DNA of 64,000 nt, from positions 1 through 64,000 of the forward strand of contig JAOZMC010000001.1 in assembly GCA_029934475.1 (NCBI GenBank), in the 5' to 3' direction. Source of the DNA: Arcobacteraceae bacterium. Lineage in GTDB: Bacteria; Campylobacterota; Campylobacteria; Campylobacterales; Arcobacteraceae. The translations under genes and the position numbers were made by a program. Below are positions 1-64,000 of this stretch, piece by piece. Below the pieces are notes generated by a model. That model saw nothing but the letters and a program-made list of their open reading frames with translations. It did no database searches and was not told the DNA's origin. Every line of letters begins with the position of its first letter. The stretch's first letter is position 1.

Positions 1-15
1 GCAAGTCAGACAAGA

Positions 16-39
16 TACAGACCAAAAGTCTGGTCTGTA
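16..39 (-). terminator. Hairpin downstream of the cd1 cytochrome gene
   Basis: An 8-bp perfect stem (TACAGACC pairing with GGTCTGTA) closes an 8-nt loop just after the stop codon of the minus-strand cytochrome gene. In the minus direction it is followed by a modestly T-rich stretch, so it can serve as an intrinsic terminator. The T-run is weak, so this is an inference from position and symmetry. Confidence 0.5.
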
Positions 40-56
40 TAGAAAGGAACTAAAGT

Positions 57-1646
57 TTAGTTTCCTACAACAACATTTTTAGGTCTTGCATGAGAAAATA
101 TCCCAGCAGGAACTTCTAGTTTAAACTCTTTGACTACTTTTAGTGTTTTTGAGTCTAGTATCACAAGTTTGTTGCCAAAATATCCGGCACTTACATATAG
201 ATATTTACCATCTGCTGTGTATTCAGGAAAATGAGAGTGCCCTCCCACATCTACAGTCTTTGCTACCTCTAGAGTCTTTTTGTCTATAAATTGGATTTTC
301 CCTACTCCACCTCTGTCGCTTATGATGTCTATAGCTATGTATGGAGCATTTGGGTTTGCTGCTGGTGATTCTGATCCACCTGCTACATCTATTTGCTTGA
401 TGACTTCAAAAGTTTTTGCATCAAATGCAGTGACTACAGTCTTTTTGCAACTTTTTGCACTACCAAAGTTGGTGCCAAATCCTACAAGTCGTGAACCTAT
501 TTTTGTAATAGCTCCAGAGCCTGTATGAGGTACACATCCTGCTGGTATATCTTTGATGACCTTTTTCTTGTCGAAGTCTATCACCGCTAGTTTGTTGTCG
601 TCATAGGCAGCTATGATAAGCTTTTTGCCGTCTGGTGTCAACATAGCATCGTGCAAGTGTCGTCCTACATTTTTGATCTTCGTGACAGGCAGTGATGCTT
701 TGCTAGTATCCATAATCCAAACTTGACCTGACATCTCCAATGCGATAGCCACATAATTTTTATATGGAGTTGCAGTGATGCTTCCAGAGTCAGACTCTAT
801 CATCTTGCCTTTATGATTTTTGCCTTTTAGCTTCATGATCTTCACTGGCAACAATGTTTTTGCATCTAGCACAGCTACTGTATTTGGTATAAACGAACCA
901 GTGATGACATATTTGCCGTCAAATGATACTGCCAGAGACGGTCCTGTATATCCTACTTTGATACTTCTAACTGTTTGCATAGAATACAGGTCAACTTTAA
1001 ACAATCTTCCACCGTCTGTTTTGATATAAGCCCATCTTTTGTTGCTAGGATCAAAGTTTACTATGTGTGGAGCTTTTCTTGTGAGAATTTCCCCTACGAT
1101 TTTATTTTTGCCATTGAAAAATACTACTTTTGAGTTTTTTCCGTTTGAATAGGTCCCACGGCTTACGACAGCCATCAAACTTTCCATCTTGTCTATAGAA
1201 TAAGTTGGTTTTTTTGGCAACTTTGTTTCATCTGCTATGTTGACTTCCAAAGAATTTATCATATCCCTTTTGCTCCAAGACAGATCTTCTTTTGGATAAT
1301 ACTTCACCAGCATTGCTAAAGATTTGATCTGCTTTTTGCTTAGTCTATGTTTCCAAGCTGGCATCAAGCTTTTCAAGTTTGGACTTTCGCTTATCATCGC
1401 TTCTATCGCAGATACTGGAGTATCTTTGTATTTTGCACTATTTAGAGCAGGTCCTATAAACTTGCCTCTATCAGCTCCATGACAAGTGGCACAGTTTTCA
1501 ACAAAAAGCGAATCCACATTTGCTTTGTCGAAACCTGCTTTTTCTAGCTTACCAGCTTGAACTACTTGAACCAAACCTACCAACAACACAGCACACCCTA
1601 CTACAGAAGTAAATTTTGATCTACTCCACGACACACTATTTTTCAT
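57..1646 (-). CDS. Cytochrome cd1-family protein (NirS/NirN-like nitrite reductase family)
   Basis: This 529-residue exported protein has an N-terminal signal peptide (about residues 1-31), a single c-type haem site CATCH at residues 52-56, and a long C-terminal eight-bladed propeller of the cytochrome d1 type. The d1 part keeps histidine landmarks such as KAPH, RHLHD and VPHTGSG. Family members bind haem c and haem d1 in the periplasm and reduce nitrite to nitric oxide (NirS) or finish haem d1 synthesis (NirN). The sequence alone does not let me separate the two, and no other nir gene is in the window. The ATG is preceded by AAGGAGAG. It is transcribed away from htpG, with a hairpin after its stop. 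Confidence 0.8.
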   Translation of the reverse strand: MKNSVSWSRSKFTSVVGCAVLLVGLVQVVQAGKLEKAGFDKANVDSLFVENCATCHGADRGKFIGPALNSAKYKDTPVSAIEAMISESPNLKSLMPAWKHRLSKKQIKSLAMLVKYYPKEDLSWSKRDMINSLEVNIADETKLPKKPTYSIDKMESLMAVVSRGTYSNGKNSKVVFFNGKNKIVGEILTRKAPHIVNFDPSNKRWAYIKTDGGRLFKVDLYSMQTVRSIKVGYTGPSLAVSFDGKYVITGSFIPNTVAVLDAKTLLPVKIMKLKGKNHKGKMIESDSGSITATPYKNYVAIALEMSGQVWIMDTSKASLPVTKIKNVGRHLHDAMLTPDGKKLIIAAYDDNKLAVIDFDKKKVIKDIPAGCVPHTGSGAITKIGSRLVGFGTNFGSAKSCKKTVVTAFDAKTFEVIKQIDVAGGSESPAANPNAPYIAIDIISDRGGVGKIQFIDKKTLEVAKTVDVGGHSHFPEYTADGKYLYVSAGYFGNKLVILDSKTLKVVKEFKLEVPAGIFSHARPKNVVVGN

Positions 1647-1853
1647 AATCTCTCCTTTTTCGTATCGGTATAAATTTATGGCTATCTTGCCACAACCGAC
1701 ACACCTCTTGTCTAAACTATGAAAATAAACAAAAGTTGTGTATTATAACATAAAATATATAAAAGTATTACTTAAACTTAAAAAAAAAGCAAAAATTTGA
1801 TAAATTTATCTTTTTTGGATATAATCACTCTCAAATTTAACAAAAGGACAAAA
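1647..1853. promoter_or_regulatory. Divergent promoter region between the cd1 gene and htpG
   Basis: About 200 bp of AT-rich DNA separates the two divergent genes. For htpG a T-rich stretch followed by TATAAT (1820-1825) looks like the usual Campylobacterota housekeeping promoter. Just upstream lies a 12-bp palindrome, GATAAATTTATC (1799-1810), which could be an operator. I could not pick a clear -10 box for the leftward gene. Confidence 0.5.
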
Positions 1854-3782
1854 ATGGCAAAACATCAATTCAAGACAGAAGTAGATCAGCTACTTCATCT
1901 CATGACACACTCACTGTATTCACACAAGGAGATATTTATACGAGAGTTAGTATCAAATGCTAGCGATGCTATAGACAAGCTAAACTACTTGCGACTTACT
2001 GACGACAAACTCAAAGAGGACAAATATAGCGGTGCTATAAATATAAAGATAGATGAAAAAGATAGCTCTATAACTATAGCGGACAACGGTATAGGTATGG
2101 ACGAAGAGGATCTGCTAAGCTCTATAGGGACTATAGCTAAGTCAGGTACCAAATCATTTGTAGAGGCTATGAGTGGCGATGCAAAAAAGGACAGTAACTT
2201 GATAGGTCAGTTTGGTGTAGGGTTTTATAGTGTATTTATGGTAGCATCAAAAGTAGATGTAATATCAAAAAAGGCAGGTCAAGACCAAGCATACAAATGG
2301 TCAAGCGATGGCACAGGAGAGTTTGAGCTAAGCAGTTGCACCAAAGATGAAAGTGGCACTGTGATATATATCAAGCTCAAAGAGGAAGAAAAGAGCGACT
2401 ATACCTCAAAGTATAAGGTCAAAGAGGTAGTCAAAAAATACTCAGACCATATAGCATATCCTATATACTTAAACTACCAAGAGATGGTGACACAAGAGCT
2501 AAGCGACGAAGTCAAAAAAGCAAATGAAAAAAAAGATGAAAAAGATAAGATACAGCCAGTTAGCACACTAGAGCAAAAACGAGAACAGATCAACGAAGCA
2601 AAAGCTCTATGGACACAACCAAAAGCAAAGCTAAAAAAACAAGAATATCAAGACTTTTACAAGACAATATCACACGACAGCGAAGAGCCTATGGCATATG
2701 TGCATACCAAAGCCGAAGGAGTCAACAACTACACAACTTTATTTTATATTCCAAAAAAAGCTCCTATGGATATGTATAGGGTGGATTATAAACCCGGTGT
2801 CAAACTATATGTCAAACGAGTGTTTATCACAGACGATGAAAAGGAGCTACTACCAACATATTTGCGATTTGTCAAAGGTATCATAGATAGCGATGATCTG
2901 CCTTTAAATGTCAGCCGTGAGTTGCTCCAAGAAAATAAAATCATGGCAAATATCAAACAATCATCGATCAAAAAGGTGTTAGCCGAGATAAAAAAGTTAT
3001 CAAAAAAACCAGATACTTACAAGGATTTTACAGCACAATACAACCGCCCACTCAAAGAGGGAGCATATCAAGACTATACAAACAAAGATGCCATCATGGA
3101 GCTAATCCGATACAAATCGACCCACGATAGCGAAGTTATGACATCGCTAGAGGAGTACAAAGCTAGAGCCGACACAGAACAAAAAGCGATATTTTATATA
3201 GTAGGTGATAGCGAAAATATGCTACGAAACTCACCGCTACTAGAAAGCTATACCAAAAACAAAATAGAAGTGCTAATACTAGACGACAAAGAGGTAGATG
3301 AAGTAGTAGCACCATCGCTAGGAAGTTATAAAGAGTGGCAGTTTAAAGATATATCATCTGTAGATGCCCCTGCAACTAAAAAAGATGAGAAAAAAGAGGC
3401 CGAAACCAAAAAAGAGTTTGAACCACTGACGAAAAAAATCAAAGCCATACTAGGCGATGAGGTCAAAGATGTGCAGATAACCGACAGGTTAAACACCTCG
3501 CCATCGTGTGTCATAAAAGACCCAGACGACCCTATGGCACAGATGGCAGGTATGATGAAAGCTATGGGACAAGAGGTGCCACCATCTGCTCCGATACTGC
3601 AGATAAATCCAGACCACAATATAGTCAAGTCATTGAACAAAACAGAGGACAAAGTGCTGATAGAAAATATATCGCACCTGCTACTAGACCAAGCGAAGCT
3701 AAGCGAAGGGTTAGATATCAAAGACACAGTATCGTATATAAATCGTGTCAATACTATGCTCGGTATGGCTATAGACAAGTAG
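1854..3782 (+). CDS. htpG: Chaperone protein HtpG (bacterial Hsp90)
   Basis: This 642-residue protein is the cytosolic Hsp90 chaperone, an ATP-driven dimeric clamp that helps clients fold under stress. The GHKL ATPase core is intact: ELVSNASDA at about 31-39, DNGIGM at 77-82 and GQFGVGFYS at about 118-126. The open frame runs further upstream to 1797, but the homologous start is the ATG at 1854, with AAAGGA a few bases before it and a TATAAT box at 1820. A charged linker near residue 240 and the middle and C-terminal domains follow. The stop TAG shares its last base with the GTG start of trpA, suggesting translational coupling. Confidence 0.95.
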   Translation: MAKHQFKTEVDQLLHLMTHSLYSHKEIFIRELVSNASDAIDKLNYLRLTDDKLKEDKYSGAINIKIDEKDSSITIADNGIGMDEEDLLSSIGTIAKSGTKSFVEAMSGDAKKDSNLIGQFGVGFYSVFMVASKVDVISKKAGQDQAYKWSSDGTGEFELSSCTKDESGTVIYIKLKEEEKSDYTSKYKVKEVVKKYSDHIAYPIYLNYQEMVTQELSDEVKKANEKKDEKDKIQPVSTLEQKREQINEAKALWTQPKAKLKKQEYQDFYKTISHDSEEPMAYVHTKAEGVNNYTTLFYIPKKAPMDMYRVDYKPGVKLYVKRVFITDDEKELLPTYLRFVKGIIDSDDLPLNVSRELLQENKIMANIKQSSIKKVLAEIKKLSKKPDTYKDFTAQYNRPLKEGAYQDYTNKDAIMELIRYKSTHDSEVMTSLEEYKARADTEQKAIFYIVGDSENMLRNSPLLESYTKNKIEVLILDDKEVDEVVAPSLGSYKEWQFKDISSVDAPATKKDEKKEAETKKEFEPLTKKIKAILGDEVKDVQITDRLNTSPSCVIKDPDDPMAQMAGMMKAMGQEVPPSAPILQINPDHNIVKSLNKTEDKVLIENISHLLLDQAKLSEGLDIKDTVSYINRVNTMLGMAIDK

Positions 3783-4519
3783 TGAAAAAGCTCGTAGGGT
3801 TTATCACTTCTAGCTACCCAAACCCCAACTTCACGGTGGATTTGGTGCTATCTATGGCGGAAGCTGGTATGGATATAGTAGAACTAGGTGTGCCGTTTAG
3901 CGACCCTGTAGCAGATGGTGCAGTGATAGAAGAAGCGAGCCACGAGGCCATAAAAGCTGGCTTTCGGTTTGATGATATTTTTACTATATCATCAAAAATA
4001 GCAGGCACTATAGATACATATGCCATGGGATATACAAATATGTTTTATAGATACGGTATAGAAAACTATATCAAAAAGGCTAGCCAGATAGGTATCAAAG
4101 GCACACTCATCCCAGATATGCCATATGAAGAATCAGTGGTGTATAGAGACTTACAAAGTCAATATGGCCATAAGTTTGTGGATTTTGTAGCTCCGACCGA
4201 TAACAAAGAGAGGATAAAGCATATCCTCCAACACAGCTCAAACTTTGTGTATCTTGTAGCATATGCTGGTATCACAGGTCAAGCTACACGCACAGACCTA
4301 TCTCAAACTATCGCAAACATACGACAAACTACCGATACTCCGGTGTATCTAGGGTTTGGAGTAGATGAAAACAATGCCAAAAAAAAGGCAGCAAATGTAG
4401 ATGGAGTGATAGTTGGAACCGCTTTTGTGAGAGATCTTTTGGACAAAAGTTTGAATTTTAAAGAAAAACTGGATAAAATAACAAAAAAAACAAAGATGAT
4501 AAAGGATCAAATATGTTAA
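3782..4519 (+). CDS. trpA: Tryptophan synthase alpha subunit
   Basis: TrpA cleaves indole-3-glycerol phosphate to indole and passes the indole to TrpB in the last step of tryptophan synthesis. The 245-residue TIM-barrel protein carries VELGVPFSDPVADG, with Glu34 and Asp45 matching the family catalytic Glu49 and Asp60. The start is the GTG overlapping the htpG stop (TAGTG); everything upstream in this frame is the htpG shadow. It is slightly shorter at the N-terminus than the enteric enzyme. Its end overlaps the next lipoprotein gene by 7 nt. trpB is absent here, and trpD lies 25 kb away, so the trp genes are scattered. Confidence 0.93.
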   Translation: MKKLVGFITSSYPNPNFTVDLVLSMAEAGMDIVELGVPFSDPVADGAVIEEASHEAIKAGFRFDDIFTISSKIAGTIDTYAMGYTNMFYRYGIENYIKKASQIGIKGTLIPDMPYEESVVYRDLQSQYGHKFVDFVAPTDNKERIKHILQHSSNFVYLVAYAGITGQATRTDLSQTIANIRQTTDTPVYLGFGVDENNAKKKAANVDGVIVGTAFVRDLLDKSLNFKEKLDKITKKTKMIKDQIC

Positions 4520-5064
4520 AAAGATTGAGTTTAGTAGTAGCGGTGGCAGTTTTGTTTGCAGGATGTGCCAAGATGGACAAAGGTGGACAAGGGTTTGTAG
4601 TGCCTATATCTATGGATACTATAAATATGAATGTGAAGAAAAACTTTCCTATGGACAAAAAGATAGGTGAAGGTATGTTTGGTGGTGTTGTCACGCTTCT
4701 TGACCCAGAAGTTGCCGGCAAAAGTGGCTCGGACGAGCTGGCTATCGGATCAAATTTTTCTTTCAAGACAAATCTGTTGCCGACTGTTATCAAAGGTGCA
4801 GTATCTTTAGCTAGTGGTATTAGATATGAAAAAGAGACAAAGTCGCTGTATCTAGACAAACCCGAAGTCCAAGAGATAAAGCTAGGCAACACAGCCTTGT
4901 CAAAATATATCTCAAAAGAACAAAGAGAACAGATAACAGACCTGCTAGTCGATGCCTTGAAAAAAGAGAAGATACACACACTAGACAAAAACGATTACAA
5001 AACAGGTTTTGTCAAAGCAGTGCGAGTCAACAACGGCAAAGTAGAAGCCGTAGTCGGATTTTAG
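4513..5064 (+). CDS. DUF1439 (YceB-like) lipoprotein
   Basis: A 183-residue predicted lipoprotein with signal and lipobox LFAGC (Cys18). The mature part resembles the DUF1439/YceB family, thought to be lipid-binding-fold lipoproteins of unknown role; the family assignment rests on overall pattern and is moderate. It overlaps the trpA stop by 7 nt and is followed by tatB after 22 nt, so it is co-transcribed with both. Confidence 0.7.
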   Translation: MLKRLSLVVAVAVLFAGCAKMDKGGQGFVVPISMDTINMNVKKNFPMDKKIGEGMFGGVVTLLDPEVAGKSGSDELAIGSNFSFKTNLLPTVIKGAVSLASGIRYEKETKSLYLDKPEVQEIKLGNTALSKYISKEQREQITDLLVDALKKEKIHTLDKNDYKTGFVKAVRVNNGKVEAVVGF

Positions 5065-5086
5065 CCTGATATTGTAGGAGTTTGAT

Positions 5087-5440
5087 ATGTTTGGTATGGG
5101 ATTTATGGAGATATTGTTTATAGCGGTCATCGCTATCATCGCTCTAGGACCAGACAAGCTACCAAATGCTCTAGTGCAGATGGCAAAGATGTTCAAAAAG
5201 ATAAAGCACGGCATAGATGATGCGAAGTCATCACTAGACAGCGAACTTCATATATCACAGATGAAAGAAGAGGCAAACAGTCTCAAAGCAAACTTAGAAA
5301 ATACCACTATGAAGCTAAACTCAGGGTTGAGCGATATAGTAGACGAAACCAAACAGACCAAAAAGCCAAAGAGACCAAAAAAGTCCAAAACACCCAAAAA
5401 ACAAGAGAACATAGAGTTTGAAAAACCAAAGACCAAATAA
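5087..5440 (+). CDS. tatB: Sec-independent protein translocase TatB
   Basis: A 117-residue protein with one N-terminal membrane helix (about 5-20), the LGPDKLP hinge, an amphipathic helix and a long lysine-rich tail. This is the TatB layout: it binds TatC to form the receptor for twin-arginine signal peptides. It is coupled directly to tatC (ATG overlapping its TAA by one base), which favours TatB over TatA; the separate TatA is at 43559. Confidence 0.9.
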   Translation: MFGMGFMEILFIAVIAIIALGPDKLPNALVQMAKMFKKIKHGIDDAKSSLDSELHISQMKEEANSLKANLENTTMKLNSGLSDIVDETKQTKKPKRPKKSKTPKKQENIEFEKPKTK

Positions 5441-6186
5441 TGTTTGAAAATATCAAGCCTCACTTAGCAGACCTACGAAAACGACTGACTATATCTATGC
5501 TAGTGCTAGTAGCAGCGTTTTTCGCTTGTTTTGCTGTGTATGAGCCGATATTGGGCTGGATGATGGTGCCTGTAAATGCTGTGTTGCCAGAGGGTTCGCA
5601 TATGGTAGCCATAGAGGTCCAAGAGACCTTTTTCACGGCACTCAAAGTATCGTTTTTTGCTGGGTTTATAGTGTCGTTGCCTATAATTTTCTGGCAGTTT
5701 TGGTTGTTTGTAGCTCCGGGGCTATATGAAAACGAAAAAAAGTTTGTCATACCGTTTGTGTTTTTTGCTACTTTGATGTTTTTGACGGGTGCTAGCTTTG
5801 CATACTATATAGTCGTGCCTATAGGGTTTGAGTTTTTGATAAATTTTGGTAGCACTGTTGTGACCGTGCTACCAAGTATCGGCAAATATGTTGGATTTTT
5901 CACTAAACTACTGTTTGGATTTGGTGTGGCATTTGAGTTGCCTGTCATCACATTTTTCCTAGCAACCGTGGGACTTGTATCTGACAAAACCTTGAAAGAC
6001 TTTTTTCGCTATGCGATTATCATGATATTTATATTGTCAGCTTTGCTTACTCCACCAGATGTTATCACACAATTTTTGATGTCAGGACCACTCATACTAC
6101 TATATGGGGTCTCTATACTTATAGCAAAAGCGATAAATCCACACAAAGAAGACGACACAGACGAAAGCTGCGAGGAGGAGTATTAG
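5440..6186 (+). CDS. tatC: Sec-independent protein translocase TatC
   Basis: A 248-residue polytopic inner-membrane protein with six predicted helices and the TatC N-terminal signature, including PHLADLRKRL and the FxFWxFxxPGLYxxE-type stretch near residues 85-100. TatC recognises the RR signal and nucleates the translocase for folded exported proteins. Its 3' end (codons for EEEY) also forms the purine-rich AGGAGGAG that precedes the apparent queA start, so tatC and queA look translationally coupled. Confidence 0.95.
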   Translation: MFENIKPHLADLRKRLTISMLVLVAAFFACFAVYEPILGWMMVPVNAVLPEGSHMVAIEVQETFFTALKVSFFAGFIVSLPIIFWQFWLFVAPGLYENEKKFVIPFVFFATLMFLTGASFAYYIVVPIGFEFLINFGSTVVTVLPSIGKYVGFFTKLLFGFGVAFELPVITFFLATVGLVSDKTLKDFFRYAIIMIFILSALLTPPDVITQFLMSGPLILLYGVSILIAKAINPHKEDDTDESCEEEY

Positions 6187-7201
6187 CTACTACACATCTG
6201 CTTATGATTTTTCGCTACCACAGCACCACATAGCTACAAAACCAGTATATCCACCTACGAAAGCCCGACTTCTCATATACGACAGAAACACAGAACAAAC
6301 TACACACGAGACTTTTAAAAATATCTTGAGCTACTTGCCTGACAATCTATCGGTATATCTCAACGATACCAAAGTGATAAAAGCCAGAATATATGGGCAA
6401 AAACCCACAGGTGGCAAGGTAGAATTGTTGGTTTTGCGATACATAGATGATTTTCGTTGTATGGTGTATATCAAAGGCAAAGTTCATGCAAATACACAGA
6501 TAAAATTTCAAGATGATTTAGTAGCAAATATATTGGAAGTTTCAAATGATGGCTCAAAGATAGTAGAGTTTATAAGACAAAATCACAAACTGACATTTAC
6601 AGACCTTGTAGGGATATTGGAACACATAGGACATATTCCCCTACCGTCTTATATCAAAAGAGCAGACGATATAGACGATACTAAAGATTACCAAACTATA
6701 TTTGCCAAACATTATGGAGCAGTAGCATCGCCTACGGCATCTTTGCATTTCGATGAAAAGTTGTTTGAAAAGTTTAAACAGAAATATGACCTAAACTATC
6801 TCACACTTCATATAGGAGCTGGGACATTTAAGCCTGTAGATGTAGATGATATACGGGATTTTGCTATCCATCGTGAGGTTTATGAGATACCAGACAAAAC
6901 TATAATAGCCTTGCAAAACAAACAAAACAAAAATATGTGCATAGGCACTACAGTTACTAGAACTTTGGAGTATTATTATAAAACCAAACAGCCACACGGG
7001 CTGTGCGATCTGTTTTTGCACCCTTTAAACCCACCACAGCTCACCGATATATTGTTGACAAATTTTCACCTACCTAGATCTACTTTGATAATGCTTGTAG
7101 CATCTTTTGTAGGTGTCCAAAAAACTATGAAACTATACAAAGATGCTATAGATAGGGGCTATAGGTTCTATTCTTATGGTGATGCTATGCTGGTGCTGTA
7201 A
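6182..7201 (+). CDS. queA: S-adenosylmethionine:tRNA ribosyltransferase-isomerase QueA, apparent ATT start
   Basis: QueA transfers and rearranges the ribose of SAM onto preQ1-tRNA, giving epoxyqueuosine in wobble-modified tRNAs. The first in-frame ATG (6326) would remove about 48 residues that clearly belong to the family: the frame upstream reads TSAYDFSLP, then KARLLIYDR, then LNDTKVIKARIYG. In this frame there is no ATG, GTG, TTG or CTG between the stop at 6134 and 6326. The only plausible initiation codon is ATT at 6182, right behind AGGAGGAG (6173-6180). That start gives 339 residues, the normal length. The gene overlaps the tatC stop by 5 nt and converges with the next gene, overlapping it by 17 nt. 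Confidence 0.85.
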   Translation: MSYYTSAYDFSLPQHHIATKPVYPPTKARLLIYDRNTEQTTHETFKNILSYLPDNLSVYLNDTKVIKARIYGQKPTGGKVELLVLRYIDDFRCMVYIKGKVHANTQIKFQDDLVANILEVSNDGSKIVEFIRQNHKLTFTDLVGILEHIGHIPLPSYIKRADDIDDTKDYQTIFAKHYGAVASPTASLHFDEKLFEKFKQKYDLNYLTLHIGAGTFKPVDVDDIRDFAIHREVYEIPDKTIIALQNKQNKNMCIGTTVTRTLEYYYKTKQPHGLCDLFLHPLNPPQLTDILLTNFHLPRSTLIMLVASFVGVQKTMKLYKDAIDRGYRFYSYGDAMLVL

Positions 7202-7954
7202 AGTTTTGGATAGTATCTATGATAGCTATAGTATCTGCTTTGTGAGATGGGCTTAGCATACCAAATATTTTCATCATCTCTAAGATTATGAAGCAGTTTT
7301 TTTGGTCAAACACAAACACTGAAAGCTCTTTTTTATTGGTACATCTTCCTATAAGATTTTTTGTTTGAAGCTCACAGATAGGAAAACAAAAATACAACAT
7401 AGGCTGTGTGCCTACCGCTCTTTGTTTTTCTCTTATAGTTATCTGTGCTATTATCTCAAGAGAACCAAACCTGTGAACTAGTTGTGGATATTCTATAGTC
7501 ATAGCATCGAACTTGATACTATTTATAGTTTTTTCGCTTGGGTGTGTTCTTTTTATTTGACAATGCTTATGGTTGTCCAATAAATTTTCATCATCTATAT
7601 TTGATACAAACTCCTTCAGACTTGTGAGTTCTTTGCTTGATATAACACCCCAACTATAAAAATAAAATAGATACTCTGATAGCTCATAAAGCGATTTTGT
7701 CTTGCCATTGTAGGCTTCAAATGTTATATGCTTGAGGGTAGTCTTGTCAAAATTTTTGTCTGTTGTGTGTATGTCGTATCCTATTTGCCATTCTATATAG
7801 TTGTCATGTCCTATTGGCTTGCTTCTTGACGCATATGGCAAACCATAGTCCAATATGGAGCTTCTTTTTTTATTCGTATTTTTCCAGATGTTGTTGTAAG
7901 TGGCACAAGTGCCTCTATCTTTTTATTTGTTTTGTCTGTTTTAGCTATTTGCAT
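7185..7954 (-). pseudogene. R.PabI-like restriction enzyme (DNA glycosylase type), frameshifted at an A7 tract
   Basis: The longest open frame (7185-7853) starts at a TTG and lacks its N-terminus. The true 5' end is an ATG at 7954 behind AGGAG, overlapping the methyltransferase stop. Its frame reads LVPLTTTSGKIRIKK, then loses register at seven A residues (minus strand, 7865-7871). With one more A, or a -1 ribosomal slip, it continues as RSSILDYGLPYASR into the long frame, giving a 256-residue protein. E55-x4-Y60, K177 and H238-x2-D241 match in spacing the R.PabI residues I recall (E63/Y68, K154, H211/D214). R.PabI excises adenine from its site and is known with relatives in Helicobacter. Family call is by pattern only; it may be dead, phase-variable or recoded. 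Confidence 0.6.
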
Positions 7955-9086
7955 AATGCTCTCCTAATAATATTTTAAAATACTTCTCTATATATTGTTT
8001 TGCTATGGATTTGTATTTAGTTTGTTCAAAATCAAACACAGCATAATATTTTCTTAGATGATGTTGATAAAACAAACTATCCAATATAAAATATTTTTTG
8101 TATTGTTTAAACAAACCATCGTCTATAATCACATCACAGTTGCCGAGATAATACGGCACACAACTGGCATATCTTTTAAACACATCTACATATATATAGT
8201 AGTCTAGTTTATCTTTTTTGACTATTATGGCATTTTGATTGTTTTTATTTACAAAGGTTCTATTTCGTCTCAAAGCGTTTATATCTCTCATAGTCCAAAA
8301 CAGTATAGAGTCTCTGTCTACAGTCGCATATTTGTTTGGATATTTGGCTATATAGTTTGAGATATAGTCATAGTTGTTTTGCTTAAAAATCAAACTATTC
8401 TCCAATTCAAAATCAAAATTTTGTATATAGTCATAACTCATACCGTTTTCCTCTTTTTGATACAAAGCTATCACTATAGGAAACTGCATAGTCTTTGATG
8501 TTTGAGAGAAGCTATCGCTACTAATAACTTTTGTTTTTACGAGTTTGTAGTTTTTTGCAAAATCTTTCAAGCAGTTGAAGTTTGCTTTTTTGATAAGATA
8601 TGACAAAGGGTGCAATACACACACGATGTCAGCATCAAGTTTGGCATATGAACGCAAAAATGAAACCCCCAAATCTCTCGTATCTATATCTGTGTCTATG
8701 CTAAACTTGACTTTTTTTATATCGTTACGTATCATAGATGTTTTGTCGTTGTATGGTGGGTTACCTACTATACATAGACGGCTATCTTTTGATATACCAT
8801 ACTTTTCTCTACTGACATCATACAGGGCATTGTGGTTGAAAAACCTAGCTGTGGGTATGTTTGTTTTTGCACTTGACACAGCCGTGCTGTCTATGTCGTT
8901 GCCTATCTTTTGACACCTTGTATTATACGATAAAAAGTTGCCATAGCCACAAGAGCTATCAAGTACAGTCCAGCTGTCATCTATGTAAGAGCGGACAAAC
9001 TTCCACACAGTGTTTGTATGCTCCGTGCTGGTATAGTAGCTACCTAGATTTATCCTGTCTTTGGTTTTGAGATGATATTGTTCCAT
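7941..9086 (-). CDS. N6-adenine DNA methyltransferase, type II modification partner
   Basis: A 381-residue SAM-dependent methyltransferase with motif I VLDSSCGYGNF (about 43-53) and the catalytic motif IV NPPY near residue 110, which marks N6-adenine transfer. The N-terminal LGSYYTS stretch resembles motif X. The restriction gene follows directly with a 14-nt overlap, so this is a type II restriction-modification pair. The frame is open up to a TTG at 9101, but the ATG at 9086 fits better: TACAAT (9092-9097) sits 5 nt upstream and there is no Shine-Dalgarno site, pointing to a leaderless transcript. The target site cannot be told from sequence; GTAC would be expected if the partner is a true PabI relative. 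Confidence 0.8.
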   Translation of the reverse strand: MEQYHLKTKDRINLGSYYTSTEHTNTVWKFVRSYIDDSWTVLDSSCGYGNFLSYNTRCQKIGNDIDSTAVSSAKTNIPTARFFNHNALYDVSREKYGISKDSRLCIVGNPPYNDKTSMIRNDIKKVKFSIDTDIDTRDLGVSFLRSYAKLDADIVCVLHPLSYLIKKANFNCLKDFAKNYKLVKTKVISSDSFSQTSKTMQFPIVIALYQKEENGMSYDYIQNFDFELENSLIFKQNNYDYISNYIAKYPNKYATVDRDSILFWTMRDINALRRNRTFVNKNNQNAIIVKKDKLDYYIYVDVFKRYASCVPYYLGNCDVIIDDGLFKQYKKYFILDSLFYQHHLRKYYAVFDFEQTKYKSIAKQYIEKYFKILLGEHYANS

Positions 9087-9091
9087 TTGGT

Positions 9092-9097
9092 ATTGTA
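9092..9097 (-). promoter_or_regulatory. -10 box of the methyltransferase gene
   Basis: TACAAT (extended TGATACAAT) preceded by a T-rich run on the minus strand lies 5 nt from the ATG at 9086. Transcription would start at or within one base of the initiation codon. Confidence 0.45.
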
Positions 9098-9177
9098 TCA
9101 AAAAAAGATAAATCTTGCACTTGCTGTCTAAATTTTGCTATATTTTGCGAAAATATGCCAAAATTTAGTTAAATTTA

Positions 9178-9194
9178 TTTTTTTTGGATAAAAT
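9178..9194 (+). promoter_or_regulatory. Promoter of tRNA-Ser
   Basis: A run of T followed by GGATAAAAT has the typical Campylobacterota T-rich plus -10 layout and lies 7 bp in front of the mature tRNA 5' end. Confidence 0.6.
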
Positions 9195-9200
9195 GCGACA

Positions 9201-9290
9201 GGACAAGTGGGTGAGTGGCTGAAACCGCACCCCTGCTAAGGGTGTGTATCTTTACGGGTACCGAGGGTTCGAATCCCTCCTTGTCCGCCA
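9201..9290 (+). tRNA. tRNA-Ser (GCT)
   Basis: A 90-nt class II tRNA with acceptor stem GGACAAG pairing with CTTGTCC, encoded CCA end, a long variable arm and anticodon GCT in the loop CTGCTAA. The T-arm GGTTCGAATCC is canonical. It forms the boundary between the restriction-modification pair and the toxin-antitoxin/IS relics, a common pattern of insertion next to tRNA-Ser genes. Confidence 0.95.
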
Positions 9291-9366
9291 TTTACTTTAT
9301 AGACGATGCAAACTCAACATCGCTAACATATGCTGTATTGAGATATTATCAAAAAAAGGCAACATA

Positions 9367-9603
9367 ATGATAAGACAAACTCTAAGACCAACAACACACA
9401 ATCTAACTATAACGATACCAGATGAATATATAGACAAAGAGCTTGAGTTTATACTGTTTCCACTCAACACAACAGAGACAACAAAGACAAATCATACAGA
9501 CACCAAAAAACAAAATATCACAAATAGTCTATATGGAGCCTTGAAAGATATCAATATAAATCAAGATGATTATAAAAATTATTTAACTCACAAACACCTA
9601 TGA
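9367..9603 (+). CDS. Small antitoxin-like protein (VapB-type), orphaned
   Basis: A 78-residue protein whose first half (about residues 9-32, TITIPDEYIDKEL then ILFPLN) resembles the short beta-rich DNA-binding part of small Campylobacterota antitoxins; the C-terminal half is hydrophilic. The open frame reaches upstream into the tRNA, but the ATG at 9367 is behind AAAGGC and gives the homologous start. Its last codons overlap the start of a PIN-type toxin remnant by 4 nt, the usual antitoxin-first order. Function is inferred from context; the partner is broken. Confidence 0.6.
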   Translation: MIRQTLRPTTHNLTITIPDEYIDKELEFILFPLNTTETTKTNHTDTKKQNITNSLYGALKDININQDDYKNYLTHKHL

Positions 9604-9739
9604 AAATACTACTTGATACCAATATAGCTTTGGACTATTGCTACAAAGAGAGCCTTTTTGTAAAGATGCAAAAACTATATTTGAACTGATAGAATCAAAC
9701 AAAATAAGTGGTTATTTGTGTGCTACAAGTATAATATAA
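9600..9739 (+). pseudogene. PIN-domain (VapC-type) toxin remnant, frameshifted and truncated
   Basis: The ATG at 9600 overlaps the antitoxin stop. The frame begins MKILLDTNIALDYCYKES, the classic PIN N-terminus with the first acidic residue of the nuclease site. One base is missing near 9663; in the next frame the family pattern resumes as KDAKTIFELIESNKISGY and CATSI. It then ends at 9737-9739, exactly where the left end of the IS remnant begins. The remaining two thirds, with the other catalytic acids, are absent, so no active toxin is made. Confidence 0.7.
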
Positions 9740-9812
9740 TCTCCTCACAAAATAGTACCGATTTACAACCAATTTTTATTCCTATATGATACAATATAAA
9801 AAAGGATAAAAA

Positions 9813-9944
9813 ATGAGTAGAAAAAGAAAGAGATACACAGCTGACTTCAAAGCAAAGGTTGTTTTGACGTTAATAGAGGGGCAAACAAGCTTAAACGAGA
9901 TAGCAAGCAAATATGAGTTGTTGCCTAAGAACATACAGAACTGA
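9813..9944 (+). pseudogene. IS3-family orfA remnant with in-frame TGA
   Basis: The reading frame starts MSRKRKRYTADFKAKVVL and continues to LPKNIQN, the helix-turn-helix N-terminus of IS3 OrfA proteins. A TGA stands where the family has tryptophan (NWKKQF), and after it the frame continues KKQFMDNISLAF before a second stop at 10026. The point mutation and the loss of the leucine zipper make it non-functional. Confidence 0.8.
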
Positions 9945-10054
9945 AAAAAACAGTTTATGGACAATATCTCTTTGGCATTTACAGCAAACATTTCTTGCTC
10001 TTGCAAAAAAGCGATTCTCTTGTTTTGATAAAACCGAGATAGTCAAAGAGTACC

Positions 10055-10528
10055 TTGTCTAACGAAGTGGTTTTGCAAAGCAAAAAAGTTTCTGTGAAAA
10101 AGATAGTATCGTGGAAACTATCCAACACTATGGATGTGTCGCTGACTACATCTGTGCTGGAATATGCTCTCAAAAAATACAAAAAACCAGAGATATTAAA
10201 CACAGACCAAGGCAGTCAATATACGGCTGTCAAACACACTGAGATATTAAAGAAAAACAACATAGCTATATCTATGGATGCAAAGGGCAGAAGCATAGAC
10301 AATATAGTCATAGAGCGATTTTGTAGATCTATAAAGGACAAAGATATCTATCCAAAAAGTTATCTTGATATAAAGCAGATATGAAGTGGGATAAAGGAAT
10401 ATGTAAATACGGACAACAAAGAGAGATTGCATTCAACACTGAATTATTTGACACCAAATGAAGTTTTTTATAAAGGATTAAGAAAAAAATGTTATAATGC
10501 AAAGAACGGACTACAAAAGGTAGTTTAG
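10055..10528 (+). pseudogene. IS3-family orfB (DDE transposase) 3' remnant
   Basis: From about 10103 the frame reads KIVSWKLSNTM, then the second catalytic Asp in TDQGSQYT, then the Glu in NIVIERFCRSIK; a TGA at 10382-10384 interrupts it, after which NKERLHSTLNYLTPNEVF continues to a TAG at 10526. The first catalytic Asp and the whole N-terminal half are missing. The 5' junction (about 10066-10102) holds GTTTCTGTGAAAAA, a string also found in the dispersed repeat at 13377. Confidence 0.8.
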
Positions 10529-10577
10529 ATGGTTGGAATAAAAAATTGTTTCAAATCGGTTTTATGGAATGGGGACA

Positions 10578-10927
10578 CCATACATTATGAAAATCGATGA
10601 AGTGAAAGAGTTTGTAGGCTTTTAAAAGCTATTTTTATAACCATGATTGTGCTAACAGCTCACTCACAGGCTGGGTATTTAATAGTTTTTATTTGCTACA
10701 TATATGCAAGCTTGTCTTATCTATATTTATAATAGTATTTATAAGCCTAGTTACGCTTTATCTTTTTGTCAAGATACTTCAAGAGATTAAAAAACTAAAG
10801 GATTTACAGTGGTATATGCACTCATAGCACTAGCTATAGGACTGGGAACTTTGCTGTTTATGGTATACAAGATAGATACATTTCGATACTAATATGGCAG
10901 CAGGTAGAGATAAAATCAAAATCAATA
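10578..10927. other. Gene-poor relic stretch after the IS remnant
   Basis: No intact gene is visible. Short open pieces in different frames encode hydrophobic, membrane-helix-like peptides: one around 10600-10725, one around 10705-10826 ending KILQEIKKLKDLQW, and a third around 10812-10892 ending MVYKIDTFRY. They look like a small membrane-protein gene broken by several frameshifts, but I do not recognise the family. Confidence 0.4.
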
Positions 10928-11161
10928 TTATGTTATATTTTGTCTAGCTTTGCGAAAATGCCACCACACCACAGCCGAGCCAAAGCCCAATATCTCTATA
11001 CCAATATAGCTAAAATGCACCGTCCCAGACATAAAGCATAGCACCGCTACACCAGCTACGACTATATAACCCAGCACCGCCCAAGGCAGATACCGTATCA
11101 AAAAATAATACAACAATCCCAAAATTATAACCGACACAAACATCGTAGTAAATACCATCAT
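10928..11161 (-). CDS. Small integral membrane protein, unknown function
   Basis: A 77-residue protein with two to three hydrophobic helices (about 5-20, 27-47 and 52-66) and a basic C-terminal tail (HFRKARQN). The ATG pair at 11156-11161 has AGGAG about 9 nt upstream, which supports real translation. I do not recognise a family. It stands alone between the relic stretch and the tRNA cluster. Confidence 0.6.
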   Translation of the reverse strand: MMVFTTMFVSVIILGLLYYFLIRYLPWAVLGYIVVAGVAVLCFMSGTVHFSYIGIEILGFGSAVVWWHFRKARQNIT

Positions 11162-11338
11162 GACAAACTCCTAATAGTCACATAATACCACAAAATATTT
11201 AAAATACCCAAAGTTTCTATGTTTAGGCTGGGTTTATACTTTTGGTTGCTCCAAAGCTGCCTATCTAAGTCCAGATGCCTGCAAGAAAATAAAATAAATC
11301 GAGTGTTGTTGTTTGTTTTGTTCATAAAACATATAAGA

Positions 11339-11423
11339 TGGTGCGGATGAAAGGACTTGAACCTTCACGCCGTAAAGCACTAGATCCTAAGTCTAGCGTG
11401 TATACCAATTTCACCACATCCGC
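11339..11423 (-). tRNA. tRNA-Leu (TAG)
   Basis: An 85-nt class II tRNA with acceptor GCGGATG pairing with CATCCGC, encoded CCA, long variable arm and anticodon loop CTTAGGA giving TAG. It is the last of four minus-strand tRNAs in a cluster (Pro, His, Arg, Leu in transcription order). Confidence 0.95.
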
Positions 11424-11470
11424 AAAAAGTAGTCTATTATATCCAAAAAAGATAAAACAAACAAAATAAA

Positions 11471-11547
<77 letters not shown>

Positions 11548-11565
11548 ATACAGAGCATAATAACA

Positions 11566-11643
11566 TGGGGTAAGTAATGGGGATCGAACCCACGACCTTC
11601 TGAACCACAACCAGACGCTCTAACCAACTGAGCTATACCTACC
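11566..11643 (-). tRNA. tRNA-His (GTG)
   Basis: A 78-nt tRNA with anticodon GTG in loop TTGTGGT. The extra G at position -1 is encoded and pairs with C73, the identity mark of bacterial tRNA-His. CCA is encoded. Confidence 0.95.
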
Positions 11644-11648
11644 ATATA

Positions 11649-11725
11649 TGGTCGGAGTGAGAGGGTTCGAACCTCCGACCCCCTGGTCCCAAACCAGGTG
11701 CGCTACCAGACTGCGCTACACTCCG
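11649..11725 (-). tRNA. tRNA-Pro (TGG)
   Basis: A 77-nt tRNA with acceptor CGGAGTG pairing with CACTCCG, anticodon TGG in loop TTTGGGA, canonical T-arm and encoded CCA. It is the first gene of the four-tRNA minus-strand cluster. Confidence 0.95.
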
Positions 11726-11825
11726 AAAAATTTATACATTTTATCTTGTTTTGCTTAAAGTATCACAAAAAACAGGAAAATATCGCTTTTTTCTCTTTTT
11801 TGTGCTATATTTTATCTGTTTTTAG

Positions 11826-11831
11826 TATTAT
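11826..11831 (+). promoter_or_regulatory. -10 box of the TauE/SafE permease gene
   Basis: TATTAT, preceded by a T-rich stretch, lies 5 nt in front of the ATG at 11837. There is no Shine-Dalgarno sequence, so the transcript probably starts at the initiation codon. Confidence 0.45.
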
Positions 11832-11836
11832 GTAGC

Positions 11837-12568
11837 ATGACGATATTATTGGTGATATTTGGCACTTTTGCTGGTGCTGTCGGTGGGTTTTTTGGTGTAG
11901 GTGGCGGTATGTTGCTGATCCCTATGCTTATGTCTGTGGGATATGATATGAAAACTGCCATATCTATATCTATATTGCAGATGGTTTTCACATCTGTTTT
12001 TGGCACCATGTTAAACTATCACAAAAACAAATCAGTCCTAAAAGATGGGCTAGTGCTGGGGTTTGGTGGCTTCAGTGGCGGGCTGTTTAGCTCGTTTGTC
12101 ATCATGTATCTAAGCGATATGTCATTGAAATACATCTTTTTAGCGGTCGTGTGTTTTGCCATATACAAAATATCGCGAACTACTCACGACAAGGTAACTA
12201 CCAAAAAGTCTCACAATATGTTTTTGCTATATGTCGTAGGGTTTTTCATAGGTCTGTTTGCTATGAGTATAGGAGTAGGTGGGTCTGTGCTGTTGACCCC
12301 TATACTTATATCGTATCTATACTACAACTTCAAAGATGCCTCAAGTTTGGGGCTGTTTTTTGTGGTGTTTAGCTCCACGGCTGGGTTGTTGTCGTTGGGA
12401 TTTGCTGGTCTTATGAACTATAACGATGGTTTGGTAGTAGCCACCGCATCGGTAGTAGGTGTATATATAGGTATTGTTATCAAAGAAAAGACCACCACCA
12501 AAAACTACAAAAGCATGATACTAGGACTATATATCCTAGTGTTTGTAAGTATGGTATTTAAGTTGTAG
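11837..12568 (+). CDS. Sulfite exporter TauE/SafE family permease
   Basis: A 243-residue inner-membrane protein with about seven to eight helices and the internal duplication of the TauE/SafE family: glycine-rich GGFFGVGGGMLLIP near residues 16-30 and its echo SIGVGGSVLLTP near 143-155. Members export sulfite, sulfoacetate or related organosulfur anions, or import them. The substrate cannot be told here and no sulfur gene is adjacent. The start is leaderless-like (see the -10 box at 11826). Confidence 0.85.
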   Translation: MTILLVIFGTFAGAVGGFFGVGGGMLLIPMLMSVGYDMKTAISISILQMVFTSVFGTMLNYHKNKSVLKDGLVLGFGGFSGGLFSSFVIMYLSDMSLKYIFLAVVCFAIYKISRTTHDKVTTKKSHNMFLLYVVGFFIGLFAMSIGVGGSVLLTPILISYLYYNFKDASSLGLFFVVFSSTAGLLSLGFAGLMNYNDGLVVATASVVGVYIGIVIKEKTTTKNYKSMILGLYILVFVSMVFKL

Positions 12569-12600
12569 GTCAATGCCACCTATAAAATTTATTTTTATAC

Positions 12601-12608
12601 GATAAAAT
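12601..12608 (+). promoter_or_regulatory. Promoter of the Sel1-repeat lipoprotein gene
   Basis: GATAAAAT behind a T-rich stretch (TTTATTTTTATAC) is a good -10 match; AAAGGAAA follows just before the ATG at 12632. Confidence 0.5.
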
Positions 12609-12631
12609 ATCAAAATAACAAAAGGAAAATC

Positions 12632-13186
12632 ATGAAATCAAAAAGCATATTAGTAGTAGCAGTAGTATCGGCACTACTATCAACAGGATGTCAATGGACA
12701 TCAAGTAGCGACAAAGACTCAAAGCAAAACCAAACCAAACAAAGCAAAAAGTCAGCAGTGAAAACACCACAAAAGACACAAACCCCACAACAAGCATGCG
12801 ATAGTGGAGATATGGCAAGTTGCTTTGATATGGGTTATAGCTACGAATACACAACCGATGGCAAATCAGATAAACAAAAAGCAGCCATGATGTATCAAAA
12901 ATCATGCGATGGTAAGTATATGAAAGCATGTTGTTATCTAGGATACCTATATATAAAAGGTAGCGGAGTCAAACAAGACAAGCAAAAGGCTGTGGAGTTG
13001 TTTGCAAAAGCATGCGATAGTGGCGATATGGCAGGGTGTCTAAACTTAGGACATATGTCCGCTAGAGGCATAGGCACTACACAAGACAACCAAAGAGCCA
13101 AGCAGTTGTATAAAAAGACATGCGACGGTGGCACAAAAGCTGGATGTAAGTTTTATAAGATACTAGATGAACAAGGTATCAAATAG
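12632..13186 (+). CDS. Sel1-repeat (Hcp-like) cysteine-rich lipoprotein
   Basis: A 184-residue protein with a lipoprotein signal (lipobox LSTGC, Cys20), a lysine/glutamine-rich linker to about residue 50, then three Sel1-type helical repeats of about 36 residues. Each repeat carries the paired cysteines of the Helicobacter cysteine-rich protein family (ACDSGDMASCF, SCDGKYMKACC, ACDSGDMAGCL, TCDGGTKAGC). Such proteins are exported, disulfide-stabilised scaffolds; their partners are usually unknown. It is a single-gene unit. Confidence 0.85.
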   Translation: MKSKSILVVAVVSALLSTGCQWTSSSDKDSKQNQTKQSKKSAVKTPQKTQTPQQACDSGDMASCFDMGYSYEYTTDGKSDKQKAAMMYQKSCDGKYMKACCYLGYLYIKGSGVKQDKQKAVELFAKACDSGDMAGCLNLGHMSARGIGTTQDNQRAKQLYKKTCDGGTKAGCKFYKILDEQGIK

Positions 13187-13446
13187 TTTTTGAATTGCTC
13201 TTAAGACTAGATAAGATAAAAACTACAGCAAACTATAGAGGACCAAATATTATCGCTTGTTGGACGATTGGCCCCAAATAAATACGGGATTGCGATAGGG
13301 TTTAATTTTCGCCAAAAGTAGCCGTGGCGATTTTTGCTTGCAAAAAATGTTTCCTGAAAAAATATTTCCTGTAAAAGTTTCTGTGAAAAACTACTCCTTC
13401 AATGAGCCTGTTGTTTAATCAGATGATTCAAATATAAAAAACGATT
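13187..13446. repeat. Intergenic block built of dispersed relics
   Basis: No gene is present, but three segments recur elsewhere in the window. 13230-13276 resembles 24870-24917, and both read as the same peptide pattern (QTI-D-D, then SLV-RLAP). 13312-13334 is identical over 23 bp to 52236-52258. 13377-13430 matches 35904-35957 on the opposite strand with about six differences in 54 positions. The block looks like a graveyard of small repeats or gene ends. Confidence 0.65.
13377..13430 (+). repeat. Dispersed 54-bp repeat, copy 1
   Basis: This begins GTTTCTGTGAAAAACT and ends TTTAATCAGATGATTCA. The partner copy is inverted at 35904-35957. The first 14 bases also occur inside the IS remnant near 10088. 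Confidence 0.7.
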
Positions 13447-13839
13447 TTATCTTTTGATGATATATACCTTTATATTGTGAGATTTGGCGACTGTTCTTAG
13501 TCGTTTTAGATGTTTTTGGTCTTTTGCTCCTACTATCAGTGCCACCGCTGGTCGCTTGTCTGTTTTTATGCCATAGTATAGTGCCTGACCTATTCCCTCC
13601 GCCCACTTTTTCGCCCAATCCACCTCTATAGCATGTGTAGCCGTGAGACAATCAACCCTCGTGCGGTCCTCCAGCACTACTTCTATGCGACCGTTTTTGT
13701 TTTTGCAAAATATCTTTTGATAATATTTTTCATCTTTTTTGGTCTTGTCGGTAGTTGGTGGCTGGTCGTGTGTGTCAAAATCACCCACGAAGTAGCCCAA
13801 TATCGCCACTATCAAGGCTATGAGAACTTTTATTTGCAC
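13447..13839 (-). CDS. Small exported protein with possible nuclease-like fold, unknown function
   Basis: A 130-residue protein with an N-terminal membrane anchor or signal (about 4-19), a hydrophilic linker, and a compact domain reading RVDCLTATHAIEVDWAKKW, then GIGQALYY and RPAVALIV. The D...E-x-D...K order followed by a QALYY helix is reminiscent of PD-(D/E)XK nucleases, but that is a pattern guess. The start is GTG at 13839 with AGGA six bases upstream. It is divergent from the DUF285 lipoprotein gene. Confidence 0.65.
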   Translation of the reverse strand: MQIKVLIALIVAILGYFVGDFDTHDQPPTTDKTKKDEKYYQKIFCKNKNGRIEVVLEDRTRVDCLTATHAIEVDWAKKWAEGIGQALYYGIKTDKRPAVALIVGAKDQKHLKRLRTVAKSHNIKVYIIKR

Positions 13840-13923
13840 TTATAATCCTGTTTTTGATATAATATCCAAAAAAATTTAAGTTAGCCTTAAGAAAATTATG
13901 ATACAATAGACAAAAGGATAAAT

Positions 13924-15111
13924 ATGAAAAATCTCAACACTATGACAATATCTTTGGGCTTTGCTCTGCTTTTGATAGGCTGTGGCGGAGGCGGTGGCGG
14001 CGGAGCTAGTAGCGGTGGCTCTACTGCTTCTACAGATGGCTATGATATACAAGTGCCGTATATTATCACGGTCAAGACAGACAATAACGGCACCAGCGAA
14101 GACCACGAGTTTGCTATAGGCACAATACCGCAGCTTTATAGATACAGTTATCAAGTTGATTGTAACTACGATGGTAGCGACTTTGAGGCAACTGCCACAA
14201 ATATAGATGGCAACTACAGTTGCCAATACGACAGTGCTGGAACATATAATATAGCTATAAAAGGTGTTTTTCCTGCTATTTATCAAGGGCTTGGTAATAA
14301 TGCTCAAGCAAATGGCGACAACTTGAAGCTTTTGGATATAAAACAGTGGGGCGATAATGTATGGCTAAGCATGCTCCAAGCATTTGCAGGATGTGAAAAT
14401 ATGGTTATGAGTGCTACAGATACACCAAATTTGAGCCAAACCAAAAGTATGGTAGCTATGTTTATGAATGCAAAAAAGTTCAATGGCAATATTTCTAGCT
14501 GGGATGTATCAAATATAGATAGTATGAATACTTTATTTGATGGTGCTTTGGTTTTCAACCAAGACATAAGCAGCTGGGATGTATCAAATGTAGATGATAT
14601 GAGCTGGATGTTTAGCAGTGCTATAGCATTTGATCAAGACATAAGCAACTGGGATACATCAAAAGCCACAGATATGAGCGGTATGTTTGCCGAAGCTACG
14701 AGTTTTTCACACAATATAACTAGTTGGGATGTTTCAAATGTAGAAAATATGGCATACATGTTTGTAGGTATGCCATCTTTTAATCAAGACATAGGTGCTT
14801 GGGATGTTTCAAGTGTAGAGAGTATGAGTTGGATGTTTAATAGTGCTTCAAGCTTTGATCAAAATATAAGTGATTGGGATACTTCAAAAGTTAAAGACAT
14901 GAGTGCAATGTTTCAAGATGCAACATCTTTCGATCAAGATATAGGCGGGTGGGATACTTCAAAGGTGACAAATATGTCACAAATGTTTTATAAAGCTGAA
15001 AGCTTTGATCAAAATATAAGCAGTTGGGATGTATCAAATGTAGCTACATTTGATATTTTTCACCTTGATAGTAATTTAACCGAAGCAAATGTGCCATCAA
15101 AACTTTGGTGA
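13924..15111 (+). CDS. BspA-like lipoprotein with DUF285 repeats
   Basis: A 395-residue surface-type protein. It has a lipobox LLIGC (Cys20), a glycine/serine spacer, a beta-rich region to about residue 160, and then eight tandem 25-residue DUF285 repeats of the form F-Q-D-I-S-W-D-V/T-S-V-M-MF (about 186-385). The repeats are 75 nt long and contiguous. DUF285 repeats are known from Mycoplasma surface proteins and BspA-type leucine-rich adhesins, so a role in contact or adhesion is likely but unproven. A TACAAT box and AAAGGA precede the ATG. Confidence 0.85.
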
Positions 15112-15200
15112 TATTTCGCTGACAAGTTGAACTTATCTGTATCACAAACTTATTTTTATAAATTTTAGATAAAATAGTTCAAAAATCAAAAGGATTTAAA

Positions 15201-15641
15201 TTGGATGTAATGCAAATACAAAATATTTTACCACATAGGTATCCGTTTTTGCTTGTCGACAGAGTAGATGAGATACAAACAGGCAAGACGATAATAGCAT
15301 ACAAAAATGTAAGCATAAGCGAACCAGTGTTTCAAGGACACTTCCCCGGACACCCCATATATCCCGGAGTGATGATACTTGAAGGTATGGCTCAAGCTGG
15401 TGGTTTGCTGGCATTTGAAAGTGCTGGATACACTGAAGAGGAAGCAAAACAAAAGGTGGTCTATTTTATGAGTATAGATGGTGCAAAGTTTCGAAGTCCA
15501 GTGCGACCCGGAGACAAGCTAGTGTATCATGTAGATATTTTAAAACAGCGAAAAACTCTCATAGTCCTAGGTGCTAGAGCATATGTAGAGGATACTTTGG
15601 TCTGTGAGGCAAATCTCAAAGCTATGATAGTGGACAAATAA
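15201..15641 (+). CDS. fabZ: 3-hydroxyacyl-[acyl-carrier-protein] dehydratase FabZ
   Basis: FabZ removes water from 3-hydroxyacyl-ACP in fatty-acid elongation. This 146-residue hot-dog-fold protein contains [19 protein letters not shown], with the catalytic His and Glu. The start is TTG at 15201: AAAGGA ends 7 nt before it, while the first ATG (15210) is too far from the site. It is followed after 2 nt by lpxA, a classic pairing since both enzymes draw on 3-hydroxyacyl-ACP. Confidence 0.95.
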
Positions 15642-15643
15642 TC

Positions 15644-16432
15644 TTGACAAATATTCACCACACAGCTATCGTAGAACAAGGAGCCCGCATAAGCCCCACA
15701 GCTACTATAGGAGCATATACCACTATAGGCAAAGATGTCGTCATAGGTGGCGGCACCACTGTGGCAAAATTTTGTGTCATAGATGGTGACACGACCATAG
15801 GACAAAACAATCAAATCTTTTCGCATGCAGTTTTAGGCACTATACCACAAGACCTCAAATATGACGGCGAAAGATCACGACTAACAATAGGCGATAACAA
15901 CAAAATACGAGAGCATACACTCATAAACACAGGCACCAAAGGTAGCAAAAACAGCACTACTGTTATAGGTAGTGGCAATCTACTCATGGCACACTCTCAT
16001 ATAGGACACGACTGTGTGCTAGGAGACAACATAGTCATAGCAAACTCATGTGCTATCGCAGGACATGTAACACTAGCAGACAACTGTATCATAGGTGGCA
16101 TGACGGCTATACACCAGTTTTGTCTAGTAGGCACATATGCTATGGTAGGCGGTGGGTCTATACTGGTGCAAGATATGCCTCCGTATTGTATATGTGAGGG
16201 CAACAGAGCGGTAGTCAGAGGACTAAATATCACAGGACTTCGCCGAAATTTTGCCAGAGAAGATATAGGTGAGATAAAAAAGGCATACAAACAGATATTT
16301 GAATCATCAGGACAGATCACAGACACAGCTATACAGATATTACAGACAACTACAAACAACCATGTGAAAGTATTGTGCCAGTTTGTAGCAAATACAAATC
16401 GTGGCATAGCATTTGCTAGGAAGAGACGATGA
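15644..16432 (+). CDS. lpxA: UDP-N-acetylglucosamine acyltransferase LpxA
   Basis: LpxA puts the first 3-hydroxyacyl chain on UDP-GlcNAc, starting lipid A synthesis in the cytosol. The 262-residue protein is a left-handed beta helix of hexapeptide repeats, with the catalytic-histidine region [10 protein letters not shown] and the family helical tail. The start is TTG two bases after the fabZ stop. Its stop overlaps clpX in ATGA. Confidence 0.95.
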
Positions 16433-17625
16433 GCAAGATAATATGCGACTTTTGTGGGCAACAAGATACAGTAAAAAATCCTACGATATCTGGAGAGCAT
16501 GCATCTATATGCAAAGAGTGTATAGTCGCAGCACATGAGATAATCAACAACCAAAAGACCAAGACCAAAACCACCCCACCCCAAAAACTCTCTACTCCAT
16601 CGCAACTCAAGGCGGTACTAGACAAATATATCATAGGTCAAGAGGATGTCAAAAAATCTCTAAGTGTAGCAGTATACAACCACTACAAAAGGATATTTAA
16701 AGATATCAAAGATGATGACACTACACTGGCAAAGTCAAACTTGCTACTCATAGGTCCTACTGGTAGTGGCAAGACACTTTTCGCTCAAACTATAGCTTCT
16801 TATCTCGATGTGCCACTGGCTATCGCCGATGCTACTAGTCTCACGGAAGCTGGATATGTAGGAGACGATGTAGAAAATGTCCTGACACGACTGCTAAATG
16901 CTAGTGATGGCGATGTGCAAAAAGCACAAAACGGTATAATATTTATAGATGAGATAGACAAGATAGCTAGGATGAGTGAAAACCGCTCTATCACTCGTGA
17001 TGTATCAGGAGAAGGAGTCCAGCAGGCACTTTTGAAGATAATCGAAGGAAGCGAAGTAAATGTCCCGCAAAATGGTGGCAGAAAGCACCCCGGAGAGAAA
17101 CCTATAGTCGTAGATACTACAAATATATTGTTTATATGTGGTGGTGCATTTGATGGGCTGGACAAGATTATCACCAAAAGACTTGGCGGCAACTCTATGG
17201 GGTTTAACCAACAAAAAATAACACACAAAGCTACAGAAAATATAGTCCAATCTATATCGCCGGATGATTTGGTGCATTATGGTTTGATACCAGAGCTTAT
17301 AGGTAGGCTTCATATGATAGCGGTGCTAAATCAGCTCACTTTGGATGATATGATACATATACTTCAAAAGCCCAAAAACTCGCTTGTCAAACAATACAAA
17401 AAGCTGTTTAAGCTAGATGATGTGGAGCTGAGCTTTGACGATGATGCGGTGCGACTTATAGCACAAAAGGCACTAGACAGACATACAGGGGCTAGGGGAT
17501 TGCGGTCTATACTTGAGACTGTCATGCTAGATATCATGTTTGAGCTGCCAGACAGCAAGAGAAAAAAGATGACCATAACCAAAGATATGGTTCAAAATAC
17601 AAAAAAGAAAGAAAAGGAAAAATAA
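16429..17625 (+). CDS. clpX: ATP-dependent Clp protease ATP-binding subunit ClpX
   Basis: ClpX is the AAA+ unfoldase that feeds tagged proteins into ClpP. In this 398-residue protein the zinc-binding domain has Cys6, Cys9, Cys28 and Cys31, the Walker A is GPTGSGKT (about 105-112), the Walker B region is [10 protein letters not shown], and sensor and pore-loop regions follow. clpP is 40 kb away beside tig. It overlaps lpxA by 4 nt and is followed by mreB after 1 nt. Confidence 0.96.
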
Positions 17626-17626
17626 G

Positions 17627-18658
17627 ATGTTTTTAGACAATTTAATAGGAATGTTTAGCGATGATATGGCTATAGACTTAGGCACTGCCAACACCATAGT
17701 ATCAATAGGAAAAAAAGGTATCATCATCAATGAACCATCGGTTGTAGCGATAAAGGAGGATAAAAACGGCTCTAGCAAGATACTAGCAGTGGGAAAAGTA
17801 GCCAAAGATATGATAGGCAAAACGCCTAGAGATATAAAAGCGATACGACCTATGCGAGACGGTGTCATAGCGGATTTTGAGATGACAGAGCGGATGATAC
17901 GATATTTTATAGAAAAAGCACACAACAGACGATCGTTTGTGCGGCCTCGTATAGTTATATGTATACCATATGGTATCACACAGGTGGAACGCAAAGCAGT
18001 ATACGAAAGTGCATTGAGTGCAGGTGCGCGACAAGTATTTCTGGTAGAAGAGCCTATGGTGGCAGCTATAGGAGCTGGCATACCAGTCAATGAACCATGT
18101 GGCAATATGATAGTAGATATAGGTGGAGGCACTACAGAGATAGGAGTGACATCGTTAGGAGGGCTAGTGCTTAGCAAATCTATCAAAGTAGCTGGAGATA
18201 GATTTGACAGAGCTATAGTGGATTATGTCCGACAGACGACCAACCTAAACATAGGAGAGCGAACAGCAGAGAACATCAAGTTTGCGATAGGTTCAGCATA
18301 TGAGCTTGATGAACCTGTCAAGATGCTAGTCAAGGGGCGAGATGGCAGTGGCTTTTTGTCAACTATAGAGCTAACTAGTTCAGATATCAAAGATGCTCTA
18401 AAAGAACCACTCAAAGAGATAGCTACAGCTATACGAAATGTGCTAGAAGATATGCCAGCTGACTTAGCAGGCGATATAGTCGACAATGGCATAGTCCTAA
18501 CTGGTGGCGGTGCTTTGATACGAAGCATAGACACATACTTGTCACATGTCATCAAGCTAAATGTTCAAGTAGCAGAAGACCCTCTACTAGCAGTAGCTAG
18601 AGGTGTAGCCAAAGTGATAGAGGATGAAAATTTACTCAAACTAATTACAAATGTATAA
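17627..18658 (+). CDS. mreB: Rod shape-determining protein MreB
   Basis: A 343-residue bacterial actin that organises lateral wall synthesis under the inner membrane. It carries the actin-fold phosphate loops (IDLGTANTIV near residue 17, VDIGGGTTEIGV near 165) and the adenosine motif VLTGGGALI near 290. It overlaps the start of mreC by 8 nt, the usual mreBC arrangement; no mreD is seen next to them. Confidence 0.96.
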   Translation: MFLDNLIGMFSDDMAIDLGTANTIVSIGKKGIIINEPSVVAIKEDKNGSSKILAVGKVAKDMIGKTPRDIKAIRPMRDGVIADFEMTERMIRYFIEKAHNRRSFVRPRIVICIPYGITQVERKAVYESALSAGARQVFLVEEPMVAAIGAGIPVNEPCGNMIVDIGGGTTEIGVTSLGGLVLSKSIKVAGDRFDRAIVDYVRQTTNLNIGERTAENIKFAIGSAYELDEPVKMLVKGRDGSGFLSTIELTSSDIKDALKEPLKEIATAIRNVLEDMPADLAGDIVDNGIVLTGGGALIRSIDTYLSHVIKLNVQVAEDPLLAVARGVAKVIEDENLLKLITNV

Positions 18659-19403
18659 GTCGCTTTTGATATTTTTGGCTCTATTTTTGATAGGGCTAAT
18701 ATATCTTTTTCGGTTTGATAATATCGTATCAAATCGTGTAGAAAATATAAATATCAAAATATCAAAATATTATGACAAAATATATCAAACTATAAGCAAT
18801 ATAGCACAAAGACACACAGAGCAGAAAAAGTGGATAATCCAACTACAAGAATATACAATAAAACTAAAAGAACAGTCTATGCTACTATCAAGAGATTTGG
18901 AATTTTACAAAGACCAAGTAGTATTTGAAAAACTTGATATTCCAAACAAAAAAGATACAACCATAGCTAGAGTGATATCGGTGCAAAATATATACAAATC
19001 AAGTAGATTTTGGATAAGTTTGGACAAAAATATCACGACCATATCTGGACTTATATTGGATAATTTTGCAGCAGGCATAGTCAAGCTAGAAAAAAACAAA
19101 CCGCTAATATATCTAAACCACGATGAAAAAGCAAACTACGGAGTGTATGTGGGCGACAACAAAGCTTTTGGTATAACACATGGGCAAAAAAACAGCAAAA
19201 ACATCATAGTCAAGTATATTCCTATATTTAGTGATATAAAAGTAGGCGATGAGGTAGCGACGAACGGTCTGGACGGTATATTTTACGCAGGACTAAAAGT
19301 AGGCAAAGTGATAAAAGTGCTAGATAACAACCAAAACCACAAAGAAGCAATCGTCAAGCCATATGCAAAAGCAAAAGTCAGCAAATATTATTATGTGTAT
19401 TGA
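18651..19403 (+). CDS. mreC: Rod shape-determining protein MreC
   Basis: A 250-residue protein with one N-terminal membrane helix (about 3-19), a coiled-coil segment (about 50-90) and the periplasmic beta-domains of MreC. It links cytosolic MreB to the wall synthases. It overlaps mreB by 8 nt. The divergence is typical of small Campylobacterota MreC proteins; the call rests on layout and position. Confidence 0.9.
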   Translation: MYKSLLIFLALFLIGLIYLFRFDNIVSNRVENINIKISKYYDKIYQTISNIAQRHTEQKKWIIQLQEYTIKLKEQSMLLSRDLEFYKDQVVFEKLDIPNKKDTTIARVISVQNIYKSSRFWISLDKNITTISGLILDNFAAGIVKLEKNKPLIYLNHDEKANYGVYVGDNKAFGITHGQKNSKNIIVKYIPIFSDIKVGDEVATNGLDGIFYAGLKVGKVIKVLDNNQNHKEAIVKPYAKAKVSKYYYVY

Positions 19404-19435
19404 GGTTTTTAGAGGTGACCTTAAGTTTAATATGA

Positions 19436-19441
19436 TATAAT
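19436..19441 (+). promoter_or_regulatory. -10 box for the LptM-like gene and nadB
   Basis: TATAAT lies 6 nt in front of the ATG at 19448, with no Shine-Dalgarno site between, so this transcript is predicted to be leaderless. Confidence 0.5.
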
Positions 19442-19447
19442 ACTCTC

Positions 19448-19555
19448 ATGAAAATTTTTAAGACTATTTTATTTTGCTTGAGTTTGCTTTTGGTTGTAGT
19501 AGGTTGTGGTCACAAAGGCGACCCAACATATATAGAGAACAACAGCACCATATGA
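19448..19555 (+). CDS. Small LptM-like lipoprotein
   Basis: A 35-residue lipoprotein, shorter than most gene finders report. It has signal peptide, lipobox VVVGC (Cys20) and the GCGHKGDP motif typical of the LptM/YifL family, whose enteric member helps assemble the LptDE LPS translocon. The stop overlaps the nadB start (ATATGA). No ribosome-binding site is present and a TATAAT ends 6 nt before the ATG. Confidence 0.75.
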   Translation: MKIFKTILFCLSLLLVVVGCGHKGDPTYIENNSTI

Positions 19556-21009
19556 TATATGACTATCTTATCGTAGGTTGTGGAGTAGCTGGACTAAATG
19601 CAGCTAGATATATACCAGCAGACAAAAAAGTCCTGCTAGTATGCAAAAAGTCGCCGTGGCAATGCAATACATTTTTTGCCCAAGGTGGCATAGCTACAGC
19701 TATAGATGAAAGTGATATCAACTCACACATAGACGACACACTTCAAGCTGGAGTGTTTCAAAACGATATAGATATCGTCCGGACTATGAGTTCTCACTCC
19801 AGACAAACCATAGACGAGCTTATAGACGATGGTATGGAGTTTGACAAAAATCCAGACGGTAGCCTAGCATACACAAAAGAAGCAGCTCATAGCAAAAGCC
19901 GAGTTTTGCATGCAAACGGTGATGCTACAGGTAGGCAGTTACATCTGTTTTTGTTGAAACAGTGTCGCCATGAGATCATAGACAACTCTATCGTAGTAGA
20001 TATATTGTCTCAAGATGGTATATGCTATGGGGTGGAGCTACTTTGTGACAACCATATCAAAAGAGTATTTGCTCACAACACTATACTAGCTTCTGGCGGA
20101 GTAGGTTCTATATATCAGTATCATACCAACTCTACGACAATATCTGGCGATATACAAGGCATCTGTGTCGAAAAAGGGATAACACTAGCCGATATGCACT
20201 TGATGCAGTTTCACCCTACAGTATATGTGGAGCAAACCACAGCCCAAAAGCAACTTCTCACAGAAGCCTTGAGAGGCGAGGGTGCAAAGATAGTAGATGA
20301 GGATGGCTATGCATTTTTGCGAGATTATCACAGCTCAGCTGAGCTAGCACCACGAGATATTGTTAGCCGTGCTATATTTGACTATATCAAAAAAACAGAG
20401 TCAAAGATATACTTGGATTTAAGTAATTTTACAAAAAAGCAGTTTAAGAGACGATTTCCAAATATTTATCACAACTTTGTAGATATGGGCTACGATTTGC
20501 CAAGCGACAAAGTGCCTATATCTCCTGCTTTTCACTATAGTATGGGCGGTATCAAAGTAGACAAATATGGGCTAGTATCAGACTGCAAAAACTTGTTCGC
20601 TATAGGTGAAGTAGCACGGACAGGAGTGCACGGAGCAAATCGTCTAGCATCTAACTCACTGCTGGAGGGACTTGTGTTTTCAAAACTAGTAGTCCTACAA
20701 AGTATGAAAAATCAGTTCCATATAGATATTGAGAAGTTTACCAATCCACAAAAAGATTATATATTGCAAAAACCTCAAGACAAGAAACTCAAAGAAAAGC
20801 TACGAGCTACGATGTGGAAACATGTCGGCATAATACGAAACACAGAGGATCTAAAAGAAACTTTGGATAAACTACAGCAGATCTCTAATCTAGATATAGG
20901 GCGACTACTGTATCTGCGACTTTTGGTGGCTATATCTATAGTCCAAGAAGCCGTGGCAAACACTAGCTCTATAGGAGCACATTTTATACAAAAAAAGGAA
21001 AAAAGATGA
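19552..21009 (+). CDS. nadB: L-aspartate oxidase NadB
   Basis: NadB oxidises L-aspartate to iminoaspartate, which NadA turns into quinolinate for NAD synthesis. The 485-residue flavoprotein has the FAD-binding GCGVAGLNAA near residue 10, the FAQGGIA substrate region, and the HGANRLASNSLLEGLV stretch near 360. The frame is open to 19474 but that part belongs to the lipoprotein; the ATG at 19552 gives the family N-terminus. It ends 4 nt inside the nhaD start. nadA and nadC are not in the window. Confidence 0.95.
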   Translation: MIYDYLIVGCGVAGLNAARYIPADKKVLLVCKKSPWQCNTFFAQGGIATAIDESDINSHIDDTLQAGVFQNDIDIVRTMSSHSRQTIDELIDDGMEFDKNPDGSLAYTKEAAHSKSRVLHANGDATGRQLHLFLLKQCRHEIIDNSIVVDILSQDGICYGVELLCDNHIKRVFAHNTILASGGVGSIYQYHTNSTTISGDIQGICVEKGITLADMHLMQFHPTVYVEQTTAQKQLLTEALRGEGAKIVDEDGYAFLRDYHSSAELAPRDIVSRAIFDYIKKTESKIYLDLSNFTKKQFKRRFPNIYHNFVDMGYDLPSDKVPISPAFHYSMGGIKVDKYGLVSDCKNLFAIGEVARTGVHGANRLASNSLLEGLVFSKLVVLQSMKNQFHIDIEKFTNPQKDYILQKPQDKKLKEKLRATMWKHVGIIRNTEDLKETLDKLQQISNLDIGRLLYLRLLVAISIVQEAVANTSSIGAHFIQKKEKR

Positions 21010-22373
21010 AGATTGTTTTGATGTTGGCATTGATATGCTTAAATTTATTTGCTAGTGGAGGTCCTAGTGGTGGTGACTTGACTATGACTTGGGTGGGTAT
21101 AAGTTCTCTTGTCATATTTGTAGTAGGATACTATTTCGTGGCAGCAGAAGAGAAATACCACATAGACAAAGCAAAGCCTGCATTGTTTATAGGGACATTT
21201 ATGTTTATGCTTATAGCATTGTATTATAGTCTAAATGGACTAGATATGGATCTGGTTCACACACAAGTAGAACACTTGATATTAGAAATCGCAGAGATAT
21301 TTTTCTTTTTGTTTGTGGCTATGACATATATAGAGACTATGATACATATGGGTATATTTGAAAAACTAAAATACAACCTCGTATCCAAAGGCTACACATA
21401 TAGGCAGCTTTTTTGGCTTACTGGGCTTTTGGCATTTTTCCTATCTCCCATAGCAGACAACTTGACCACGGCTTTGATACTATCAACAGTGCTTATAACC
21501 ATAGAACGAAAAAACAAAGCCTTTCTAGTCCCAGGAGCTATCAACATAGTAGTAGCAGCAAATGCAGGCGGGGCTTGGAGTCCTTTTGGGGATATCACTA
21601 CTCTCATGGCATGGACTGCTGGCAAGGGTGAGTTTGTGGACTTTTTGTTTTTGTTTCCGGCATCTATATTGGGTTATCTAGCTACAGCATTTTTGTTGTC
21701 AAAAGTTGTGCCACAAACTTGTCCAGCCACACCAGACAGCACAGAAAAAGTACCCACAGTGCAAAAAGGAGCAAATATAGTGATGGGCTTGGGGGTATTT
21801 ACTATCTTTAGTGCTGTGATGACTCATCAGGTTTTGCATATGCCTGCTATGTGGGGTATGATGTTTGGTTTGTCACTTCTTAAACTTTTTGACTATTGTT
21901 TGAAAGTTAGACACGGTCAAGGCTTTGGTGTATTTAACTCTATGTCAAAGATTGAAAACAACACATTGCTCTTTTTCTTTGGTATATTAGCCGCCGTAGG
22001 GGCACTGTATTTTATAGGTTGGCTAGGTCTGGCAGCCGTGGTTTATGACCCACATATACTAGGTCCTACATGGTCAAATATAGCCGTAGGGTTTTTGAGT
22101 GCCATCGTGGACAATGTGCCAGTAATGAGTGCCGTGTTGAAAGCCTCGCCATCTATGGGACTAGAGCAGTGGATGCTAGTCACACTGACAGCAGGTGTAG
22201 GCGGTAGTCTCATATCGTTTGGCTCGGCTGCTGGAGTAGGGGTCATGGGCAAACTACCGGGAGTATATACATTTACGGCACACTTGCGATATGCGTGGAT
22301 GATACTCGCAGGATATATCGTATCTATAGTGATATGGTATCTCCAATACGAAATATTGAAGATAGGAGTTTAG
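21006..22373 (+). CDS. nhaD: Sodium:proton antiporter, NhaD family
   Basis: A 455-residue inner-membrane protein with about 11-12 helices of the ArsB/NhaD ion-transporter superfamily. Diagnostic stretches are [13 protein letters not shown] near residue 145, [15 protein letters not shown] near 187 and [13 protein letters not shown] near 365. NhaD expels sodium in exchange for protons, fitting a marine or brackish life. It overlaps nadB by 4 nt and is followed by dnaJ after one base. Confidence 0.92.
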
Positions 22374-22374
22374 A

Positions 22375-23484
22375 TTGGTTGATTTGTGTTATTATGAGGT
22401 GTTGAATATAAGTAAAACATCGGATAAAACTACGATAAAAAAGGCATATAGAAAGATGGCGATGAAGTATCATCCAGATAAAAATCCAGGAGATACAAAA
22501 GCAGAAGAGAGCTTCAAAGCAGTCAACGAAGCATACCAAGTGTTAAGCGATGATAAAAAAAGAGAGTTATATGATAGATATGGCAAAGAAGCAGCAAATC
22601 AAACTAGCGGTGGCAGAGGCTCTGCTAGAGGGTTTGACGATCTTAGCAGTATGTTTGAAAATATGTTCAAAAGTGGGTTTGGTCAGCGACAAAAGCCCAA
22701 AAGCTACAGCTACGAGCTAGATATGATGATAGAGCTACAAGTTGAATTTATCCAAGCGATAAAAGGAGTGCAAAAAGAGGTCAGCTATAGCTACAAAACC
22801 CCATGCAAAAGCTGCAAAGCTACAGGAGCAAAAGATGGAAAGCTAGGTCGGTGTAGCTCTTGTGATGGTGTAGGAGAGATACACACACAACAAGGATTTA
22901 TGACATTTGCACAAACTTGTCCGCACTGTCAAGGAAGTGGTCAGTCTGCTACTGCTAGATGTAGTGACTGTGGTGGTCAAGGCTTTGAGACCAAAGAGAC
23001 TAGATTTAAAGTAGATATACCAGCTGGAGTAAATAGTGGTAACCGTATAAGAGTAGGAGGCAAAGGTAACATAGCTCCAGATAGGAGTAGAGGAGATCTA
23101 TATATAAGCATAGTTGTGAAAAAAGATGAGCATTATGAACGACATGATGACGATATATATCTAGAAGTGCCTGTCTTTTTCACACAGATAGCGCTAGGCT
23201 GTGTGATAGATGTGCCAGGTCTGGACGGAACTTTGGAGCTAAAAGTCCCACCAAACAGCAAGGACAAGGAGCATTTTGTATTTAGAGGCGATGGTGTACC
23301 AAATGTAAACTCCCACCGCAAGGGCGACTTTATAGTCCAGCTAAAGATAGTATATCCAAAAACGATAGATGCCAAACAAAAAAAGCTACTAGAGGAACTG
23401 CAAAAAAGCTTTGGCATACAGAGCAAACCAAACGAAAAAAAGTTCCAAGATATACTTAAAAAAGCAAAAAACTGGTTCAAATAG
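22375..23484 (+). CDS. dnaJ: Chaperone protein DnaJ
   Basis: A 369-residue type I Hsp40 that stimulates DnaK. The J-domain has HPD near residue 33, a short G/F region follows, then four CxxCxGxG zinc repeats ([32 protein letters not shown]) and two C-terminal substrate domains. The start is TTG at 22375 with AGGAG six bases upstream. dnaK and grpE are not nearby. Confidence 0.95.
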
Positions 23485-23486
23485 CA

Positions 23487-24059
23487 GTGAAACCTCTGAC
23501 TACTTCTATCATAGCGGGGATACATAAAAACAAAAGACTACTACTTCCAGATCTAAAAACCACAAGAAGTAGCAAGTCGATCTTAAAGGAGTCGTTTTTC
23601 AATGTGCTACAATACGATATCATAGACAAGGTGTTTGTGGAGTGTTTTGCTGGTAGTGGAAGTATAGGGCTAGAAGCTCTTAGCCGTGGGGCTAGCGAGT
23701 GCTATCTTATAGAACAAGATAAAAACTCATATGATATATTGAGAAAAAACTGTGCTATAGACACAGAAAAAACTATATGTATATATGGCGATAGTTTTGT
23801 CAAGACTCCACAAGTTTTACAGCAGATAAACAAAGACAAATCCATAGTGCTGTATATCGATCCTCCGTTTGACGATGTGGTAGATGGTATATATAAAAAG
23901 GTCTTTGATATGATAGAAAATATAACAAATAGCAACATATATTTAGTAGCATTTGAATCACAAAGCGACTACGATATGCCCAAAACTATAGGCAGATACA
24001 AACACAAAAAGAGCAAAAAATTTGGCAAAAGCTCACTTGTATATTATGAATCTATTTAA
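23487..24059 (+). CDS. rsmD: 16S rRNA (guanine-N2)-methyltransferase RsmD
   Basis: A 190-residue SAM-dependent enzyme that methylates G966 (E. coli numbering) of 16S rRNA. The SAM motif is ECFAGSGSIGLEALSRGA near residue 50 and the catalytic motif is DPPF near 128. The start is GTG at 23487, two bases after the dnaJ stop. It overlaps the ABC permease gene by 14 nt. Confidence 0.92.
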   Translation: MKPLTTSIIAGIHKNKRLLLPDLKTTRSSKSILKESFFNVLQYDIIDKVFVECFAGSGSIGLEALSRGASECYLIEQDKNSYDILRKNCAIDTEKTICIYGDSFVKTPQVLQQINKDKSIVLYIDPPFDDVVDGIYKKVFDMIENITNSNIYLVAFESQSDYDMPKTIGRYKHKKSKKFGKSSLVYYESI

Positions 24060-24834
24060 GATATCATTGTGGTCGTTGGCTATATTGATAGTCGCTATAT
24101 TTGCGATGCCATATTTTTATGATATATCACCATACGAGCTAAACTCTGCAAAGATATTGTCTGCTCCTAGTTGGTCACATATATTTGGCACAGATAGACT
24201 AGGTCGTGATATATTTGCACGAGTGCTTCAAGGCGGTCAAGTGTCGCTAACTATAGGCTTCGCTAGTGCTACTATATCTGTATTTGTGGGGCTTATGGTA
24301 GGAGTGACGGCAGGGTATTTTAGAGGTGCTATAGACAAGACCACCACTATAGTCATAGATCTGTTTTTGACATTTCCTACATTTTTCTTGCTACTTGCTA
24401 TCATAAGCTATATCGATGCTTCTGCTGTGGTGCTGGTGCTGGTGCTAAGTATCACAGGGTGGATGGGCACGGCTAGACTTATCCGTTCGCTCTCTTATGA
24501 GATAACCGACAAGCCATATATAGACATACTAAACATAGCCAGTGTGAGTCGTCTCAAGATATTGATAAAATACTACACCCCCATCATATCGCCCATCTTG
24601 CTAGTATCTTGGACTTTCGCAGTAGCAGGAGCGATCCTCGCAGAGTCTGGCTTGAGTTTTCTAGGACTTGGTATCAATCCACCTGCTATGAGCTGGGGCG
24701 GACTAATAAGCGATGGCAGAGCTATACTAGATATCGCTTGGTGGGTTAGTTTCTTTCCTGGATTTTTTATATTTGTAGTGACATTTTGTTTGTTTCAAAT
24801 ACTTGACAGACTACAACACAATATAGAAAAATAG
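24046..24834 (+). CDS. Peptide/nickel-type ABC transporter permease (DppC/OppC family)
   Basis: A 262-residue inner-membrane protein with about six helices. It has the FGTDRLGRDIFARVLQG signature of DppC/OppC proteins near residue 45 and the EAA-type loop near 160-175. Such permeases pair with a DppB, a binding protein and ATPases to import peptides, nickel or opines. None of these partners is beside it here, so it is an orphan in the rsmD unit. The frame is open from 24022, but the ATG at 24046 gives the membrane-helix start. Confidence 0.85.
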   Translation: MNLFKISLWSLAILIVAIFAMPYFYDISPYELNSAKILSAPSWSHIFGTDRLGRDIFARVLQGGQVSLTIGFASATISVFVGLMVGVTAGYFRGAIDKTTTIVIDLFLTFPTFFLLLAIISYIDASAVVLVLVLSITGWMGTARLIRSLSYEITDKPYIDILNIASVSRLKILIKYYTPIISPILLVSWTFAVAGAILAESGLSFLGLGINPPAMSWGGLISDGRAILDIAWWVSFFPGFFIFVVTFCLFQILDRLQHNIEK

Positions 24835-24835
24835 T

Positions 24836-24862
24836 TCAACTTGGTCTTGTAAATGGGGACAC
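24836..24862 (+). repeat. Solo IS end fragment
   Basis: TTCAACTTGGTCTTGTAA followed by ATGGGGACAC closely resembles the right terminal repeat of the IS3-family remnant at 10535-10577. No transposase sequence lies beside it, so it is a relic end, joined directly to a decayed coding fragment at 24870. Confidence 0.6.
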
Positions 24863-24869
24863 TATCTAT

Positions 24870-24946
24870 ACAAACTATAGATGACCCAACATCATCGCTA
24901 GTCAAACGATTGGCACCGGATAGGTTTGATTGGCTTTATATTTAGA
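24870..24946 (+). pseudogene. Short coding relic related to 13230-13276
   Basis: Read in one frame this gives QTIDDPTSSLVKRLAPDR followed by FDWLYI and a stop. The segment at 13230 gives QTIEDQILSLVGRLAPNK. The two share about 35 of 47 bases. They appear to be the leftover C-terminal ends of one gene family that I cannot name. Confidence 0.5.
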
Positions 24947-24987
24947 AGTTTTAGATAATATAACATAAATAAATAAAAAGGAAAAAT

Positions 24988-26274
24988 ATGTTAAATAAAA
25001 GCAAAGATGAGTTTATAAAAGCAAAAAGTGTCATACCCGGTGGTGTAGATAGTCCAGTGAGAAGTTTCGGTTCTGTAGGTGGCACTCCGCCGTTTATATC
25101 ACACGGAAGCGGAGCATATATGTTTGACATAGATGGCAACAGATATCTGGATTTTGTGCAAAGTTGGGGGCCTTTGATATTTGGTCACTGCGATGAAGAT
25201 ATACAAGATGAAGTGATAAAAGCAGTCAAACGAGGTCTATCGTTTGGCGCTCCTACAGTTGTAGAAACAGAACTTGCAAAAGAGATAACAGATATGTTTA
25301 GCTTCATAGACAAGGTGCGGTTTGTCAGTAGTGGCACGGAAGCAGTCATGAGTGCTATACGACTAGCTCGTGGTGTCACAAACAGAGACAACATAGTCAA
25401 GTTTGACGGATGTTATCATGGACACAGTGATAGTTTGTTGGTGTCTGCTGGTAGTGGTATGGCGACATTTGGCACACCTAGTAGCCCTGGAGTTCCTGCC
25501 GACCTTGTCAAGCATACGATATTGAGTGAATACAACAATATAGCTAAACTTGAAGAGTGCTTTGCCAACAACACCGACATAGCATGTGTAGTAGTAGAAC
25601 CGATAGCTGGCAATATGGGTCTAGTGCCAGCATCAAGTGAGTTTTTGCAAGCTTGCCGAGAGTTATGCGACCGACATGGAGCTATGTTGATATTTGATGA
25701 GGTTATGAGTGGATTTCGTGCCAGTTTGTTTGGTGCTTGTGGCCTATATGATACTACACCAGATATCATAACATGGGGCAAAGTCATAGGAGCAGGTATG
25801 CCTGTAGGGGCATTTGCCAGTAGTGAGAAAATTATGAATCAACTCAGCCCAGATGGTCCTATATATCAAGCAGGAACTCTAAGCGGCAACCCAGTAGCTA
25901 TGAGTGCAGGTCTAAAAAGTTTGCAGAAACTCAAAGCAGATAAAACTATATATGATAGGTTAAACCAAAAAGCCCAAAGACTAGTCAATGGACTTAAAAA
26001 GATGGCAGACAAATACGATGTGCCACTACAAATAAACACAAGAGGCAGTATGTTTGGATTTTTCTTTTGTGATACTGCTCCTGTAAATATGGCACAAGTC
26101 GGCAGGTGTGATTTTGATAGATTTAATATATTTTTCAACCATATGCTGACACACGGCTACTACTTTGCATGTAGTCAATACGAGACAGGGTTTATCAACA
26201 CCGCTATGAGCGATGATGATATAGACAGATGTATCGCTACTAGTGAAGGGGCATTTGCCACCATCGTAAAATGA
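24988..26274 (+). CDS. hemL: Glutamate-1-semialdehyde 2,1-aminomutase
   Basis: HemL makes 5-aminolevulinate, the first dedicated haem precursor, by the C5 route. The 428-residue PLP enzyme has [10 protein letters not shown] near the N-terminus, the FDEVMSGFR cofactor region near 236 and the Schiff-base lysine in [15 protein letters not shown] near 260. A GATAATAT box (24954-24961) and AAAAGGA precede the ATG, so it has its own promoter. Haem supply matches the cytochromes and respiratory genes here. Confidence 0.96.
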
Positions 26275-26306
26275 TAGAGAAGTAGAAAATTGGCTATACC
26301 GATTTT

Positions 26307-27296
26307 CTACAGCACTCCAAGTCGTTCATCAAAACCAAACATGATGTTTGCATTGACCACCGCTTGGCTACTTGCCCCACGGGATAGATTGTCTATGCTA
26401 CTGTTTATAAACAGGTTTTGACCTTTTGTAGCTACGAAAATGTCGCAAAAGTTTGTATGTGATGTCTCTTTGATAGTAGGTGGCTTTTCTTTAATTCTTA
26501 TAAATTTATCTTTCTTATAATACTCTTTTAAAATTTTGTTTGGGTCTATGGTTTGGTCTAGTTGGAGATATATAGATGTGAGCATACCACGAGACACAGG
26601 CAAAATATGTGGCACGAAGTTTATATCCCAGCTTTGCTGTGTGAGGTTTTTTAGTATATATGTTATCTCGTAGCTGTGTCTATGGACTAGTGGATTATAA
26701 GCAAAGCTGTTTTCTTGGATATGCATATAGGATGTTGTGGTGCTTAGCTTTTTGCCAGCTCCGCTGACTCCACTTTTGGCATCTATAAACACAGGTGTGT
26801 TTGGCTTGATATATGGCACAAACGGCATAAGCCCCAGTAGTGTAGCAGTAGGATAGCATCCAGGATTTGCCACTAGTGATGTGGTGGCTATATCTTTGCT
26901 ATAAAACTCTGGCAAACCATATGTAGCATACGGCAAGTTTGTTTGGTCTGTATGGGGACAATAGGCAGTCTCATATGTAGCCACATCTAGTCTATAGTCC
27001 GCACTTAGATCGACCACTTTGAGACCTTTTTGCAAAAGTTTTGGCACTATACTCATAGCAGTTTGATGCGGCACGGCTAAAAACACAAGCTGGGATTTGT
27101 CCGCTATATCCTCTATGCTGGTTTTTGACACTGTCATATCTAGCACTCCGTGTAGTTCGGGGTGTATCTGTGCTAGGCTTTGTCCGCCTGTGCTGTTGGA
27201 TACATAGTTTATATGAAATTTGCTATGCCGTAGAACTATCCGCACTAGCTCAAGTCCTGTGAAACCGCTCACTCCTACTATGGCTACATTGATCAT
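26307..27296 (-). CDS. argC: N-acetyl-gamma-glutamyl-phosphate reductase
   Basis: ArgC reduces N-acetylglutamyl phosphate to the semialdehyde in arginine synthesis. The 329-residue protein has the NAD(P)-binding VGVSGFTGLELVRI near residue 7 and the catalytic cysteine in VANPGCYPTA near 143. The ATG at 27296 has AGGTG six bases before it and is preferred over the GTG at 27305. It follows psiE on the same strand after 2 nt. Confidence 0.95.
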   Translation of the reverse strand: MINVAIVGVSGFTGLELVRIVLRHSKFHINYVSNSTGGQSLAQIHPELHGVLDMTVSKTSIEDIADKSQLVFLAVPHQTAMSIVPKLLQKGLKVVDLSADYRLDVATYETAYCPHTDQTNLPYATYGLPEFYSKDIATTSLVANPGCYPTATLLGLMPFVPYIKPNTPVFIDAKSGVSGAGKKLSTTTSYMHIQENSFAYNPLVHRHSYEITYILKNLTQQSWDINFVPHILPVSRGMLTSIYLQLDQTIDPNKILKEYYKKDKFIRIKEKPPTIKETSHTNFCDIFVATKGQNLFINSSIDNLSRGASSQAVVNANIMFGFDERLGVL

Positions 27297-27298
27297 AT

Positions 27299-27715
27299 TT
27301 AGCACCTACTTTCGCAACTATCTATGTTGCAAATGTTCTCTGGAGTTGTTTTGATAGAGAGCCACCGCAAAAAAAATAAAAAGAGCAAAACAACACTAAA
27401 TATAAGTATCTGAAAGTTTGTGCTAGAGTTCAAAAGTCTCTCTAGGCTATCTATGTTCTCTTTGTTTATCTTGACTACATTGACTATAAATTCTCGTAAA
27501 GTTAGCACTATAAATGCATCTATGAGCTGTCTTAGCTGGACCTTTTTTTCTTGGATAAAGTTGGTTACGGCTTTGACTATCTCTACTAGTATGATAAAAT
27601 ACAAAAGATATATGATGATAGATATAAGACTGTCGGTCGCTACCGCTATGACAAATAAAAAAATAGCGACTATCAACTCTATATTTTTCAAAAATGTTTG
27701 CTGGAAATTTTTCAT
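27299..27715 (-). CDS. PsiE-like (phosphate-starvation-inducible E) membrane protein
   Basis: A 138-residue protein with about four membrane helices and the conserved basic/acidic segment LRQLIDAFIVLTLREFIV near residues 62-80 of the PsiE family, whose function is unknown. The frame opens at a TTG at 27724, but the ATG at 27715 is more likely. Upstream a GATAAAAT box ends 8 nt from this ATG, and no Shine-Dalgarno site is visible, so the leader is at most about two bases. argC follows in the same unit. Confidence 0.8.
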   Translation of the reverse strand: MKNFQQTFLKNIELIVAIFLFVIAVATDSLISIIIYLLYFIILVEIVKAVTNFIQEKKVQLRQLIDAFIVLTLREFIVNVVKINKENIDSLERLLNSSTNFQILIFSVVLLFLFFLRWLSIKTTPENICNIDSCESRC

Positions 27716-27788
27716 AATAGACAATTTTATCCAAATTTTATAAATTTTGCTATAAGATTAAGATAAATATGATAAAATGCTACAAAAT

Positions 27789-27831
27789 AGGTGTTGAATA
27801 TATATTTTTATATTGAATACCTCTTTTTAGA
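27789..27831 (+). other. Hairpin with T-run just upstream of the SRP RNA
   Basis: AGGTGTTGAATATA pairs with TATATTGAATACCT (13 of 14 positions, counting G-T pairs) and is followed by CTCTTTTTAG. It looks like an intrinsic terminator, yet no plus-strand gene ends before it. It may be a terminator or leader structure of a short transcript, or part of the SRP RNA precursor. GATAAAAT upstream at about 27772-27779 could be a promoter. Confidence 0.4.
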
Positions 27832-27907
27832 CCCGAACAATATCACTTAAAGAGACTGCCCCAGGGTGGGAACACAGCAAGGCGACTTTTCTTGATGTGT
27901 GTTTGGG
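27832..27907 (+). ncRNA. ffs: Signal recognition particle 4.5S-type RNA
   Basis: The universal domain IV of SRP RNA is exact in layout: CAGG, stem GTG/CAC capped by the GGAA tetraloop, then AGCA. Outer pairing supports a long hairpin of about 76 nt: CCCGAACA with TGTTTGGG (one G-T), ATCA with TGAT, AAGAG with CTTTT, GCC with GGC. This RNA with Ffh targets membrane proteins to SecYEG. Exact ends are estimated from the pairing. The cysS gene begins immediately downstream. Confidence 0.82.
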
Positions 27908-27926
27908 TATCTGGAAAGGGGGACTT

Positions 27927-29327
27927 ATCTTACGATTTTATAACCATATTACAAAAGCAAAGATCCCTTTCGTGCCACAAGTAGCCAGCAAGGCGACTAT
28001 ATATGTGTGTGGACCTACTGTATATGACTGGACTCATCTGGGGCATTGTCGTAGTGCTGTAGTATTTGATCTACTTCATAGGGTTTTAAGCCTCTCTGGC
28101 TACGATGTAACTATAGCCAAAAACTTCACAGATATAGACGACAAGATACTAGCTAAACTCAAAACTACAGACCAAACGCTAGAACAACTAACCTCATACT
28201 ATATAGAGTGCTACAAACAGGATATGAAACTGCTAAATATATTGCCAAATACCATAGAACCAAAAGCCACAGACAATATATCTGCCATGATAGATATGAT
28301 AAGTAAAATGCTACAAAACTCACAAGCTTATAGTCTACCAGATGGCATATATTTTGACATCTCTGCAGACAAAGACTACGGCTGTATCAGTGGCAAGAGG
28401 GCAGATACAAATGACCAGCAAAGAGTAGCTCACCACAAAGAGAAAAAAGACCAAAAAGATTTTGCCCTGTGGAAGTTTAGCGACACTGACATATATTATC
28501 CTGCCCCATTTGGTAGTGGCAGACCCGGTTGGCACACAGAGTGTAGTGCTATGATAGACAACTATCTAGCGGACAAAAGTTTGCCATATGCGGTAGATAT
28601 ACATGGAGGCGGAGCGGACTTGATCTTTCCACACCACGAAAATGAAGCCACACAGACGAGAGTTTGCCACTGTCAAGAGCTAGCAAAATACTGGATACAC
28701 AACGGCTTTGTAAATATAGATGGCACAAAGATGAGCAAGTCTCTTGGCAACAGCTTTTATCTTAAAGATATTTTGCAAAAACACCAAGGCGAAGTGGTGC
28801 GGTATTATATGCTTGCTACCAACTATGCGACCGACTTTAACTTCAGCGAAAGTGGGCTAATCTCTAGCAAAAAACGGCTTGATAGATTGTATCGCCTCAA
28901 AAAGCTCATATATGGCACTATGCCAGATGGTATAGAGGTGATACAAGATATCAAAAACTCACTTGACGATGATATGAATAGCTCCAAAGCACTAGTGGCC
29001 GTAGATGATATGATAGCCGATAGTTTCGAAAAGCTTCAAAAAAACCCAAAAGAGAAAAAACTCAAAAAACTCACAGCCAACAGACTCAAATTTATAGAAA
29101 AAATACTAGGTATAGGTTATCAAGACCCATATATCTATTTTCAGTATGGAGTTGATGATATAATGATACGAAAAATAGACAAACTTATAAACGACAGGCA
29201 GGAAGCTAAAAAAACCAAAGATTGGACAAAAGCCGACAACATAAGAGAAAAGTTAAATGCATTGGGTATAGATATTATGGATACAAGTAGCGGCACAGTA
29301 TGGGAAAAAAGGAGTATATATGAATGA
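27927..29327 (+). CDS. cysS: Cysteinyl-tRNA synthetase, apparent ATC start
   Basis: CysS charges tRNA-Cys. Landmarks are YVCGPTVYD and HLGH near the N-terminus, the zinc ligands in HTECSAM and HGGGADLIFPHHEN, and KMSKS in the C-terminal half. The family N-terminus (LRFYNHITK) starts at 27930. In this frame the only standard starts are GTG at 27897 and TTG at 27903, both inside the SRP RNA stem and without a ribosome-binding site. AAAGGGGG (27915-27922) points to the ATC at 27927, giving 466 residues. Coordinates follow that reading; a start at 27897 is the fallback. It overlaps trpD by 8 nt. Confidence 0.88.
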   Translation: MLRFYNHITKAKIPFVPQVASKATIYVCGPTVYDWTHLGHCRSAVVFDLLHRVLSLSGYDVTIAKNFTDIDDKILAKLKTTDQTLEQLTSYYIECYKQDMKLLNILPNTIEPKATDNISAMIDMISKMLQNSQAYSLPDGIYFDISADKDYGCISGKRADTNDQQRVAHHKEKKDQKDFALWKFSDTDIYYPAPFGSGRPGWHTECSAMIDNYLADKSLPYAVDIHGGGADLIFPHHENEATQTRVCHCQELAKYWIHNGFVNIDGTKMSKSLGNSFYLKDILQKHQGEVVRYYMLATNYATDFNFSESGLISSKKRLDRLYRLKKLIYGTMPDGIEVIQDIKNSLDDDMNSSKALVAVDDMIADSFEKLQKNPKEKKLKKLTANRLKFIEKILGIGYQDPYIYFQYGVDDIMIRKIDKLINDRQEAKKTKDWTKADNIREKLNALGIDIMDTSSGTVWEKRSIYE

Positions 29328-30312
29328 GATTTTGCACAAACAGACAAAAGAAAACTTTGAAAATATTTTCACAAACCACTGGTCGGCAGAGCAGACTAGA
29401 GAGTATCTCATCAAACTACATCAAGATGGCGAAAAATTTGAACAAATATCCGCAGCATCGCAGGTTATGGCAAAGCATAGTATCAAACTACCTATCACAA
29501 AAGAGCTACAAAACCAGATCATAGACAACTGTGGCACAGGGGGCGATGGAAGTAATAGCTTCAACATATCTACTACCGTGTCAATATTATTGAGTGCTTG
29601 TGGTTGCTTTGTCGCCAAACATGGCAACAAAAGTATCACAAGTCAAAGCGGAAGTGCCGATATGTTAGAAGCTCTAGGGATAAATCTAAACCTAAATATT
29701 CAAAACCAAGCAGATATGCTAGGAGACACTGGCTTTGTGTTTATGTTTGCCCTACACCACCACCCAGCTATGAAACATATCATGCCAGTGCGACACAGTA
29801 TAGACCACAGAACTATATTTAACATACTAGGACCACTGACAAACCCAGCAGGAGCAAAAAAACATCTCATAGGAGTATTTGACAAACGATTTATACAAAA
29901 TATGACCAAGGCTTTGATGCTAAACCAAAGCAGTAGTGCTATAGTAGTGTCGTCAAAAGACGGCTTAGATGAGGTCTCTATAAGTGATATTACCTATGCA
30001 TGTAGGCTACAAGATGCACAGATAGACAACTTCACCATAGACCCAGTGAAAGTAGGACTGAAGCTATACGACAAAGCAGATATAAAAGGCGGAACCCCAC
30101 AAGACAATGCCACTATCACCAAAGATATATTAGCAGAAAAACTACACGGAGCCAAACGGGATATAGTGTTGCTAAACACAGCTGTAGCTTTAGTAGCCGA
30201 TGGCAAAGCGGACAACATAAAGCATGGCATAAGCATAGCACAGACAAATATCGCCAACCGCAAAGCTATGCAAAAACTGGAGCAGATAATAGATGTCTCA
30301 AATAGTTTTTGA
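29320..30312 (+). CDS. trpD: Anthranilate phosphoribosyltransferase
   Basis: TrpD joins anthranilate to PRPP in tryptophan synthesis. The 330-residue enzyme contains the PRPP/magnesium loop NCGTGGDGSNSFNIST near residue 69, KHGNKSITSQSGSADMLE near 98, and HPAMKHIMPVRHSI near 145. It has the class fold of nucleoside phosphorylase II-like transferases. It overlaps cysS by 8 nt and tsaE by 20 nt. No other trp gene is adjacent. Confidence 0.93.
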   Translation: MNEILHKQTKENFENIFTNHWSAEQTREYLIKLHQDGEKFEQISAASQVMAKHSIKLPITKELQNQIIDNCGTGGDGSNSFNISTTVSILLSACGCFVAKHGNKSITSQSGSADMLEALGINLNLNIQNQADMLGDTGFVFMFALHHHPAMKHIMPVRHSIDHRTIFNILGPLTNPAGAKKHLIGVFDKRFIQNMTKALMLNQSSSAIVVSSKDGLDEVSISDITYACRLQDAQIDNFTIDPVKVGLKLYDKADIKGGTPQDNATITKDILAEKLHGAKRDIVLLNTAVALVADGKADNIKHGISIAQTNIANRKAMQKLEQIIDVSNSF

Positions 30313-30721
30313 AAAAATTGTAGCTCTAGGCAAACTAGACATAGTAGCCAAAAAGCTAGCCGATACGATAGGTCAAAAAAACACAATAGTGCTACTGATA
30401 GGCGAAGTAGCCACAGGCAAGACGACTCTAGTGCAACACTATCTCAAGACTATAGGCATAAACGACAAGGCTACTAGTCCTACATTTAGCCTACAAAATA
30501 TCTATGATGGAGGTATATATCACTATGATATATACAATGCAACACTTGAAAAGTTTGTAGAGTTAGGGCTGTTTTTTGAGCTTGACAAACCAGGAGTTCA
30601 TCTAATAGAGTGGGGCAATGATAGTATGAAAAAAATGCTACAGACGTATGGATTTGCCTATATCACTGTCCATATCAAAAAACACAAAGACAAAAGGAGA
30701 TACAAAATATGCATAAATTAA
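30293..30721 (+). CDS. tsaE: tRNA threonylcarbamoyladenosine biosynthesis ATPase TsaE
   Basis: TsaE is the small ATPase that, with TsaB and TsaD, helps place t6A37 on ANN-decoding tRNAs. The 142-residue protein has a Walker A GEVATGKTTLVQ near residue 37, SPTFSLQNIY near 64 and the HLIEWG motif near 102. It overlaps trpD by 20 nt and lptB by 13 nt. Confidence 0.92.
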   Translation: MSQIVFEKIVALGKLDIVAKKLADTIGQKNTIVLLIGEVATGKTTLVQHYLKTIGINDKATSPTFSLQNIYDGGIYHYDIYNATLEKFVELGLFFELDKPGVHLIEWGNDSMKKMLQTYGFAYITVHIKKHKDKRRYKICIN

Positions 30722-31431
30722 AAGCACAAAATCTAACCAAAAGTATAAAAGGTCACGACATACTCCAAGGTATATCGCTAGAGGTCGCCAGTGGCGAAGT
30801 AGTAGGGCTACTAGGACCAAATGGAGCTGGCAAGACTACTACATTTTATTGTGTGTGTGGGTTGGTGCCACCTACTAGTGGCAAAGTGTTTTTTGATGAC
30901 ACAGATATCACGAACCTACCACTACATAGACGAGCCTTGATAGGGGTGGGCTATCTACCCCAAGAGTCCTCTATATTTAAAGACCTCACAGTAGAAGAAA
31001 ACCTACTACTAGCAGCGGAAATATCTATCAAAGACAGGTCAAAACGACAAGACAAGATAGAAGAACTGCTAGGACTATTTGACATAGAACCAATACGAAA
31101 ACGAAAGGGAGTCAGCCTAAGTGGTGGCGAGAGACGGCGAGTGGAGATAGCACGCTCACTTGTGCCAAACCCAAAGTTTCTGCTACTTGATGAGCCGTTT
31201 GCCGGAGTAGATCCTATAGCGGTCAAAGATATACAAGAAGTTATATCACAGCTAGTAAAGATAGATATAGGAGTGTTGATAACCGACCACAATGTGCGAG
31301 AGACTTTGCAGATATGTGATAGAGCCTATGTCATAAAAGCTGGCGAACTACTAGCTAGTGGCACAGCAGACGAGATACGAAAAGATGATAAAGTGAGAGA
31401 AAATTATCTAGGAGAGGACTTTGTATTTTAA
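30709..31431 (+). CDS. lptB: LPS export ABC transporter ATP-binding protein LptB
   Basis: A 240-residue ABC ATPase powering LPS extraction from the inner membrane by LptFG. It has the Walker A GPNGAGKTT near residue 37, the signature LSGGERRRVEIARSL near 136-150, and Walker B FLLLDEPFAGVDP. The ARSL-FLLLDEPFAGVDPIAV stretch is characteristic of LptB among ABC proteins. Neighbours tsaE and the DUF1460 gene overlap it. Confidence 0.92.
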   Translation: MHKLKAQNLTKSIKGHDILQGISLEVASGEVVGLLGPNGAGKTTTFYCVCGLVPPTSGKVFFDDTDITNLPLHRRALIGVGYLPQESSIFKDLTVEENLLLAAEISIKDRSKRQDKIEELLGLFDIEPIRKRKGVSLSGGERRRVEIARSLVPNPKFLLLDEPFAGVDPIAVKDIQEVISQLVKIDIGVLITDHNVRETLQICDRAYVIKAGELLASGTADEIRKDDKVRENYLGEDFVF

Positions 31432-32200
31432 AGTTGTTTTGGGTCTATTTGTCTTAGTTAGTTTCATATTTGCTATAGAGACTCAGCGGCTAAACCACAC
31501 GATACAGACTACACCAAACAGAGATAAACTAGAGGCAATATCGGCATATTTTTTAGGTGCTACTTATGGTTATTCGCCGTTAGGAGAGGGTGGCGGAGTA
31601 GATAAAGACCCAAAGTTTAGGTTAGATAAGTTTGACTGCACTACATTTGTAGAGACCATGACGGCATTGAGCTTATCGCCAAATATCACAAAAGCAAAGC
31701 AACGACTGGACTATATACGATACGATGGCAAAGTTGGGTTTAAACATAGGCGACACTTGCCAGCACTTATGTGGAAAGCACAGCTAGTAGATGTGGGAGT
31801 CTATGTGGATATCACCAAAGATATCAAAGACCACGAAACTATCACAAAAAAACCAAACCCAAAACTACTACCAAAAGATATGAAATACTTAGCAAAAGAT
31901 TTGAAAAAGAGCTACAGTATAGACTATATACCACTACACAAAATAGCAAAAAACATAGAGTATATACCTAGTGGTGTGGTGGTAAATGTGGTTAGAGAAG
32001 ATAGGGCAGATAAGTTTCTAGTCATCACTCATCAGATGTTGCTGTTTAAAGCTCACGGCAAAATATATTTTAGACACGCAAGCAGCTATCCCAAACGACA
32101 AGTAGTAGATGAACCGTTGAACTCTTTTGTGTCTCGTGTATCGAGATACAAGTGGAGAGTAGTGGGTATAAATATATTGAAAATCAATCTTGACAAGTAA
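31421..32200 (+). CDS. DUF1460 exported N-acetylmuramoyl-L-alanine amidase-like protein
   Basis: A 259-residue protein with a signal peptide (about 1-18) and the DUF1460 core, including the nucleophile region DKFDCTTFVETM near residue 73 and a histidine near 212 (ITHQMLLF). The family has an NlpC/P60-like papain fold and is tied to wall peptide turnover; the substrate is inferred. The start is TTG at 31421 with AGGAGAGG just before it, overlapping lptB by 11 nt. Confidence 0.8.
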   Translation: MYFKVVLGLFVLVSFIFAIETQRLNHTIQTTPNRDKLEAISAYFLGATYGYSPLGEGGGVDKDPKFRLDKFDCTTFVETMTALSLSPNITKAKQRLDYIRYDGKVGFKHRRHLPALMWKAQLVDVGVYVDITKDIKDHETITKKPNPKLLPKDMKYLAKDLKKSYSIDYIPLHKIAKNIEYIPSGVVVNVVREDRADKFLVITHQMLLFKAHGKIYFRHASSYPKRQVVDEPLNSFVSRVSRYKWRVVGINILKINLDK

Positions 32201-32221
32201 GAACGAAAAGCGGAAAATAGT

Positions 32222-32264
32222 CTCCCCATTTATAAGACCGATTTGAAACAATTTTTTATTTCTA
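32222..32264 (-). repeat. Solo IS end fragment
   Basis: TCTCCCCATTTATAAGACCG followed by ATTTGAAACAATTTTTTATT is the inverse of the right terminal repeat of the IS3-family remnant at 10535-10577, with few differences. No transposase coding sequence follows; the next 170 bp up to tRNA-Arg hold no gene. Confidence 0.65.
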
Positions 32265-32429
32265 TCATCTAATCTATCTTTTGTAGTGTTTATGACAAAT
32301 CAAAAAAACATGATATTTAATGATATTTAATCAGAGAGCTAAATTTAAATTTATCGACAAAACATACAAACAAAAGGCAAAATTTTGGTGGCTCTTGTTC
32401 GCAAAGCCTGTATCTATAGTGTTTGAAGT

Positions 32430-32506
32430 TGGTACGCCCAGTAGGATTCGAACCCACAACCACCGGGGCCGAAACCCAGTGCTATATCCAGTTAAGCCAT
32501 GGACGC
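32430..32506 (-). tRNA. tRNA-Arg (TCG)
   Basis: A 77-nt tRNA with anticodon TCG in loop TTTCGGC, T-arm GTGGGTTCGAATCCTAC, acceptor GCGTCCA pairing with TGGGCGT (two G-T pairs) and encoded CCA. It stands alone, opposite to the neighbouring genes. Confidence 0.92.
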
Positions 32507-32548
32507 ATAAAAAGTTCGCTATTTTATCAAAAAAAACTTAAATTAAAC

Positions 32549-32563
32549 TTTTTTTGGTATTAT
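32549..32563 (+). promoter_or_regulatory. Promoter of the sugar aminotransferase operon
   Basis: A T-run followed by GGTATTAT gives the usual T-rich plus -10 pattern 17 bp in front of the ATG at 32580, with AAAGGA in between. Confidence 0.55.
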
Positions 32564-32579
32564 AGCCAAAAGGAATGAT

Positions 32580-33665
32580 ATGAAAATAGATTTTATAGAC
32601 CTACAAGCACAGTATCAAAAATACAAAACAGACATAGACACACAGATACAGCAAGTGCTAGATAGCTCTGTGTATATCGGTGGCAAGGTGGAGCAACTAG
32701 AACAAAAGTTATCTGTATGGACAGGCTCCAAACACACTATAGCATGTAGCAGTGGCACAGATGCTTTGGTGCTAGCTCTCATGGCTATAGATATCCAGCC
32801 AGGTGACGAGGTTATCACTACGCCTTTTACATTTATAGCGACAGCTGAAGCTATAGCACTGCTAAAGGCACGACCAGTATTTGTAGATATACAGGAGCGA
32901 ACTTACAACATAGATGTGTCTAAAATAGAGGAGAAAATCACCTCAAAGACCAAAGCTGTGATACCTGTGTCGTTGTTTGGGCAGATGGCAGATATGGACG
33001 GTATCAACTCAATAGCCAAAAAATACAATCTCAAAGTGATAGAAGATGGAGCTCAAAGCTTCGGTGCTACATATATGGGCAAACAATCATGCACCACTAG
33101 CGATATGGGGACTACTTCGTTTTTTCCGGCTAAGCCACTGGGATGCTATGGTGATGGTGGAGCTATATGGACAAACGATGACGAGCTAGCATCCAAGATA
33201 CGAGTGCTACTAAACCATGGACAGACCAAACAATATGTTCACAGCCACATAGGTATCAACGGCAGACTTGATGCTTTGCAAGCAGGAGTGCTAATAGCGA
33301 AGCTTGGTTATTATGCAGATGAGCTAAACAAACGACAAAACATAGCTGACAAATACAACAAAAAGCTACAAAATGTCACAACCCCGTATGTGCCAGATGG
33401 CTACACTAGCGTATGGGCTCAATACTGTATAAGAGTGAAAGATAGAGATATGATGATGGACAAGTGCAAAAAAAACGGAGTGCCTACAGGAGTCTATTAT
33501 CCAATTCCTCTCCATATGCAAGATGTGTTTGCTTATCTAGGATACAAAAAAGATGACTTTCCAGTATCTTTGGCAGTATCAAAAGATATATTAGCTTTGC
33601 CTATGTCGGCATTTTTGACACAAGAGCAGCAGGATTATATTATAAAGGTGGTAAATGATGATTAA
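32580..33665 (+). CDS. DegT/DnrJ/EryC1-family sugar aminotransferase
   Basis: A 361-residue PLP enzyme that aminates a keto-sugar nucleotide. It has the FIDLQAQY N-terminus, CSSGTDAL near residue 58, EDGAQSFGA near 158 and the Schiff-base lysine in SFFPAKPLG near 186. It most resembles WbpE-type 3-aminotransferases for UDP-sugar synthesis in O-antigen or glycan assembly. The next gene, a Gfo/Idh dehydrogenase overlapping it by 11 nt, fits a WbpB-WbpE-like oxidation-amination pair, but the sugar is unknown. Confidence 0.88.
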   Translation: MKIDFIDLQAQYQKYKTDIDTQIQQVLDSSVYIGGKVEQLEQKLSVWTGSKHTIACSSGTDALVLALMAIDIQPGDEVITTPFTFIATAEAIALLKARPVFVDIQERTYNIDVSKIEEKITSKTKAVIPVSLFGQMADMDGINSIAKKYNLKVIEDGAQSFGATYMGKQSCTTSDMGTTSFFPAKPLGCYGDGGAIWTNDDELASKIRVLLNHGQTKQYVHSHIGINGRLDALQAGVLIAKLGYYADELNKRQNIADKYNKKLQNVTTPYVPDGYTSVWAQYCIRVKDRDMMMDKCKKNGVPTGVYYPIPLHMQDVFAYLGYKKDDFPVSLAVSKDILALPMSAFLTQEQQDYIIKVVNDD

Positions 33666-34548
33666 AGTTGCAATAGTAGGTATGGGTGTGATGGGACAAA
33701 ATCACTACAGAGTCCTACAAAAGATACAAGGAGCAAAGATAGTAGGACTGTGCGACCCTATAGCAGACGACAATTTTGCTCACAAGCTATACAAAGAGTT
33801 AGATGATATGCTAGGTGCTATAACTATAGATGCTGTCATCATAGCTACTCCTACATTTTTGCACAAAGAAGTAGCACTGAAGTGTATCGACAAAGGTATC
33901 CACCTGTTTATAGAGAAGCCTGTAGCATCAAATGTAGCAGATGGCAAAGAGATACTAAAAGAACTAGACAAAAAAGGACTCAAAGCAGTAGTAGGGCATA
34001 TAGAGCGGTTTAACTCTGTAGTCCAAGCACTCAAAGAGGAGATAAAGGACAAAGAGATATATAGCATAAATATCACAAGAATAGGACCCATACCTCCGCG
34101 AATTGCTGATGTAGGTATATTGACCGACTTAGCAGTGCATGATATAGACTTGATACGATTTATCACCCAAAAAAGTATTTTAAACAAAAGTATATTTAAG
34201 TCAAAAAAGATCCACAACCACCACGAAGACAATGCCATACTATCGTTTGCTATGGACGATGATATAGTCGCATCTATCACGACAAACTGGCTGACACCGT
34301 TTAAAAAACGGACAGTAGAAGTAGCATGCAAAGAAGCATACTACGAGGCAAATCTGATGTCCCAAGAGTTGCTAGAGTATTCCAACTTCAAAGCGGACAA
34401 TTCGTTTGTCATGCGAAACTGTTTTGTGAAAAAGCGAGAGCCTTTATACGACGAGCTAGATAGTTTCATAGAGTATATCCGGACAGGACACAAGCCTATA
34501 TCTGCTACTATAGAGGATAGTATAGAGACACTACAGACCGTCCAGTAG
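33655..34548 (+). CDS. Gfo/Idh/MocA-family oxidoreductase
   Basis: A 297-residue NAD(P)-dependent enzyme with the Rossmann motif VGMGVMGQNH near residue 8 and the EKPVA signature near 91. It probably oxidises the sugar nucleotide that the upstream aminotransferase amidates. It overlaps that gene by 11 nt; ATG codons at 33655 and 33658 are both possible starts. The C-terminus stops soon after IEDSIETLQ, a little earlier than usual for the family. Confidence 0.85.
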   Translation: MMIKVAIVGMGVMGQNHYRVLQKIQGAKIVGLCDPIADDNFAHKLYKELDDMLGAITIDAVIIATPTFLHKEVALKCIDKGIHLFIEKPVASNVADGKEILKELDKKGLKAVVGHIERFNSVVQALKEEIKDKEIYSINITRIGPIPPRIADVGILTDLAVHDIDLIRFITQKSILNKSIFKSKKIHNHHEDNAILSFAMDDDIVASITTNWLTPFKKRTVEVACKEAYYEANLMSQELLEYSNFKADNSFVMRNCFVKKREPLYDELDSFIEYIRTGHKPISATIEDSIETLQTVQ

Positions 34549-34642
34549 ATTGTTTTTATCTCTGTTTCGCTTGGAACAGTTTTTGCTATTGTTGAGATAT
34601 TTATAGATTTTGACTCTTTTTGTGTTATATTTATATTATTTG

Positions 34643-34650
34643 GATAATAT
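34643..34650 (+). promoter_or_regulatory. Promoter of the poly-G outer-membrane protein gene
   Basis: GATAATAT follows a T-rich region and precedes AAGGAG (34665-34670) and the TTG start at 34676. Confidence 0.5.
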
Positions 34651-34675
34651 AACAAACTTTTAAAAAGGAGTCTTT

Positions 34676-35335
34676 TTGATAAAACAAACAAACAAATTGA
34701 TAGGGGGGGGGCTTTTAGCTCTTTCTTTAGTCGCAAGTAGTGCAGTAGCAAAAGATGGTGTGTATATAGGCGTAGGTCTAGGAATATCTATTATGGGCGA
34801 TAGTGAAACAACATACGCCGACAAAGACTTAGCTATCATAAATACAGATATAAAATATAAGCTAGGGACTGCTACTTCATTTTTGGCAGGATATAAGTTT
34901 TCAAGCTTTAGAGCAGAACTTGAGAGTTTTTCTCACTCAAATGATTTTAATGATGTTTATGCATTCAAAGTAAGAAAAATTCCAGGAGTCACAGGCAAAG
35001 CTACTGCTTCTACTGTTTTGATAAACGGCTATTATGACTTCAAAGTAGACAATCCAAAGCTCACACCATATGTAGGGATTGGCTTCGGTTCTACGACTTT
35101 CAAATTCAACTACAAAAATGATGGGGATACTTTGATTGACGATGATGACAATGTAGTTTCTGTGGCTATTACTGGCGGAGTTGATTTTGCTATTGGAGAT
35201 AAATTTTCTGTAGGTGTTGGAGGCAGACATATAGAATACGGCGATGCTAAACTTAAAGATCCTGGTGACAACATGGTAACTATAAGCACTGGCTTAAGTT
35301 CTGCTTTTTTGATTACTGCTAAATACAAGTTTTAA
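34676..35335 (+). CDS. Outer-membrane beta-barrel protein with poly-G tract in the signal peptide
   Basis: A 219-residue protein with a signal peptide (cleavage likely after SSAVA, residue 25) and an opacity/OmpA-type eight-stranded barrel: alternating strands, glycine/aromatic spacing (YIGVGLGIS, FLAGYKF, PYVGIGFGSTTF) and a C-terminal aromatic, KYKF. The start is TTG at 34676 behind AAGGAG. Codons 10-12 lie in a run of nine G (34703-34711); the present length is in frame, so the gene is ON as sequenced. A change of one G would end translation early. A strong hairpin follows the stop. Confidence 0.85.
   Translation: MIKQTNKLIGGGLLALSLVASSAVAKDGVYIGVGLGISIMGDSETTYADKDLAIINTDIKYKLGTATSFLAGYKFSSFRAELESFSHSNDFNDVYAFKVRKIPGVTGKATASTVLINGYYDFKVDNPKLTPYVGIGFGSTTFKFNYKNDGDTLIDDDDNVVSVAITGGVDFAIGDKFSVGVGGRHIEYGDAKLKDPGDNMVTISTGLSSAFLITAKYKF
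34703..34711 (+). repeat. G9 homopolymer (candidate phase-variation tract)
   Basis: Nine consecutive G bases lie inside the signal-peptide codons of the barrel protein. In AT-rich Campylobacterota, G tracts of eight or more are the classic slipped-strand contingency elements; this is the only such tract I saw in the window. Confidence 0.8.
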
Positions 35336-35347
35336 CGATAATAAATC

Positions 35348-35379
35348 ACACAAAGTAGTCGATACAGACTGCTTTGTGT
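35348..35379 (+). terminator. Hairpin terminator after the barrel protein
   Basis: ACACAAAGTAGTC pairs with GACTGCTTTGTGT over 13 positions (one G-T) with a 6-nt loop, 12 bp after the stop codon. No T-run follows, so termination strength is uncertain. Confidence 0.55.
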
Positions 35380-35396
35380 AGATGATGATACTATAT

Positions 35397-35654
35397 CTAA
35401 GCTACAACTTCAAGCGAAACTTTCAACATATTTTCTATATTTAGATGATAATCCAAACTTTGCCACTCGACCCTCGTGTCTAAACATATCAATCTATAAT
35501 CTTTGAGCTGTGCTATAGTAGCTTTTTGCAATGGTTCGTACCATTGTATGTGCGTGGATATGATCCTGCCGTCTTCTAATTTTACATGAATATACTCATC
35601 GTCAAAGCGAACTTCCTTGCCTTTAATCAAACCATTTATTTCAAATCCTTTCAA
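35397..35654 (-). CDS. DUF2442 domain protein
   Basis: An 85-residue protein matching the DUF2442 pattern: V-FDDEYIHVKLEDGRIIS, then WYEPLQKAT, then WQSLDYHLNIENML. DUF2442 proteins often lie next to DUF4160 proteins, as here, and the pair is suspected to be toxin-antitoxin-like; no activity is established. The start is uncertain: TTG at 35654 gives this length, and a later TTG is possible. It follows the DUF4160 gene after 12 nt. Confidence 0.75.
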   Translation of the reverse strand: MKGFEINGLIKGKEVRFDDEYIHVKLEDGRIISTHIQWYEPLQKATIAQLKDYRLICLDTRVEWQSLDYHLNIENMLKVSLEVVA

Positions 35655-35666
35655 ACATATTTTTGT

Positions 35667-35849
35667 TTATTTTATAATCTCTATAGCCGACTTCAAATCC
35701 TTTGGCTTCAAATAATTTTGAACTACTTTCAAATTTTCCAATTCTATCTTAGCAAAGCCGTCACTTCTTGCGATATGTATATGTTTCGGCTCATGCTCAT
35801 TTGCATAAAAGAAAAATTTAAAACCATTTTGATTTAATAAAGTTGGCAA
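35667..35849 (-). CDS. DUF4160 domain protein
   Basis: A 60-residue protein with the DUF4160 signature: GFKFFFYANEHEPKHIHI, then AKIELENLKV. The start is TTG at 35849 behind AAGGA. It is the first gene of a two-gene unit with DUF2442. The role is unknown. Confidence 0.78.
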   Translation of the reverse strand: MPTLLNQNGFKFFFYANEHEPKHIHIARSDGFAKIELENLKVVQNYLKPKDLKSAIEIIK

Positions 35850-35903
35850 TACAAATCCTTATATATTTCTTTGAGTATTATATCTAAAATATCTAAAATA
35901 AAC

Positions 35904-35957
35904 TGAACCCTCTGATTAAATAAAAGGCTCATAGAAGGAGCAGTTTTTCACAGAAAC
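35904..35957 (-). repeat. Dispersed 54-bp repeat, copy 2 (inverted)
   Basis: On the minus strand this reads GTTTCTGTGAAAAACTGCTC and ends CAGAGGGTTCA, matching 13377-13430 with about six differences. Directly to its right TAGCCGTGACAATTT (35959-35973) resembles TAGCCGTGGCGATTTT of the other relics. The gap 35850-36035 holds no gene. Confidence 0.7.
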
Positions 35958-36024
35958 TAGCCGTGACAATTTGACTATTTGTTGCTTAAATGGTTTAGAC
36001 ACTTTAAGTTTAAGTTTGTTGCGA

Positions 36025-36030
36025 TACAAT
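36025..36030 (+). promoter_or_regulatory. -10 box of the phospholipase D-family gene
   Basis: TACAAT lies 5 nt in front of the ATG at 36036, with no ribosome-binding site between, again a leaderless layout. Confidence 0.4.
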
Positions 36031-36035
36031 ATGTC

Positions 36036-37052
36036 ATGAAAAATTTATTTAAACTTATTTTGTCGTTGTTGCTACTTTTTGCCACTGGTTGTAGTAGTAG
36101 CACAGACAAGCCGACACAGACAGACAACACAGACCAAACACCACACCACAGCACCACAGCACAGGTATATTTCAGTCAAACTTCAGGAGCGTATTATAAA
36201 GGCGGAGCTGACAATATCATCATAGATAGTATAGACCAAGCAAAGAGTAGCATATATCTTGCCATGTATAGCTTCACCAACAAAAACATAAAACAAGCGA
36301 TCATCAAAGCCAAAGCTCGTGGAGTGGATATCAAGATAATTACAGACAAAGAATATAAAAACAAAGGGGTATTTCAAGAGCTAAGAGATACAGGCATAGC
36401 AGTAGCAGACGACGGCACGGACGACAAAACTATGCACGACAAGATACTAGTCATAGACGATAGCGTAGTATATGTAGGCTCTGCTAACTATACCGTGTAT
36501 GCGTTTTATAGAAACCACGAAAATATATTGAAACTGACAGACAAAAATATCGCCAGCACATACAAAGCCAAAGTCCAAAAACTGCTGACAGGTGATAGTA
36601 GTGCAGTTCCTAGCTACAAAAGTGACTATATAGATATATATTTCTCACCAGAACACAACATAGAAAATGTTATAAAAGAGCATATAGACAAAGCAAAAAT
36701 ATCTATACAGGTGTTGGCATTTGCCTTTACAAATCAACTGCTAAGCGACAGCTTAATACAAGCTCACAGCAGAGGCGTCAAAGTCGAAGTAGTGTTTGAC
36801 AAAGACCAAGACAGATACCAAAGCTACTCAAAATATAGCGAGTTAAAAAAGGCCGGCATATCGGTCAAGCTAGACGTAAATCCAAAAAAGATGCACGACA
36901 AGGTGATGATATTTGATAGCGATGTGGTGATAAGTGGCTCGTATAACTTCACAAACCAAGCAAACGACAAAAACGATGAAAACATAGTGCTACTAAGAGA
37001 CAAAAATATAATAACAAAGTTCAAAGATGAGTTCAAAAAAATCAACGACTGA
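36036..37052 (+). CDS. Phospholipase D-family (HKD) nuclease-like lipoprotein
   Basis: A 338-residue protein with a lipobox LFATGC (Cys19), a Thr/Gln-rich linker and two complete HKD motifs, MHDKILVIDD with GSAN and MHDKVMIFDS with GSYN. The tandem layout matches PLD-superfamily enzymes, which form one active site from both motifs. Bacterial relatives such as Nuc cut DNA in the periplasm, others act on phospholipids; I cannot choose between them. The frame is open from 35979 but the ATG at 36036 gives the signal peptide. It overlaps smpB by 26 nt. Confidence 0.85.
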   Translation: MKNLFKLILSLLLLFATGCSSSTDKPTQTDNTDQTPHHSTTAQVYFSQTSGAYYKGGADNIIIDSIDQAKSSIYLAMYSFTNKNIKQAIIKAKARGVDIKIITDKEYKNKGVFQELRDTGIAVADDGTDDKTMHDKILVIDDSVVYVGSANYTVYAFYRNHENILKLTDKNIASTYKAKVQKLLTGDSSAVPSYKSDYIDIYFSPEHNIENVIKEHIDKAKISIQVLAFAFTNQLLSDSLIQAHSRGVKVEVVFDKDQDRYQSYSKYSELKKAGISVKLDVNPKKMHDKVMIFDSDVVISGSYNFTNQANDKNDENIVLLRDKNIITKFKDEFKKIND

Positions 37053-37515
37053 CAAAAACAGACAGTTTCTCAACAAAAAAGCAACCTACGAATACGAAAT
37101 ACTTGAGAGGTTTGAAGCTGGAGTTGTGCTACAAGGTAGCGAGATAAAAGCGATACGAGCTGGTCGCGTGAACTTAAAAGAGTGTTATGTCAAGGTGCTA
37201 AATGGTGAGGTGTATCTCATCAATATGCATATAACTCATCTAAGCACAGCAAACAGATACAACCGCCCAGCAGAGACTAGAGATCGCAAGCTACTACTAC
37301 ACAAAAAACAGATCAAAAAACTTCACGACAAAGTAGCCAAAGATGGTATCTCTATAGTGGTAGTCAAACTATATTTCAACGACAGAAATCTGGTCAAAGT
37401 GACTATAGCACTAGCTAGGGGCAAAAAACTCCACGACAAAAGAGAAGCCCTCAAACAAAAAACCCTAAGCCGTGAAGCCCAAAAAGAGATGAAAAATATG
37501 AGACAAGGGTATTAG
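37027..37515 (+). CDS. smpB: SsrA-binding protein SmpB
   Basis: SmpB brings tmRNA to stalled ribosomes for trans-translation. In this 162-residue OB-fold protein I see RFEAGVVLQGSEIKAIRAG near residue 28, the NRPAETRDRKLLLHK stretch near 79, and a basic C-terminal tail beginning KLHDKREALKQK. It is slightly longer at the N-terminus than usual because it begins inside the upstream gene. The tmRNA gene is not in the window. Confidence 0.94.
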   Translation: MSSKKSTTDKNRQFLNKKATYEYEILERFEAGVVLQGSEIKAIRAGRVNLKECYVKVLNGEVYLINMHITHLSTANRYNRPAETRDRKLLLHKKQIKKLHDKVAKDGISIVVVKLYFNDRNLVKVTIALARGKKLHDKREALKQKTLSREAQKEMKNMRQGY

Positions 37516-37521
37516 GAGATC

Positions 37522-40239
37522 ATGTCAAGCCAAAACTGTCTCAAACACAAAATAGTATCAGTCAAAGCAAGTGCTGGCACTGGCAAGACATACAATCTAT
37601 CTGCTAGATATATAGCTTTGCTACTTTGTGGTGCGAAAGTTGATAATATATTGTGTTTGACTTTTACAAATAAGTCAGCAAATGATATGCGACAAAAGAT
37701 AGCAGGATATATAGCAAATCTAGCCCATGATGATGAGTTTGTCTGCACGATACAGACTCACATAGATATGCCAGCAGAGAAGATAAAAGCGAGACAACCA
37801 CAGATATATAGCGACTTTTTGCATAGTTTTAGCTCTATTATGACTATTGATAAATTTTTTGGCGATCTGTTTCGGCAGTTTGCAGGGTATCTAAACATAG
37901 ATGACAGCTACCATATAGCAAATGACAACAAGGAGAAGCTAGGATTTGAGTTTTTGCAAACTTTGCACAAAGCACAGCTAGATAGTTTGGTGCAACTGTG
38001 TCTAAAGACAAACAAAAGTTATGCCTCTGTGCTAGGATTGTTTGAAAAGATACAAGACAACTCACAGAAGCTAAACTTCGCAAAGATAAGTTTAGATGAC
38101 TTTGATATAGCCAAAGACAATGTCATAGCAAAAGCCACAGCCATAAAGCAGTTTGTAGTCAATAATCCCACCGCTTCTACTAGTGCCAAAAAGGCAGTAA
38201 AGTTTGATAACTTTGATGCTATTTTCAGTAGCACATGGATACAAAAAAACAGCTTCAAAGAGTTTATCTACTTTAAAAAGATAGCAAACGAGACAGCAGA
38301 AAAGTTGTTTGTAGAGTTTAAAGCTGCATCAAAGTCATATTTTCAACTCAAAAACCACTACACCATAGGCAAGTTAAACGACATATACATAGCATGGCAA
38401 AAGTTCAAAGAGCAAAACATAGCAAAATCACACAGCCTAGGGTTTAGCGATGTGACAAATATGACACACAAGCTACTACACGGACACATAGACCGTGAGT
38501 TTTTGTATTTTAGGCTAGATAGCAGATACGACCATATACTGCTAGATGAGTTTCAGGATACCTCTATAGTCCAGTATTCTGTATTAAAACCGCTCATAGA
38601 TGAGATAGTGTCCCAAGATGAGCAGAGGTTTCGATCCTTTTATTTTGTAGGTGATACAAAGCAGTCAATATATAGATTTCGTGGTGGAGAGGCTGGACTT
38701 TTTGGGTATCTTGATACCATCTACAACTCTACTGCCAAAAGCTTAACCAAAAACTACAGAACCGCCACAAATATCATAAACTTCGTGTATGGTGTGTTTG
38801 AAAATATCAGTACATTTGATATATCTAAACCAACTTCAGATATAGATGGAGGATTTGTCAAGGTTGTGCAAACCAGTGATCTCATCACAAACATAATCCA
38901 AAAGCTCAAAGCCATGGCTAGGATAGGGGCAGATATGGACGATATAGCCATACTAACATATACAAATGCCGACATACTACAGATATATGATGCTATAAAA
39001 GAGCAGTTGCCACAGCTAAAAGTATCTACAGATACAACTAGTATGCTAGTCAATTATCCCAAAGTCAAAGCTGTGATAAATCTAGTCAGATATCTATACC
39101 ACGGCGACAAGATATACAAAGAAAATTTTCACTCCATCATAGGTGAAAAGCTAGAGGTAGATATATCGTGGCAGATAAATTTTCGCACTTTATCTGTAGT
39201 GGAACTGGTGCATAGCATAGCTACATATTATAAACTGTTTGACGAAAACATGATAAAATTTTTGCAAGATGTGCAGATGTATGAAAATATCACGGATTTT
39301 GTATTTAATATAGACCAGTTAAACAGCCATATCACAAACCAAAGCCGTGCTGGTATCATGCTTTTGACCATGTTCAAGGCCAAAGGACTGGAGTTTGAGA
39401 CTGTGTTTGTGATAGATAGATTTAAAAAACAGCCAAACGACTCATCCTCTTTGCTACTACAATATGAACAGATGAAACTTAGACGAATATATATAAAAGA
39501 CAAGATTATGGAGCATTTTGACAGTGATTATAAAGCGGCACTAGAGTATGAAAAAGCACAAAAGCAGACAGACAGGCTAAATCTCCTATATGTCGCACTG
39601 ACAAGAGCAAAAAAAAACTTGATACTGTTTAAAAAGCCAGCTGGTTCGTCGTTTGATATAGTTCCACCAGCAAAGATAGGCAAGTTATACAAGGCTATAT
39701 CACCACAACCCAAACATACACAGACAGACAAGATATCGTTTGAAAACATAAACTATGGTAGACAAGCGGTGTCTAAAAAGTCACGACCGTCTATATCCTC
39801 TATGGAGCTTATAAATTTTGGCTTAGCTACACACTATTGTTTGGAGATGATGAGTCGTTTTGATACACATAGCCTACAGACCGCTATGAAGCTAGTGCGA
39901 GCAAGCTATAGCCACACGATAGATGAGTCGGCACTAGAAAATATCTACAAGATATGCCACAATCTCATATCGCACAAGCCGTTTATAGATAAAATCAAAG
40001 GCTACAAGCTATCAAAAGAGCAAGTTATAGCATATGATCAAGAGATAAAAATCATAGACTTAGTAGCTACTAGCGATGATGATATAGTCATATTTGACTA
40101 CAAGACAGGCAAGGCAAATCCCAAAGATAGCTCACAAGTATCGAACTACAAACAAGCAATGACAGATATCACAGGCAAAACAGTATCTGGCTTTTTGCTA
40201 TATCTGTCTATAGATGGTGTGGATATGACAGAAGTTTAA
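37522..40239 (+). CDS. addA: AddA/RecB-like ATP-dependent helicase-nuclease
   Basis: A 905-residue UvrD/Rep-superfamily protein for double-strand break processing. The Walker A is ASAGTGKT (residues 15-22), motif II is DEFQDT (about 347-352), followed by GDTKQSIYRFRGGE, and the motif VI region is LLYVALTRAK near 690. The C-terminus carries a RecB-family nuclease core, IIDLVATSDDDIVIFDYKTGK, near 848-872. Campylobacterota call this RecB-like or AddA; its partner AddB is not in the window. AGGAG precedes the ATG, 7 nt after smpB. Confidence 0.9.
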   Translation: MSSQNCLKHKIVSVKASAGTGKTYNLSARYIALLLCGAKVDNILCLTFTNKSANDMRQKIAGYIANLAHDDEFVCTIQTHIDMPAEKIKARQPQIYSDFLHSFSSIMTIDKFFGDLFRQFAGYLNIDDSYHIANDNKEKLGFEFLQTLHKAQLDSLVQLCLKTNKSYASVLGLFEKIQDNSQKLNFAKISLDDFDIAKDNVIAKATAIKQFVVNNPTASTSAKKAVKFDNFDAIFSSTWIQKNSFKEFIYFKKIANETAEKLFVEFKAASKSYFQLKNHYTIGKLNDIYIAWQKFKEQNIAKSHSLGFSDVTNMTHKLLHGHIDREFLYFRLDSRYDHILLDEFQDTSIVQYSVLKPLIDEIVSQDEQRFRSFYFVGDTKQSIYRFRGGEAGLFGYLDTIYNSTAKSLTKNYRTATNIINFVYGVFENISTFDISKPTSDIDGGFVKVVQTSDLITNIIQKLKAMARIGADMDDIAILTYTNADILQIYDAIKEQLPQLKVSTDTTSMLVNYPKVKAVINLVRYLYHGDKIYKENFHSIIGEKLEVDISWQINFRTLSVVELVHSIATYYKLFDENMIKFLQDVQMYENITDFVFNIDQLNSHITNQSRAGIMLLTMFKAKGLEFETVFVIDRFKKQPNDSSSLLLQYEQMKLRRIYIKDKIMEHFDSDYKAALEYEKAQKQTDRLNLLYVALTRAKKNLILFKKPAGSSFDIVPPAKIGKLYKAISPQPKHTQTDKISFENINYGRQAVSKKSRPSISSMELINFGLATHYCLEMMSRFDTHSLQTAMKLVRASYSHTIDESALENIYKICHNLISHKPFIDKIKGYKLSKEQVIAYDQEIKIIDLVATSDDDIVIFDYKTGKANPKDSSQVSNYKQAMTDITGKTVSGFLLYLSIDGVDMTEV

Positions 40240-40267
40240 AGGCCGCCTCTAAAACCTCTAAATTGTT

Positions 40268-41596
40268 TTATGTGGTATTTTGTTGCTTTTTGCTTTTTCC
40301 AAAAAAACTATAAAAGTAGTTTTTTATGGTTTTGCTTTTGGCTCTGTTTAGCACCAAGTCGCCAGATGATGTATCTTTGGTGACTTGACTTCCAGCTCCT
40401 ATCATACAATCATCAGCTATAGATAATGGAGCTATGAGTTGGCTTCCACTTCCTATAAATACATTTTTGCCTATATATGTTTTGTGTTTGTATATGCCGT
40501 CATAGTTGCATGTGATAGTCCCTGCTCCTATGTTGGCTCCGCTATCTACGAAACTATCACCGATATAGCTTAAGTGTCCTGCTTTTGTGTCAAACAGCTT
40601 TGAGTTTTTGATCTCTACAAAGTTGCCTATGTGGCTTTGGTCTATGTGGCAATTTGGGCGAACTCTAGCCATAGGTCCTATGTCGCTATCGTTTATGACA
40701 GAGTCTTGTATGACTGTGTTTGTCTTTATGTGACTACTTGTGATGATAGTTTCGCCTAGTAGCGACACTCCACTTTCTAGTATAGTCTCGCCATCTATTT
40801 GCACAGAGCTATCTATATATATAGTATCTGGTAGCTTCATGATGACACCACTTAACATAAAGTTTCGTTTGATACTCTCTTGCATAATCTTTTCCGCCAT
40901 AGCGAGGTCATATTTGCTATTGACACCTTTGAAACTATCTTCACACACTTTGACCGCCTTTATGGTTTGCTCCTCCTGTATAGCTATGGCGACTATATCT
41001 GTGATATAATACTCTTGCTGGGCATTGTTGTTGTCTAGCTTTGGCAAGCTGTTTTTTAGAAAAGCAGTATCAAAACAATATATACCAGCATTTGCTTGAG
41101 TTATAGCTACCTCTTTATCGTCACAATCTTTTTGTTCTACTATCTTGACTACTTTGCCATCTTTTTGCACCACTCGCCCATAGCCAGTAGCATCCTCTAG
41201 CTCAAGATAACTCATCTTGACTACTTCATCGCTGTGTATTATCAACTTTTCTAGTTCATTGGCATCAACTAGTGGCATATCTCCATTTAGCACCAAAGTT
41301 TGTGAATGTTTGGTGTCAAACCCCATGACCGCTCCACCAGTGCCAGGGTAGTTGCTATGGTCTTGTATATGGTAGTTTAGGCAACTACTATCAAAATACC
41401 CATCCATAGTTTGTCGTATTTTATCTGCTTGATGATACAGCACTATATGGATATCATCACTTAACTTTAAAGCTTCTGCGATACTATAACACAACATAGG
41501 TTTGCCACATATTTGATGTAGGACTTTGGGTATGTCGCTTTTCATTCTAGTGCCTTTGCCAGCAGACAATATGATGATAGATATATCTTTTTTCAT
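40268..41596 (-). CDS. glmU: Bifunctional GlmU uridylyltransferase/acetyltransferase
   Basis: GlmU makes UDP-N-acetylglucosamine in two steps for wall and LPS. The 442-residue protein has the pyrophosphorylase LSAGKGTRMKSDIPKVLH near residue 10 and a C-terminal hexapeptide-repeat acetyltransferase half containing the ARVRPNCHI and ANIGAGTITCNYDG stretches. It overlaps purT by 4 nt. Confidence 0.95.
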   Translation of the reverse strand: MKKDISIIILSAGKGTRMKSDIPKVLHQICGKPMLCYSIAEALKLSDDIHIVLYHQADKIRQTMDGYFDSSCLNYHIQDHSNYPGTGGAVMGFDTKHSQTLVLNGDMPLVDANELEKLIIHSDEVVKMSYLELEDATGYGRVVQKDGKVVKIVEQKDCDDKEVAITQANAGIYCFDTAFLKNSLPKLDNNNAQQEYYITDIVAIAIQEEQTIKAVKVCEDSFKGVNSKYDLAMAEKIMQESIKRNFMLSGVIMKLPDTIYIDSSVQIDGETILESGVSLLGETIITSSHIKTNTVIQDSVINDSDIGPMARVRPNCHIDQSHIGNFVEIKNSKLFDTKAGHLSYIGDSFVDSGANIGAGTITCNYDGIYKHKTYIGKNVFIGSGSQLIAPLSIADDCMIGAGSQVTKDTSSGDLVLNRAKSKTIKNYFYSFFGKSKKQQNTT

Positions 41597-42753
41597 CTGT
41601 TTTCTACTAACTTTTGTGCCTGTTTGAGTGCTGTTTCGCTACTATCTTTGTCAAAACATAGCACGACACCCATCCGTCTGCCGGGTTTGCTATATGGTTT
41701 GCCAAATACTCTAGCAAAACTATGTTTGCCAAACACTTCATCACCTAACTCTATAAAAGGATTTTGTGATGAGTTGTCTGCTTTTATCGCTCCACTAGCT
41801 CCAGCTCCATATGTGACAAACTCCACACCTAGTCCTACTATAGCTCTCACATGCAAAGCAAACTGGCTAGCACTTTGAGTTATCATGGTGACCATACCAG
41901 TATCGTGTGGTCGAGGGCTTACTTCGCTAAAATAGACTTCATCGCCTTTGATAAACAGCTCCACACCAAACACTCCGTATCCACCTAAACCATCTGTGAT
42001 ATCTGTGGCTATCTTTTTGCATGCCTTTTTTGCCTTGTCGCTCATGACGGCTGGTTGATGCGAAAATATATAGTCGCCATCTTTTTGCGTATGTCCTATA
42101 GGCTCACAAAACACAGTGCCGTGGCGACTTCGCACTGTCAAAAGTGTAATCTCATAGTCAAATCGTATAAACTCCTCAACTATCAGCAGACTACTATCAC
42201 CACGGGCTTCTTTGGCTATGTTCCATGAGTTTTCTATATCATCAAGGCTTTTTGCTATAGTTTGCCCGTGTCCGCTACTACTCATGACTGGCTTGATGAC
42301 ACAAGGGAAGCCTATATCACCACAAGCGGTTTTTAACTCCTGTAAACTTTTGACAAACTTGTAGGCACTTGCCTTTAGTCCTAGCTCTTCACAGGCAAAT
42401 TGTCGTATATTTTTTCTGTTCATAGTCAGCTTGATAGCTCTGGCATTTGGCACTATGTTGTAGCCATCGTTTTGCAACTCTTCTAACGCCTCCAAACTCA
42501 GTGCCTCTATCTCTGGTATCACGAAGTCTGGTTTGAGCTTTTTGACTACCTCTACTAGCTTTTGTCTATCTTTCATATCCACTACCACGGAGCTGTTTGC
42601 TACAAAGCTAGCAGGTGGATTTGCATAACTATCCACGACCACAGTCTCAAAGCCCAGTCGGCTAGCCTCTATGACGACCTCTTTGCCTAGTTCGCCTCCG
42701 CCTAGCAGTAGCAGCTTTTTGTTGTTTGGTTGCTTTGTGGTATAAAATTTCAT
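41593..42753 (-). CDS. purT: Formate-dependent phosphoribosylglycinamide formyltransferase PurT
   Basis: PurT uses formate and ATP to formylate GAR in purine synthesis, sparing folate. The 386-residue ATP-grasp protein has LLLGGGELGKEV near residue 15, CVIKPVMSSSGHGQ near 147, and SEVSPRPHDTGMVT near 285. The frame opens at 42777, but the ATG at 42753, with AAGGAC just upstream, gives the family start. It heads a two-gene unit with glmU. Confidence 0.95.
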   Translation of the reverse strand: MKFYTTKQPNNKKLLLLGGGELGKEVVIEASRLGFETVVVDSYANPPASFVANSSVVVDMKDRQKLVEVVKKLKPDFVIPEIEALSLEALEELQNDGYNIVPNARAIKLTMNRKNIRQFACEELGLKASAYKFVKSLQELKTACGDIGFPCVIKPVMSSSGHGQTIAKSLDDIENSWNIAKEARGDSSLLIVEEFIRFDYEITLLTVRSRHGTVFCEPIGHTQKDGDYIFSHQPAVMSDKAKKACKKIATDITDGLGGYGVFGVELFIKGDEVYFSEVSPRPHDTGMVTMITQSASQFALHVRAIVGLGVEFVTYGAGASGAIKADNSSQNPFIELGDEVFGKHSFARVFGKPYSKPGRRMGVVLCFDKDSSETALKQAQKLVENR

Positions 42754-42826
42754 ATTTTTGTCCTTTTTTTGATACATTAAAGTATTTTATGGTATTATAG
42801 CAAAAAAAGTTTAAAAAGGCAAAGAT

Positions 42827-43420
42827 TTGAGAGGTAGGTCAAAAAATTCTGTAGAAAATTTGTTTATATTTGTAGTTATCATAGTCGTCGGCTGGGCGAT
42901 ATACCACTATTTTCTCAGCTCCTATATATACACAAACTATTTGGATGAAAGGACAGATATAAAAAAGATTCAAAATGAATACATAGACAAGCTAAACAGC
43001 ATAAAAGTGGCAAAAAGACCCAAGCTAGAACAAGCACAAAAGAGACCACAACTCTCTACAGACGACAACAATACAGACAAAAATATCACCGCAGATACAA
43101 ACCAAACCACACAAAAGGCAACTTTGGATATAAACACCACAGACTCCACAGCCACGATATATAGCTACTATACAAACTTACAAAAAGCATTTGTAAAACT
43201 AGTGCCGACAGAAAATATAGATCAAAATATTAGACAAAAGGTTACGATAAAGCTCACTATACTAAAAGATGGCAACTTTGAATATCTACACAAAATATCT
43301 GGCGACAAAAGATATTATGATATCGTAGCACCCATAGTTATAGCACAGTTTCCACTGACTATACCGCCACACTTGCTACACAAATTTCCACGATATTTCA
43401 CATTGAAAGTAGAAAAATAG
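42827..43420 (+). CDS. Membrane-anchored TonB-like protein, unknown role
   Basis: A 197-residue protein with a basic N-terminus, one membrane helix (about 12-33), a hydrophilic Thr/Asn/Asp-rich linker and a C-terminal domain of about 85 residues (KLTILKDGNFEYLHKISGD, then FPLTIPPHL) that resembles TonB C-terminal folds. No exbB or exbD is adjacent. The start is TTG at 42827 with AAAGGCAAAG upstream, so it is weakly supported. Confidence 0.65.
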   Translation: MRGRSKNSVENLFIFVVIIVVGWAIYHYFLSSYIYTNYLDERTDIKKIQNEYIDKLNSIKVAKRPKLEQAQKRPQLSTDDNNTDKNITADTNQTTQKATLDINTTDSTATIYSYYTNLQKAFVKLVPTENIDQNIRQKVTIKLTILKDGNFEYLHKISGDKRYYDIVAPIVIAQFPLTIPPHLLHKFPRYFTLKVEK

Positions 43421-43442
43421 GGTTGGTATAAGATTGTTGTGA

Positions 43443-43448
43443 TATAAT
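43443..43448 (+). promoter_or_regulatory. -10 box of tRNA-Glu
   Basis: TATAAT lies 6 bp before the mature tRNA 5' end, behind a T/G-rich stretch. Confidence 0.55.
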
Positions 43449-43454
43449 CGCTTT

Positions 43455-43530
43455 GACTCTATCGTCTAGTGGCCAAGGACATTGGGATTTCATCCCAAGA
43501 ACAAAGGTTCAAATCCTTTTAGAGTCGCCA
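43455..43530 (+). tRNA. tRNA-Glu (TTC)
   Basis: A 76-nt tRNA with acceptor GACTCTA pairing with TAGAGTC, the ATCGTCTAGTGGCC D-arm typical of tRNA-Glu, anticodon TTC in loop ATTTCAT and encoded CCA. It precedes tatA and may share its transcript. Confidence 0.95.
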
Positions 43531-43558
43531 AAAATTTAATAAACAAAAGGAGTTTATC

Positions 43559-43789
43559 ATGGGTATGCCTAGTGGTATGGAACTGATCATTATCGTAGGA
43601 GCTATTGTGCTACTATTTGGAGGCAAAAAGATACCAGAACTAGCAAAAGGTCTAGGACAAGGGATCAAAAACTTCAAAAAAGCAGTCAAAGATGATGATA
43701 TAGAAGATACAAACAATATAGAACAAGAGACCAAAGTTGGCACAGCAGATGTGAAAGCAACTACAAAAGAGAAAGAAACCGAAGTTTAG
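43559..43789 (+). CDS. tatA: Sec-independent protein translocase TatA
   Basis: A 76-residue protein with a short membrane helix (about 7-20), the [22 protein letters not shown] hinge and amphipathic helix of TatA, and an acidic tail. TatA polymerises to form the Tat passage. AAAGGAG precedes the ATG. Its separation from tatB-tatC and co-location with argS is a usual Campylobacterota arrangement. Confidence 0.93.
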
Positions 43790-43790
43790 T

Positions 43791-45374
43791 TTGTATGATA
43801 TAGTCAAAAGCACCATAGAACAAACATTAAACACTGATGTGGTGCTAGAAAAACCAAAAGACAGCGGTATGGGTCACTTTGCTATCACTCTTGCATTTAG
43901 TATGGCAAAAGAGCTTAGAAAATCGCCTATAGTTATAGCCAGCGAGCTTGTCTCCAAACTACAGCACATAGATATATTTGACGATATATCTGCTACTAGT
44001 GGCTTTGTAAACTTCAAACTTTCAAACAAATTTTTAGAAAATATATCAAACGATATTTTAAGTGCTAGGTCAAGAGAAAAGCCGAAAAATCCTCAAAAGA
44101 TTTTGCTAGAGTTTGTCAGTGCCAATCCTACAGGACCTTTGCATATAGGTCACGCCAGAGGAGCGGTGCAAGGCAGTGCTATAGCAAATATAGGTCGCTA
44201 TCTTGGGATAGATATCACTACAGAATACTATATCAACGATGCAGGCAAACAGATAGAACTACTGGGACTATCTGTCTATCTTGAGGCACAAAAATATCTG
44301 TATGGTTTGGATGTCCACTATCCGCAGGATTATTATAGAGGTGAGTATCTGTCGGCTATATGCGATGAAATAGCACAAAAGTTTGGAGAAAATATACTCA
44401 AGACAAAAGATAACTTACAGACCATAGGTCTATATGCCAAAGACAAAGTGTTAGAACTCATCAAACATGACTTAGGGCTTATTGATGTGTCGTTTGATAA
44501 CTTTGTGGCAGAGAAACCGCTATATAAACAGTGGGATGAAACAAAAAAACAACTACTAGCAAACGATGCTTTATATGAAAAAGATGGCAAACTATGGCTA
44601 GCTAGCACAAAGCATGGCGATGAGCTAGACAGAGTAGTCACAAAAGAGGACGGTAAACCTACCTATCTAGCAGGAGATATCATATATCACAAACAAAAGT
44701 TTGACAGAGGATTTGACACACTTATCAACATATGGGGAGCAGACCATCACGGATATATAGCTCGTGTCAAGTCCTCGCTGGAGTTTTTGGGATATGATAG
44801 CAAAAATCTACAGATAATATTATCACAGATGGTATCACTGCTAAAAGATGGCAAACCATACAAGATGAGCAAACGAGCAGGCAACACTATACTTCTTCAA
44901 GATATTATAGATGAAATAGGAGCAGATAGTTTGCGGTTTGTATTTTTGAGCAAAAAAAGCGACACTCACCTAGAGTTCGATGTCCAAAGCTTGAAAACAC
45001 AAGACCAAAACAACCCGGTGTTTTATATCAACTATGCAAATGCCAGGATCAATCAACTGTTTGCCAAAGCAGGTGTGAGTATAGATGATGTGGTGGATTA
45101 TCGACTAGAAAATATGGGCGGTGAGCTGTGTTCGCTACTATTTGATGCTTTGATGTTAGATAGAGTTTTGCAAGATAGTTTTGACAAACGACAGCCACAC
45201 TTAGTGGCGATATACCTACAAAACTTAAGCGGTAGCTTCCATAAGTTTTATACCAACCACAAAATAGTAGGTGCTGTCAATCAAGACGAGATACTCAAGG
45301 TGTTAGCGGTGGTATCTCATAGTATAACGATGGGGCTAAAAATGCTAGGCATAAAAGCCAAAAAAAGGATGTAA
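43791..45374 (+). CDS. argS: Arginyl-tRNA synthetase
   Basis: ArgS charges tRNA-Arg (two such tRNAs are in this window). The 527-residue class I enzyme has the HIGH motif in GPLHIGHARGA near residue 115, KMSKR near 355 and the DALR anticodon-binding domain at the C-terminus. The start is TTG at 43791, one base after the tatA stop; no ATG gives the family N-terminus. ychF follows after 3 nt. Confidence 0.95.
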   Translation: MYDIVKSTIEQTLNTDVVLEKPKDSGMGHFAITLAFSMAKELRKSPIVIASELVSKLQHIDIFDDISATSGFVNFKLSNKFLENISNDILSARSREKPKNPQKILLEFVSANPTGPLHIGHARGAVQGSAIANIGRYLGIDITTEYYINDAGKQIELLGLSVYLEAQKYLYGLDVHYPQDYYRGEYLSAICDEIAQKFGENILKTKDNLQTIGLYAKDKVLELIKHDLGLIDVSFDNFVAEKPLYKQWDETKKQLLANDALYEKDGKLWLASTKHGDELDRVVTKEDGKPTYLAGDIIYHKQKFDRGFDTLINIWGADHHGYIARVKSSLEFLGYDSKNLQIILSQMVSLLKDGKPYKMSKRAGNTILLQDIIDEIGADSLRFVFLSKKSDTHLEFDVQSLKTQDQNNPVFYINYANARINQLFAKAGVSIDDVVDYRLENMGGELCSLLFDALMLDRVLQDSFDKRQPHLVAIYLQNLSGSFHKFYTNHKIVGAVNQDEILKVLAVVSHSITMGLKMLGIKAKKRM

Positions 45375-45377
45375 AAT

Positions 45378-46478
45378 ATGGGACTTTCAGTAGGGATAGT
45401 AGGTTTGCCAAACATAGGTAAATCTACTACATTTAACGCTTTGACAAAAGCACAGACAGCGCAGGCTATGAATTATGCTTTTTGCACTATAGAGCCAAAC
45501 AAAGCAGTAGTGCCAGTGCCGGACGAGAGACTACAAAAGCTAGCGGATATAGTCAAGCCAGAGAAGATACAGTCAAGCACGATAGAGTTTGTAGATATAG
45601 CAGGGCTAGTCAAGGGTGCTAGCCGTGGCGAGGGACTGGGCAACCAGTTTTTGTCAAATATACGAGAAGTAGAAGTGATATTGCATATGGTGCGTTGCTT
45701 TGAGGACAAAAATATAGCACATGTGGAGCATAGCATAGACCCAGTTCGAGATATCCAGATAATACAAACAGAGCTAATATATGCCGATATCACACAGCTA
45801 GAAAACAAGATAGGCAAACTTGCGAAAAAATCAAAAGCAGACAAAACTGCCAAAGCCGAGCTAGAAGTAGCAAACAAACTTCTAGCACACCTAGAGGAGC
45901 TTCGTCCTGTCAGTAGTTTTGAGGACAAAGAGCTAGAGCAGTTTGTCAAACTTGACAAGGATCTGCGATTTTTGTCCAACAAAACCGTGATATATGGAGC
46001 AAATGTAGATGAAGATAGTTTAGGCAGTGACAATCAATTTGTAGCAAAAGTCAAAGAACTAGCCAAACAATCAGGAGATGAGACAGTGGTGCTATGTGCA
46101 AAGATAGAAGAGGAACTCATAGGTCTAAGCGATAGCGAAGCTAGAGAGTTTTTGGATGACTTTGGTGTCCAGCATAGCGGACTTGAGACTATTTTGCAAA
46201 AGTCGTTTGACCTACTGGGACTTCAAAGCTATTTTACCGCCGGAGTACAAGAGGTGCGAGCTTGGACGATACATCAAGGCGACACAGCACCCAAAGCCGC
46301 AGGAGTGATACACAACGACTTTGAAAAAGGTTTCATAAAAGCAGAGGTGATATCATATGATGACTTCATAGCTTACAAAGGCGAGTTAAAAGCAAAAGAA
46401 GCAGGACGCATGAAACTAGAGGGCAAAGACTACATAGTCAAAGATGGCGATGTCATGCACTTCAAATTCAATGTCTAA
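45378..46478 (+). CDS. ychF: Redox-regulated ATPase YchF
   Basis: A 366-residue Obg-family P-loop protein. It has VGLPNIGKSTTFNALT near residue 8, the switch DIAGLVKGASRGEGLGNQFL near 67, a coiled-coil insertion and a C-terminal TGS domain (TAGVQEVRAWTI). YchF prefers ATP and binds the ribosome; it represses oxidative-stress responses in enteric bacteria. It is translated directly after argS. Confidence 0.95.
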   Translation: MGLSVGIVGLPNIGKSTTFNALTKAQTAQAMNYAFCTIEPNKAVVPVPDERLQKLADIVKPEKIQSSTIEFVDIAGLVKGASRGEGLGNQFLSNIREVEVILHMVRCFEDKNIAHVEHSIDPVRDIQIIQTELIYADITQLENKIGKLAKKSKADKTAKAELEVANKLLAHLEELRPVSSFEDKELEQFVKLDKDLRFLSNKTVIYGANVDEDSLGSDNQFVAKVKELAKQSGDETVVLCAKIEEELIGLSDSEAREFLDDFGVQHSGLETILQKSFDLLGLQSYFTAGVQEVRAWTIHQGDTAPKAAGVIHNDFEKGFIKAEVISYDDFIAYKGELKAKEAGRMKLEGKDYIVKDGDVMHFKFNV

Positions 46479-46553
46479 ACAGACAAAAGATAAACTCTTT
46501 TGATCAAATAAACGATAAATTTCTAAAAAATAGGCAAAATTTGAGTTAATTTA

Positions 46554-46571
46554 ATCTTTTTGTGTTATAAT
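46554..46571 (+). promoter_or_regulatory. Promoter of the FadL-acyl-CoA ligase operon
   Basis: A T-rich stretch followed by GTGTTATAAT gives a strong -10 match 27 bp before the ATG at 46598, with AAAAAGGA between. Confidence 0.55.
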
Positions 46572-46597
46572 TTTCTATTATAAAAAAAGGATTATTT

Positions 46598-47836
46598 ATG
46601 AAGAATATTGTCAAAATCGTAAGTTTGTCAGCCGTTGCTGCCAGTGTAGTGTGTGCCAGTGGTTATAGGATACCAGAGCAGTCCTCTCAGTCTGTAGCAC
46701 TTAGTGGTGCTTATGTAGCTAACTCAAACGGAGCTAGTGCTGCGTATTATAACCCAGCGAACATGAGTTTCAACAAAAACCAAACCGATATGGAACTATC
46801 GCTTATGAGTATTGGTCTAAACAAAATCAAATATGAAGACAACAGAGCCGACACTATGAGTGGCGAGTCAAAAAAAGAGAGCTTTATAGTGCCAACTATA
46901 TTTATAAGCACCAAAGAGTATGCAGGGAAGGGGCTTCGATATGGTCTGTCTATCACAGTGCCGGGTGGATTGTCGAAAAGATGGGACACTACAGCACAAA
47001 AAACAAGTGCCGAGGAGTTTACACTGGAAGTGGTGGAGATAAATCCATCTGTATCGTATAAGATCAACGAACAGTTTGCTGTAGGTGGAGGATTGCGAAT
47101 AGTCAAAAGTGAAGGTGTAGTTGACAGCGATGGTGTCGTCCATGCCACTGGACAAACAGCAAAAAGAGAGATGACAGGCGATAGTATAGACTACGGATAC
47201 AGCTTGGGAGCTACATATAAGCCAGATGAGACATCAAATATCTCTGCTACATATCGTTCAAATGTAGATATAACCATAGAGGGTGATGCAAAATTAACTA
47301 CATTGGGACTATTAGGTTCAGGGTCTTACGATGGTGATGCCAAAGTTACTGTGCCGCTTCCAGCGGTTAGCACTCTAGCATATAGCAAAAGTTTTGGAGA
47401 TACAACTGTAGAGCTAAACTACGACAAAACTCACTGGTCTGCTTATGAAGTGCTTGATTTTGATTATGATATAGCTATGACACATCCTATTTTAAAAGCC
47501 GCTTTTGATGACCCAAAAGACAAAAGTTGGGAAGATACCACAGCTATACGACTAGGAGTCACACACAAGTTAAACGAAAAACTGACCTTGATGGCAGGAT
47601 ATGCCAAAGATGAAAACCCAATACCAGAGAAAACTCTAGGCTACGAGCTACCAGATAGCGATGCTACGCTGTATTCGCTTGGAGCAAACTGGGTTATAGA
47701 TGACAAAAGCTCTGTAGGGTTTGGATATTTGCTAGATATCAAAGAGAAAAGAGAAGTCAAAAACGATACCATAGATGGCGAATTTACCGATGCCAAAGCA
47801 CACCTAATGTCGTTTGCCTATAGAACTAGCTTCTGA
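46598..47836 (+). CDS. FadL/TodX-family outer-membrane transporter
   Basis: A 412-residue outer-membrane protein with signal peptide (about 1-20, cleavage near VCASG) and the OmpP1/FadL pattern: GYRIPEQSSQSVALSGAYVA at the mature N-terminus, NPANMSF near residue 55 and a beta-barrel ending in a C-terminal phenylalanine. FadL channels take up long-chain fatty acids or hydrophobic compounds. The next gene, an acyl-CoA ligase, overlaps by one base (TGATG), strongly suggesting uptake and activation of the same substrate. Confidence 0.9.
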   Translation: MKNIVKIVSLSAVAASVVCASGYRIPEQSSQSVALSGAYVANSNGASAAYYNPANMSFNKNQTDMELSLMSIGLNKIKYEDNRADTMSGESKKESFIVPTIFISTKEYAGKGLRYGLSITVPGGLSKRWDTTAQKTSAEEFTLEVVEINPSVSYKINEQFAVGGGLRIVKSEGVVDSDGVVHATGQTAKREMTGDSIDYGYSLGATYKPDETSNISATYRSNVDITIEGDAKLTTLGLLGSGSYDGDAKVTVPLPAVSTLAYSKSFGDTTVELNYDKTHWSAYEVLDFDYDIAMTHPILKAAFDDPKDKSWEDTTAIRLGVTHKLNEKLTLMAGYAKDENPIPEKTLGYELPDSDATLYSLGANWVIDDKSSVGFGYLLDIKEKREVKNDTIDGEFTDAKAHLMSFAYRTSF

Positions 47837-49395
47837 TGAAACTTACATATCCGTTTGACAACTTTTATGAAATTTTAGACAAAAACACACGCGAGTTGCC
47901 AAAAAAGGTCACTATATATAGTGAGTATGGCAAGCTTACCAACCAAGAGCTTCAAGCTCAAGTAGACAAAACGGCGAGGTTTTTAGAAAACTCCGGCATA
48001 AAGTTTGGCGACAAAGTAGGCATAGTGATGTCAAATGGACCACATTTTATAGTGTCGCTATTTGCCATATGTAAAATAGGGGCAGTTGCTGTGCCTATCA
48101 ACAATTTTCTCAAAAGTGAAGAGTTAGAATATATCATAAACAACAGCGATGCTAAACTTCTGTTTGCTAGTGGCAGCTTCAAAGATGAGCTAAAAAATGT
48201 GCTACAAAACACAAAAGTATCAAAGATAATATGGAGTGAAAACCAAGACAACCTAGATGAAGATAACTTTTGTATGCAGGAGATATTAAGTGGGAGATAT
48301 ATACATGAGAGTATATCGCATATGCCAACATTGGACGACACTGCTATCATCATATATACATCTGGCACTACTGGCAACCCCAAAGGTGCCATGCTAAGCT
48401 ATAGAAATATATTTTCCAACTCCATAGCCGGCACACAACGGTTTAAGTTCACTCCCAAAGATAGATTTATAGTCTATCTACCTATGTTTCACTCATTTAC
48501 TTTGAGTGTCATGATCATAGTGCCTATATTTTCAAATGCCGCCATAGTATCTATCAAGTCTATATTTCCGTTTGCAAATGTCCTAAAACAAGCATTGCTA
48601 AAACGAGTTACGGTATTTTTGGGAGCTCCACAGATCTATAATGCCCTAAACAAAGCCAAAGTGCCGTGGTATTTTATGTGGTTTAACTCCATACGGCTGT
48701 TTGTCAGTGGTTCAGCTCCTCTAAGCGAACAAGTGCTAGCAGACTTCAACAAAAAGTTCAAACGATCGATCATGGTAGAGGGATATGGTCTAAGTGAGTG
48801 CTCTCCTGCTGTATCGTCAAACCTGTTTGACAAGAGAAAAGTCCTAAGTGTGGGGCTACCGTTTGTATCGTATAAAGTCAAGATAGTAGATGAAGATGTC
48901 ATGGAGGTAGCCACAGGAACTGTAGGCGAGATCATAGTCGCAGGTGATTGTGTCATGCAAGGATACTACAACAACCCCACAGCTACAGACGATACGATAG
49001 TAAATGGCTGGCTAAAGACAGGCGACTTAGGATATGTAGACAAAGATGGATTTATATTTATCGTAGATAGAAAAAAGGATCTCATCATAGCAAAAGGGGT
49101 CAATGTATATCCACGAGAAATAGAAGAGCTTATCATAAAAATAGACGGAGTCGATGCCGTAGCAGTCGTAGGTATCAAAGACGATACACAAGATGAAAAG
49201 ATAGTCGCTTTTGTAGAGTTAGAAAAAGGGACAGACAAGATAGTAGATGACAAGACCATACGAGACCATATCAAACCACATCTGGCTAACTTCAAGATGC
49301 CAAAGCAGATATATTATGTAGATGAACTACCCAAAAATGCGGCATCAAAGGTGCTGAAACGAAAGTTAAAAGAAAATATGAACCTATATATTTAG
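47836..49395 (+). CDS. Long-chain acyl-CoA ligase (AMP-binding family)
   Basis: A 519-residue adenylate-forming enzyme with the P-loop IYTSGTTGNPKGAMLSY near residue 173, the YGLSECSPAV motif near 318, GWLKTGDLGYVD near 391 and a C-terminal catalytic lysine near 496 (ASKVLKRKL). It activates fatty acids, probably those brought in by the FadL-type porin upstream. No beta-oxidation gene is seen nearby. Confidence 0.9.
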   Translation: MKLTYPFDNFYEILDKNTRELPKKVTIYSEYGKLTNQELQAQVDKTARFLENSGIKFGDKVGIVMSNGPHFIVSLFAICKIGAVAVPINNFLKSEELEYIINNSDAKLLFASGSFKDELKNVLQNTKVSKIIWSENQDNLDEDNFCMQEILSGRYIHESISHMPTLDDTAIIIYTSGTTGNPKGAMLSYRNIFSNSIAGTQRFKFTPKDRFIVYLPMFHSFTLSVMIIVPIFSNAAIVSIKSIFPFANVLKQALLKRVTVFLGAPQIYNALNKAKVPWYFMWFNSIRLFVSGSAPLSEQVLADFNKKFKRSIMVEGYGLSECSPAVSSNLFDKRKVLSVGLPFVSYKVKIVDEDVMEVATGTVGEIIVAGDCVMQGYYNNPTATDDTIVNGWLKTGDLGYVDKDGFIFIVDRKKDLIIAKGVNVYPREIEELIIKIDGVDAVAVVGIKDDTQDEKIVAFVELEKGTDKIVDDKTIRDHIKPHLANFKMPKQIYYVDELPKNAASKVLKRKLKENMNLYI

Positions 49396-49418
49396 TTCGC
49401 CTTTAGTTTATAGTGAGG

Positions 49419-50951
49419 TTAGTGCAAAAAGTGTCTAACCCCACTGAAATACAGTGCCATATCAAACTCATCTGCTGCTTTGATTATCTCATCATCTCTT
49501 ATACTTCCGCCTGGCTGGATAATACACGACACACCTACTTTATATGCTTCATCTATAGTATCACGAAATGGTATAAATGCTTCACTTGCCATAACACAAC
49601 CAGATAAATTTATATCTTGTGATATAGCTTTGCTGACGGCTGCTTTGGTGGCATCTATACGAGAAGTCATGCCCATACCAATAGCTAACAAAGTTTTGTT
49701 TTTGATATATGTTATGCAGTTTGACTTGGTCAATGAAGCTAAAGTATAAGCTATATCCATATCGTCAAGTTGTTGTGAAGTAGCTGATTTTTTTGTCTTT
49801 GTTATACTGTTTTTGACCTCATCTTTGGATATCTTATCTGTTTCTTGATACACAAAACCACCGTCTATGTGCCTGAAACTGTGGGTGTCGTTTGAGCTTA
49901 TAAGCCGTGGGCTGTTTTGTGAAAAAAGTTTGAGTCTCTTTTTGCTTTCAAATACTCTCAATGCCTCAGGAGTAAAATCACCTGCATATATAACTTCCAA
50001 AAATATCTCGGTCATCTTTTTTGCTAGTGTCTCATCTACTATACCATTGAGAGCTACTACTCCACCAAAAGCAGAGACACTGTCGCATATCAAGGCACTA
50101 TTGTAACTATCTAGCAAACTGTTTTTTATAGCAAATCCACATGGATTGCCATGCTTTACTATACATACCGCTGGACTATCACCAAATGAAGATGCTATTT
50201 TTAAAGCAGAGCTGATATCGCCCATATTGTTGAAGCTAGGCTCGCCCTTTTTTACATAAAAGTTTTCGGTATAGTGGTCGTCAAACTGATACAAAGCACC
50301 CTTTTGATGTGGATTTTCTCCATATCGTGTGTCAAAAACTTTTGTGCCTATTATAAACTGCTTTTGCCCAAACGAATTGTGATATCGTTTGTTCATATAG
50401 TTTGCTATATATACATCATATGAAGCAGTATGCTCAAATGCCTTGATCATCAGCTGTCGTCTATACTCTATGTCGTGGTCGTTGTTTTTGATATATTGGA
50501 CAGTTTTGTCGTAGTCGCCTGTGTCGGTCACTACTAGCACATCTTGGAAATTTTTCGCACTACTTCGTATCATAGCAGGACCACCTATATCTATGTTTTC
50601 TATGATAGTGTCAAAGTCATCGGTAGTTTGTGTTGTTTGCCTAAATGGATATAGATTTACACATACTAGATCTATAGCCTGTATGCCTAGCTGTTTTGCT
50701 TGTGTTATGTGGTCGCTGTCGTCCCGCTTGTGCAATATACCGCCGTGAATATTTGGGTGCAATGTTTTCACCCGTCCATCAAAGCACTCTTTGTAGTTTG
50801 TGATATCCTCTACTTTGGTAGCTGTTATACCAGCTTGGACTATAGCGGTATATGTGCCACCAGTCGATATTATCTCGTATCCTAGCGATACTAAACTTCT
50901 AGCAAACTGCTCGATACCGCTCTTGTCGCTCACACTTATCAAAGCTCTCAT
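49419..50951 (-). CDS. purH: Bifunctional AICAR transformylase/IMP cyclohydrolase
   Basis: PurH carries out the last two steps of IMP synthesis. The 510-residue protein has the N-terminal MGS-like cyclohydrolase ([20 protein letters not shown]) and the C-terminal transformylase with [10 protein letters not shown] near residue 265 and AFGGVVALN near 292. It overlaps the CNNM gene by 4 nt. Confidence 0.95.
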
Positions 50952-51991
50952 ATGTTCTCCTGTTTGGCTCGCTTCTTTTTCATATTTGATGAAGCTAATT
51001 TTCGCATATCTTCTGTGGTATCTAGCTCATCCATGATCTCTAGCCCCAGCAGTGTCTCTATACAATCTTCAAGTGTGACTATACCTTCTGTTTGTCCATA
51101 GCCATCTGTGACTACTAGCAAGTGTGCTTTTGATTTGATAAAACTGTTCAGAGCCTTTGATACTGGAACATTTTCGTTGATACTATCTACTTCTATCATA
51201 ATATCTTCTATCTTCAATGTATCTTCTTTGACTGCATATTTAAACAAACTTTTAGTCAGCACCATACCTACTATATCGTCTATACCGTCATCATATACAG
51301 GCACACGACTAAATTTATATGTATCTTTATCATCTAGTAGTTTTTTGATGACAGTGTCTTTTTGCACCGCAAATACTACGCTTCGTGGTGTGAGAATGTC
51401 GCTTAGCTTGACTGTTTTTAACTGCAGTGAGTTTTTGATGATATCTGACTCTTGGTCATTTATAGCTCCGCTCTCTTCACCCAATATCGCAAGATGCTTC
51501 AGCTCTTCTCTCGATACTGTGTCTAGTGCTTTGCCGTTGTTTATCTTTTTGGTTATAAATATAGTCAATATCACTATAGGGTATGTGATGACGATAAACA
51601 CCTGTATAGCTTTGGTAGCAAATGGTGCTAGCTCTTTATAATAAATAGCTCCTATGGTCTTTGGTATAATTTCGCTCAAAAATAGTATAGCAAAAGTCAA
51701 AGCTATAGATACTGCTATGACATAGAAACTATCGTTGCCAAACACTATCTGTGCTTGCACCCCTATGGCGGTAGCTCCTAGAGTATTTGCTATGGTGTTG
51801 AGTATAAGTATAGATGATATAGACTCATCTATGTTGGTCTTGAGCTTTTTCAGGCTCTCACCTAGCTTTTTGTCTCGTTCTATCAAAACATTGATATATG
51901 AAAAATTGATAGATAGTAGCACCGCTTCTAGTATAGAACATAGAAAAGATATACCGACTACTGCTATGACAAGAAGTATCAAATACTCCAT
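50948..51991 (-). CDS. CNNM (DUF21)/CBS-domain membrane protein, CorC/TlyC-like
   Basis: A 347-residue protein with an N-terminal DUF21 region of three to four helices (about 1-140; [13 protein letters not shown] near 102-114) and a pair of CBS domains (about 198-320; MTSR-like [10 protein letters not shown] and [21 protein letters not shown]). Such proteins move magnesium or sodium ions and sense nucleotides; older names call them hemolysins. It lacks the extra CorC_HlyC C-terminal domain. purH follows with a 4-nt overlap. Confidence 0.88.
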
Positions 51992-52381
51992 ATTTTATGC
52001 CTGTTTATGGAGTGTATGTCCAATTTGCTCTCCTGTTTTTGCCTATTATAGCCAAATAATATAAAACAAAGCCAAAATATTCTAAAATGCTTGTATGAAG
52101 CTCTACCGGAGACTGGAGAGAGGTTAATGCTGAATGTCGGCAACCCATATGGAACCCTAAGCTTGTTTAGAGCAGAAGTTTAAAGTCATAGCAAACTTTG
52201 ACTAGCTTTAAAATGTTGGTAACACATTTGGAACCCCAAAAGTAGCCGTGGCGATTTTCGTTTGTTAACATATGTGAATGACAAATACGATTTAATATGT
52301 TATAATAGCTCTCAAAAGTAGCAAAAGCAAACTTGCGAGATAAATATCTCCAGTGAAAGTTTCTACAAAAAAGGATAAAAT
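51992..52381. repeat. Intergenic relic region with repeated NVGN module
   Basis: No intact gene lies in these 390 bp. Two related segments are present: 52133-52160 and 52212-52239, both of the form AATGTYGGYAACMCATWTGGAACCC. The first is part of a short frame reading LPETGERLMLNVGNPYGT then LSLFRAEV and a stop; the second reads NVGNTFGTPKVAVAIFVC and stops. CCAAAAGTAGCCGTGGCGAT (to 52258) recurs exactly at 13312-13334. The right end contains the promoter of the next operon. Confidence 0.6.
52301..52306 (+). promoter_or_regulatory. -10 box of the DUF2141 operon
   Basis: TATAAT following TTTAATATGT; the leader to the ATG at 52382 is about 70 nt and includes AAAAAAGGATAAA as a ribosome-binding site. 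Confidence 0.5.
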
Positions 52382-52795
52382 ATGAACAAATTGATTTTAA
52401 TAGCCATAGTATTGGCCAGTAGTATGTCAGCAGGAGATATCACGGTCAAAGTGAAAAATATCTTAAATACCAAAGGCAAGTTGGATATAGGTCTATACAA
52501 CAAAGAGGACGATAGTTTCGGTGATAGAGAGAAAAATCTCAAAGGAGCAGAAGTAGCTATCAAAGGCAAGACAGTAGTCTATAAATTTACAGATGTGCCA
52601 GATGGGACTTATGCGGTAGCTGTGATACACGACGAAAACAAAAACAACAAACTAGATAGAAACTTTTTTGGTATTCCTAGCGAAGGTTATGGATTTAGCA
52701 ACAACATCCGACCAGCATTTAGGGGAGCGAACTTCACAGAGTCGAAGTTCAAGTTAAAAGGCAACAAGAGTATCACTATAAAGATGGGTTACTAA
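52382..52795 (+). CDS. DUF2141 secreted protein
   Basis: A 137-residue protein with a short signal peptide (cleavage near SMSAG, residue 18) and the DUF2141 beta-sandwich pattern: DITVKVKNILNTKGKLDIGLYN, then FTDVPDGTYAVAVIHDENKNNKLD and FFGIPSEGYGFSNN. The function of DUF2141 is unknown; it resembles prealbumin-like folds. It is the first of three closely spaced genes. Confidence 0.85.
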   Translation: MNKLILIAIVLASSMSAGDITVKVKNILNTKGKLDIGLYNKEDDSFGDREKNLKGAEVAIKGKTVVYKFTDVPDGTYAVAVIHDENKNNKLDRNFFGIPSEGYGFSNNIRPAFRGANFTESKFKLKGNKSITIKMGY

Positions 52796-52796
52796 T

Positions 52797-53306
52797 ATGA
52801 AAAAAAAGCTACTGTTGTTGTCTGTATTTGTTGGTATTTCACTTTTAGTAGTTGAAGCACAAGCAGCAAAAAAAATATCATCTACAAAATCAAAGTCGAT
52901 ATTGTCTATACGACCGCATTTTGGAGTCGGCACAGACGATAGCCGACACTTTGGTGGTAGAGTATTGCTAAAATCCGGCAAAACACAAGCATATGGACTG
53001 GAGCTTACGAGATTTGAGATAAAAGACGAATCAAACTCTACAGAAAAGATAAAATTTAACACCATAGGCATAGTATTGGAGCAAAAACTATTTGGCTGGT
53101 TCAATATGTCTATAGGCACGGTGGGATATTTTGACTATGGACCAGACGAGCAAAATGTCATAGGATTGGTGTCTAACTTAGGCTGGGAACCCAACAATCA
53201 TATACCATTTCATCCGTTTGTGACATTTAGAAACGATCTCATCTTTGATACAGATGAAACAAAAAGTATAAATAGTATTAGTATAGGGCTAAAAGGGAGA
53301 TTTTGA
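52797..53306 (+). CDS. Predicted outer-membrane beta-barrel protein, unknown
   Basis: A 169-residue protein with a signal peptide (about 1-23, cleavage near AQAAK), then alternating strands with glycines (RPHFGVGTDDS, GGRVLL, NMSIGTVGYFDY) and a C-terminal GLKGRF, ending in phenylalanine as expected for barrels. I do not recognise a family. It starts one base after the DUF2141 stop and ends one base before the flavoprotein gene. Confidence 0.7.
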   Translation: MKKKLLLLSVFVGISLLVVEAQAAKKISSTKSKSILSIRPHFGVGTDDSRHFGGRVLLKSGKTQAYGLELTRFEIKDESNSTEKIKFNTIGIVLEQKLFGWFNMSIGTVGYFDYGPDEQNVIGLVSNLGWEPNNHIPFHPFVTFRNDLIFDTDETKSINSISIGLKGRF

Positions 53307-53307
53307 T

Positions 53308-54801
53308 ATGACTATGATACCCATGACAATATATGCGGTGCTATTTGCTGTAGCAATAGTGATGCCACTGCTTGGCAAAAAGCCATTTACATACTATGTA
53401 TCAAAAGGTGCTTACCCAAAATCCATAAACCAAAGCGATGTGTTTTTACGGATAAACAATATCATCAGCTTCATCTGGGCAGGCATATTTGCCACTGCCT
53501 TTGTGTTGGTGCAAATACGATATAGTCCATATAGTGCAAACAATATGCTTATATCAAATGCTATGGCCTTTTTGCCACAGATAGTCTTAGGTATCCCTGT
53601 ATCTATATATTTTCCTGTGTGGTATTTGAAGCAGCCAAACTCCAAAATACGATTTGCTAGTATGAAAGATGCCTTTAGTGCTATGCCCTATGGTATCAAC
53701 AAAGAGTTTGCTAGAGGTGTAGATGTAGTCGTCCAGTTTGTGCTAAGCGGAGATGAAGCTGGAGAGTCTTATATCGTCATCAAAGACCAAAAATGCACCC
53801 ACACCACAGGACGACACGAAAATCCCACAGCAACTATAGAAGCAGACAGCGGATTGTGGCTAGATATAACCAATGGCGACATAGACGGCACGAGTGTATT
53901 TCTAAACAAAAGATACAAGCTAAGCGGAGATGGCTCTGTCATGCTAAACTTTGAGAAAATCTTTGATACAAGAGCAAAGTTTGAGACCATAGCTGACAGA
54001 CCACAGGACTATGACTACAAGACTATATCATCTAAGCAGATCAAAAATATAGTCGTATTTGATGGCGGAGCGAGAGCCAAAAAGTTTAGCAAAACTACAC
54101 TCATGGTAGATAATTTTGTAGCAGGAGCCACGAGTGCGGGAGCAAATGTAGAGCAGTTTAAACTCTCAAGGCTAGATATACATATTTGCGATGGATGCTA
54201 TATGTGCTGGACCAAAACTCCAGGGCAGTGTGTCCACAAAGATATCATGACCGAACTACGAGAAAAATACAGAGCAGCCGACTTGGTAGTGTTTGCATCA
54301 CCGCTTTATATATTTAATGTCACAGGAGTTATGAAAACTTTTATGGATAGATTGTTGCCACTTATGAAGCCATATATGCTACTAGATGAAAAAGATGGAC
54401 ACATATCTCACCCAGATAGGTTTCCACAGCACGGCGAACAAGGTTTCGTAGTATTTAGTGCCAGTGGATTTCCTGATATAAACAACAACTTTGACGGTCT
54501 CAAAGCTATGTATAGAGCTTGGGACAGCCACAATGAAAATACCCATATGATGGGCGAGTTCTTTTTGCCGGCAGCCGAAGTGATAGTCCAGCCTGTGTAT
54601 AAAAGCAGGAGAGAGTTGGTCCAAAAGGCTTGTTTCGATGCAGGAGTCCAAGCAGTCAAAGATGGCAAGATAGATTATAGATATATGAGTGCGGTGTCAA
54701 ATCCTACGGTAAGCAACAAAATATTTCAGCACCAAGCCGATCTGTTTTGGGCTACACTTGATGGCAAAGCTCCATACACAAAAGAAGTTCCAAAGATATA
54801 A
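53308..54801 (+). CDS. Three-module membrane/SCP2-like/flavodoxin-fold oxidoreductase
   Basis: A 497-residue protein that joins an N-terminal membrane region of three helices (about 5-22, 45-66, 78-104; with KKPFTYYVSKGAYP between), a middle section of about 115 residues with an SCP2-like pattern (about 128-220, SGDGSVMLNFEKIF), and a C-terminal NAD(P)H-dependent FMN reductase fold from about 247 (IVVFDGGARAKKFSKT). The latter carries a cysteine cluster, CDGCYMCWTKTPGQC, as in iron-sulfur flavoproteins, and FASPLYIFNVTG. It is probably a membrane-bound redox enzyme for a hydrophobic substrate, an inference. Confidence 0.8.
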   Translation: MTMIPMTIYAVLFAVAIVMPLLGKKPFTYYVSKGAYPKSINQSDVFLRINNIISFIWAGIFATAFVLVQIRYSPYSANNMLISNAMAFLPQIVLGIPVSIYFPVWYLKQPNSKIRFASMKDAFSAMPYGINKEFARGVDVVVQFVLSGDEAGESYIVIKDQKCTHTTGRHENPTATIEADSGLWLDITNGDIDGTSVFLNKRYKLSGDGSVMLNFEKIFDTRAKFETIADRPQDYDYKTISSKQIKNIVVFDGGARAKKFSKTTLMVDNFVAGATSAGANVEQFKLSRLDIHICDGCYMCWTKTPGQCVHKDIMTELREKYRAADLVVFASPLYIFNVTGVMKTFMDRLLPLMKPYMLLDEKDGHISHPDRFPQHGEQGFVVFSASGFPDINNNFDGLKAMYRAWDSHNENTHMMGEFFLPAAEVIVQPVYKSRRELVQKACFDAGVQAVKDGKIDYRYMSAVSNPTVSNKIFQHQADLFWATLDGKAPYTKEVPKI

Positions 54802-54804
54802 AAC

Positions 54805-55470
54805 TTAAAATTGTGCCATAGTTGCAACTACGGCGGTGCTACTTTTGAGTATGTTTGACTGACCTAATCCTACTATCTTGTCTGTGTGGAAACTTGCTAA
54901 CTCACTTTTGCTTAAACCTCCCTCACAGCCTACTACGATATGCTTGATATCTTTTATCTGTTTTGATATATGATTGTCACAAAAGTTCAGCACAAAACTA
55001 TCTGGATATATCTCGTGAAATTTTGCTAAACTTTCACAGATACCTAGCTCTATCTTGTCTGTTCTGCCACATTGACAGCTGGAGTTTATAACTATTTTGT
55101 CTAGCTTGTCTATGTTTATAGTGAAATTTTTTTGTGAAAAATCACAATATATAAATGTGAGTTTGTGTAGGTTTAGTTCGTTGAGTTTCGCTAGTGTGTC
55201 GCCTATGTTTTTGGGGTCTGTGATACACCAGCCTATGTGTAGTTTGCTACTGGGTTTTGGTGCTGTTTTGGTGCTCTCTTTTAGCGACAACGATACTGCT
55301 CTTTTGGTTATCTTCTCTACGATATAACTATACAGCAGATCATCGTGAAAGTTGCGAAACATGACAATATCGCCCATCTTTGCTCGTCTTGACTTAGCTA
55401 TATGCCGATAAAGTTCGCCGTCTATGTCAAGTGTTTTTGACTTTGCTTTGCTATGATGAAAAAACTGCAC
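54805..55470 (-). CDS. rsmE: 16S rRNA (uracil(1498)-N3)-methyltransferase RsmE
   Basis: A 221-residue SPOUT-class enzyme that methylates U1498 of 16S rRNA. It has an N-terminal PUA-like domain (HIAKSRRAKMGDIV) and the SAM-binding trefoil knot near the C-terminus (VVGCEGGLSKSE, then GLGQSNILKSSTAVV). It directly follows the next gene (end to start adjacency) and converges with the flavoprotein gene. Confidence 0.92.
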   Translation of the reverse strand: MQFFHHSKAKSKTLDIDGELYRHIAKSRRAKMGDIVMFRNFHDDLLYSYIVEKITKRAVSLSLKESTKTAPKPSSKLHIGWCITDPKNIGDTLAKLNELNLHKLTFIYCDFSQKNFTINIDKLDKIVINSSCQCGRTDKIELGICESLAKFHEIYPDSFVLNFCDNHISKQIKDIKHIVVGCEGGLSKSELASFHTDKIVGLGQSNILKSSTAVVATMAQF

Positions 55471-55878
55471 CTAAAATATCACGACCAACACATACACAAC
55501 CGCCAAACAAACAAGCTGATATATGGCTATCTTTGTAGCATATATTTTAAAATCATTTTGAAGTTCCGTCTGTGAGCTTAATATCACTCGTAGTCTCTTA
55601 TATCGTTTGATCTCTGCTATCATTATAAACAGTGTCGCTATTATCATAAGCACAACCGTCCAGCTGATATCGTGCCTATATGCCGATACTATTGCTCCTG
55701 TATATGCTACGGAAGCATTGACAAAATGTAGCAAAGGAGTCGTCAGTCTGTATGAGTTTTGAACATCTACGAACTTCTGGCTAAACTTTAGTTTGTATAT
55801 GTTGTAGCATATCAAACATATTAGCAACACTACTGCCACTTCGTGAAAATAGACAGGTCCGCTCATGATATCTGTCAT
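55471..55878 (-). CDS. Conserved four-helix membrane protein, unknown
   Basis: A 135-residue protein with four predicted helices (about 8-27, 47-63, 72-88, 113-134) and a short basic cytosolic loop ([11 protein letters not shown]). I recognise it only as a hypothetical membrane protein of the CopD/DUF-type size. The ATG overlaps the nfo stop (ATGA); rsmE starts right after it, so it belongs to the nfo unit. Confidence 0.7.
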
Positions 55879-56765
55879 AATTTCTCCAATCTATATAAAC
55901 TTTGTATCTCTTCACTCCACATATTTTTGTCTGTGGTTTCAAGTATCAAGGGTATATCATCTGTCCTGCTGTCGTTTATGATAAACTCAAATGCCCCCCA
56001 CCCTATGTGTCCTGCTCCTAGATTGTGGTGTCTATCTACATGGCTTGCTAGCTCTTTTTTGCTATCGTTTATATGCATACCGCTCAAAAACTCTGTTCCT
56101 ACTATCTTGTCAAACTTCGCCCAAGTTTCATCGTATGCTTCTTTTGTCCTTATATCGTACCCAGCTACAAACATATGGCAAGTATCTATACAGACCCCTA
56201 TGCGACTTTTGTCTTCTATTTTATCTATGATATACGCTAAGTGCTCAAACTTATAGCCCAAGTTTGTGCCTTGACCTGCTGTGTTTTCTATGACTGCTTT
56301 GACATTTTTGGTTCTGTCTAAAGCTTTGTTGATAGAGTAGGCTATAGTGTCAAGTGTATTTATCTCTGCTTCATATAGTAGCTCACCATACTCTTCGTGG
56401 GCTTTGGGTATCTTGACTAGATGACTTCCAGGATGAAAGTTAAGCTTGTCAAGTCCTAGCATATCGCATCGGTTTAACTCGTCCTCAAATGCCATCTGGC
56501 TTTTGATAAGCTGTTGTTCGTCTGGGTGTCCTAAGTTTATGAGGTAGCTGTCATGTGGTAATATATGTTTGGGTTGGATACCGCTTTGATCTAAAGCTTT
56601 GAACCAACTATCCAAGGTTTTGCTGTCAAATAGCTTGGCATCCCATCGTCTTTGGTTTTTGGTAAACATAGCAAATGCCTTTGCCCCCAATGACACAGCC
56701 TCATGCACAGCATTTTGGACTCCGCCACTCGTGCTTGTGTGTGCTCCTATATATTTATTTGACAT
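55875..56765 (-). CDS. nfo: Endonuclease IV (AP endonuclease)
   Basis: Nfo cuts DNA 5' to abasic sites in base-excision repair. The 296-residue TIM-barrel, three-zinc enzyme has [15 protein letters not shown] at the N-terminus, LNFHPGSH near 112, [13 protein letters not shown] near 158, [15 protein letters not shown] near 190 and [26 protein letters not shown] near 228, listed as separate motifs. It overlaps both neighbours by a few bases. Confidence 0.95.
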
Positions 56766-57150
56766 ATTTGACCTTGATAAATATCTTGTTTTTGCTATCT
56801 TTGTGGTATATTTTCTTTTTTTTCAAAACTCTATACAAAAAATCACCCACATAACTTTCGTGTAGAAATTTTTTGTTAAATGCCTTGCCACTCATACACT
56901 CAAATGTAGTCCTACACACCATATCTGGTGATACTTTTAGCTCCAGCACTGGGTGACCTACTTTAAATATCTGTAGAATGATGTTGTTTTCATAATAGTT
57001 GATAAACCCTTGATCGTAGAAGTTCATATTTTTGGTCTTAAATAGTATTATAGCAGGTTTTGATACTTCTGGTTGCTTCGTAGCACAACCAGCAAACAAA
57101 ACAACCAACAACAAAACTACAAAACTACTGCGGTATTCTATTTTTTGCAT
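56755..57150 (-). CDS. Small predicted lipoprotein, unknown
   Basis: A 131-residue protein with a lipobox LFAGC (Cys22) and a mature part rich in lysine and aromatics ([21 protein letters not shown], split here by motif; then [21 protein letters not shown]). Related small lipoproteins sit next to def in other Campylobacterota. The frame is open from 57183, inside def, but the ATG at 57150 begins the signal peptide. It overlaps def by 26 nt and nfo by 11 nt. Confidence 0.75.
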
Positions 57151-57670
57151 AGTGCTTTTTTTCCTTTCTCCAAGTTTTTTCAAACTTTTTTCTGTCTGTG
57201 TATTTTAGATTTTCTATAAACAGTTTGCCATTTAGGTGTTCTATCTCATGTAGCCATGCTACTGCTATATAATCTGTGGCTTTTATGGTTTGCTGTTTGC
57301 CATACCTGTCTTGATAGGTCAGCTCTATATCTTTAGCTCTTGATATATCTGCGGTGAAGTCAGGTACACTTAGACAACCTTCGTTAAATACCTGTGAGCC
57401 TGTGCTTGATATAATCTTGGGATTGATAGCTTCTATGAGGTTCTCTTTTTTGACTATATCTTCGCCTTGTTCGTCTGCTACTGGTAGATTGATGATGAGA
57501 GCCGATATAGGCTTGCCTACTTGCACAGATGCTAGACCTACACCACCAAAATGCTCCATAGTCTCGCTCATATCATCCAGATGTTTGTGCAAAATTTCGT
57601 CAAACAGCTCTACAGGCTTTGACTTTTGTCTCAACACTTGGTTTGGGTATGTAAGTATCTCCAGTATCAT
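57125..57670 (-). CDS. def: Peptide deformylase
   Basis: Def removes the formyl group from new proteins. The 181-residue metalloenzyme has motif 1 GVGLASVQVG near residue 43, motif 2 EGCLSVP near 98 and the metal-binding motif 3 HEIEHLNG near 144 (HExxH). The def-clpP-tig run on one strand matches the order known in Campylobacter. Confidence 0.95.
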   Translation of the reverse strand: MILEILTYPNQVLRQKSKPVELFDEILHKHLDDMSETMEHFGGVGLASVQVGKPISALIINLPVADEQGEDIVKKENLIEAINPKIISSTGSQVFNEGCLSVPDFTADISRAKDIELTYQDRYGKQQTIKATDYIAVAWLHEIEHLNGKLFIENLKYTDRKKFEKTWRKEKKHYAKNRIPQ

Positions 57671-57685
57671 ATATATTTATCTGTC

Positions 57686-58270
57686 CTAGTCATGTGTCGC
57701 TATGACTTTGTCTACGATACCATAGTCCATAGCCTGTGTGGCACTCATAAAAAAGTCTCTGTCTGTGTCTTTTTCTATTTTCTTGATAGTTTGCCCTGTC
57801 GTTTTGGCTAATATCTTATTTAAGTCATCTTTGATCCTCTGTATCTCTGCTGCTTGTATCTGTATATCGGTCGCTTGTCCGCTAGCTCCGCCTAGAGGCT
57901 GATGTATCATGATACGACTGTTTGGTAGAGAGTATCGTTTGCCTTTGGTTCCACATGCTAGTAGAAACGACCCCATAGATGCAGCTTGACCTACACATAT
58001 GGTGTTGATATCTGGCTTGATATAGTTCATAGTGTCGTATATGCTCATACCGCTAGTGATGACACCACCGGGAGAGTTGATATATAGAAATATATCTTTA
58101 GTAGGATCGCTAGCTTCCAAAAACAGTAGCTGTGCCACGATAGTAGATGCCACAGGGTCATTTATCTCGCCACTTAGCATGATGATCCTGTCTTTGAGAA
58201 GTCTTGAGTATATATCGTAGCTTCGCTCGCCTCGTCCTGTCTGCTCTACTACATATGGGATATAACTCAT
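57686..58270 (-). CDS. clpP: ATP-dependent Clp protease proteolytic subunit ClpP
   Basis: A 194-residue serine protease forming the 14-mer chamber served by ClpX. The catalytic serine lies in [14 protein letters not shown] (about residue 98), the histidine in [10 protein letters not shown] (about 123) and the aspartate near 172. It overlaps tig by 4 nt and is followed by def after 15 nt. Confidence 0.96.
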
Positions 58271-59634
58271 TTTACTTTACCCTGTTTTTTTTCGCCTTGT
58301 TTTTTATTTTCTGGTTTTTTTGTAGCTGGTTTTTTGCTATCTAGTTTTTCGTTAAACAACTTCAAAAAAAGCTGTTGTTCTATCATAGATATTTTCACCG
58401 CTGGCAAATAGCCCTTTTTTTCATATTGTTTGATAAGTTCTTTGCCATCTTGACCGCTCATTATCGCTTCATAATATATGGTTTGATTGACTTGTTCATC
58501 TGTGACTATTATCTTTTCTCTATGGGCTATCTCACTTATCAAAAATGTAACTGCTACACTATCTGTGGCTTCTTGTTTAAACTCATCTCTCAACTTCTGT
58601 ACAAATTTTTCATCCTTTTGTAGCTGGGTTATCTCCTCTTCGCTCATAGCACCTAACTTTTTGTTTATAAGTTGGTTTATCTCTTGATCTACTATGTTTG
58701 ACGGCACAGCGAAGCTATAGTTGGCTACTAGATTTTCCATAAACTTGGGTTTGATCTCATCCATAAAATATCTGTTTTTGTTTTCGCTTATGATTTGCTC
58801 TTTGATCTCATCGGTGAGCTTCGCCATAGTCGCCTCTGCATCGCCAGACAATATCTGCTTCGCAAACTCATCGTCTAGCTTTTGCTTTTTTTTCTCTTGA
58901 ATTTTGAGGAGTTTTACTTTAAACACCACATCTGCCCCTGCTAGGTCTTTGGCTTGGTATTGCTCTGGAAATGTGACTTTGATATCTTTGGTCTCGTCAT
59001 ATACCATACCTACTACTTGCTCTTCAAACCCTGGTATAAACGACCCACTGCCTATCTGTAAACTATAGCTGTCTGCCTTGCCACCTTCAAATGCCTTGTC
59101 ATCTTTGAATCCTTCAAAATCTATCAACACAAAGTCACCGTTTCGGACTGCTCTTTTGGTCGCTATATCTGTAGGAGTGGTTTTTGAGTTTGCTAGGTTG
59201 TCTAGTCTGTCCTCTATCTCCTTTTTGGATACTTTTATAGGGTTAATCTGCGGTATATACTCTCTATAATCGCCCAGATCTATAGTCGGTTTGAGGTGGA
59301 TATTTAGCTGTAGTTTTATATCGCCGTTGTCCTGGCGGTCAAACTTTGGTATAGTTGGTTCGCTTGTGAGTTTAGCTTTGTCTATGTTCTGCTCTTTTAT
59401 CACTGTATCGTATAACTCTCTGATACACTCTTGGGTCGCATCCTCTTCTAGCTTTTTGCCGTGCAATTTTTTGACTATGTTTGCTGGCACTTTGCCCTTG
59501 CGAAAGCCCTGTATATCCATAGTTTTGCCTGCCATCTTTGCTAGATTGTCTAGTTTTTTGTCTATGTTTGCCTTGAGTATCGTGCTATCTATGCAGATAT
59601 TTGCCTCGTCTGTCTGGGTTGATTTATAATCCAT
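58267..59634 (-). CDS. tig: Trigger factor
   Basis: A 455-residue ribosome-bound chaperone and prolyl isomerase. The N-terminal ribosome-binding signature is GFRKGKVP (about 43-50), the FKBP domain spans about 150-235 ([11 protein letters not shown]), and the helical substrate arms follow. The C-terminus ends in a lysine-rich tail of repeated [12 protein letters not shown] type. A GATATAAT box (59653-59660, minus) and AAAAAGGC precede the ATG. Confidence 0.95.
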
Positions 59635-59652
59635 CTTTTGCCTTTTTATGAC

Positions 59653-59684
59653 ATTATATCAAATAAAAATAAAAATAAAAATAA
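59653..59684 (-). promoter_or_regulatory. tig promoter with hexamer repeat upstream of the -10
   Basis: On the minus strand GATATAAT (59653-59660) is the -10 box of tig. Directly upstream are four tandem copies of a hexamer (AAATAA on the plus strand, 59661-59684), continuing into ATAAAA. The T-rich periodic DNA in this position is where Campylobacterota promoters draw their strength. Confidence 0.55.
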
Positions 59685-59987
59685 ATAAAAGAATTTTAAC
59701 TACAGGCGACCTATATTAGATCTATAGTTTGCTCCAAAAAACAATATTTCACACCTATTGTTGTTCTGTCTATTTTAAAGTTCCATATAGATGATTGACT
59801 TTGCAACAGAAAGCAGATGACGCAACAAATATCTATTTTAAATTTTAAATGTTGGCAACCATTTGCTCCGCATTCGCTTTGCTTTCACTGACGGCTATGT
59901 GACCAAAAATATGGTAAATTTTCTATTTTAGAAGTTATTTTAAGTTTATTGTGATATTATGTTGATTATGTATGATGAAGGATAAAT
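59685..59987. other. Intergenic region between tig and nuoG
   Basis: About 300 bp without a gene. It includes a relic near 59846-59863 starting AATGTTGGCAACCATTTG, which resembles the NVGN module at 52133 and 52212. A GTGATATTATG stretch near 59950-59960 is a candidate nuoG promoter, followed by GAAGGATAAAT at the ATG. No nuoA-F sequences are present. Confidence 0.5.
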
Positions 59988-62438
59988 ATGAGCGATAAAG
60001 TCAAACTCTTGATAGATGGCAAAACTTGTGTAGCAAACGATGGCGAGACTATCCTAAATGTAGCCAGAGCAAACGATATTTTCGTGCCGGCTTTGTGTTA
60101 TTTGACACGATGTAGCCCCACTTTAGCTTGTCGAGTTTGTCTAGTCGAAGCGGACGAAAAGCAAGTATATGCTTGCAATGCCAAAGTCAAAGACGGTATG
60201 AGTATCACTACAAACACAGCTAACATAGTAGATGAACGCCGAGCCATCATGGAAGTATACGATATAAATCACCCACTTCAGTGCGGTGTATGCGACCAAA
60301 GTGGCGAGTGCGAACTTCAAGACTACACGGCACTCATGGGTGTAGATACTCAAGATTTCGCCACAAAAGATATACACAGACCCACAACAAATTGGGGAGT
60401 GATGAACTACGACCCAGCACTTTGTATAGTATGTGAAAAATGCACCACTGTTTGCAAAGATATGATAGGCTCAAATGCCTTAAGCACCACCAAACGAGAT
60501 GCCGACCCGCTGGATAAAACTTACAAAGAAATCATGCCCAAAGATGCATATGCTATGTGGAATAAACTCAACAAATCACTCATAAGTTTCGAAGCTAGCA
60601 AATGCACCAACTGTGGCGAATGTATAGCGGTCTGTCCTGTAGGAGCTATGGCTAGTGCTGATTTTCAATACAGTTCAAATGCTTGGGAGCTTACAAAAGT
60701 GCCTGCATCAAACCCATATAGTAGTGATTGTGGGCTGATATACTACGAGACAAAGTCACAAGGTATAGGACAAACAGCCCCCAAGATATATAGAGTGACA
60801 AATGACTCACACTATGTATCGCTAGGCGGAGCTACTAGGTTTGGGTTTGATTATGCTTTGCAAAACTCCAGCAAAGAGCGAGCAAAACTAGACAAAGCAG
60901 TCAAAGCTATAAAAGATGCCGACACTATCAAGTTTAACTCATATATCACAAATGAAGAGGCCCACATACTCCAACAACTCAAAACCACTTTGGGTATCAA
61001 GCTCATAAATAACGATGCCCTGCGGTATCAAAACTTTTTGCGAAACTTCGCTAGCACTTCTGGCGACAGCTTGTATAGTGGCACACTAGCAGGTATTCAC
61101 AAGAGCGACTTTGTAGTATCTGTAGGGTGTATGCTCAAAAACGACTCACCACTAGTGAGATATGCTTTCAACAACTCTTTGACTATCAACAAAGGTGCAG
61201 GAGTATATTTTCACCCAATAGGCGACAAAGTAGTGGAGCAGTTTGGCAAAAAAGGCAAGACTATCGAGACTATAGCCACCATACCAAACACAGATGAAGC
61301 GGTGCTATATCTGCTACTGGATATATTTGGCGAAAACTTACCGTCGCACATAGCGGACTATCTGTCTAGCTTCAAAACAGACAAAACTGTCACAGTAGCC
61401 GAAACTATCAAAGAGACTATCACAGAATCTATCACAGATGAAACCACAGGCGAAACAAAAGAGGTAGACAAGATAGTCTCCAAAGAGATAGAAAAACAGA
61501 TAGCAGTATCTACGACTAAACTATTGCAAACTATAGGCACGACACACGAGCTACTAGAAACCATAGAGAATATGAGAGCAAAAAAAGAGCGATATAGCTT
61601 GATAATAGGTGAAGACTGCATACGAAATCCACACAGCAAAAACATAGCGAAGCTTTGTGGGATTATACAACGATACACGGCTTTTGATATCGTCATCGTG
61701 CCACCACAGACAAACAGTTTGGGTGTTGCCTTGATATGCGAGCTGGATGAAAAAGCTGGAGACAATATAGTAGGATACAACGAAAAAGCAAGTTTCGAGC
61801 TGTCGGCTCTAGGCGATGGTGACATAGATATGCCGACTTTGATACAACAAGAAGGCACTTTTACCAATATAGACAAAGCCATAGTGCCTACAAATGCTGC
61901 TCTGCCATATGGTGGCTGGGTATTAAACGACATAGCAAATGAGCTAGGGCTAAAGGAGAGCTTGACTATCAACTACACTCATCAACTGCCAGCCGACAAA
62001 GGGTTTGCCGATATAAAGTTTGACCAACTTAGCAACTTTTATGGCAATGACCAAAAGAGCTATAGAGGATATGATATAAAATCATCTGCCGTAGCATATG
62101 ACGACAAACTAGACAAAATATCGACAGCCGACACTACAGGTGAGTTTATATATATGGCAAATCCTATAGACCAGTTCAACGAATTTAGTGCAAAATCAGA
62201 AAAACTAAAAGAAAAAAGCGGACTATATCTATCGCTAGAATATATGGAAAAATTGGGACTAAAAAACAAAAACAAAGTCCAAATCACAGCAAACGGACAC
62301 TCAGTAGTAGTCAATATGTTTGAAGATGGCAAAATATCTGGCGATATAGGATATCTGTCGGTGTTTGAAAAAAACTCACCAAACAGGATGTTATTTGATA
62401 GTAGCAGATACAACAAATTTGAGATAAAAGAGGTATAA
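59988..62438 (+). CDS. nuoG: NADH-quinone oxidoreductase subunit G
   Basis: An 816-residue iron-sulfur subunit of complex I. The N-terminal 2Fe-2S ferredoxin has Cys in CYLTRCSPTLACRVC (about 37-51); the His-Cys cluster is in HPLQCGVCDQSGEC (about 97-110); two CxxCxxC groups follow, CIVCEKCTTVC (about 145) and CTNCGECIAVCP (about 205). A molybdopterin-oxidoreductase-like body follows with a Thr/Glu-rich insertion near 465-505. It starts a plus-strand nuo run (G, H, I) with no nuoA-F before it. Confidence 0.93.
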   Translation: MSDKVKLLIDGKTCVANDGETILNVARANDIFVPALCYLTRCSPTLACRVCLVEADEKQVYACNAKVKDGMSITTNTANIVDERRAIMEVYDINHPLQCGVCDQSGECELQDYTALMGVDTQDFATKDIHRPTTNWGVMNYDPALCIVCEKCTTVCKDMIGSNALSTTKRDADPLDKTYKEIMPKDAYAMWNKLNKSLISFEASKCTNCGECIAVCPVGAMASADFQYSSNAWELTKVPASNPYSSDCGLIYYETKSQGIGQTAPKIYRVTNDSHYVSLGGATRFGFDYALQNSSKERAKLDKAVKAIKDADTIKFNSYITNEEAHILQQLKTTLGIKLINNDALRYQNFLRNFASTSGDSLYSGTLAGIHKSDFVVSVGCMLKNDSPLVRYAFNNSLTINKGAGVYFHPIGDKVVEQFGKKGKTIETIATIPNTDEAVLYLLLDIFGENLPSHIADYLSSFKTDKTVTVAETIKETITESITDETTGETKEVDKIVSKEIEKQIAVSTTKLLQTIGTTHELLETIENMRAKKERYSLIIGEDCIRNPHSKNIAKLCGIIQRYTAFDIVIVPPQTNSLGVALICELDEKAGDNIVGYNEKASFELSALGDGDIDMPTLIQQEGTFTNIDKAIVPTNAALPYGGWVLNDIANELGLKESLTINYTHQLPADKGFADIKFDQLSNFYGNDQKSYRGYDIKSSAVAYDDKLDKISTADTTGEFIYMANPIDQFNEFSAKSEKLKEKSGLYLSLEYMEKLGLKNKNKVQITANGHSVVVNMFEDGKISGDIGYLSVFEKNSPNRMLFDSSRYNKFEIKEV

Positions 62439-62441
62439 AAT

Positions 62442-63437
62442 ATGGATAGTTATATGATAGAAACGATTATAAAAGTCAGTGTGGTCTTGGCCGTGTTTTC
62501 AGCTTTGGCTGGATTTACTACATATATAGAGAGAAAAGTGTTGGCATTTATGCAACGGCGACTAGGACCTACTCATGTAGGACCGTTTGGTATATTGCAA
62601 ATAGCAGCCGATGGTATCAAGCTGTTTACAAAAGAGGATTTCGTGCCAGCAAATGCTGTGCGACCAATATTTATGATAGCACCTATCATCACGGCTGCGA
62701 CTGCTTTCATCGCTATGACGGCTATACCGTTTTTTCCGCCGTTTGAGGTGTTTGGCTATACGGTCAATCCTATCATCGCCGATGTCAATATTGGGGTGTT
62801 GTTTGTGTTAGGTGTCATGGGTACCGGACTTTATGGACCGCTACTAGGTGGTATGGCACAAGCAAACAAATGGGGTCTGCTAGGCGGAGCTAGGACGGCT
62901 ATACAGCTACTGTCATACGAAGTAGTCACAGGGCTATCTATACTAGCACCACTTATGCTAGTAGGTAGTTTGTCGCTGATTGATATCAACGACTATCAAG
63001 CAGGAGGTCTGTTTAGCTGGCTTATATGGACTCAACCACTGGCATTTTTGCTATTTCTCATCGCTGGGTATGCAGAGACCAACCGAACACCATTTGACCT
63101 ACTAGAACATGAAGCAGAGATAGTATCTGGCTATGCGACAGAGTATAGCGGTATGCGATGGGGTATGTTTTTTATAGGTGAGTATGCCAACTTGTTTACC
63201 GTGTCATTTTTGACTGCTTTGCTGTTTTTGGGCGGATACAACGACCTGTGGTTTATCCCCGGATGGATAGCAATACTACTCAAGGTCGGGTTTTTGATAT
63301 TTTTGTTTTTGTGGACTAGAGCATCGTGGCCACATGTGCGACCAGACCAGCTGATGTGGCTTTGTTGGAAAATCCTCATGCCACTAGCTATCTTAAATAT
63401 ACTTATCACTGGCTTTGTGATGATGATGTGGATATAG
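62442..63437 (+). CDS. nuoH: NADH-quinone oxidoreductase subunit H
   Basis: A 331-residue inner-membrane subunit with eight helices that forms the quinone chamber of complex I. Signatures include YIERKVLAFMQRRLGPTHVGP near residue 28, LADG-type QIAADGIKLFTKED near 52, and AETNRTPFDLLEHEAEIVSGY near 215 (split motif). It starts 3 nt after nuoG and is followed by nuoI after 8 nt. Confidence 0.96.
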   Translation: MDSYMIETIIKVSVVLAVFSALAGFTTYIERKVLAFMQRRLGPTHVGPFGILQIAADGIKLFTKEDFVPANAVRPIFMIAPIITAATAFIAMTAIPFFPPFEVFGYTVNPIIADVNIGVLFVLGVMGTGLYGPLLGGMAQANKWGLLGGARTAIQLLSYEVVTGLSILAPLMLVGSLSLIDINDYQAGGLFSWLIWTQPLAFLLFLIAGYAETNRTPFDLLEHEAEIVSGYATEYSGMRWGMFFIGEYANLFTVSFLTALLFLGGYNDLWFIPGWIAILLKVGFLIFLFLWTRASWPHVRPDQLMWLCWKILMPLAILNILITGFVMMMWI

Positions 63438-63445
63438 GAGAAAAT

Positions 63446-64000
63446 ATGAATATAGATCAAACAAACAACAGAAACATAGGCGAGAGCGAATATATACAAG
63501 TCCATATAGACGACTATCCCGACACACCGTGGCAAAGTTTCAGACAAGTATATAGCCGTGGTTTTGGCACGGAGCTTTTTGCTGGACTTAAGATCACTTT
63601 TAGGATTATGGTCAAAGCTCTGTTTGCTAGACAGATGCATACACTCAAGTATCCACTAGAAAAGCTACCAGTTAGCAGTAGATATAGAGCAGTACACAAG
63701 CTACTAGGTCTGCTAGAAAGTGGCGAAAACAGATGTATAGGATGTGGGCTATGTGAAAAGATTTGTCCAGCAAACTGTATCAAGATGGATACAAAGCTTG
63801 ACAAAAACAGCAGAAAAGAGGTGAGTGAATATACTATCAACTTAGGTAGATGTATATTTTGTGGCTATTGTGCCGAAGTTTGTCCTGAGTTGGCTATCGT
63901 CCACGGCGGACGATATGAAAATGTAAGCGAACAAAGAGAGCATTTTGTCCTCAAAGAGGACTTGTTAACTCCGCTGGATAAGCTAAGCTTGCAAGTAGAA
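63446..64000 (+). CDS. nuoI: NADH-quinone oxidoreductase subunit I (partial, cut by window end)
   Basis: The first 185 codons are in the window and no stop is reached. The protein has two 4Fe-4S motifs of the ferredoxin type, CIGCGLCEKICPANC and CIFCGYCAEVCPE (about residues 97-146), which carry clusters N6a/N6b in complex I. AGGAGAAA precedes the ATG. It continues the nuoG-nuoH operon beyond the window. Confidence 0.94.
   Translation, partial: MNIDQTNNRNIGESEYIQVHIDDYPDTPWQSFRQVYSRGFGTELFAGLKITFRIMVKALFARQMHTLKYPLEKLPVSSRYRAVHKLLGLLESGENRCIGCGLCEKICPANCIKMDTKLDKNSRKEVSEYTINLGRCIFCGYCAEVCPELAIVHGGRYENVSEQREHFVLKEDLLTPLDKLSLQVE

Follow-up and report, generated by a model that had tools for sequence, protein, structure and literature searches.

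A tract of nine consecutive G bases in the signal-peptide code of a small outer-membrane barrel gene is probably a contingency locus that undergoes slipped-strand phase variation. The gene is located in a 64-kb stretch of DNA, here called the window, which was analyzed as a whole. The window is part of genome G000 (1.52 Mb, 68 contigs), which we compared with three further members of its genus, G001, G002 and G003. The genus is a member of the Arcobacteraceae. This placement follows from a TrpD search, which returned a 91% identical copy in the Arcobacteraceae MAG GMC7.metabat2.111; the barrel protein matches the same homologs in that record as in G001, which makes the MAG a member of the genus.

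The G9 tract and the barrel reading frame

A sequence-only reading of the window had placed nine G bases in codons 10-12 of a barrel gene that is in frame at this length. The sequence agrees, with the tract at positions 34703-34711 of a 219-codon ORF. The features of the locus are as follows.

34665-34670, + strand: ribosome-binding site (RBS) AAGGAG, 5 nt upstream of the TTG codon
34676-35335, + strand: outer-membrane β-barrel gene (OMP_b-brl, Opa/OmpW-like small barrel), 219 aa, TTG start, ON at G9
34676-34750, + strand: putative signal peptide MIKQTNKLIGGGLLALSLVASSAVA, read by eye from the sequence; the layout in the G002 ortholog is alike
34703-34711, + strand: poly-G tract G9, the proposed slippage site, codons 10-12 (GGG GGG GGG)

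Cleavage of the signal peptide after AVA is predicted by eye. The sequence ATAGGGGGGGGGC is in frame with nine G's. The computed product of the ORF is 13 aa at G8, 219 aa at G9 and 21 aa at G10. The locus thus combines a G:C homopolymer of about eight or more near the 5’ end, an early stop upon a change of one base with restoration by multiples of three, and an excess over chance. In the proposed mechanism, replication slippage would add or remove one G in the tract. At G9, and likewise at G6 or G12 (multiples of three), the full barrel precursor would be synthesized and exported. With any other number of G's, the ribosome would reach a stop codon after no more than about 20 codons, still in the signal peptide, and no barrel would be produced. 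The assembled genome, which contains one sequence of the locus, would represent the ON state. Nine G's are few for a tract that switches, which counts against a switch. In the pathogenic Neisseria, the modal poly-G length is 9 (PMC5953494).

The first 36 nt from the start contain the whole tract, so it is within reach for effects on initiation. It might therefore tune translation stepwise, as the target of a regulatory RNA or as part of a structure near the start, rather than turn it ON and OFF. A model for such tuning is found in Helicobacter pylori, where RepG acts on the G-repeat leader of tlpB (PMC8295292). The barrel tract, however, is located inside the reading frame, and a change of one base truncates the protein anyway. 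We consider stepwise tuning very improbable.

Identity of the barrel protein

The proposal that the gene encodes a barrel was supported by a match to Pfam PF13505 (OMP_b-brl) and by an aromatic C-terminal end, ...AKYKF. The match covers residues 13-203 and scores 48.4 bits, with a cut-off of 28.7 and an E value of 1.6e-12. Outer-membrane barrels end in Phe, and Phe is the last residue of this protein. NCBIfam models for OmpW, PorG and the rickettsial Adr matched weakly, all below their cut-offs. Single-sequence AlphaFold prediction of the mature barrel gave a pLDDT of 29.5 and no usable model, and a PDB sequence search returned one marginal match (9nh2, E=0.011). With an unusable structure prediction and a marginal PDB match, it is the profile match that identifies the protein as a barrel. 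A phage origin of the barrel was rejected, as it has no PHROG match.

Comparison of the tract with chance and with the G002 ortholog

Chance does not account for the G9 tract. We derived expectations for both strands from Markov models of order 1-4 built on the window. They give 0.001-0.016 runs of at least nine G's per window, and 0.03-0.38 per 1.52-Mb genome. The genome contains 12 tracts of at least eight G's, 10 of which have at least nine. On the + strand of the 64-kb window, the G9 is the single G-run of at least six, and the longest C-run is 6.

It could be argued that the barrel is made constitutively, and that a Gly-Gly-Gly conserved in the signal peptide is written GGG GGG GGG by happenstance, with no useful switching rate. 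In the window’s long ORFs, GGG makes up 12% of Gly codons, which corresponds to about 0.0017 per triplet for three consecutive GGG codons. None of the 14 other Gly-Gly-Gly triplets in these ORFs is written GGGGGGGGG (GGG-GGG-GGG). The nine further tracts of at least nine G's in the genome, mostly at gene starts, also argue against happenstance. Support for a constitutive barrel comes from the nearest ortholog, in G002, which shares 58% identity and aligns from the signal peptide through the final residue. It keeps the three Gly residues, and its tract is interrupted synonymously as GGGGGAGGGG (GGG GGA GGG), a single third-codon base apart from the G9 tract. This tract appears too interrupted for much slippage, and it is the best counter-evidence to the switch. 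Gly3 is conserved and the pure G tract is not, and Gly3 may be retained for the signal peptide. The tract may have arisen in this genome or may have been interrupted in G002; the two sequences are compatible with both. None of the remaining barrel homologs found within the genus carries a tract. Taken together, we consider a constitutive barrel unlikely and a switch probable. Our confidence in the switch is not higher mainly because the tract is interrupted in the G002 ortholog and absent from the other barrel homologs of the genus.

Poly-G tracts in the genus

Tracts of at least eight G's are also found in the other members of the genus, with 10 in G001, 9 in G002 and 4 in G003. For comparison, we counted tracts in 21 genomes that represent 19 further genera of the Arcobacteraceae. 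Twenty of them, with sizes of up to 3.5 Mb, contain 0-5 such tracts, and one (G007) contains 13. Many tracts in the genus are located at the 5’ end of lipoprotein ORFs with a good RBS, and some of these proteins contain DUF285-like repeats, as judged by eye. None of the four tracts in G003 is at a 5’-end ORF start with an RBS.

The reading frames of several of these genes depend on tract length. Two G9 loci in G000 are ON, encoding 253 aa (contig C47) and 196 aa (C59). A G18 locus (C53) is OFF, and its G001 relative with G12 is ON. A G8 locus (C16) is OFF; its ortholog in G001 has G9 and is ON, with 270 aa, and its ortholog in G002 has G11 and is OFF. Orthologous loci with G7 and G9 have flanks identical at 67/70 and 101/110 positions with no gaps. 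The upstream flank is identical at 65/70 positions between G18 and G12 loci, and the flanks at 66/69 between G8 and G9 and at 63/69 between G10 and G14. Because the tracts vary more than their surroundings at orthologous loci, slippage in a live contingency repertoire is indicated, and phase variation at these sister loci is well supported by the comparison. About a dozen poly-G switches, mostly at the 5’ ends of genes for lipoproteins or other surface proteins, would turn a clone into a mix of surface types.

Phase variation, as the sequence-only reading had proposed, is the best explanation for the G9 tract, and it is backed by the tracts in surface genes across the genome and by the length differences at sister loci. 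For the barrel itself, we infer in vivo slippage of the tract, ON/OFF expression and a selective reason for it. Errors are frequent in long G-runs, and contig ends are close to several of the other tracts, so the assembly could have miscounted a homopolymer whose real length is fixed at another value. At G9, however, 219 codons are intact and align with the ortholog to the last residue, and tracts of differing length occur in G000 and its three relatives alike. Such a miscount has little probability.

Lipoproteins on contigs C16, C20, C29, C30, C47 and C53 of G000, and their relatives in G001 and G002, form a family with long common N-terminal stretches (e.g. MKNITRQHRVV.SATNTP.NGGGG...). The poly-G precedes the lipobox, the mature parts are quite different, and some copies are located at contig ends. 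The shared N-terminus with its poly-G looks like a reusable switch cassette. Two loci of G000, L046 (C14) and L049 (C21), have tracts away from obvious gene starts. These include a G6CG9 close to where a gene of the opposite strand ends, and a G14 with a G9 68 bp away on the other strand.

Tracts in short leader ORFs

In four unrelated families, the tract is located in a short ORF upstream of the gene. These families are represented by C54 of G000, with a G11 tract, and its paralogs in G001, by C65 of G000 with C96 of G001, by C62 of G000, and by C77 of G001. The loci are L053 (C54), L058 (C65) and L055 (C62) in G000, and L093, L094, L098 and L095 in G001; their downstream genes mostly encode lipoproteins. 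In one of the three phases, the leader ORF is about 32-51 codons long, and its TGA stop shares bases with the ATG start of the gene that follows (ATGA). The other two phases mostly lead to an early stop. As a control, we examined 18 genes that have an RBS and an ATGA start and lack a long overlapping upstream frame, and the frame was equally open in 1/18. Such an arrangement in four of four leader families is unlikely to occur by chance, with the reservation that the class was chosen after being seen.

The arrangement suggests that the leader tracts may mediate phase-variable translational coupling. The literature searched contains no direct precedent for phase-variable translational coupling, or for phase variation in Arcobacter. 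The closest case in that literature is pil1 of Streptococcus gallolyticus, where slippage of a leader repeat also alters expression of a downstream surface gene (PMC3894217). In pil1, the length of the leader affects a transcription terminator, whereas the ATGA geometry here suggests translational coupling. Should the leader tracts function in the way indicated by their geometry, they would represent a mode of phase variation without a match in the papers searched.

MutS7 and tract density

The genome paper of A. butzleri reported zero poly-GC tracts, named this lack a distinguishing feature and guessed at mismatch repair as the cause (PMC2147049). A MutS of 985 aa is encoded in most Arcobacteraceae genomes. 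It has domains I, III and V, and an HNH-type motif was recognized by eye at its C-terminus. These features fit MutS7, a lineage also found in octocoral mitochondria (PMC3166940). No MutS7 was found in G000, G001, G002 or G003, nor in most tract-rich clades of the order.

Among 300 genomes of the order, the median tract density is 1.0 per Mb with MutS7 and 12.0 per Mb without it (p=3e-28). The corresponding densities are 0.75 and 5.8 by genus (p=2e-7), and 0.36 and 3.1 within the Arcobacteraceae (p=0.008). These p-values, like the following one, ignore shared ancestry, and the comparisons are subject to clade confounding. Three big clades contribute much of the signal; without them the densities are 1.0 and 2.1 (p=0.0009). 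In family f6, tract density does not differ between genomes with and without MutS7. Despite having MutS7, five genomes contain 24-76 tracts of at least eight G's, far above most of their congeners: G239 (genus g10), G122 and G131 (f18), and G242 and G184 (f16). Loss of MutS7 as the full explanation was ruled out by the tract-rich genomes G122, G131, G239 and G242 that have it, and by the lack of a difference in f6. We read the loss as permissive, and not sufficient, for poly-G tracts. The numbers of DnaQ/RNase_T proteins, an idea of the A. butzleri paper, were rejected as a cause. With 2-3 copies, the genus does not stand out from several relatives that have few tracts. The 300-genome survey makes the guess made for A. 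butzleri specific and testable, in that loss of a self-contained MutS7 would permit poly-G switches and be insufficient for them.

A combined reading is possible, if somewhat less than probable. The genus would be an Arcobacteraceae lineage that lost MutS7 and built its own repertoire of surface switches, in which the leader-ORF tracts gate coupling through ATGA and the barrel gene is one classical switch. Loss of MutS7 would let tracts persist across the order.

Comparison with known contingency loci

The barrel locus appears to combine an ordinary mechanism with an unusual place. It is a candidate for a translational contingency locus with poly-G in signal-peptide code, and its closest counterparts are opa and pilC of Neisseria. 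In pilC, the tract is located in the part that codes for the signal peptide. As at the G9 locus, its repeat unit is G and it is genic, with a length range of 9-20 (PMC5953494). Unlike the small barrel here, PilC is a large pilus-tip protein. The opa genes also encode a small surface barrel and have a slippage-prone repeat in the signal-peptide code that determines ON or OFF by frame (PMC3960869). Their repeats are CTCTT pentamers, in contrast to the single-base G9 here, and the similarity between Opa and the barrel is at the superfamily level only (Pfam OMP_b-brl).

Within the same phylum, oipA (hopH) of H. pylori encodes an outer-membrane protein with a 5’ repeat and frame-shift switching (PMC10564699). 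It differs in having a CT dinucleotide repeat and in encoding a larger protein of the Hop family. Helicobacter canadensis and Campylobacter resemble the genus in having many homopolymer tracts at the 5’ ends of genes, and in H. canadensis tract length variation was found at the read level (PMC2823697). These bacteria are host-associated. The genus here belongs to the Arcobacteraceae, a family whose reference, A. butzleri, was reported to have no poly-GC tracts (PMC2147049).

Poly-G contingency loci are best known in Campylobacter, Helicobacter and Neisseria, which are host-bound. The genus here, from the Arcobacteraceae and with small genomes, is a natural test case, as it has 4-12 tracts per genome and many of these are in surface genes. 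More interest attaches to the repertoire, to the leader-ORF variant and to the association with MutS7 than to the barrel gene alone.

Neighboring genes

Two genes for sugar-nucleotide enzymes are located upstream of the barrel gene. The features of this region are as follows.

32580-33665, + strand: DegT-family sugar aminotransferase, GnnB-like (Pfam DegT family, 376 bits)
33655-34548, + strand: GFO/IDH/MocA oxidoreductase, UDP-GlcNAc 3-dehydrogenase/GnnA-like by family profiles
34562-34579, + strand: terminator-like hairpin CTGTTTCGCTTGGAACAG, then T5, between the GnnA-like gene and the barrel gene
34610-34639, + strand: promoter-like TTGACT-18-TATTAT, 10/12 matches; such sites occur here at close to the chance rate

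The pair looks like GnnB and GnnA, enzymes of the lipid A backbone. In C. jejuni, GnnA and GnnB produce the 2,3-diaminoglucose of lipid A (PMC11123243). Neither protein matched an NCBIfam equivalog above cut-off, and the GnnA-like protein scored 227 bits against NF040723, an archaeal model with a cut-off of 450. The earlier reading had linked the barrel to this pair as a possible modifier of the surface. That link was not sustained: the gap of about 130 bp between the GnnA-like and barrel genes contains the hairpin and the promoter-like site, and the gene upstream of the barrel ortholog in G002 is different (rhodanese-like, by eye). The pair is probably unrelated to the switch.

Elsewhere in the window, a lipoprotein gene (13924-15111, + strand) with several DUF285-like repeats, recognized by eye, adjoins fabZ- and lpxA-like genes. 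Its start, CGGGGGGG, is written in mixed Gly codons without poly-G. Directly downstream of the barrel gene, small adjacent genes with DUF2442 and DUF4160 domains (35397-35849, - strand) recall toxin-antitoxin modules.
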